A stretch of DNA of 23,510 nucleotides from the NCBI RefSeq assembly GCF_000497445.1, contig NZ_CM002285.1, forward strand, positions 1,865,319 through 1,888,828, written 5' to 3'. Within the stretch, counting starts at the first letter, position 1; each line of letters starts with the position of its first letter. Of this stretch, positions 1-23,510 are shown one piece after another. A program made the translations under genes and the position numbers. Origin of the DNA: Streptomyces roseochromogenus subsp. oscitans DS 12.976 (GTDB lineage: Bacteria; Actinomycetota; Actinomycetes; Streptomycetales; Streptomycetaceae). The notes beneath the pieces were generated by a model. It saw nothing but the letters and a program-made list of their open reading frames with translations. It had not been told where the DNA came from and ran no database searches.

Positions 1-257
1 AGCGGCAGGGTCAGCGCGGGCACCCGGCGGCGGCGCACGCCGGTTCCGTGACGTCGTACGACCGTCAGCTCGGACGTGCCGCTCTCGGTGCCCGTCCGGG
101 CGGTCACGGTGCCGCCGTCGGGGTCCCAGAAGGCGATGCGGCCCTCGCGCGGGAGGGGTGCGGGGAGATAGACGGACGCGAGACGCACCGGAATGGGGGG
201 TCCGGCCTGCCCGGTACCTCCCGTGTGCCCGGCCACTGCCGCCGTGCCGCCGCTCAT
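1..257 (-). CDS. Probable DEAD/DEAH-box helicase, N-terminus only
   Basis: The reverse strand reads open from an ATG at 257 to the window edge, giving 85 residues starting MSGGTAAVAGHTG. A GGGAGG Shine-Dalgarno lies about 11 bases upstream. The visible stretch (VYLPAPLPREGRIAFWDPDG followed by ELTVVRRHGTGVRRRRVPAL) resembles, from memory, the start of a large Streptomyces helicase conserved next to this transporter locus. No helicase motif (Walker A, DEAD) is in the visible part, so the name rests on N-terminal resemblance and context. It is the last leftward gene here and is separated from the sugar operon by a strong hairpin, so it is probably transcribed on its own. Confidence 0.5.
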   Translation of the reverse strand, partial: MSGGTAAVAGHTGGTGQAGPPIPVRLASVYLPAPLPREGRIAFWDPDGGTVTARTGTESGTSELTVVRRHGTGVRRRRVPALTLP

Positions 258-324
258 ACGCCCTGCCACCTCCCGCCCACGTGTCGGATCAGCCGTCTTC
301 GACTCTACGGGCGGGGTCTGACAA
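258..324. other. Intergenic leader of the helicase-like gene
   Basis: This short spacer lies between the hairpin and the leftward ATG at 257. It carries the Shine-Dalgarno of that gene. I see no clear -10/-35 pair. Confidence 0.4.
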
Positions 325-351
325 CGGGCCCCGGAGACCGGCCGGGGCCCG
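325..351 (-). terminator. Rho-independent-type hairpin ending the sugar operon
   Basis: Arms cgggccccgg (325-334) and ccggggcccg (342-351) pair perfectly over 10 bp with a 7-base loop. The hairpin begins four bases beyond the stop codon of the small membrane protein gene (356-937). There is no U-tract, as is usual in Streptomyces. It probably ends the leftward transcript before the helicase gene. Confidence 0.7.
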
Positions 352-355
352 GTGC

Positions 356-937
356 TCACGGCACCGTGCGGGAGACGACGTAGACCATCGGGGTGTCCGG
401 GTCGGACAGGTTCACGACGACGTCCTGGGTGGGCGCCGGGTTCTTCTGCGCGTGGGTGAGCCCCCACCAGGGGCCGGGGCCGGTGAAGTGCCAGCCGCTG
501 ACCTTCTGGTCGCGGGCGCCGATGGCGATGTCGTCCTTCTTCAGCTGGTCCCGGCGGGCGCCCATGGTCTGCAGGAAGCTGTCCAGACCCGCGGCGTTGG
601 TGCTGAACTGCACATAGAGACGGCTGGTCTTCCAGTTGTTCGTCTCGTAGTACGCGACGTGGTCGGCGGGGTGCGGGACGGTCACCTGGTAGAGGCGGCG
701 CTGTACCTTCGACGGCCAGCCCGCGCTGAGGCCGGTCGCCGAGTACTTCGCCTCCTTGTCCTTGCCGCTGTTGCGGCTCTGGTTGGCGGAGATCACCAGG
801 TAGCCGGCCGGGACGCCGATCAGCAGGACGATGATCAGCAGCGTGAGCGCGCGGCGTCTGGCCTTGTGCCGGCCGTCTTCGGCGGGGCGCCGCGGCTCGT
901 CCGGCGGGCCGCCCTGGTGGGGCAGCGACGGGGTCAT
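356..937 (-). CDS. Small single-pass membrane protein, translationally coupled to the ROK kinase
   Basis: This 193-residue protein is not recognised as a named family. An arginine-rich cytoplasmic N-terminus (about residues 1-29, including HKARRRA) is followed by one hydrophobic segment at about 31-50 (LTLLIIVLLIGVPAGYLVIS). A soluble, presumably extracytoplasmic domain of about 140 residues follows, rich in aromatic residues (GWHFTGPGPWWG near 148-159). The ATG at 937 overlaps the TGA of the kinase gene as ATGA, so the two are translationally coupled. It is the last gene of the transporter operon and is followed at once by a hairpin. A role in the same sugar pathway is inference from position only. 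A much longer open frame continues upstream, but it runs antisense-like through the kinase and reads as low-complexity arginine-rich sequence, so the ATG at 937 was preferred. Confidence 0.75.
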   Translation of the reverse strand: MTPSLPHQGGPPDEPRRPAEDGRHKARRRALTLLIIVLLIGVPAGYLVISANQSRNSGKDKEAKYSATGLSAGWPSKVQRRLYQVTVPHPADHVAYYETNNWKTSRLYVQFSTNAAGLDSFLQTMGARRDQLKKDDIAIGARDQKVSGWHFTGPGPWWGLTHAQKNPAPTQDVVVNLSDPDTPMVYVVSRTVP

Positions 938-2079
938 GCGCTGTCCCGGTCGCGGCGGGCCTGGGTGTACCGCTCGTAGCGCTCGTACCTCTCCACCCGG
1001 CGGCGCTTGGCGCGGCGGAACCGGCGGGCGACCAGCCGGGCCAGGTCTGCGGCACCGACCATGCCGGCCTCGGGACCGAGCTGGGCGCGGGTGATGCGGG
1101 CCTCGGGGCGGTAGCCGCGGCCGGTGAGATGGCGCTTGAAGGCGTCCCGGGCCGGGCCGATGAGCAGGTCGTCGGCCGCCGAGACCCCGCCGCCGATGAC
1201 GAAGCAGGACGGGTCGAGGGCGGCGGCGAGGTTGGCGATACCGACGCCGAGCCACTGGCCGATGTCCTGGAGCAGCTCGATGCACATGGCGTCGCCCTCG
1301 CGGGCCAGCTCGGTGATCATCGGGCCGGTGATGTCGGCGATGTTGCCCTTGACGTGCTCGATGATGCCGTAGGCGACGGGCGAGTCGGCGACGGCCAGCT
1401 CCTTGGCCTCGCGGACGAGGGCGTTGCCGGAGCTGTACTGCTCCCAGCAGCCGCGGTTGCCGCACGGGCAGCGGTGCCCGCCGGGCACGACCTGCATATG
1501 GCCGAACTCGCCGGCGACGCCATACTTGCCGCGCTTGACCTGGCCGTCCTCCAGGATGGCGCCGCCGATGCCGGTGCCGAGCGTGATCATGACGAGGTGG
1601 TCCTCGCCACGCCCGGCGCCGAAGCGCCACTCCGCCCAGGCGGCGGTGTTGGCGTCGTTGTCCACCAGGACCGGCACGGAGAGGCGACCGCTCAGGCGGT
1701 CGCGCAGCGGTTCGTTGCGCCAGGACAGGTGGGGCGCGAACAGGACGCGGTTGCGGTCGGCGTCGACCCAGCCGGCCGCGCCGATGCCGACCGCGTGCAC
1801 GTCGTGCCGGTCGGACAGGTCCAGGACCAGTTCGACGATGGTGTCCTCGACGACCTGGGGGCTCTTGGACTTGTCCGGGGTCTCCGCGCGGAGCTTCTCC
1901 AGGATGTTGCCGTCGGCGTCCACGACGCCCGCCATGACCTTGGTGCCGCCGATGTCGATCCCTACCGTGGGCACGCGGGGTGCGGTCAGGTGGGATCGGC
2001 GCTCGCGCGTGCCGACGGTTCGCAGGACCGGGGCTCGGCGGGAGCCGATGGGGGCGGTGAGGTCGCGGTAGGTGCTCAT
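934..2079 (-). CDS. ROK-family sugar kinase
   Basis: This 381-residue ROK kinase probably phosphorylates the imported sugar with ATP in the cytoplasm. Visible motifs are the phosphate-binding DIGGTK (42-47), LVDNDANTAAWAE with catalytic Asp142, GTGIGG (168-173), EFGH (191-194), and the zinc site with His194 and CPCGNRGC (204-211). There is no N-terminal helix-turn-helix, so it is a kinase rather than a ROK repressor. The C-terminus is unusual: a basic stretch with a tandem ERY motif (RVERYERYERY, 361-371). The ATG at 2079 was chosen because the product then begins MSTYRDL, as I recall for Streptomyces homologues; an in-frame GTG at 2100 would add seven residues. Its stop overlaps the next gene as ATGA, and it lies 118 bases downstream of the ATPase gene. 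The exact substrate is unknown. Confidence 0.88.
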   Translation of the reverse strand: MSTYRDLTAPIGSRRAPVLRTVGTRERRSHLTAPRVPTVGIDIGGTKVMAGVVDADGNILEKLRAETPDKSKSPQVVEDTIVELVLDLSDRHDVHAVGIGAAGWVDADRNRVLFAPHLSWRNEPLRDRLSGRLSVPVLVDNDANTAAWAEWRFGAGRGEDHLVMITLGTGIGGAILEDGQVKRGKYGVAGEFGHMQVVPGGHRCPCGNRGCWEQYSSGNALVREAKELAVADSPVAYGIIEHVKGNIADITGPMITELAREGDAMCIELLQDIGQWLGVGIANLAAALDPSCFVIGGGVSAADDLLIGPARDAFKRHLTGRGYRPEARITRAQLGPEAGMVGAADLARLVARRFRRAKRRRVERYERYERYTQARRDRDSA

Positions 2080-2197
2080 CGTTGGTCGATTCTGCCTCAC
2101 CGTGGGTATGGGTGCCGTACGGGCCAGGGAAGGGGGGTGCGCGATCGTTGCCGGGTGACGGCGTGTGTTGTGGCTTGTCGCGCAGTTCCCCGCGCCC
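2080..2197. other. Spacer between ATPase and kinase genes
   Basis: This 118-base gap is the only sizeable break in the leftward operon. It holds the Streptomyces intergenic repeat and no clear promoter. Partial termination here could lower kinase expression relative to the transporter; that is inference. Confidence 0.4.
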
Positions 2198-2200
2198 CTA
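2171..2200 (-). repeat. Copy of a common Streptomyces intergenic repeat
   Basis: On the reverse strand this reads taggggcgcggggaactgcg followed by cgacaagcca. From memory this is a very frequent element just downstream of stop codons in Streptomyces genomes. Here its first three bases are the TAG of the ABC ATPase gene. It can fold through GCGC/GCGC pairing. Its function, possibly termination or transcript processing, is not established. Confidence 0.6.
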
Positions 2201-2968
2201 GGTTCGCTGCAGTTCGTGGCGTAGAGCCTCGAGGTCGGAGCCGCCGGCCATCTGCTGGGTCAGCTCCTCCAGCGTGATCTCGTCCCGTGTGTATTTGCCC
2301 ACCATTGTGCCGCGCCTCAGGAGTACGAAGCGGTCGCCGACCAAGTACGCGTGATGCGGGTTGTGGGTGATCAGAACAACGCCCAGGCCCTCGTCGCGTG
2401 CCGCGGCCACATATTTCAGGACCACACCGGACTGCTTGACGCCCAGTGCCGCCGTCGGCTCGTCCAGGACGAGGACCTTGGCGCCGAAATGGACCGCCCG
2501 GGCGATCGCCACACACTGGCGTTCGCCGCCGGAGAGGGTGCCGATGGGCTGGTCGACGTCGCGGAGGTCGATGCCCATGCGGAGCAGGGCATCGCGGGTG
2601 GTGCGGCGCATGAGGTCGGTGTCCAGGCGCTTGAAGGGGCCCTTGCCCTTGCGGGGCTCGGAGCCCAGGAAGAAGTTGCGCCAGACCGGCATGAGGGGGA
2701 CCACCGCCAAGTCCTGGTAGACCGTGGCGATGCCGCGGTCCAGGGCCTCCCGCGGTGAGGAGAGGGTCGTCTCCTCACCCTCGATGCTCAGGGTGCCGCC
2801 GTCGTGCTGGTGCAGACCCGCGACGATCTTGATCAAGGTGGACTTGCCGGCTCCGTTGTCGCCGAGGACGCAGGTGATGTCGCCGGGGTGGACCTCCAGT
2901 GAGACGCCTTCGAGGGCGCGGACGGTGCCGTAGTGCTTGCTGACGCCGGTCAGCTTGACGAGAGTCAT
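2198..2968 (-). CDS. ABC sugar importer, single-domain ATP-binding protein
   Basis: This 256-residue ATPase powers sugar uptake on the inner face of the membrane. It has Walker [10 protein letters not shown] (36-44), Q-loop Gln85, signature LSGGE (145-149), Walker B VLVLDEP (165-171) and H-loop His202. Most CUT2 (ribose/xylose-type) importers use a fused double ATPase of about 500 residues. This one has a single domain, as in FrcA of the rhizobial fructose importer, and would work as a dimer. The ATG at 2968 overlaps the permease stop as ATGA. The TAG stop lies inside a dispersed intergenic repeat. The family call is firm; the substrate is unknown. Confidence 0.92.
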
Positions 2969-4050
2969 GTGGTCGCCTCCGCGCGCTTCTTGACCCAGGT
3001 GTTGAGCAGGGTCGCGAGGAGCAGCATCGCTCCGAGGAAGAACTTGAACCAGTCGGGGTTCCACTCGGCGAAGACGATGCCCTTGCTGGTCATGCCGAAG
3101 AGCAGGGCGCCCACGGCGGAGCCGATCGCGCTGCCGTAGCCGCCGGTGATCAGACAGCCGCCGATGACGGCCGCGATGATGTAGATCAGCTCGTTGCCGA
3201 CGCCCTCGCCGGACTGGACGGAGTCGAACGAGAAGAGCAGGTGCTGGCCGGAGATCCAGGCGCCGAAGGCCACGCCCATGTAGAGACCGATCTTGGTCTT
3301 CGCGACCGGGACGCCGACCGCGCGGGCCGCGTCCTGGTTGCCGCCGACGGCGAAGATCCAGTTGCCGGCGCGGGTGCGCAGCAGGATCCAGGAGGCGAGG
3401 GCGACCAGGCCCAGCCACCACAGGATCGTGACCTTGAAGCCGACGCCGCCGATCGTGAGGGTGGAGGCGAAGACGTCGTGAGCGCTGGGGAAGCCCTCCA
3501 TGTCGGCGATGGTCTTTGTGGAGACCGTTCCGTCGATCAGCTTGGTGAAGCCGAGGTTCATGCCGGTCAGCATCAGGAACGTGCCGAGCGTGACGATGAA
3601 GCTGGGCAGCTTGGTGCGCGTGAGCATGAAGCCGTTGAAGGCGCCGATGGCCAGCGTCACGAGGAGGGACACTCCTGCGCCGACCCAGGTGTTCGCCGTC
3701 ATCTGGTAGCTGAACATCGAGGAGATCAGCGCCGAGGACGTCACGAGGACACCGGCCGACAGGTCGAACTCGCCGCCGATCATCAGCAGGGCCACCGGTA
3801 CGGCCATGATGCCGATGGTCGAGGAGGCGTACAGGACCGTGCTGAGGCTGGCGGCGTTGAGGAAGCCGTCGGCGGCGCAGGCGAAGAAGACGAAGACGGC
3901 GAGGGCGCCGACGACCGAGCCCAGTTCGGGGCGGGAGAGGAGCTTCTTCAGCGGAGAGGTCTGCAGAATCCTTTCATCGCTCGGTTTCTCATTGCTCGGT
4001 TTCTCATCGCCCGGTTTCTCATCGGCGGTCTTGTCGATCGTCGCGCTCAT
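2965..4050 (-). CDS. ABC sugar importer, CUT2-family permease
   Basis: This 361-residue inner-membrane permease has a charged N-terminal tail followed by about ten hydrophobic segments from residue 43 on. Family motifs include GGEFDLSAG (92-100) and [14 protein letters not shown] (234-247), the conserved cytoplasmic loop of ribose/xylose/fructose-type permeases. The tail holds an EKP-repeat segment (about residues 10-27), encoded by three tandem 15-bp repeats, which ordinary CUT2 permeases lack. The start at 4050 overlaps the stop of the binding-protein gene as ATGA, and the 3' end overlaps the ATPase start in the same way, so all three importer subunits are translationally coupled. Confidence 0.92.
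3981..4025. repeat. Three tandem 15-bp repeats inside the permease gene
   Basis: The units are tcggtttctcattgc, tcggtttctcatcgc and ccggtttctcatcgg, with part of a fourth at 3972-3980. They are in frame (five codons) and encode repeated EKP-type pentapeptides in the cytoplasmic tail. Such a repeat can change copy number without breaking the frame. Confidence 0.9.
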
Positions 4051-5051
4051 CGGGTGCCCCGCTCGGTGTACGCGGCCAGCGCGGCGGCCTGGTCCTTGGT
4101 GACGATCTGCGGGCCGGTCAGGACCGGCTTGCCGCCGCCGAGGACATCGCCGTTGTACTTGTAGGCCCACAGCAGGTCGACCGCCTCGTAGCCCTGGAGG
4201 TACGGCTGCTGGTCCACGGCGAAGCCGAGGGTGCCGTTCTTCAGCTCCGCGGCGACCTGGGCGTTGAGGTCGAAGGTGTCGATCTCAGCCTTGCTGCCCG
4301 CGTCGTTCTTCGCCTTCACGGCGGTATCGGCGTAGGGGGCGCCCAGGGTGACTACGGCGTCGAGGGAGTTGTCGGCCTGGAGCTTGGCCTCGATCGCGGA
4401 CTGGACGTCGGGCATGTCGGTGCCGTTGACGTAGAGCTTCTGCAGGGTGCCGTGGAAGGTCTTGGCGACCCCGTCGCAGCGCTGTTCGTGGCCGACGTTG
4501 CCCTGCTCGTGCAGCACGCACAGGGCCTTCTTCCTGCCGCGCTTGTTCAGCTCGTCGCCGACGGCCTCGCCGGCGACGGTCTCGTCCTGGCCGATGTGGG
4601 TGAGGGCGCCGAAGGCCTTGGACTCGGCGGAGCCGGAGTTCACCGTGATGACCGGGATGCCGGCCTTCTCGGCGCGGGCCACGGCGGCCTTCATGGCGTC
4701 CGGCTTGGCGAGGGTGACGATGACGCCGTCGACCTTCTTGTCGACCGCCGCGTCCACCAGCTGGGCCTGCTGCTGGGCCTGGTCGTCGTGCGAGTACAGG
4801 AAGTTGATGTTGTCCTTGACGGCGGCCTGCTTGGCGCCGTTCTGCACGATGTCCCAGAAGGTGTCGCCGTCTCCCGAGTGGGTGATCATCGCGAAGGTCC
4901 AGCGCGGGGTGTTCACCGCCGGCCTCCCCTGGGCCGCGGCGGCCTTGCGGGCGTCCTCGGCCCGCTTGCCTCCGGTGCTGCTGCACGCCGACAAGGACAG
5001 CGAAAGTGTCCCTGCCAGCGCGATGACTGCCCAGGTCCGAAACCGTGCCAC
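4047..5051 (-). CDS. Sugar-binding lipoprotein of the ABC importer
   Basis: This 334-residue type 1 periplasmic-binding protein (Peripla_BP_4 class) captures the sugar outside the membrane. A basic start (MARFRTW) and a hydrophobic stretch lead to the lipobox LSAC with lipidated Cys23. After a short linker the fold begins at about residue 50 (RWTFAMITHSGDGDTFWDIV), with VDGVIVTLAKPDAMKAAV (108-125) and GIPVITVNSG (131-140) typical of ribose-type proteins. The GTG at 5051 was chosen because it gives a normal signal peptide and has AAGGGG about nine bases upstream; the open frame continues upstream to 5147 without a signal-like start. It is the first gene of the operon and overlaps the permease as ATGA. 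A TTGTCCGGACAT operator candidate lies about 130 bases upstream. Confidence 0.9.
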   Translation of the reverse strand: MARFRTWAVIALAGTLSLSLSACSSTGGKRAEDARKAAAAQGRPAVNTPRWTFAMITHSGDGDTFWDIVQNGAKQAAVKDNINFLYSHDDQAQQQAQLVDAAVDKKVDGVIVTLAKPDAMKAAVARAEKAGIPVITVNSGSAESKAFGALTHIGQDETVAGEAVGDELNKRGRKKALCVLHEQGNVGHEQRCDGVAKTFHGTLQKLYVNGTDMPDVQSAIEAKLQADNSLDAVVTLGAPYADTAVKAKNDAGSKAEIDTFDLNAQVAAELKNGTLGFAVDQQPYLQGYEAVDLLWAYKYNGDVLGGGKPVLTGPQIVTKDQAAALAAYTERGTR

Positions 5052-5090
5052 GAGGCGGTGCCCCTTCTTGCTGTGTTCGTACGTACGGAA

Positions 5091-5117
5091 GGGGCCGGTG
5101 ATCAGCTCAGCGGCCCC
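5091..5117 (-). promoter_or_regulatory. Leader hairpin of the importer operon
   Basis: Arms ggggccg (5091-5097) and cggcccc (5111-5117) form a 7-bp stem with a 13-base loop. It lies 40-66 bases upstream of the binding-protein start. A 10-bp palindrome, cgtacgtacg, follows at 5078-5087. It could be an attenuator or a simple leader structure. Confidence 0.35.
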
Positions 5118-5181
5118 AAACGCTCCAGTATCGAACACGGGTAACACTCATGACACAGCCGGGGAGCGCCCGCCCGTCCAC

Positions 5182-5193
5182 TTGTCCGGACAT
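5182..5193. promoter_or_regulatory. Operator candidate upstream of the importer operon
   Basis: The sequence TTGTCCGGACAT contains the perfect 10-bp palindrome TGTCCGGACA (5183-5192). The same 12 bases recur at 6033-6044 beside the GntR gene. It lies between the GntR stop and the binding-protein start, upstream of the leftward operon. GntR/HutC proteins usually bind short palindromes of this size. Confidence 0.7.
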
Positions 5194-5217
5194 TGCGACG
5201 TGCCCAGCCGTCGCCGG

Positions 5218-5982
5218 TCAGGGCCGGACGAGCAGCTGGAACTCGAAGGAGTAGCGCGTCGGTCGGTAGATGTGGTCGCCGAACTCGACCGCGCGGCCGG
5301 TGTCGTCGAAGGTGGTGCGCTGCATGGTGAGCAGCGGGGCGCCCTCGGACTCGGCGAGCCGCTCGGCCTCGGCGGCCGTGGCCGCGCGGGCGCCGATGGA
5401 CTGGCGGGCGCTGTGCAGGGTGATGCCGGCGGAGCGCATCAGCCGGTACAGGCCGGTGGCCTCCAGCTGCCCGGTGTCCAGGTCGAGCAGGCCCGTCGGA
5501 AGGTGGTTGATCAGGTATGCCATCGGCTCGCCGTGGGCGAGGCGCAGCCGCTCGATGCGGTGCACATCACTGCCCTCGGGGACACCGAGCGCGGCGGCGA
5601 CGGCGGCGCCGGCCGGCAGCACGGTGTTGACCAGCACCTTGGTCGCGGGGCGCTGACCGGCCGCCTCCAGGTCGTCGTAGAGGCTGCTCAGCTCCAGCGG
5701 GCGCTTGACCTGGCTGTGCACCACCTGCGTACCGACGCCGCGGCGGCGCACGAGGAGCCCCTTGTCGACGAGGGACTGGATGGCCTGGCGGACGGTCGGC
5801 CGGGACAGACCGAGCCGTGCGGCCAGCTCGATCTCGTTGCCCAGCAGGCTGCCCGGGGTGAGGTTGCCGTGCTCGATGGCGGCCTCCAGCTGCTGGGAGA
5901 GCTGGAAGTACAGCGGCACCGGGGAGCTACGGTCCACACGGAGATCGAGCGAGACAGTCGGGTCCACATCTGGTTTCGGCAC
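5218..5982 (-). CDS. GntR/HutC-family transcriptional regulator
   Basis: This regulator of about 254 residues has an N-terminal winged helix at about 20-90 (PLYFQLSQQLEAAIEHG, then ELAARLGLSRPTVRQAIQSL and the wing VRRRGVGTQV). A UTRA ligand-binding domain follows at about 105-248, ending FEFQLLV, as in HutC-type sugar or amino-acid responsive repressors. It lies directly upstream of the importer operon in the same direction and diverges from the dehydrogenase gene. Identical TTGTCCGGACAT sites flank it on both sides, so it probably represses both units and itself, with an imported sugar or its phosphate as effector. The start is uncertain: GTG at 5982 places the operator upstream of the gene, while a GTG at 6048 would place it inside. 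Neither has a good Shine-Dalgarno. Confidence 0.88.
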   Translation of the reverse strand: MPKPDVDPTVSLDLRVDRSSPVPLYFQLSQQLEAAIEHGNLTPGSLLGNEIELAARLGLSRPTVRQAIQSLVDKGLLVRRRGVGTQVVHSQVKRPLELSSLYDDLEAAGQRPATKVLVNTVLPAGAAVAAALGVPEGSDVHRIERLRLAHGEPMAYLINHLPTGLLDLDTGQLEATGLYRLMRSAGITLHSARQSIGARAATAAEAERLAESEGAPLLTMQRTTFDDTGRAVEFGDHIYRPTRYSFEFQLLVRP

Positions 5983-6032
5983 GGGCTTGAGCGTAGCCCC
6001 GTGATCGGTTGACGGGAAGTTGTGTAGTCCGA

Positions 6033-6044
6033 TTGTCCGGACAT
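6033..6044. promoter_or_regulatory. Operator candidate between GntR and dehydrogenase genes
   Basis: This is the second copy of TTGTCCGGACAT, with the perfect palindrome at 6034-6043. It ends five bases before a consensus -35 (TTGACA, 6050-6055) facing the dehydrogenase gene and lies about 50 bases upstream of the chosen GntR start. It is well placed to control both divergent genes. Confidence 0.72.
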
Positions 6045-6049
6045 GCACA

Positions 6050-6079
6050 TTGACAGGGTACGGGCTCCGCCCTCACTTT
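6050..6079 (+). promoter_or_regulatory. Candidate promoter of the dehydrogenase gene
   Basis: TTGACA at 6050-6055 matches the -35 consensus exactly. After 18 bases comes a poor -10, CACTTT (6074-6079). If used, transcription would begin at about the ATG at 6086, giving a leaderless mRNA, which fits the lack of a Shine-Dalgarno before that ATG. Confidence 0.45.
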
Positions 6080-6085
6080 GTTTCC

Positions 6086-7102
6086 ATGCGCATCGGGGTC
6101 ATCGGTACGGGCCGCATCGGCACCCTTCACGCGAGAACGCTCAGCCGCCACCGAGACGTCGGATCGCTGATCCTGACGGACGCGGATCCGGCGCGTGCGC
6201 AAGGGCTGGCGCACCGGCTGGGCGAGACGGCGGCACCGGGGGTGGACGAGATCTTCACGTGGGGCGTGGACGCGGTGGTGATCACCACGGCGACGCCGGC
6301 CCATGCGGAGCTGATCGGGCGGGCGGCGCGCTCGGGTCTGCCGGTCTTCTGCGAGAAGCCGATCGCGCTCGATCTGCCGGCCACGCTCGCCGCGCTCGCC
6401 GAGGTGGAGACGGCGGGAACGATCCTGCAGATGGGGTTCCAGCGGCGTTTCGACGCGGGATACGCGGGCGCCCGCGAGGCCGTGCGTGCGGGGCGGCTCG
6501 GGCGGCTGCACACCGTACGCGCGATGACCTGCGACCAGTCCCCTCCCCCGGCCGAGTGGCTGGCGCTGTCCGGCGGGCTGTTCCGGGACACGCTCATCCA
6601 CGACTTCGACGTGCTGCGGTGGGTGACGGGGCGTGAGGTGGCCGACGTGTACGCCACCGGGTCGGACGGCGGGCCCGCGATGTTCCGTGAGGCCGGCGAC
6701 GTCGGCACGGGCGCGGCGCTGCTCACCCTGGACGACGGCACGCTCGCCACGGCCACGGCGACGCGGCTGAACGGGGCCGGGTACGACGTGCGCATGGAGC
6801 TGGCCGGGGAGCGGGACACGGTCGTGGTGGGCCTGGACGACCGTACGCCGCTCGCGTCCACCGAGCCGACGGGGCCGCCGCCCGCGGACAAGCCGTGGGA
6901 GGGCTTCCTGGAGCGGTTCGGGCCCGCGTACGAGGCCGAGCTGAACGCCTTCGTGGACGTGGTGCTGGGCGAGCGTCCCAACCCGTGCGACGGCCACGAG
7001 GCCCTGCAGGCCCTGCGGGTGGCCGAGGCCTGCGAGGTCTCCCGACGGGAGCGGCGCCCGGTGGCCCTGGCTGAGATCCCCGACCGGGTACGGGCGTCGT
7101 AG
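6086..7102 (+). CDS. Gfo/Idh/MocA-family NAD(P)-dependent dehydrogenase (inositol 2-dehydrogenase-like)
   Basis: This 338-residue cytoplasmic oxidoreductase has an N-terminal Rossmann fold with GTGRIG (7-12), the family motif EKP (90-92, Lys91 catalytic), and RDTLIHDFD, where Asp168 and His172 match the catalytic Asp/His pair of inositol dehydrogenase. It probably oxidises a hydroxyl of a cyclitol or sugar imported by the neighbouring ABC system. The start MRIGVIGTGRIG at 6086 puts the nucleotide fold at its usual position; longer in-frame starts would cross the operator. It diverges from the GntR gene and shares the operator region with it. The final substrate cannot be told from sequence; many family members act on sugars rather than inositol. 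Confidence 0.88.
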   Translation: MRIGVIGTGRIGTLHARTLSRHRDVGSLILTDADPARAQGLAHRLGETAAPGVDEIFTWGVDAVVITTATPAHAELIGRAARSGLPVFCEKPIALDLPATLAALAEVETAGTILQMGFQRRFDAGYAGAREAVRAGRLGRLHTVRAMTCDQSPPPAEWLALSGGLFRDTLIHDFDVLRWVTGREVADVYATGSDGGPAMFREAGDVGTGAALLTLDDGTLATATATRLNGAGYDVRMELAGERDTVVVGLDDRTPLASTEPTGPPPADKPWEGFLERFGPAYEAELNAFVDVVLGERPNPCDGHEALQALRVAEACEVSRRERRPVALAEIPDRVRAS

Positions 7103-7128
7103 CCCGGGCCCGGCACAACTGCCGCACG

Positions 7129-7169
7129 GCGGGCGGCCAGGTACGGCTGTGGTGCGGCGGGCCGCCCGC
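7129..7169. terminator. Hairpin between two convergent genes
   Basis: Arms ggcgggcggc plus flanking bases (7129-7138) pair perfectly with 7160-7169 over 10 bp, with a 21-base loop. It lies 26 bases after the dehydrogenase stop and about 90 bases after the P450 stop on the other strand. It can serve both transcripts. Confidence 0.55.
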
Positions 7170-7259
7170 GCCGCCGGTCCCCCCAGGCCCTTGAGGCACT
7201 GAGGGAGGCACGACCGGAGCTACGCGGGCGCGACAGCCCGGCCAATGTGCCGCAGGGGG

Positions 7260-8441
7260 CTACCAGCGGACCGGCAGGGTGCGTACGCCTCTCATCAGGA
7301 GGCCGGGGAGCCAGTTGGTGGGGTGGCCGTCGAGGGTGAGGGCGGGGGCTCGGCGCAGGAGGGTGGCTATGGCCGTGCGGCCCTCCAGGCGGGCCAGGGG
7401 GGCGCCCAGGCAGAAGTGGATGCCATGGCCGAAGGCGAGGTGACCGCGGGGGTCGCGGTGGATGTCGAAGCGGTCCGGTTCTGCGTAGCGGGCGGCGTCC
7501 CGCTGGGCCGCGGTGAGGCCGACCATCACGTGGTCGCCCTGCTTGATGGGGACGCCGGCGATCTCCAGAGGCTCGGCGGCATAGCGGAACGTGGCGGTCT
7601 CCACCGGGCCGTCGTAGCGCAGCATCTCCTCGATCGCGCCGTCCAGCAGGCCCATGTCGGCGCGCAGGGCGGCGAGTTGGCCGGGGTGGGTGAGCAGGGC
7701 CAGGACGCCGTTGCCGATGAGGTTGACCGTGGTCTCATGGCCTGCGATCAGCAGCAGGTAGGCCATGCCGCGCAGTTCCTCCGGCGAGAGCCGGTCGCCG
7801 TCCTCGGCTGTGGTGCGGATCAGGTCGCTGAGCAGGTCGTCGGCCGGACCGGAGCGCCGCTTGTCCTCGATCAGCTCCCTCAGATACTCGGCGAGCCGGA
7901 CCGTGGCGTCGTACTCGGTCTGCGAGTTGGTCGGTGCGACCACCTCCGACGACAATCCGCGGAACTCGTCGCGGTCGATCTCCGGGACACCGAGCAGCTC
8001 GCAGATGACGGTGATGGCCAGCGGGTAGGCGAGGGCGCCGATGAGGTCGGCCCGGCCGGCCGGCAGTACCTCGTCCAGCAGGTCGTCGGTGATCTGCTGG
8101 ACGCGCGGGCGCAGCCGCTCCACCCGCCGCATCGTGAACGCGCGGGCGACGAGGCCGCGCAGGCGGGTGTGCTGCGGTGGGTCGACGGTCAGCAGGTTCG
8201 GGCCGATCAGGTCCTCGTCGAGGAACCGCAGGTCGATTTTGCTGCCGTCCTTGGACAGGCGCGGGTCGGCGAGTGCGGCGCGGGCCTCCTCGTACCCGAC
8301 GACGAGCCAGCTCGCGTAGTCCTCCTCGGCGCCCGGTGGCCGGACGAGGTGTACCGGGCCCTGCTCGCGCAGCCGGGCGTACACCGCGTGCGGATCGCGG
8401 CGCAGTTCGTCGCCGTACTCCCCCAGATCGATCCGTTCCAT
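7260..8441 (-). CDS. Cytochrome P450 (CYP107-like)
   Basis: This 393-residue soluble bacterial P450 inserts oxygen into an unknown small molecule. Key elements are the I-helix AGHETT (233-238), the K-helix ExxR at Glu272-Arg275 (EMLR) and the haem loop FGHGIHFCLG (337-346) with ligand Cys344. Length and motifs are those of a complete, functional enzyme; the closest class from memory is CYP107 or a related Streptomyces family. The ATG at 8441 has GGAGG about 11 bases upstream. No ferredoxin gene is adjacent, so the electron donor must come from elsewhere. It is third in a row with a sensor kinase and response regulator, 78 bases downstream of the latter, and may be co-transcribed with them. 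No biosynthetic cluster is visible. Confidence 0.93.
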   Translation of the reverse strand: MERIDLGEYGDELRRDPHAVYARLREQGPVHLVRPPGAEEDYASWLVVGYEEARAALADPRLSKDGSKIDLRFLDEDLIGPNLLTVDPPQHTRLRGLVARAFTMRRVERLRPRVQQITDDLLDEVLPAGRADLIGALAYPLAITVICELLGVPEIDRDEFRGLSSEVVAPTNSQTEYDATVRLAEYLRELIEDKRRSGPADDLLSDLIRTTAEDGDRLSPEELRGMAYLLLIAGHETTVNLIGNGVLALLTHPGQLAALRADMGLLDGAIEEMLRYDGPVETATFRYAAEPLEIAGVPIKQGDHVMVGLTAAQRDAARYAEPDRFDIHRDPRGHLAFGHGIHFCLGAPLARLEGRTAIATLLRRAPALTLDGHPTNWLPGLLMRGVRTLPVRW

Positions 8442-8519
8442 GACCTTTCCGTCCTCCCGTAGCGGCCCCCGAGGCCAGGACTCAGCACCCCACGCACCGA
8501 CAACGTCCGAAGCGCGCGG

Positions 8520-9191
8520 TCAGTGCCCGTCGTCTTCGAGGAGTCCGGCGTCGTACGCCAGCAGCGCGATCTGTACGCGGTTGTCCAGGTCGAGCTTCGC
8601 GAGGATGCGGGAGACGTGGGTCTTGACGGTGGCCACGCTCATGAACAGGTCGGCGGCGATCGCGGCGTTGGCGAGGCCGCGGCCGACGGCGACGGCGACC
8701 TCGCGCTCGCGGTCGTTGAGGACGGCGAGCCGGTCACGTGCGCGTGCCTGGCGTGCGTCGGCGGCGCTGCCGGCCGCGTGCCGCATCAACTGCCGGGTGA
8801 CGGCGGGCGACAGCACGGGATCGCCGGCCGCGACCCGGCGTACGGCGTCGACGATCTCGGCGGGCGGGGTGTCCTTCAGCACGAATCCGGCGGCGCCCGC
8901 GCGCAGGGCGTGCAGCACCTGCTCGTCGGCGTGGAAGGTGGTGAGCACCACGACCTGCGGGGCGTCGGCCCGTGCGCGCAGCCGCCCGGTCGCGGTGAGC
9001 CCGTCCACCGACGGCATACGGATGTCCATGAGGACGACGTCGGGCCGGGTGCGCGAGACGAGTTCCTCGGCCTGGGCGCCGTCCGCGGCCTCCCCGACGA
9101 TCTCGATGTCCTCGGCCCCGCCGATCATCAGGGCCAGCCCGGCCCGGACCAGCGGGTCGTCGTCGACGAGGAGGAGTCTGATCGGCGTCAT
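8520..9191 (-). CDS. NarL/LuxR-family response regulator
   Basis: This 223-residue protein has an N-terminal receiver domain with the acidic pair Asp10/Asp11, phospho-acceptor Asp56 (VLMDIRMP) and conserved Lys106 (VLKDTPP). The C-terminal LuxR helix-turn-helix spans about 156-215 (LNDREREVAVAVGRGLANAAIAADLF, then VATVKTHVSRILAKL). The ATG at 9191 (MTPIRLLLVDDD) puts the receiver domain at the very N-terminus, with AAGG close upstream. It lies 62 bases downstream of the sensor kinase and is surely its partner. The target genes are unknown; the downstream P450 is a candidate. Confidence 0.93.
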   Translation of the reverse strand: MTPIRLLLVDDDPLVRAGLALMIGGAEDIEIVGEAADGAQAEELVSRTRPDVVLMDIRMPSVDGLTATGRLRARADAPQVVVLTTFHADEQVLHALRAGAAGFVLKDTPPAEIVDAVRRVAAGDPVLSPAVTRQLMRHAAGSAADARQARARDRLAVLNDREREVAVAVGRGLANAAIAADLFMSVATVKTHVSRILAKLDLDNRVQIALLAYDAGLLEDDGH

Positions 9192-9253
9192 GAGCCTTAC
9201 GTAATCACGGGGCGGGCGGCGCGTGGGGGCGGATCGGCGTACGGGCGCCGTCG

Positions 9254-10504
9254 TCACGGCGTCGGTCCGGTCTGTCCCCACGGCAGCCAGGCCCGGACCG
9301 CGAACCCGCCGTCGGCCGTACTGCCGTGCTCCAGGCGGCCGCCGGTGAGGGTCGCGCGTTCGGTGAGGCCGATCAGGCCCTGGCCGGAGCCGGGGACGAG
9401 CGTGGGCTCGGCGGTGGGCGGCGGGTTGGTGACCGTGAGGGTGAGGCCGTCACCGGGGGTGCCGGTGAGGCTCAGGGTGACCTCGGCGCCGGGGGCGTGT
9501 TTGCGGGCGTTGGTCAGTGCCTCCTGGGCGATGCGGTAGGCCGTGCGGCCGACGGAGGCGGGGACCGCGGCCGGATCGGCTACGCGGTGGTCCAGCGCGA
9601 CCTTCATACCGGCCTCGCGGCACTCGGCGACGAGGGCTTCCAGGGCGGCCAGGGTCGGCTGGCGCCGCTCGCCGGCCGTGTCCTCGGACTCCCCGGCCCG
9701 CAGCACTCCGATGATCTCCCGCAGATCCTGCAGGGCCTCGTGCGCGCTCTCCCGGATCACACCGGCGGCCCGGACGATCTCCTCGCGCGGCGCGTCAGGC
9801 CGGAACTCCAGGGCGCCCGCGTGCACGCTGAGCAGGGTGAGCCGGTGTGCGAGGACGTCGTGCATCTCGCGGGCGATGGCTTCCCGGGCGAGCCGCTGCG
9901 CCTGCTCGGCGCGCAGCCGCGCCTCGGTCTCCGCCCGGCGGGCCCGCTCCCGCAGACTGAGCATGAGCAGCCGTTTGGAGCGTACGAACATGCCCCAGCC
10001 GATGACGGAGACGGCGAGCAGCACGGCGAACACGACGGATCCCGCGTACGGCAGGTCGTTGTCCGGGCGCCACCAGAAGTAGAGCGGTACGAGGGCGAGG
10101 TCGACGCCGCCGATCCAGGCGACGTAGCGGAACGGCCGGTGCACGGCCAAGGTGAACAGGGCGACCATGGCGGCGCCGCACGCCGTGGAGGACACGAAGC
10201 CGACGGCGACCATCGCGACGGCGAGGCCGACCGGCCAGCGGCGGCGCAGCCAGACGGTCCCACAGGACAGGGCGCCGAGCACCACATCGAGGATGACGAG
10301 ACCTTCGGGCACGTCCGGGTGCTGGAGCAGGGCGGCGGCGGTCGCGAGATACAGCAGGACGGCCAGCAGGAAGCAGGAAGTGTCGACGACCCAGTCCCGT
10401 GCGGTGCGCCGGGGCGGCCGGCCGTCGGGGCCGGAGTCCGGGTCGAGCCCGTGGAGCAGGGCCGAGGGCAGCATCCACCGGCGGACTCCTGCCCCGCTCG
10501 CCAT
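9254..10504 (-). CDS. Sensor histidine kinase (HPK7/NarX-like) of a two-component system
   Basis: This kinase of about 416 residues has an N-terminal membrane region of about five or six helices between residues 40 and 175. A coiled-coil linker rich in Arg, Ala and Glu (176-210) leads to the H-box AREMHDVLAHRL with phospho-acceptor His215. The ATPase domain has the N-box QEALTNARKHAPG (Asn332) and the G-box GSGQGLIGLTER (372-383). The usual DxGxG of the ATP lid is replaced by TNPP (359-362), common in this actinobacterial subfamily. It has no large extracellular sensor, so it probably senses the membrane or a ligand within it. The start could be ATG 10504 or, nine codons earlier, GTG 10531; a TAAATT -10 at 10545-10540 on this strand would make the latter leaderless. 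Confidence 0.9.
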   Translation of the reverse strand: MASGAGVRRWMLPSALLHGLDPDSGPDGRPPRRTARDWVVDTSCFLLAVLLYLATAAALLQHPDVPEGLVILDVVLGALSCGTVWLRRRWPVGLAVAMVAVGFVSSTACGAAMVALFTLAVHRPFRYVAWIGGVDLALVPLYFWWRPDNDLPYAGSVVFAVLLAVSVIGWGMFVRSKRLLMLSLRERARRAETEARLRAEQAQRLAREAIAREMHDVLAHRLTLLSVHAGALEFRPDAPREEIVRAAGVIRESAHEALQDLREIIGVLRAGESEDTAGERRQPTLAALEALVAECREAGMKVALDHRVADPAAVPASVGRTAYRIAQEALTNARKHAPGAEVTLSLTGTPGDGLTLTVTNPPPTAEPTLVPGSGQGLIGLTERATLTGGRLEHGSTADGGFAVRAWLPWGQTGPTP

Positions 10505-10599
10505 GGTGTGGCTCAGCCCGTTCTCGTTCACGGTCGACCAATTTACGCAGGGCACGGGGCGCCGGCCGCATCCTGCGTGGGATCGGCTACCAAAGTCGC

Positions 10600-10696
10600 G
10601 ACCGCATGGACTTTTGGCAGCCGCGGACGCAGGGATCTTCGGCAGTCGCGGACGCACGGACTCTCGGCAGCCGCGGGCGCACGGATTTCGGCCGCG
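10600..10696. repeat. Degenerate 25-bp tandem repeats
   Basis: Units at 10600-10625, 10626-10650, 10651-10675 and a shortened one at 10676-10696 share the pattern gacgca-gga, then cggcag, then a final cgcg. The two central units are both exactly 25 bases and differ at only a few positions. A further direct repeat of ccatcgcaccagg follows at 10699-10711 and 10713-10725. Confidence 0.75.
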
Positions 10697-10945
10697 CCCC
10701 ATCGCACCAGGTCCATCGCACCAGGCCCGGCGCCCCCGCCGTCGTCTACGACCGTCCGCACAAGGAACAGGCCTACGAACAGCAGGCGTTCGCCGCCGCA
10801 TTGCCGCCGGCGCCCGCCCGTCGGGCATGGTGCTGCTCGCACGATCATCCGCCGGACATGGTGCTGCTCCAGGCCATGACCCAGGCCCTGCGCGCCTCGG
10901 CACCGGGCCATGCGCGGCCCGCCGGTCGCGACGCCGCCCCTCGGT

Positions 10946-10967
10946 GGTACGTCGAGTTCGACGTACC
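10946..10967. promoter_or_regulatory. Perfect 10-bp inverted repeat with 2-base centre
   Basis: Arms ggtacgtcga (10946-10955) and tcgacgtacc (10958-10967) are exact reverse complements separated by gt. The size and symmetry are those of an operator for a dimeric repressor. It has no obvious adjacent promoter. Confidence 0.5.
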
Positions 10968-11123
10968 CTGCCGGATCGGCACCGCCCGAAGTCACCCGAC
11001 GGGCAGGGCCGTTCGTGGCTCCTCGACCGGCGCCCGGAACGGCGCCGAGGGGCGCCGACCGCCTGCCAGGTCCGTCAGGAGCCCCGGGCCCTTGCTTCGC
11101 TCGGGGCATCCGTAGCGCATGAC

Positions 11124-11158
11124 AGCGGGCCGCCGGGACGGATTCCCGGCGGCCCGCT
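11124..11158. terminator. Strong 15-bp hairpin
   Basis: Arms agcgggccgccggga (11124-11138) and tcccggcggcccgct (11144-11158) pair perfectly with a 5-base loop. There is no U-tract on either side. It lies 115 bases beyond the RNase stop on the reverse strand and eight bases beyond the end of a doubtful rightward open frame, so it could end either transcript. Confidence 0.7.
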
Positions 11159-11272
11159 CGTGCCATGGAGTTCCTGCCCTGCCCGCGGCCACTGGCGTGG
11201 GGGGGGTCTGCCGCTGGGCGGGGCCTGTGTCTCACATGTGTCGCACTGTTCCCTCTGATCCTGCCGACCGGT

Positions 11273-11668
11273 TCAGCAGCTGAAGTCGACCAGGTCGAAC
11301 GTGGCGTAGTGGTCGGCGGTGTAGTAGTCCTCCTGGCTCTGCTCACCGGTGACGATGCGTCGGGCACCGCGGGTGGGAGAGCCGGGGGTGACGACCGTGT
11401 ACTCGTGGTAGTACCCGTACGACTGGCTGGGCAGGACGCCTTCCCTGTTCGAGAAGACGGTGCCGTCCTGCGAGTACGGGTACGGGCCGCCCTGGGCGAT
11501 CAGGTCCAGGGTGTCGTGGGCCTGCGACGGCAGGTCGTTGTAGCAGATGCTGCCGACCGAGTCGGCCGCGGCGTCCGCCGTGGTGGCGGAGACGGTGCCG
11601 CCCACGAGGAGGGCGGACAGGAGCGCTGCTGCGGCGCCGATACGAGTGGCGCGTGGGGGGAATCTCAT
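11273..11668 (-). CDS. Secreted guanyl-specific ribonuclease, RNase Sa family
   Basis: This 131-residue preprotein has a signal peptide (about residues 1-33, with hydrophobic ALLSALLVGG and a cleavage-like ADA) and a mature RNase of about 96 residues. It aligns by eye with RNase Sa from Streptomyces aureofaciens without gaps (offset 35). The disulfide cysteines are Cys42 and Cys131, the catalytic residues Glu89 (Sa Glu54), Arg100, Arg104 (Sa Arg69) and His120 (Sa His85), and GPYPYSQDG, QSYGYYHEY and GEQSQEDYYTADHYATF are retained. It should cut RNA after guanosine outside the cell. All active-site residues are present. No barstar-like inhibitor gene lies in the window. The ATG at 11668 has a GAGGG unusually close (about 2 bases). 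Confidence 0.95.
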   Translation of the reverse strand: MRFPPRATRIGAAAALLSALLVGGTVSATTADAAADSVGSICYNDLPSQAHDTLDLIAQGGPYPYSQDGTVFSNREGVLPSQSYGYYHEYTVVTPGSPTRGARRIVTGEQSQEDYYTADHYATFDLVDFSC

Positions 11669-11691
11669 GCCCTCATGATGACGCGCGTAGA

Positions 11692-11707
11692 CGTTGGCAT
11701 GTCAACG
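11692..11707. promoter_or_regulatory. Operator-like dyad over the RNase promoter
   Basis: The sequence cgttggcatgtcaacg is a 16-bp inverted repeat with one G-T mismatch pair. On the reverse strand it contains TTGACA (11705-11700), a consensus -35 for the RNase gene, although the matching -10 is poor. A repressor bound here would block that promoter. Confidence 0.45.
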
Positions 11708-11753
11708 ACAAAGTTGAAGATTTTCCCTCCAAGTCAGATGAGTTTTCGGGGAA

Positions 11754-12389
11754 TTAACCTGCCGAGGCGTCTTCGGGGAGTTCGTACGAGCCGTACTCGG
11801 GGTCGCCTGCAAGGTCGTAGGTCTGGATGGAGACGCCCGCGCCCGTGACGCGGCCGCCGGTGTGCCGGAAGCCGGTGGGGACCGTGCCCTCGGTGAACAG
11901 GCGGTGGCCGGTGCCGAGGACGACTGGGAAGGTCAGCAGGTGCAGGGTGTCCAGCAGCCGGAGGTCGATCAGGGAGCGGACCAGGGCGCCGCTGCCGTGG
12001 ACCTGGAGTTCGCCGTCCGTGCGCTCCTTCAGGGCCTGCACCTGCTTGGCGAGGTCGCCGCCGATCACGGTGGTACCGGACCACTGCGGGGCCTGGAGGG
12101 TGGAGGAGACGACGTACTTCGGGCGTGCGTTGAGCCGGGCGGCGATCGGGTTGGCCGGGTCGGTCACCTTCGGCCAGTAGCCGGCGAAGATGTCGTACGT
12201 ACGGCGGCCGAGCAGGAAGGCGCCGACGCGGTCGAAGACCTCGGTGACGAAACGGCCGAAGTCCTCGTCGCCGTACACAAAGCTCCAGCCGCCGTGGGTG
12301 AAGCCGCCCCTGGTGTCCTCCTGGGGGCCGCCGGGCGCCTGGTACACGCCGTCGAGGGTGACGAAGATGGTGGAGACGAGCTTGCCCAT
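11754..12389 (-). CDS. RibD C-terminal/dihydrofolate reductase-like protein
   Basis: This 211-residue cytoplasmic protein has the DHFR-like fold of the RibD reductase domain. Recognisable parts are the start MGKLVSTIFVTLDGVYQAPG, GRRTYDIFAGYWP (61-73), a nucleotide-binding patch HGSGALVRSL (131-140) and PVVLGTGHRLF (155-165). Stand-alone members are NADPH-dependent reductases of unknown substrate, and nothing nearby links this one to riboflavin synthesis. The ATG at 12389 has the Shine-Dalgarno GGAAGAAGG about ten bases upstream, lying in the bulge of a long hairpin. It is downstream of the AIM24 gene in the same direction, 96 bases away. Confidence 0.9.
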   Translation of the reverse strand: MGKLVSTIFVTLDGVYQAPGGPQEDTRGGFTHGGWSFVYGDEDFGRFVTEVFDRVGAFLLGRRTYDIFAGYWPKVTDPANPIAARLNARPKYVVSSTLQAPQWSGTTVIGGDLAKQVQALKERTDGELQVHGSGALVRSLIDLRLLDTLHLLTFPVVLGTGHRLFTEGTVPTGFRHTGGRVTGAGVSIQTYDLAGDPEYGSYELPEDASAG

Positions 12390-12390
12390 G

Positions 12391-12452
12391 GCGGGTGCCT
12401 TCTTCCGGGTGCGGGGTCTGTGGTCATCAGTGCAGACCCCGCTGGCACCCGC
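12391..12452 (-). promoter_or_regulatory. Two-part hairpin covering the RibD-like gene ribosome site
   Basis: An outer stem (gcgggtgcc 12391-12399 with ggcacccgc 12444-12452) encloses an inner stem (gcggggtctg 12411-12420 with cagaccccgc 12433-12442), both perfect. The asymmetric bulge (11 bases on one side, one on the other) contains most of the Shine-Dalgarno of the gene that starts at 12389. It could terminate the AIM24 transcript or control translation. Confidence 0.6.
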
Positions 12453-12485
12453 AACTCATCGGTCCGGCCACGGAGAGAATCGGGC

Positions 12486-13301
12486 TCAGCCGGCGTGGGT
12501 GGAGAACAGTCCGCCGGTCGGGCCCTGCTTGTCGCCGCCCTGGGCCTTCTTCAGGGCGTTGGCGAGGCTCTCGATGGTGAGGGACTGCAGGATCACCCGG
12601 CCGTTGCCCTCCAAGGTGGCCAGGGACAGGCCCTCGCCGCCGAACACGGCGTTCATGATCCCCTGGCGGTTGAGGCCGCCGACGCGCTGGACGCCGTACT
12701 GGATGCCCTCCTCGAAAGCGACCACGCAGCCGGTGTCCACCTCGATGCGGCCGCCGAAGTCCGCCGGGTTGAGGTCGATGAAGTTGCCCGCGCCGGCGAT
12801 GATCACCGTGCCGTACCCGGTGAACTTCTCCAGGACGAAGCCTTCGCCGCCGCTCATGCCGGTGCGGCCGCCGGCGAAGGCGATACCGAAGTCGACGGTG
12901 GACTCGGCCGCCACGAAGGCGTCCTTCTCGGCGAACCACGCGCGCGTGCCGTCGAGCTCCAGGGCCCGCATCTCGCCGGGCAGCACGCCGGCGAAGCCGA
13001 CCGTGCCCTCGCCGCCCTGGGAGGTGAAGTACTGGAACGCCAGCGACTCGCCCGCGAGCATGCGCTGGCCGACCTGCATGGCGGTGCCCATCGCCTGGCG
13101 CAGCATGCCGCCCATGCCGCCGCCTTGGCCGCTCTGCTGCTGGCCGCCATGGCCCGACGGACCTGACAGCCGTGTCTCCATGGTCACGTTCGTGGTCTTG
13201 AACAGGAACTTTCCGGCCTCGCAGTACACGGTCTGGCCGGGCTGCAGGCTGACGACCGCCATCTGCATGGCGTTGCCGACGATCTCTTGCTGAAGGGTCA
13301 C
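12486..13301 (-). CDS. AIM24-family (TIGR00266-like) protein
   Basis: This protein of about 271 residues has the glycine-rich beta architecture of the AIM24 family: QTVYCEAGKFLFKT (23-36), GGEGTVGFAGVLPGEMRALEL (96-116), a central FVLEKFTGYGTVIIAGAG (156-172), IEVDTGCVVAFE (186-197) and GGEGLSLATLEGNGRVILQSL (221-241). A flexible Gly/Gln/Met-rich insert lies at about 46-67. In yeast the namesake is mitochondrial; bacterial members have no established biochemical role. The GTG at 13301 was chosen because homologues, as I recall, begin TLQQEIVGNAMQ; it lacks a Shine-Dalgarno, and the frame is open to 13370. It has no signal peptide, so it is probably cytoplasmic. Confidence 0.85.
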   Translation of the reverse strand: MTLQQEIVGNAMQMAVVSLQPGQTVYCEAGKFLFKTTNVTMETRLSGPSGHGGQQQSGQGGGMGGMLRQAMGTAMQVGQRMLAGESLAFQYFTSQGGEGTVGFAGVLPGEMRALELDGTRAWFAEKDAFVAAESTVDFGIAFAGGRTGMSGGEGFVLEKFTGYGTVIIAGAGNFIDLNPADFGGRIEVDTGCVVAFEEGIQYGVQRVGGLNRQGIMNAVFGGEGLSLATLEGNGRVILQSLTIESLANALKKAQGGDKQGPTGGLFSTHAG

Positions 13302-13320
13302 GTGGGAAAGAACGCGGGAG

Positions 13321-13359
13321 ACGGACCCGTAAGTTCCAGGGGGCGGGAACCGGGTCCGT
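13321..13359 (-). promoter_or_regulatory. Leader hairpin upstream of the AIM24 gene
   Basis: Arms acggacccg (13321-13329) and cgggtccgt (13351-13359) pair over 9 bp. A second stem, gttcc/ggaac (13333-13337, 13346-13350), is nested inside. It lies 20-58 bases upstream of the GTG start, where it could affect translation or mark the end of read-through from allantoicase. Confidence 0.45.
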
Positions 13360-13370
13360 ACGGGTGACAC

Positions 13371-13418
13371 GCGGGGCGCCCGGTGCTGTCCAGGCCGGGG
13401 CGCCCCGCGCGCGCGGGG
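13371..13418 (-). terminator. Terminator after allantoicase with two alternative folds
   Basis: An 11-bp stem joins gcggggcgccc (13371-13381) and gggcgccccgc (13398-13408). A perfect 16-bp palindrome, ccccgcgcgcgcgggg (13403-13418), shares its right arm, so only one can form at a time. It starts five bases beyond the allantoicase stop and probably ends the leftward allantoin transcript. Confidence 0.6.
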
Positions 13419-13422
13419 TGGG

Positions 13423-14553
13423 TCAGCCGCCCAGTTCCTGGTGACGGGCGGCGAGGCCCGCCGCGCCCTGCTCCGTCAGGGAGCCGAACAGGCGCAGGCG
13501 GGAGATGCCGCCGTCGGGGAAGATGTCGATCCGGGCGTGTGTGCCGACGGCCGGCTCGGGGAGCACGAAGCGGTGGTCGGTGTCGGGCTGGAGGCGGGTG
13601 CGCGGCAGGATCTCGGTCCACTCGCCGCTCTCGCCGTCCTTGACGGAGACCGAGGCCCAGCCCGCGCTGTTGCCCTTCAGATAGGCGGTGTCGATCTCGA
13701 CGGCGCGGATCTGCGCCTGGGCGACCAGCTGGTAGCGGATCCAGTCGTTGCCCTGGTCACGGCGGCGGCGGGTCTCCCAGCCGTCGTCCATCTTGCGGGA
13801 GCGGCCCGGCTGGATGGTGTTGGTGGCCGGGGAGTAGAAGAGGTTGGAGGCGTCCTCGACCCGGCCGCCGTTCTCCAGGGCGACCACGTCGAAGGTGCCG
13901 AGGACCGCGAGCCACTCGGGGTCGGGGACGACCTCGCCGTACACCCGCAGGCGGGCGATGCCGCCATCGGGGTGCTGGTTGACGCGCAGATGCGTGAAGC
14001 GCTGCTCGACCGATACGGAGAAACCGTTCGCCGCGTGGCCGCCGACCGGGGTGCGCGGGACGAGGGTCGTCCACTTCACGTCGCCGGAGAGCAGTTCCCC
14101 GGGCGAGGGCGAACCCGGTACCGAGGCGGCCTCGACGGAGACGGCCTGCGGGTAGTTGCCGCGGAAGTGGGCGGTGTCGACGACGATCCCGCGGATCACC
14201 CCGGGCGCGCCGAGGCGGACCAGCGCCCAGTCGTGGTCCTCCGCGGCCGGCCACGGGTGCTCGGCGGAGACACCGCGCCGGCGGCGGGTCTCCCAGCCGT
14301 CCATGATCTTGCCTTTGTGCCCGAAGTGCTCGGGGTCGAACTCGGCCCGCTCGGGCACCAGCAGGTTCTCCCGCTGGGCGAAGAACTCGTCGTTGGCGGC
14401 GATGACACCGGCGCCGAGCTGCCGGTCGGCGAGGTTGGCGTACTGGGTGAAGGGGAAGTCGGCGGTGCGGTAGTCCGCGTACGGGTCGCCGCCTCCGTAG
14501 GGGTTCGCGTCGCCGGTGAAGCTCGCCAGACTCGATTGATGCAGCGCCGTCAC
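13423..14553 (-). CDS. alc: Allantoicase
   Basis: This 376-residue enzyme hydrolyses allantoate to ureidoglycolate and urea. It shows the two-repeat structure of the family: DGWETRRRR at 85-93 and again at 257-265, with HPDGGIARLRVYG (194-206) mirrored by FPDGGISRLRLFG (345-357). The N-terminal FPFTQYANLADRQLGAGVIAANDEFFA is characteristic. Length is normal and no key motif is missing. The start is a GTG at 14553 with an AAAGGAA about 12 bases upstream. It follows allantoinase by 54 bases in the same direction and is surely co-transcribed. The symbol alc is the usual family name; Streptomyces annotations vary. Confidence 0.95.
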   Translation of the reverse strand: MTALHQSSLASFTGDANPYGGGDPYADYRTADFPFTQYANLADRQLGAGVIAANDEFFAQRENLLVPERAEFDPEHFGHKGKIMDGWETRRRRGVSAEHPWPAAEDHDWALVRLGAPGVIRGIVVDTAHFRGNYPQAVSVEAASVPGSPSPGELLSGDVKWTTLVPRTPVGGHAANGFSVSVEQRFTHLRVNQHPDGGIARLRVYGEVVPDPEWLAVLGTFDVVALENGGRVEDASNLFYSPATNTIQPGRSRKMDDGWETRRRRDQGNDWIRYQLVAQAQIRAVEIDTAYLKGNSAGWASVSVKDGESGEWTEILPRTRLQPDTDHRFVLPEPAVGTHARIDIFPDGGISRLRLFGSLTEQGAAGLAARHQELGG

Positions 14554-14607
14554 GGTGATCAGGGGTTCCTTTCTGGGCGTCGGCCGGTTGCCGGTGGCCG
14601 AGGTGGC

Positions 14608-15948
14608 TTACTGGGGGCGGGCGAGCAGGGAGCCCTTGGGCTCGGTGAACTCGCCGCCGTCGACGATGCGTTCGCCGCGCAGCCAGGTGGACTTCACTAC
14701 GCCGTACAGGGTCTTGCCGGCGTACGCGGTGACCCGGTTGCGGTGCTGGAGGCCGGCCGGGTCGACGGTGAACGTCTCGTCGGGGGCGAGGACGGCGAAG
14801 TCGGCGTCGCGGCCCGGGGCGATGGCGCCCTTGGAGGCGTCCAGGCCCACGAGTGCGGCCGTCCGCGTGGACATCCAGCGCACGACGTCCTCCAGGCCGT
14901 ACCCACGCGCGCGTGCCTCGGTCCATACGGCGGAGAGGCTGAGCTGGAGACCGGAGATGCCGCCCCAGGCGGTGGCGAAGTCGGCGGTCTTCAGGTCGGC
15001 GGTGGAGGGCGAGTGGTCGGTGACGACACAGTCGATGGTGCCGTCGGCCAGCGCCTCCCAGAGCAGGTCCTGGTTGGCGGCCTCCCGGATGGGCGGGCAG
15101 CACTTGAACTCGCTGGCGCCGTCCGGGACTTCCTCGGCGGTGAGGACGAGGTAGTGCGGGCAGGTCTCCACGGTGACGCGGACGCCCTCGGCGCGGGCGG
15201 CGCGGATCAGCGGCAGCGCGTCACTGGAGGAGAGGTGCAGGACGTGCACGCGCGCGCCGATCCGCTTCGCCTGCGCGATGAGGTTCGCGATGGCCGCGTC
15301 CTCGGCGTCGCGCGGGCGGGAGGCAAGGTAGTCGGCGTACCTGGGGCCGCCGTGCTGCGGGGCGGCGGCCAGGTGGTGCGGGTCCTCGGCGTGCGCGATC
15401 AGCAGGCCGCCGAAGCCGGCGATCTCCGCCAGGGACTGGGCGAGCTGGTCCTGGTCGAGGTGCGGGAACTCGTCCACGCCGGACGGGGACAGGAACGCCT
15501 TGAAGCCGAAGACGCCGGCGTCGTGCAGCGGGCGCAGGTCCTTGACGTTGTCCGGCAGGGCGCCGCCCCAGAAGCCGACGTCGATGTGCGCCTTGTCGGC
15601 GGCGACCTGCTGCTTGATCCGCAGGTTCTCGACCGTGGTGGTCGGCGGGAGGGAGTTGAGCGGCATGTCGATCAGCGTGGTGATGCCGCCGGCCGCCGCC
15701 GCGCGGGTGGCGGTCCAGAAGCCCTCCCACTCGGTGCGGCCCGGGTCGTTGACGTGCACGTGGGTGTCGACGAGGCCGGGCAGCAGGACGTGGTCGCCGA
15801 AGTCCTCCAGCCGTGCGCCGGCCGGGATCTCCGTGTCGTACGACAGGACGGCCGTGATCTTCCCGGCGGACACGGCGACCGAGGCGGCCCGCGTCCCTTC
15901 CGGAGTGATGACGCGCGTCGTGCGCAGGACCAGTTCAGCGTCGGACAC
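14608..15948 (-). CDS. allB: Allantoinase
   Basis: This 446-residue cyclic amidohydrolase opens allantoin to allantoate. Metal ligands visible in order are His63 and His65 (DTHVHVN), Lys150, the carboxylated lysine (GFKAF), His186 (IAHAED), His238 (LHLSS) and Asp311 (TDHSP). Their spacing closely follows E. coli AllB (59, 61, 146, 186, 242, 315). The GTG at 15948 has AGAGGGG about eight bases upstream. It is the first gene of the leftward allantoin operon and diverges from the IclR regulator gene across a 274-base region rich in inverted repeats, where its regulation must lie. Confidence 0.96.
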
Positions 15949-16012
15949 CCGAACCCCTCTCTGTACCGCCGTTTTACGCCCCAGAAACGGGATTTACACC
16001 CACGTAACGGAT

Positions 16013-16029
16013 TTCAACGTTCTGTTGAA
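16013..16029. promoter_or_regulatory. Inverted repeat in the allantoinase promoter region
   Basis: TTCAACGTTCTGTTGAA has perfect 6-bp arms and a 5-base centre. Its half-sites (TTCAAC) differ by one base from the TTCCAC half-site of the presumed AllR operators, but the spacing is two bases longer. It could be a variant AllR site for the leftward operon. Confidence 0.4.
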
Positions 16030-16099
16030 GGAGTCTTCACTCCCACTTCTCCGTCGTCAAGGGGCACACTGCTGGGCAGCGCGCACCCTGCACTCACTC

Positions 16100-16128
16100 T
16101 GGACGTTTCCACAAAGCGGAATTAGAAT
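16100..16128 (+). promoter_or_regulatory. Promoter of the IclR (allR) gene
   Basis: A -35 TGGACG (16100-16105) and a -10 TAGAAT (16123-16128, five of six consensus bases) are exactly 17 bases apart. The AllR-type dyad at 16107-16121 fills the spacer. The expected start point is near 16135, giving a leader of about 88 bases. Confidence 0.65.
16107..16121. promoter_or_regulatory. AllR operator candidate 1
   Basis: TTCCACAAAGCGGAA has a TTCC/GGAA dyad with an internal C/G pair. It matches the site before malate synthase (18164-18178) at 13 of 15 bases and, like it, lies in a promoter spacer. Binding here would give autoregulation. Confidence 0.7.
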
Positions 16129-16222
16129 TCCAGCAAGCAGAACGTAGCTACGTACAAGCAGGGAGTCAACCGACTGCCGGGTAGGCTTCTGCACTCCTGC
16201 CAGCCCCCGAAAGGAACGCGCC

Positions 16223-17017
16223 GTGCCGACGTCCAGCGCCAGCACCACCGACTCCGCCAAGCCCTCCGCCGGGGGCGGTGTCCAGTCCCTGGAGCGCGCC
16301 TTCGACCTGCTCGAACGGATGGCGGACGCGGGCGGCGAGGTCGGTCTGAGCGAGCTGTCCGCGACCAGCGGGCTGCCGCTGCCGACCATCCACCGGCTGA
16401 TGCGCACCCTGGTCGCCTGCGGCTACGTCCGCCAGCAGCCGAACCGGCGGTACGCGCTCGGCCCCCGGCTCATCCGGCTCGGCGAGTCGGCGTCCCGGCT
16501 GCTCGGCACGTGGGCGCGGCCGTATCTCGCCCGGCTGGTCGAGGAGACCGGCGAGACCGCGAACATGGCGCTGCTCGACGGCGACGAGATCGTGTACGTG
16601 GCGCAGGTGCCGTCGAAGCACTCGATGCGGATGTTCACCGAGGTGGGCCGGCGGGTGCTGCCGCACTCGACCGGAGTGGGCAAGGCGCTGCTGGCCGGGG
16701 TGCCCGACGACGACGTGCGGGCCCTGCTGGCGCGTACCGGGATGCCCGCGGCCACGGAGAAGACCATCACCACGCCCGAGGGGTTCCTGGCCGCGCTGGA
16801 GGATGTACGACGCACCGGGTACGCCGTCGACGACAACGAGCAGGAGATCGGCGTGCGGTGCCTCGCGGTGTCCGTGCCCGAGTCTCCGACGGCTGCGGCG
16901 ATTTCGATCTCCGGGCCCGCTGGACGGGTTACCGAAGCCGCGACCGACAAGATCGTGCCGGTACTGCAGCAGATCGCCCTTGAGCTGTCTCAGGCCTTGG
17001 CGAGTTCTGGCGCCTGA
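16223..17017 (+). CDS. allR: IclR-family repressor of allantoin catabolism (AllR type)
   Basis: This 264-residue regulator has an N-terminal winged helix at about 20-85 (VQSLERAFDLLERMADAGGE, then LSELSATSGLPLPTIHRLMRTL) and an IclR effector domain at about 95-260 with HSTGVGKALLA (148-158) and VDDNEQEIGVRCLAV (202-216). The GTG at 16223 has a strong AAAGGAA seven bases upstream. It diverges from allantoinase. In S. coelicolor the orthologue AllR is reported to repress allantoin genes and to be released by allantoate; assignment here rests on family, position and the shared operator. Its stop codon lies in a small hairpin shared with the convergent gene. Confidence 0.92.
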   Translation: MPTSSASTTDSAKPSAGGGVQSLERAFDLLERMADAGGEVGLSELSATSGLPLPTIHRLMRTLVACGYVRQQPNRRYALGPRLIRLGESASRLLGTWARPYLARLVEETGETANMALLDGDEIVYVAQVPSKHSMRMFTEVGRRVLPHSTGVGKALLAGVPDDDVRALLARTGMPAATEKTITTPEGFLAALEDVRRTGYAVDDNEQEIGVRCLAVSVPESPTAAAISISGPAGRVTEAATDKIVPVLQQIALELSQALASSGA

Positions 17018-17031
17018 AGGGGGTGCCCTTC
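17016..17031. terminator. Small hairpin between convergent genes
   Basis: Arms gaaggg (17016-17021) and cccttc (17026-17031) form a 6-bp stem with a 4-base loop. The left arm overlaps the allR stop codon, and the hairpin lies 15 bases beyond the stop of the convergent gene. It could end both transcripts. Confidence 0.4.
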
Positions 17032-17045
17032 TCGGGGAGCCGCAC

Positions 17046-17363
17046 TCAGCCCCGCTGTGTCGGTTCCCCGAAGAGGTTGACCGCTTCCCGGACCCCGCTC
17101 AGGCCCCTCGCCAAGGCGCTCACCGAACCGATCGCTCCCGCGATCAGTAACAGGGAGTTGCGCAAGCGCGGGATCTCCGGCGAGCCGCCGGAGGCCATCG
17201 CCGCGAGCGCGGCCAGTTCGTCCTCGGCGATGGCGCGGTCGGGGAACTCGGACGGGAGCGCGGCCAGTTCGCGGCGCAGCCGGGACACCGCGGTCCGCAG
17301 TTCCGCCACTCTCGGGTCCTCGTAGCTGCCGGTCACCGGTCTCTGCCCCAAGCTCCGCAACAC
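17046..17363 (-). CDS. Small DUF5955-like protein
   Basis: This 105-residue protein matches, from memory, an actinobacterial family of unknown function (DUF5955). An alpha-helical, heptad-like N-terminal half (RVAELRTAVSRLRRELAALP, about 18-37) is followed by a hydrophobic helix at about 70-87 (SLLLIAGAIGSVSALARG). The C-terminus, GVREAVNLFGEPTQRG, is polar. It may associate with the membrane or form helical bundles. The start is GTG at 17363 with a very strong purine-rich GGAGGG site. It lies on the strand opposite to its neighbours, between allR and the nucleotidyltransferase gene. No function can be assigned. Confidence 0.8.
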   Translation of the reverse strand: MLRSLGQRPVTGSYEDPRVAELRTAVSRLRRELAALPSEFPDRAIAEDELAALAAMASGGSPEIPRLRNSLLLIAGAIGSVSALARGLSGVREAVNLFGEPTQRG

Positions 17364-17494
17364 AGCCCTCCCCCCTCACACGCCGTCGTGCGCGGGCCAG
17401 TAAACGCCACCGCGTCCGGGAGCGCCACAGCGCAGACCGAAATTCAGCCCAAGGGAAACCGGCCGCCCCGGCCTTCGTCAGGTATGCAGGACTC
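17364..17494. other. Divergent spacer
   Basis: This 131-base gap lies between two divergent starts and must hold both promoters. I see no TTCCAC-type AllR dyad here and no clear -35/-10 pair. Confidence 0.35.
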
Positions 17495-18097
17495 ATGACG
17501 GAGAACCATCACGAGGAGGTCGCCGGGCTGCTGCTCGCCGCCGGCGGGGGCAGACGGCTCGGCGGGCGGCCCAAGGCGCTGCTGACGCACCGGGGGCGGC
17601 CGCTGGTCGAGCATGCGGTGGGGGTGCTGCGCGCGGCCGGATGCGCGCGGGTGCACGTCGTACTGGGCGCCCGGGCCGACGAGGTGCGGGCGCGGGCCGA
17701 TCTGAGCGGCTGTGCACTCGTGGACAACCCCGACTGGGCCGAGGGCATGGGTTCCTCGCTGCGGGCCGGACTTGCCTCGCTCGACGGCACGGGGGCGCGG
17801 GCCGCCCTGGTGAGCCTGGTCGACCAGCCGGGCATCGGGCCGGCGGCCGTGGCGCGGGTACTCGGCGCCTACGAGGACGAGAAATCGCTGGTCTCGGCCA
17901 CCTACGACGGCACGCGCGGGCATCCGGTGCTGTTCGGCGCGGCCCACTGGGCGGACATCGCGGCGACCGCCACCGGGGATCGTGGCGCTCGCGCCTATCT
18001 GACGGAGCACGCGGCTCGGATCCGGCTCGTGGAGTGCGCGGACGTGGCCGAACCGTACGACATCGACACCGAGGCCGACCTGCGCCACCTTGAGTGA
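17495..18097 (+). CDS. MobA/MocA-like nucleotidyltransferase
   Basis: This 200-residue protein has the MobA-like NTP-transferase fold: the nucleotide loop GLLLAAGGGRRLGGRPK (11-27, Lys27 in the signature), NPDWAEGMGSSLRAG (78-92), the metal-binding LVDQP (108-112) and RGHPVLF (141-147), ending with DIDTEAD (189-195). MocA/MobA enzymes attach CMP or GMP to molybdopterin. The GMGSS and RGHP motifs are those of MocA-type cytidylyltransferases that serve xanthine dehydrogenase, which would fit a purine-degradation cluster, though no dehydrogenase gene lies in the window. The ATG at 17495 has CAGGA about five bases upstream. A hairpin follows the stop. Confidence 0.85.
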   Translation: MTENHHEEVAGLLLAAGGGRRLGGRPKALLTHRGRPLVEHAVGVLRAAGCARVHVVLGARADEVRARADLSGCALVDNPDWAEGMGSSLRAGLASLDGTGARAALVSLVDQPGIGPAAVARVLGAYEDEKSLVSATYDGTRGHPVLFGAAHWADIAATATGDRGARAYLTEHAARIRLVECADVAEPYDIDTEADLRHLE

Positions 18098-18098
18098 A

Positions 18099-18123
18099 GA
18101 AGGTGGCACTGGGCGCCACCTTT
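18099..18123 (+). terminator. Terminator after the nucleotidyltransferase gene
   Basis: Arms aaggtggc (18100-18107) and gccacctt (18115-18122) pair perfectly with a 7-base loop, followed by TTTCC. It starts two bases after the stop codon and separates this gene from malate synthase. Confidence 0.7.
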
Positions 18124-18157
18124 CCTCGACTCAGAGAATCTCGACATCAACAAACCA

Positions 18158-18186
18158 TTGAAGTTCCACAATGAGGAAACTACTAT
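18158..18186 (+). promoter_or_regulatory. Promoter of malate synthase
   Basis: TTGAAG (18158-18163) and TACTAT (18181-18186) are exactly 17 bases apart. The expected start is near 18193, giving a leader of about 90 bases. The spacer is filled by an AllR-type dyad. Confidence 0.7.
18164..18178. promoter_or_regulatory. AllR operator candidate 2
   Basis: TTCCACAATGAGGAA is a dyad with six paired positions, matching the allR promoter site at 13 of 15 bases. It lies wholly between the -35 and -10 of the malate synthase promoter, where bound repressor would exclude RNA polymerase. Confidence 0.72.
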
Positions 18187-18236
18187 CCACTGTTCAGAAG
18201 CGCCTGCCCGCACAGTCGGCGCTGATTGCCCTATTC

Positions 18237-18258
18237 GTGCCACTAGGCACCCGGTGCC
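18237..18258 (+). promoter_or_regulatory. Leader hairpins before malate synthase
   Basis: GTGCC (18237-18241) can pair with GGCAC (18246-18250), or GGCACC (18246-18251) with GGTGCC (18253-18258); the two folds exclude each other. They lie just upstream of the AAGGAAG ribosome site. A switch role is speculative. Confidence 0.3.
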
Positions 18259-18281
18259 ACCGCTGAAGGAAGTGACAGCTC

Positions 18282-19907
18282 ATGTCCGCACCAGCGCCGT
18301 CCCCGCTGGCCATCGTCGACGCCGAGCCCCTGCCCCGGCAGGAAGAGGTCCTCACGGACGCGGCGCTCGCCTTCGTGGCGGAGCTGCACCGACGGTTCAC
18401 CCCGCGCCGTGACGAACTCCTCGCCCGCCGGGCCGAGCGCCGCGCCGAGATCGCCCGCACCTCCACGCTCGACTTCCTCCCCGAGACGGCCGCGATCCGC
18501 GCGGACGACTCCTGGAAGGTCGCCCCGGCCCCGGCCGCGCTGAACGACCGGCGGGTCGAGATCACCGGCCCCACCGACCGCAAGATGACCATCAACGCGC
18601 TCAATTCGGGCGCGAAGGTCTGGCTCGCCGACTTCGAAGACGCCTCCGCGCCGACCTGGGAGAACGTGATCCTCGGCCAGGTCAACCTGATCGACGCCTA
18701 CACCCGGAACATCGACTTCACCGACCCGGGTTCCGGGAAGTCGTATGCCCTGCGCCCGAACGGGGAGCTGGCGACCGTCGTCATGCGGCCGCGCGGCTGG
18801 CACCTGAACGAGCGGCACCTCGTCGACACCGACGGCACGCCCGTCCCCGGCGCCTTGGTCGACTTCGGCCTCTACTTCTTCCACAACGCCCAGCGGCTGC
18901 TGGACCTCGGCAAGGGCCCGTACTTCTACCTGCCGAAGACCGAGTCGCACCTCGAGGCGCGGCTGTGGAACGACGTGTTCGTGTTCGCGCAGGACTACGT
19001 CGGCATCCCGCAGGGCACCGTCCGCGCCACCGTCCTGATCGAGACGATCACGGCCGCGTACGAGATGGAGGAGATCCTCTACGAACTCCGCGACCACGCC
19101 GCAGGGTTGAACGCCGGGCGCTGGGACTACCTGTTCTCCATCGTGAAGAACTTCCGGGACGGCGGCGCCAGGTTCGTCCTGCCGGACCGCAACGCGGTCA
19201 CGATGACGGCCCCGTTCATGCGGGCGTACACCGAACTCCTCGTCCGCACCTGCCACAAGCGCGGCGCGCACGCCATCGGCGGCATGGCGGCCTTCATCCC
19301 GTCCCGCAAGGACGCCGAGGTCAACAAGGTGGCCTTCGAGAAGGTCCGCGCCGACAAGGACCGCGAGGCGAACGACGGCTTCGACGGCTCCTGGGTCGCC
19401 CACCCCGACCTCGTCCCGATCGCCATGGAGTCCTTCGACAAGGTCCTCGGCGACAAGCCGAACCAGAAGGACCGGCTGCGCGAGGACGTCCACGTCGAGG
19501 CGGCCGACCTCATCGCGATCGACTCGCTGGACGCGAAGCCGACGTACAACGGACTCGTCAACGCCGTCCAGGTCGGCATCCGGTATATCGAGGCCTGGCT
19601 GCGCGGGCTCGGCGCGGTCGCCATCTTCAACCTGATGGAGGACGCGGCCACCGCCGAGATCTCCCGCTCGCAGATCTGGCAGTGGATCAACGCGGGCGTC
19701 GAGTTCGAGAACGGCGACAAGGCCGCGCCCGAGCTGGCCCGCAAGGTCGCCGCCGAGGAACTGTCCAACATCCGCCAGGAGATCGGCGAGCAGGCCTTCG
19801 CGGCCGGCCACTGGCAGGAGGCCCACGATCTGCTGCTGCGGGTCTCCCTGGACGAGAACTACGCCGACTTCCTCACCCTGCCGGCGTACGAGCAGCTGAA
19901 GGGCTGA
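18282..19907 (+). CDS. aceB: Malate synthase A
   Basis: This 541-residue enzyme condenses glyoxylate with acetyl-CoA to malate. It has the full isoform A layout: [17 protein letters not shown] (112-128), the substrate motif VMRPRGWHL (167-175), VLIET (251-255), [10 protein letters not shown] (333-342) and [18 protein letters not shown] (451-468), whose Asp454 corresponds to the family's catalytic base. The ATG at 18282 has AAGGAAG about ten bases upstream. In this setting it removes glyoxylate coming from ureidoglycolate as well as from the glyoxylate shunt. Its promoter carries an AllR-type site. The stop lies three bases from the stop of the convergent SelW-like gene, and its terminator lies inside that gene. 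Confidence 0.97.
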
Positions 19908-19910
19908 CGC

Positions 19911-20186
19911 CTACGCGGTCCTGTCCGAGTGGCCCAGGGGCTTTCCCGGGGCCACTCGGTCGCGTACGAGGCGCTTGACCGCCGTGGGCTCCGGGAAGCC
20001 CTGCTCGCGCCGGTCCCAGACGACCTCGTCGTTCACCCGGACGACGAAGACGCCTCCGGTGCCGGGCTTGAGTGACAGCTCGGTCAGCTCCGGCTCGAAG
20101 GTGGTGAGCAGTTCCTGCGCCAGCCAGGCGGCACGCGGCAGCCAGCGGCACTGTGTGCAGTACTCGATCTGTACGCGATGGCTCAT
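19911..20186 (-). CDS. Rdx/SelT-SelW-SelH family thioredoxin-like protein
   Basis: This 91-residue protein has the CxxC redox motif near its start (YCTQCRW, Cys10 and Cys13) and the family's fold: helix LPRAAWLAQELLTTF (16-30), then GGVFVVRVNDEVVWDRREQGFPEP (44-67). Bacterial members use two cysteines where the mammalian selenoproteins have selenocysteine; here no in-frame UGA is needed. The partner is unknown. The ATG at 20186 has GATGAGGA eight bases upstream, and this site overlaps the stop of the HipA-like gene ten bases away, so the two are co-expressed. The 3' coding end contains an 11-bp hairpin that also ends malate synthase mRNA. Confidence 0.9.
   Translation of the reverse strand: MSHRVQIEYCTQCRWLPRAAWLAQELLTTFEPELTELSLKPGTGGVFVVRVNDEVVWDRREQGFPEPTAVKRLVRDRVAPGKPLGHSDRTA
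19925..19959 (+). terminator. Malate synthase terminator inside the convergent gene
   Basis: Arms ccgagtggccc (19925-19935) and gggccactcgg (19949-19959) pair perfectly over 11 bp, with an extra inner GGG/CCC pairing. It begins 17 bases after the malate synthase stop but lies within the coding end of the SelW-like gene (codons for GKPLGHSDR). Confidence 0.65.
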
Positions 20187-20196
20187 CCGATGTTCC

Positions 20197-21111
20197 TCAT
20201 CCCAGGTGCACCGACCAATCCTGTTCCGCGCCCGGCCTCCCGTGCAGGTCGGGGACGCGCCTGAGCCAGTCCGGGCGGCCCGCCTGCGTCTTCTCCGCGC
20301 GGGCGGCCTCCTCGGCCGCGAGTTCCTCGCGACTCGGGAAGTCGCCGGGCAGCCACTCGGGCGAGAGCCGCACACGCGCGAGGAGGTAGTCGACGTAGGC
20401 GTCCCGGACGTCGTCCGGCGTCGCGAACCCGGCATCCTCGGCGAGCCACGCGTCCGGCACCTCCGCGACGATCCCGCGCAACAGGCCCTCGGTCACCCGG
20501 GGAGCCAGTACCGCGTCGGCGGCGCGGACGTCGGGGCCGTAGTGGCCGAGGGCGTGGTGGCGGAAGTCGTACTTCTTGCCCGGGGTCGTGGTGTCCCAGC
20601 GGTGGTGGAAGACGAGGGCGGCGCCGTGGTCGATGAGCCACAGGCGCGGCGGTACGGTGCCGAGCGTCGGCCAGACCATGAGGTTGGAGCTGTGCACCGT
20701 GCGGTCGACGTTGACGGTCAGCGCGTCCAGCCAGACGATCCGGCCGGCCTCCAGCGGGTCCACGGGGAAGCTCCTCGCGATCTCCGGAGTGAAGTCCCGG
20801 GCGCCCGGCAGATAGTCCATGCCGAGGTTCACTCCCGCGCTCGCGCCGTGCAGCTCCCGCACCTCCTGGTGCGGTTCGGCATCGGCGATGGCGGGGTCGA
20901 AGTGGACGAGGACCAGCTCGGGGAAGCGCAGGCCGAGCGCGCGGGCGAGTTCCCCGACGATCACCTCGGCGACCAGCGCCTTGTGCCCCTGCGCGGACCC
21001 GGTGAACTTCACCACGTACGTGCCGTCGTCGTCGGCCTCGACGACTCCGGGCACGGAGCCGCCGGACCGCAGCGGGGTCACGTATCTGACAGCAGTCACG
21101 TCGCGCAGCAC
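20197..21111 (-). CDS. HipA-like kinase domain protein
   Basis: This protein of about 304 residues resembles stand-alone HipA-like kinases of actinobacteria. Visible elements are an N-terminal lobe with GTYVVKFTG (30-38, candidate ATP-binding Lys35), the catalytic loop NVDRTVHSSNL (134-144, Asp136 and Asn143) and a metal-binding IDHGAAL (160-166, Asp161). It lacks the HipA N-terminal subdomain and an adjacent HipB antitoxin, so it is not a standard toxin. The start is uncertain: GTG at 21111 gives MLRDVTAVRYVTP, the usual beginning of the family as I recall, but has no close Shine-Dalgarno; the frame stays open upstream to 21318. It is co-transcribed with the SelW-like gene. Its substrate is unknown. 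Confidence 0.82.
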   Translation of the reverse strand: MLRDVTAVRYVTPLRSGGSVPGVVEADDDGTYVVKFTGSAQGHKALVAEVIVGELARALGLRFPELVLVHFDPAIADAEPHQEVRELHGASAGVNLGMDYLPGARDFTPEIARSFPVDPLEAGRIVWLDALTVNVDRTVHSSNLMVWPTLGTVPPRLWLIDHGAALVFHHRWDTTTPGKKYDFRHHALGHYGPDVRAADAVLAPRVTEGLLRGIVAEVPDAWLAEDAGFATPDDVRDAYVDYLLARVRLSPEWLPGDFPSREELAAEEAARAEKTQAGRPDWLRRVPDLHGRPGAEQDWSVHLG

Positions 21112-21165
21112 ATCGATCAGCGTATGCGCTCCGCTGGGAGAGCCGGATCGGTTGCGGCTTCCGGC

Positions 21166-21193
21166 GTGATATCCATCACAGCCATCTCTGCAA
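21166..21193 (-). promoter_or_regulatory. Candidate promoter of the HipA-like operon
   Basis: On the reverse strand TTGCAG (21193-21188) and TATCAC (21171-21166) are 16 bases apart. The predicted start near 21159 supports the GTG start at 21111 over the longer open frame. Confidence 0.45.
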
Positions 21194-21503
21194 CTAGGCG
21201 TGCCGGATAGTAGACGCGACTCCGGTGACATATGGGATTTGTCCGTCTTGCTGTGGACATGGGCGGCCCTTGCGGGCAGCCGCACGCCGCCCACTCGATA
21301 CCCTCGCGTATCCCTCACCCAGACACCTCTCCTGACGAGGCGTCAATCAAAAGCAAACATCGCGGACGCGAAGGCGGCATCTCGCGGCCCTCCTGGCAAG
21401 AGCCGGCCGAGTCTACGATGCGAGATAGTAGAACCTGCCTTTGCGCTCCATGTGAGGCCGTTCCGAAAATGAGCGCTCGGCGATCACCGAGTGAGGTTCA
21501 CGC
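21194..21503 (+). promoter_or_regulatory. Intergenic region upstream of the CAP-domain gene
   Basis: About 310 bases lie between the two divergent promoters. A possible -10 (TACGAT, 21414-21419) has no good -35. A small hairpin, ctcgg/ccgag (21476-21480 and 21487-21491), abuts the GTGAGG ribosome site. I looked for a c-di-AMP (ydaO) riboswitch, common before secreted cell-wall proteins in Streptomyces, and did not find its conserved core. Confidence 0.35.
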
Positions 21504-22256
21504 ATGGCCAAGCACCGCAAGACGCAGCGTTTCCGCCGCATAGTCATAGCGTCCGTCGCCATCGGCGCCGTGGGCATACCGTCCGTCGCGCTGGCCTGTT
21601 CCGACTGGCCGTACGGCAGGGCGGACCGTACGGACCAGGCCGACGTCGCCGCGACGAGTACGCCCCAGCAGCAGAGGCCCCACGGCCACCGGCATCACCA
21701 TCGCAACGGCCACCACCACACCGGCACACCGCGGGCCACCGGGTCGCCCTCGGAGCACCCGAGTGGCGACCGGAACGCGGCCGCCCACGAGCCCCAGCGG
21801 ACCGCCGCTCCCCGCCCGGCCGCCACCGCTTCCCAGGCCCCCGCCGCGCCGAGCACCCCGAAGCCCACCGCCACGGCGTCCGGGGTCATCGCGCGCATCC
21901 TGCAGCTCGTCAACGCCGAGCGCGCCAAGGCGGGGTGCCAGGACCTCACTCTGAACTCGGCGCTGGCCAAGGCCGCGCAGGCCCACAGCGCGGACATGGC
22001 GGCACACCAGAACATGTCGCACACCGGATCCGACGGCTCGTCCCCGGGCGACCGCATCACGCGGGCCGGCTTCGACTGGAGCGCCTACGGCGAGAACGTC
22101 GCCTACGGCTACGCCACCGCGGACCAGGTCATGGCGGGCTGGATGTCCAGCCCCGGACACCGGGCCAACATCCTCAACTGCTCGTTCAGGCAGATCGGCG
22201 TCGGCCTCGCGCAGCCGGGCAGCTACTGGACCCAGGACTTCGGCACAGCCCGGTGA
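21504..22256 (+). CDS. Secreted CAP-domain (SCP/PR-1) protein with His-rich linker
   Basis: This 250-residue exported protein has a basic start (MAKHRKTQRFRR), a hydrophobic signal segment (13-31) and a likely cleavage after SVALA. A low-complexity linker follows, with a histidine-rich patch (HGHRHHHRNGHHH, 60-72) and an Ala/Pro/Thr-rich stretch to about 125. The C-terminal CAP domain spans about 128-247: VNAERAKAGC, HSADMAAH (His161), MSHTG (His173), GENVAYGY (Glu197) and SPGHRANIL (His219). These residues form the usual CAP metal pocket. Cys145 and Cys226 could pair. Bacterial CAP proteins are extracellular and of mostly unknown function. The ATG at 21504 has GTGAGG about eight bases upstream. 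It converges on the siderophore synthetase gene. Confidence 0.92.
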   Translation: MAKHRKTQRFRRIVIASVAIGAVGIPSVALACSDWPYGRADRTDQADVAATSTPQQQRPHGHRHHHRNGHHHTGTPRATGSPSEHPSGDRNAAAHEPQRTAAPRPAATASQAPAAPSTPKPTATASGVIARILQLVNAERAKAGCQDLTLNSALAKAAQAHSADMAAHQNMSHTGSDGSSPGDRITRAGFDWSAYGENVAYGYATADQVMAGWMSSPGHRANILNCSFRQIGVGLAQPGSYWTQDFGTAR

Positions 22257-22287
22257 CCCCGGCCGGCCTCCGTAGGCACGGTGTTGG
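22257..22287. other. Short convergent spacer
   Basis: Thirty-one bases separate two convergent stops. Only the short palindrome ccggccgg is present, and no convincing terminator is seen. Confidence 0.4.
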
Positions 22288-23510
22288 TCAGCGGCGCGCC
22301 AGCGGGTTCGGCACGGGCAGATAGCGGGCGGCCGCGCCGTCCGCTCCGGTCCAGCGCAGCAGCAGGTTGGTCTTGCCGGGCAGGGTGGGCGAGGCCAGCA
22401 GGGCCGGTATCTCGGTCAGCTCGTGCCGGGCCAGTTCACGGCGGGCGGCGGGCCAGGGGTCGAGGCCCGGGTGGTGTTCGGCCAGGGCGGCGGCGATCTC
22501 GGTGAGATGGTTGACGACCAGGCAGTACACCAGCCGCTCCCAGCCGGCGGCCCGCGTGACGTCGGGCAGCAGCTTGGCGCCTTCGGCGTCCCGGAACAGT
22601 GCCTGGACGGGCACGCCGGCCGCGTCGACGGCGACGAGGGTGTTCTGCACGTGGGCTTCGAGGACCACCCCGTGCTCGTCGAAGGCCGTCAGCGCGGGCG
22701 GGACGACCTGGCGCAGATACGCCTCCCACCAGGCCGCCGGATCGGGCGCGGCGGCCAGCGGGCTGCCGTCGAAGCCCTCGGCGAGGGCGGCGGCGAGCAG
22801 CGCGGTGCTGCCCGGCAGCAGATGGCCGCGCAGCCCGTCCCGGACCAGGACGGCCAGCTCCTCGAAGGCGAAGGCGGCCGTGCGGTAGCCGCGGTCGCTC
22901 AGCCAGGCCGCGGGCGCGCCCAGCGCCACGAAGGCGTCCCCGGCGGCCGAGTCGGTACGGCGCAGTTTGCGCAGGTCGTGGCCCCACAGCCGGCGGATGT
23001 CGTTGGTGATGCGGACGTCCAGGCTGAACTTCAGGAACAGATCGCGCCCGGGCTCGTACACCGTGCGGATCGCCGCCGTCGGCCAGGTGTCGAAGGCGGT
23101 CGTGCCGAGGCGGAGCAGACGGCCGTCCGCGAAGGCCTCCGCCAGCTCCCCGCCCACCAGGTCCAGCTGCCAGGGGTGGGCCGGCAGCAGCCGGTAGCCG
23201 GGCGGTGCCGTGCCGAGGGCGTCCAGGGCGCCGGTGTCGCCCTCCTCGGCCACCTGGTCCTCGCGGACGGCGAGCAGCACCAGCGGGAAGCGGGCGTGCG
23301 CCTCGGGGGCGTACGGCAGCCAGGACGCGACCGGGCCGCCGCCCCGGGCCTTGGGCGCCGGATGGTACGGGTGGCCGGTGATCAGGGACTGCTCGGAGCG
23401 CAGATACGGGTCCGCGGGTGCCGTCGCCCGGGCGCGGGCGGTGAGCAGCGCTGCGACCGCGTCCCGGCTGTCGACCATCTCGGTGGGCAGATCGCCGCCC
23501 GGCAGCCCGG
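22288..23510 (-). CDS. IucA/IucC-family (NIS) siderophore synthetase, N-terminus outside window
   Basis: At least 407 residues of an NRPS-independent siderophore synthetase are visible; the frame is open through the right edge, so the ATG at 23478 is internal. Family motifs include SLITGHPYHPAPKARGG (visible residues 41-57, the ATP-binding HPxHPxxK region), LLPAHPWQLD, FSLDVRITNDIRRL, VLEAHVQNTLV with its conserved His and Asn, and GKTNLLLRW near the end. Such enzymes use ATP to join citrate, succinate or related acids to amines or hydroxamates. The sequence does not look like DesD as I remember it, so it may belong to a different pathway, and its partner genes would lie beyond the window. 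The acyl substrate cannot be told. Confidence 0.9.
   Translation of the reverse strand, partial: GLPGGDLPTEMVDSRDAVAALLTARARATAPADPYLRSEQSLITGHPYHPAPKARGGGPVASWLPYAPEAHARFPLVLLAVREDQVAEEGDTGALDALGTAPPGYRLLPAHPWQLDLVGGELAEAFADGRLLRLGTTAFDTWPTAAIRTVYEPGRDLFLKFSLDVRITNDIRRLWGHDLRKLRRTDSAAGDAFVALGAPAAWLSDRGYRTAAFAFEELAVLVRDGLRGHLLPGSTALLAAALAEGFDGSPLAAAPDPAAWWEAYLRQVVPPALTAFDEHGVVLEAHVQNTLVAVDAAGVPVQALFRDAEGAKLLPDVTRAAGWERLVYCLVVNHLTEIAAALAEHHPGLDPWPAARRELARHELTEIPALLASPTLPGKTNLLLRWTGADGAAARYLPVPNPLARR

Follow-up and report, generated by a model that had tools for sequence, protein, structure and literature searches.

Within the window, which is the whole 23,510-nucleotide stretch of Streptomyces roseochromogenus subsp. 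oscitans DS 12.976 DNA that was analyzed, genes predicted to encode an allantoicase (positions 13423 to 14553; PF03561, E = 1.3e-86) and an allantoinase (allB, 14608 to 15948; TIGR03178, 634.8 bits against a cut-off of 357.85) lie on the minus strand. On the plus strand, allR (16223 to 17017) encodes an IclR-family regulator of 264 aa, and aceB (18282 to 19907) encodes a malate synthase of 541 aa with the Pfam domains MS_N, MS_TIM-barrel, and MS_C (TIGR01344, 846.6 bits against a cut-off of 594.5). The AllR protein carries the N-terminal helix-turn-helix and C-terminal effector domains of the IclR family (HTH_IclR, PF09339, E = 8.5e-19; IclR_C, PF01614, E = 3e-41), and the position of its gene beside the allantoinase and allantoicase genes is the neighborhood expected of a Streptomyces AllR.

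An AllR ortholog (E = 1e-60 or better) is encoded in 147 of 150 Streptomyces genomes, counting that of the window; because of this, presence or absence of AllR is uninformative as a test of the motif inside the genus, and a class-level sample was used instead. The sample of allR loci consisted of the best 80 of 564 candidates and thus leans to close relatives: 78 are from Streptomyces, one is from Microtetraspora, and one is from an "Actinobacteria bacterium." The allB gene is present in 79 of these 80 loci. Counts across Streptomyces loci are mutually dependent.

The sequence-only reading had described two matching 15-mers, each within the 17-bp spacer of a promoter, and both were found where it had placed them, identical at 13 of 15 positions. 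The first, the predicted strong AllR dyad TTCCACAAAGCGGAA (16107 to 16121, plus strand), lies in a 274-bp intergenic stretch, between the −35 element TGGACG (16100 to 16105) and the −10 element TAGAAT (16123 to 16128) of the allR promoter. The second, the predicted strong AllR dyad TTCCACAATGAGGAA (18164 to 18178, plus strand), lies in a 184-bp intergenic stretch, between TTGAAG (18158 to 18163) and TACTAT (18181 to 18186) of the aceB promoter. Searching the whole window for TTCCACAAWGMGGAA with up to three mismatches gave four matches against 0.52 expected, a number reached in none of 100 shuffles; the matches are both strong sites, the aceB site on the opposite strand, and a weaker dyad at allR described below. 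The pattern TTCC-N7-GGAA is kept in 71 of 79 allR upstream regions (from the best 80 of 564) and in 57 of 60 aceB upstream regions, nearly all of these loci being Streptomyces. In the orthologous allR regions, TGGACG occurs in 51 of 71 and TANNNT in 63 of 71. The aceB promoter, anchored on the dyad, reads TTGAA[C/G]-17-TANNNT in 57 of 57 regions, each element being present in all of them.

Across the 9.78-Mb genome, TTCC-N7-GGAA occurs at 113 places (about one per 87 kb), compared with 40 for the reversed control pattern. TTCCNCAANNMGGAA has five matches with zero mismatches, at allR, aceB, hyi, gcl, and one apparently intragenic place. A pattern match at genome position 247158 (TTCCACAAGGAGGAA), where the flanks appear protein-coding by eye, was taken as chance. 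Among the best 30 of 35 strong matches for each gene, TTCC-N7-GGAA is present in 27 of 30 hyi and 28 of 29 gcl upstream regions, and a profile score of at least 12 is reached in 30/30 and 29/29, respectively. The site upstream of the catalase gene in the same genome is one mismatch from the motif; it is one of 50 one-mismatch matches (the control has 26 with up to one mismatch), and 10 of 24 catalase regions lack a dyad scoring at least 12. An operator motif shared by allR, aceB, hyi-glxR, and gcl, which catalase carries in a one-mismatch form, is what would be expected of a Streptomyces AllR. The genes marked by the motif are mostly ones of glyoxylate disposal.

Based on a profile built from the strong sites only, each of the two sites noted earlier is one half of a predicted tandem pair, with the dyads 21 bp apart. 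The predicted weak AllR dyad at allR is TTCCAGCAAGCAGAA (16128 to 16142, plus strand), and the one at aceB is ATCCACTGTTCAGAA (18185 to 18199, plus strand; judged by eye to be conserved in an alignment, with a profile score of 2.2); both lie 21 bp from the respective strong dyad. Among the best 80 of 564 allR regions, with the window counted, the second-best site lies exactly 21 bp away in 77 of 80, and this is also the case in 30/30 hyi and 29/29 gcl regions (again from the best 30 of 35 strong matches each); shuffled controls gave 2–5%. At aceB, the second-best site has this offset in only 31 of 61 regions, and in the other 30 a higher-scoring offset is found at 42 bp (20 regions), 24 bp (9 regions), or 16 bp (1 region). 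In regions outside Streptomyces, the 21-bp partner is second-best in 11 of 17, with a partner score below 2 in three of those 11; five of 22 loci, which have no primary site, were left out of this count. Three places in the genome, at allR, hyi, and gcl, match the 36-bp pattern TTC-N9-GAA-N6-TTC-N9-GAA perfectly, and a further three, aceB among them, match it with one mismatch; the reversed control totals three places. At catalase, 14 regions could be scored, and 3 of them show the partner, compared with 4.8% in shuffles.

In the hyi and gcl promoters as assigned here, the −10 element precedes the strong dyad. The view of the operator as a single dyad filling the −35/−10 spacer is corrected: what the promoters appear to have in common is a weak dyad near the −10 end. 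It could be argued that AllR binds as separate dimers and that the 21-bp partner is nonfunctional, being mainly −10 or start-site sequence; the partner does overlap or adjoin the −10 element, and at aceB it is weak, with half of the regions favoring another offset. However, the partner is a TTC-N9-GAA-like dyad, unlike −10 sequence; it lies upstream of the strong dyad at hyi and gcl and downstream of it at allR and aceB, always at 21 bp; and outside Streptomyces, 8 of the 12 genera that could be scored show it again (three more genera were dropped). We consider the separate-dimer explanation unlikely.

The allB promoter, assigned by eye on the minus strand (16032 to 16060), has a −35 element TTGACG (16055 to 16060) and a −10 element AAGACT (16032 to 16037) separated by 17 bp. 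No good AllR operator was found at this allantoinase promoter, only a decayed dyad (15998 to 16012, minus strand; ACCCACGTAACGGAT on the plus strand) with a score of 1.8, compared with 16.9–25.3 for the 14 profile sites. Just downstream of the −10 element is a second palindrome, TTCAACAGAACGTTGAA (16013 to 16029, minus strand), and a similar one, ATCAACAAACCATTGAA (18146 to 18162, plus strand), ends 1 bp before the strong AllR dyad of aceB, its right arm overlapping the −35 element. Among relatives, TTCAAC-N5-RTTGAA is present in 78 of 78 allB upstream regions, and a dyad scoring at least 12 abuts this palindrome in 31 of 78; because the dyad is decayed here, the direct tie to allantoin breakdown is weaker in this genome than in those 31. 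TCAACA-N4-RTTGA adjoins the TTCC dyad in 57 of 60 aceB regions, and a similar palindrome occurs upstream of aceB, catalase, and the urate operon.

This second palindrome raises the possibility that the TTCC-N7-GGAA dyads belong to another glyoxylate regulator and that AllR uses a different sequence, such as TTCAAC-N5-GTTGAA at allB, its classical target, where this palindrome is the most conserved one and the adjoining AllR-like dyad is present in fewer than half of the regions. Several findings argue otherwise. The TTCC dyad is kept in the promoter of allR itself. In loci of three non-Streptomyces families (L134, L142, and L143), whose AllR proteins are 60–65% identical, the dyad sits between divergent allR and aceB genes, and a search of these loci for the TCAAC palindrome found none. 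The hyi regions (best 30 of 35) have the TTCC pair in 30/30, compared with 0/30 for TCAACA-N4-RTTGA. Finally, TTCCRCAATRYGGAA agrees with the IclR-family group 1 consensus (PMC8222616). We judge it unlikely that another regulator owns the dyads, and the TTCAAC palindrome was rejected as the main AllR site on its absence from the non-Streptomyces allR-aceB loci with a TTCC dyad and from the hyi regions. The exact TTCC-N7-GGAA pattern is found in only 5 of 22 non-Streptomyces loci, and when recognition helices were compared, some loci with an identical helix showed no exact dyad. The idea that two AT-rich promoter stretches merely look alike by chance against a G+C-rich genomic background can be dismissed, for although the promoters are AT-rich and the pattern has 113 places genome-wide, the conservation at allR and aceB, the motif at other pathway genes, and the 21-bp partner all contradict it.

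The second conserved palindrome may instead belong to a hitherto undescribed regulator of purine catabolism. We see an even chance that a second pathway regulator, with the operator TTCAACA-N3-TGTTGAA, governs the urate operon (uraD-uraH-uricase-permease) along with allantoinase, catalase, and malate synthase, its site abutting that of AllR at aceB and, in some species, at allB; if so, aceB and catalase would integrate two inputs, one from the urate side and one from the glyoxylate side. A first candidate is the HTH_22 (YheO-like) gene immediately upstream of uraD. Within the class sample, this gene was found only in Streptomyces (8 of 118 genomes, E = 1e-20 or better), and the palindrome adjoins it in 7 of 8 loci; the exception (L157) has no palindrome by the HTH_22 gene, though one occurs elsewhere on the same contig. 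Among the papers listed in a literature search, titles and abstract openings showed none on the AllR operator described here or on a TTCAAC regulator.

Taken together, the comparisons strongly support the proposal of the sequence-only reading that AllR regulates its own gene and directly controls malate synthase, and AllR very probably does so through paired sites, given their conservation and the allR-aceB sites in other families. The two 15-mers would be the strong halves of tandem operators bound by AllR, each operator comprising two TTCC-N7-GGAA-like dyads separated by 21 bp, or two helical turns. Dyads so spaced face the same side of the DNA, and therefore an AllR tetramer (two dimers) most likely occupies both. 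The strong dyad fills the −35/−10 spacer of allR and aceB, where the weak dyad starts at the −10 end; in hyi and gcl, as their promoters are assigned here, the weak dyad starts near the −10 element, with the strong dyad 21 bp downstream of it. AllR bound at these four genes would block RNA polymerase. Allantoate or glyoxylate, one of the intermediates formed as allantoin is broken down, would release it, turning on malate synthase and the glyoxylate carboligase branch. We regard this overall explanation, in which a tetramer on tandem operators represses allR, aceB, hyi, and gcl until a pathway intermediate releases it, as the best available and as probable. An exact 36-bp candidate operator is now defined for the AllR repressor. 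Malate synthase and the glyoxylate carboligase branch come under one predicted switch, and three further families also show the allR-aceB site.

Among known systems, the AllR of Streptomyces coelicolor, already published, is reportedly a repressor of allantoin-pathway genes; in the work of Navone et al. from 2015, its binding motif is said to have been determined, with allantoate and glyoxylate releasing the protein, and an influence on antibiotic production has also reportedly been seen. The likeness to that regulon lies in an IclR-family gene adjoining the allantoinase and allantoicase genes, which fits the annotations of SCO6247 and SCO6248. The same sites are present in S. violaceoruber (L028), a close relative of S. 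coelicolor. The best NCBIfam match of AllR is the family (NF045644) of BhcR, an IclR-type regulator that responds to glyoxylate and governs the beta-hydroxyaspartate cycle; at 200.8 bits, far under the curated cut-off of 350, AllR does not belong to this equivalog. Escherichia coli AllR is alike in name, in function as an allantoin/glyoxylate regulator, and in IclR-family membership (1tf1, E = 5.7e-25); by sequence, the closest PDB chains are other IclR proteins (1mkm and 2ia2), and of the two E. coli proteins, IclR (1td5) is a better match than AllR.

Suvorova and Gelfand 2021 (PMC8222616) give the E. coli AllR motif as KTTGGAAWAWTWTTCCAAC (Table 1), with arms TTGGAA...TTCCAA; the arms here run in the opposite order, TTCC...GGAA, so the operators differ in type from that of E. 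coli AllR. The same study gives GKTYCRYW3-4RYGRAMC as the consensus of IclR group 1, and TTCCRCAATRYGGAA fits it; the TTYCRYWWWRYGRAA-like dyad of this group is present here, with the aceB site deviating at one position. Tandem sites are also already known there as a general feature of the IclR family, with centers 18–22 nt apart in 94 ortholog groups and tied to tetramers. The second dyad falls within this range at 21 bp, being weak at aceB and not general at catalase, and each pair here joins one strong and one weak dyad.

The window lies at 1865319-1888828 of a 9.78-Mb Streptomyces genome and is 23.5 kb long; its AllR shares 99% identity with that of Streptomyces sp. IMTB 2501. Genes for allantoicase (13423-14553, minus strand) and allantoinase (allB; 14608-15948, minus strand) are followed on the plus strand by genes for the IclR-family regulator AllR (allR; 16223-17017), a MobA-like nucleotidyltransferase (17495-18097), and malate synthase (aceB; 18282-19907). 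The sequence-only reading had noted matching 15-mers at the allR and aceB promoters, each within a 17-bp spacer, and both are present: the strong dyad TTCCACAAAGCGGAA at 16107-16121, between TGGACG and TAGAAT (allR), and the strong dyad TTCCACAATGAGGAA at 18164-18178, between TTGAAG and TACTAT (aceB). Its view that a chance match was unlikely holds up, as TTCCACAAWGMGGAA with ≤3 mismatches matched four times in a scan of the window (vs 0.52 expected), and the core TTCC-N7-GGAA is conserved in relatives. The allR leader also holds a perfect 10-bp palindrome, CGTAGCTACG (16143-16152). It recurs exactly in 37 of the 80 regions upstream of allR, and CGTAGCT in 58 of them (best 80 of 564 loci).

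Among the best 80 of 564 allR loci (named genomes, 78 labelled Streptomyces), 79 have enough DNA upstream of allR, and 71 of these carry TTCC-N7-GGAA no more than 260 bp from the gene; for aceB, at the same distance, the count is 57 of 60. The dyad is absent from the 260 bp scanned upstream of allR in 8/79 and of aceB in 3/60. All 57 dyad-bearing aceB regions have a promoter of the form TTGAA[C/G]-17-TANNNT. At allR, the -10 is TANNNT in 63 of the 71 dyad-bearing regions; its inner bases vary freely across regions, as they should in a genuine -10.

In a genome scan, TTCCNCAANNMGGAA was perfect at five places: allR, aceB, 1937826, 1944281, and a fifth whose flanks look protein-coding. The 1937826 site is immediately upstream of hyi, whose product has hydroxypyruvate isomerase TIGR03234 as its top NCBIfam match (315 bits, under the cut-off of 353); a 2-hydroxy-3-oxopropionate reductase gene (TIGR01505, exceeding the cut-off) lies downstream. 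The 1944281 site is immediately upstream of gcl, encoding glyoxylate carboligase (TIGR01504, 1181.5 bits vs a cut-off of 711). The glycerate branch of glyoxylate disposal is made up of hyi, glxR, and gcl; the malate branch is aceB. Between the hyi and gcl sites is a catalase gene preceded by a one-mismatch copy of TTCCNCAANNMGGAA, one of 50 such copies genome-wide (control: 26 with ≤1 mismatch). The catalase promoter region (L001:8811-8845) repeats ACTTCTAGGCTCCACAA, with starts at 8811 and 8829, so that a likely -10 occurs twice, as does half of the AllR dyad.

The strong dyads are accompanied by weak ones 21 bp away: TTCCAGCAAGCAGAA at allR and ATCCACTGTTCAGAA at aceB (both +21), and TTCCATACAGCAGAA at hyi and TTCCAGATAGTAGAA at gcl (both -21). 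Using a profile from strong sites only, we sought the second-best site within 15-45 bp. It was exactly 21 bp off in 77/80 allR regions (window included, one region dropped as too short; best 80 of 564), 30/30 hyi regions, and 29/29 gcl regions (best 30 of 35 each; one gcl region too short), against 2-5% in shuffled controls. The weak case is aceB, with 31 of 61 regions at 21 bp (window included, best 80 of 564) and others at 42 bp (20), 24 bp (9), or 16 bp (1); catalase follows the pattern little (3/14 regions vs 4.8% in shuffles). The genome has three perfect copies of TTC-N9-GAA-N6-TTC-N9-GAA, at allR, hyi, and gcl; three places have one mismatch, aceB among them, and a control pattern gave 3 places in total. 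Filling of the promoter spacer by the dyad applies to allR and aceB, where the strong dyad is upstream of the weak one, but it is not a common rule because the strong dyad at hyi and gcl sits downstream. With hyi (TTGACA-18-CAATCT) and gcl (TTGACG-17-TACATT) promoters of our own assignment, the weak dyad at all four genes starts no earlier than base 5 of the -10 and no later than three bases past it. A published study relates tandem IclR sites 18-22 nt apart, in 94 ortholog groups, to tetramers (PMC8222616).

AllR is present in 147 of 150 genomes of the genus, and we therefore widened the comparison. A close homologue occurs in 30 of 118 class-wide sample genomes, 22 of the 30 outside Streptomyces, and five of these 22 loci contain an exact TTCC-N7-GGAA. 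Three of the five (L134, L142, and L143, each of a different family) have it between the divergently transcribed allR and aceB genes; in L151 and L152 it lies elsewhere. A fourth aceB-bearing locus, L150, is uninformative: aceB is on the same strand and its promoter is beyond the fetched stretch. Seventeen of the 22 loci had a primary site scoring at least 5, and 11 of the 17 had a partner at 21 bp (3.5% after shuffling). Of these 11 loci, three have a partner that scores <2 and four share one genus; by genus, the partner was found in 8 of 12, with 3 further genera dropped. The recognition-helix core (TIHR, SIHR, or TVHR) is kept in all five exact-dyad loci and also in many loci without the exact dyad, so its support for AllR is weak. 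Jointly, the evidence points to AllR as the binder of the TTCC dyads. In three non-Streptomyces homologues (L145-L147) the helix has the altered sequence LPYGTIHR, and the stretches fetched around them lack an exact TTCC dyad.

We infer that AllR binds these sites and represses; most likely, a tetramer would occupy both dyads and cover the -10 or start region, blocking initiation, and an allantoin-pathway intermediate would release it. Seen directly in the sequences are the dyads, how they are spaced, that they overlap the promoters of allR and aceB, how well they are conserved, and which genes they precede. The conserved dyads at both promoters support the earlier proposal of autoregulation and direct aceB repression, with corrections, one being that each operator is a pair.

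A second palindrome is the more interesting lead and possibly novel. Among the best 80 of 564 allR loci, TTCAAC-N5-RTTGAA is upstream of allB in 78/78, abutted by a good AllR dyad in 31/78, and TCAACA-N4-RTTGA is ahead of the AllR dyad in 57/60 aceB regions; the latter also precedes catalase in 24/24 regions and was found in 0/30 hyi regions (best 30 of 35). In the window's genome, the allB palindrome lies directly past the -10, and the AllR dyad there is decayed (15998-16012, score 1.8). The related palindrome has seven places in this genome (control pattern, 2). Four, of the TTCAACA-N3-TGTTGAA kind, are at allB (16013-16029), aceB (18146-18162), catalase (L001:8781-8797), and the uraD-uraH-uricase-permease operon (L120:8637-8653); at aceB, catalase, and uraD, the right arm overlaps a likely -35. 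The remaining three are at a cydA-like gene and, twice, within predicted ORFs. This palindrome may be the site of a second regulator. The copy upstream of the cydA-like gene is a perfect TTCAAC palindrome (L085:4926-4942, genome position 4802925); the gene matches cytochrome bd oxidase subunit I models with scores under the cut-offs. Immediately upstream of uraD is an HTH_22 (YheO-like) regulator gene (L120:8694-9323), present in 8/118 class-sample genomes, Streptomyces only.

The arm order of the Streptomyces TTCC-N7-GGAA dyad is opposite to that of the E. coli AllR motif KTTGGAAWAWTWTTCCAAC; the name is common by function, whereas the Streptomyces operator is of another IclR class. BhcR, a glyoxylate-sensing regulator, is the top NCBIfam match of the window's AllR, yet far under the cut-off. 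In S. coelicolor, AllR reportedly represses, with allantoate and glyoxylate as effectors, and is said to affect antibiotic production. The predicted operators join these known kinds, the tandem operators of the IclR family and those of Streptomyces AllR.
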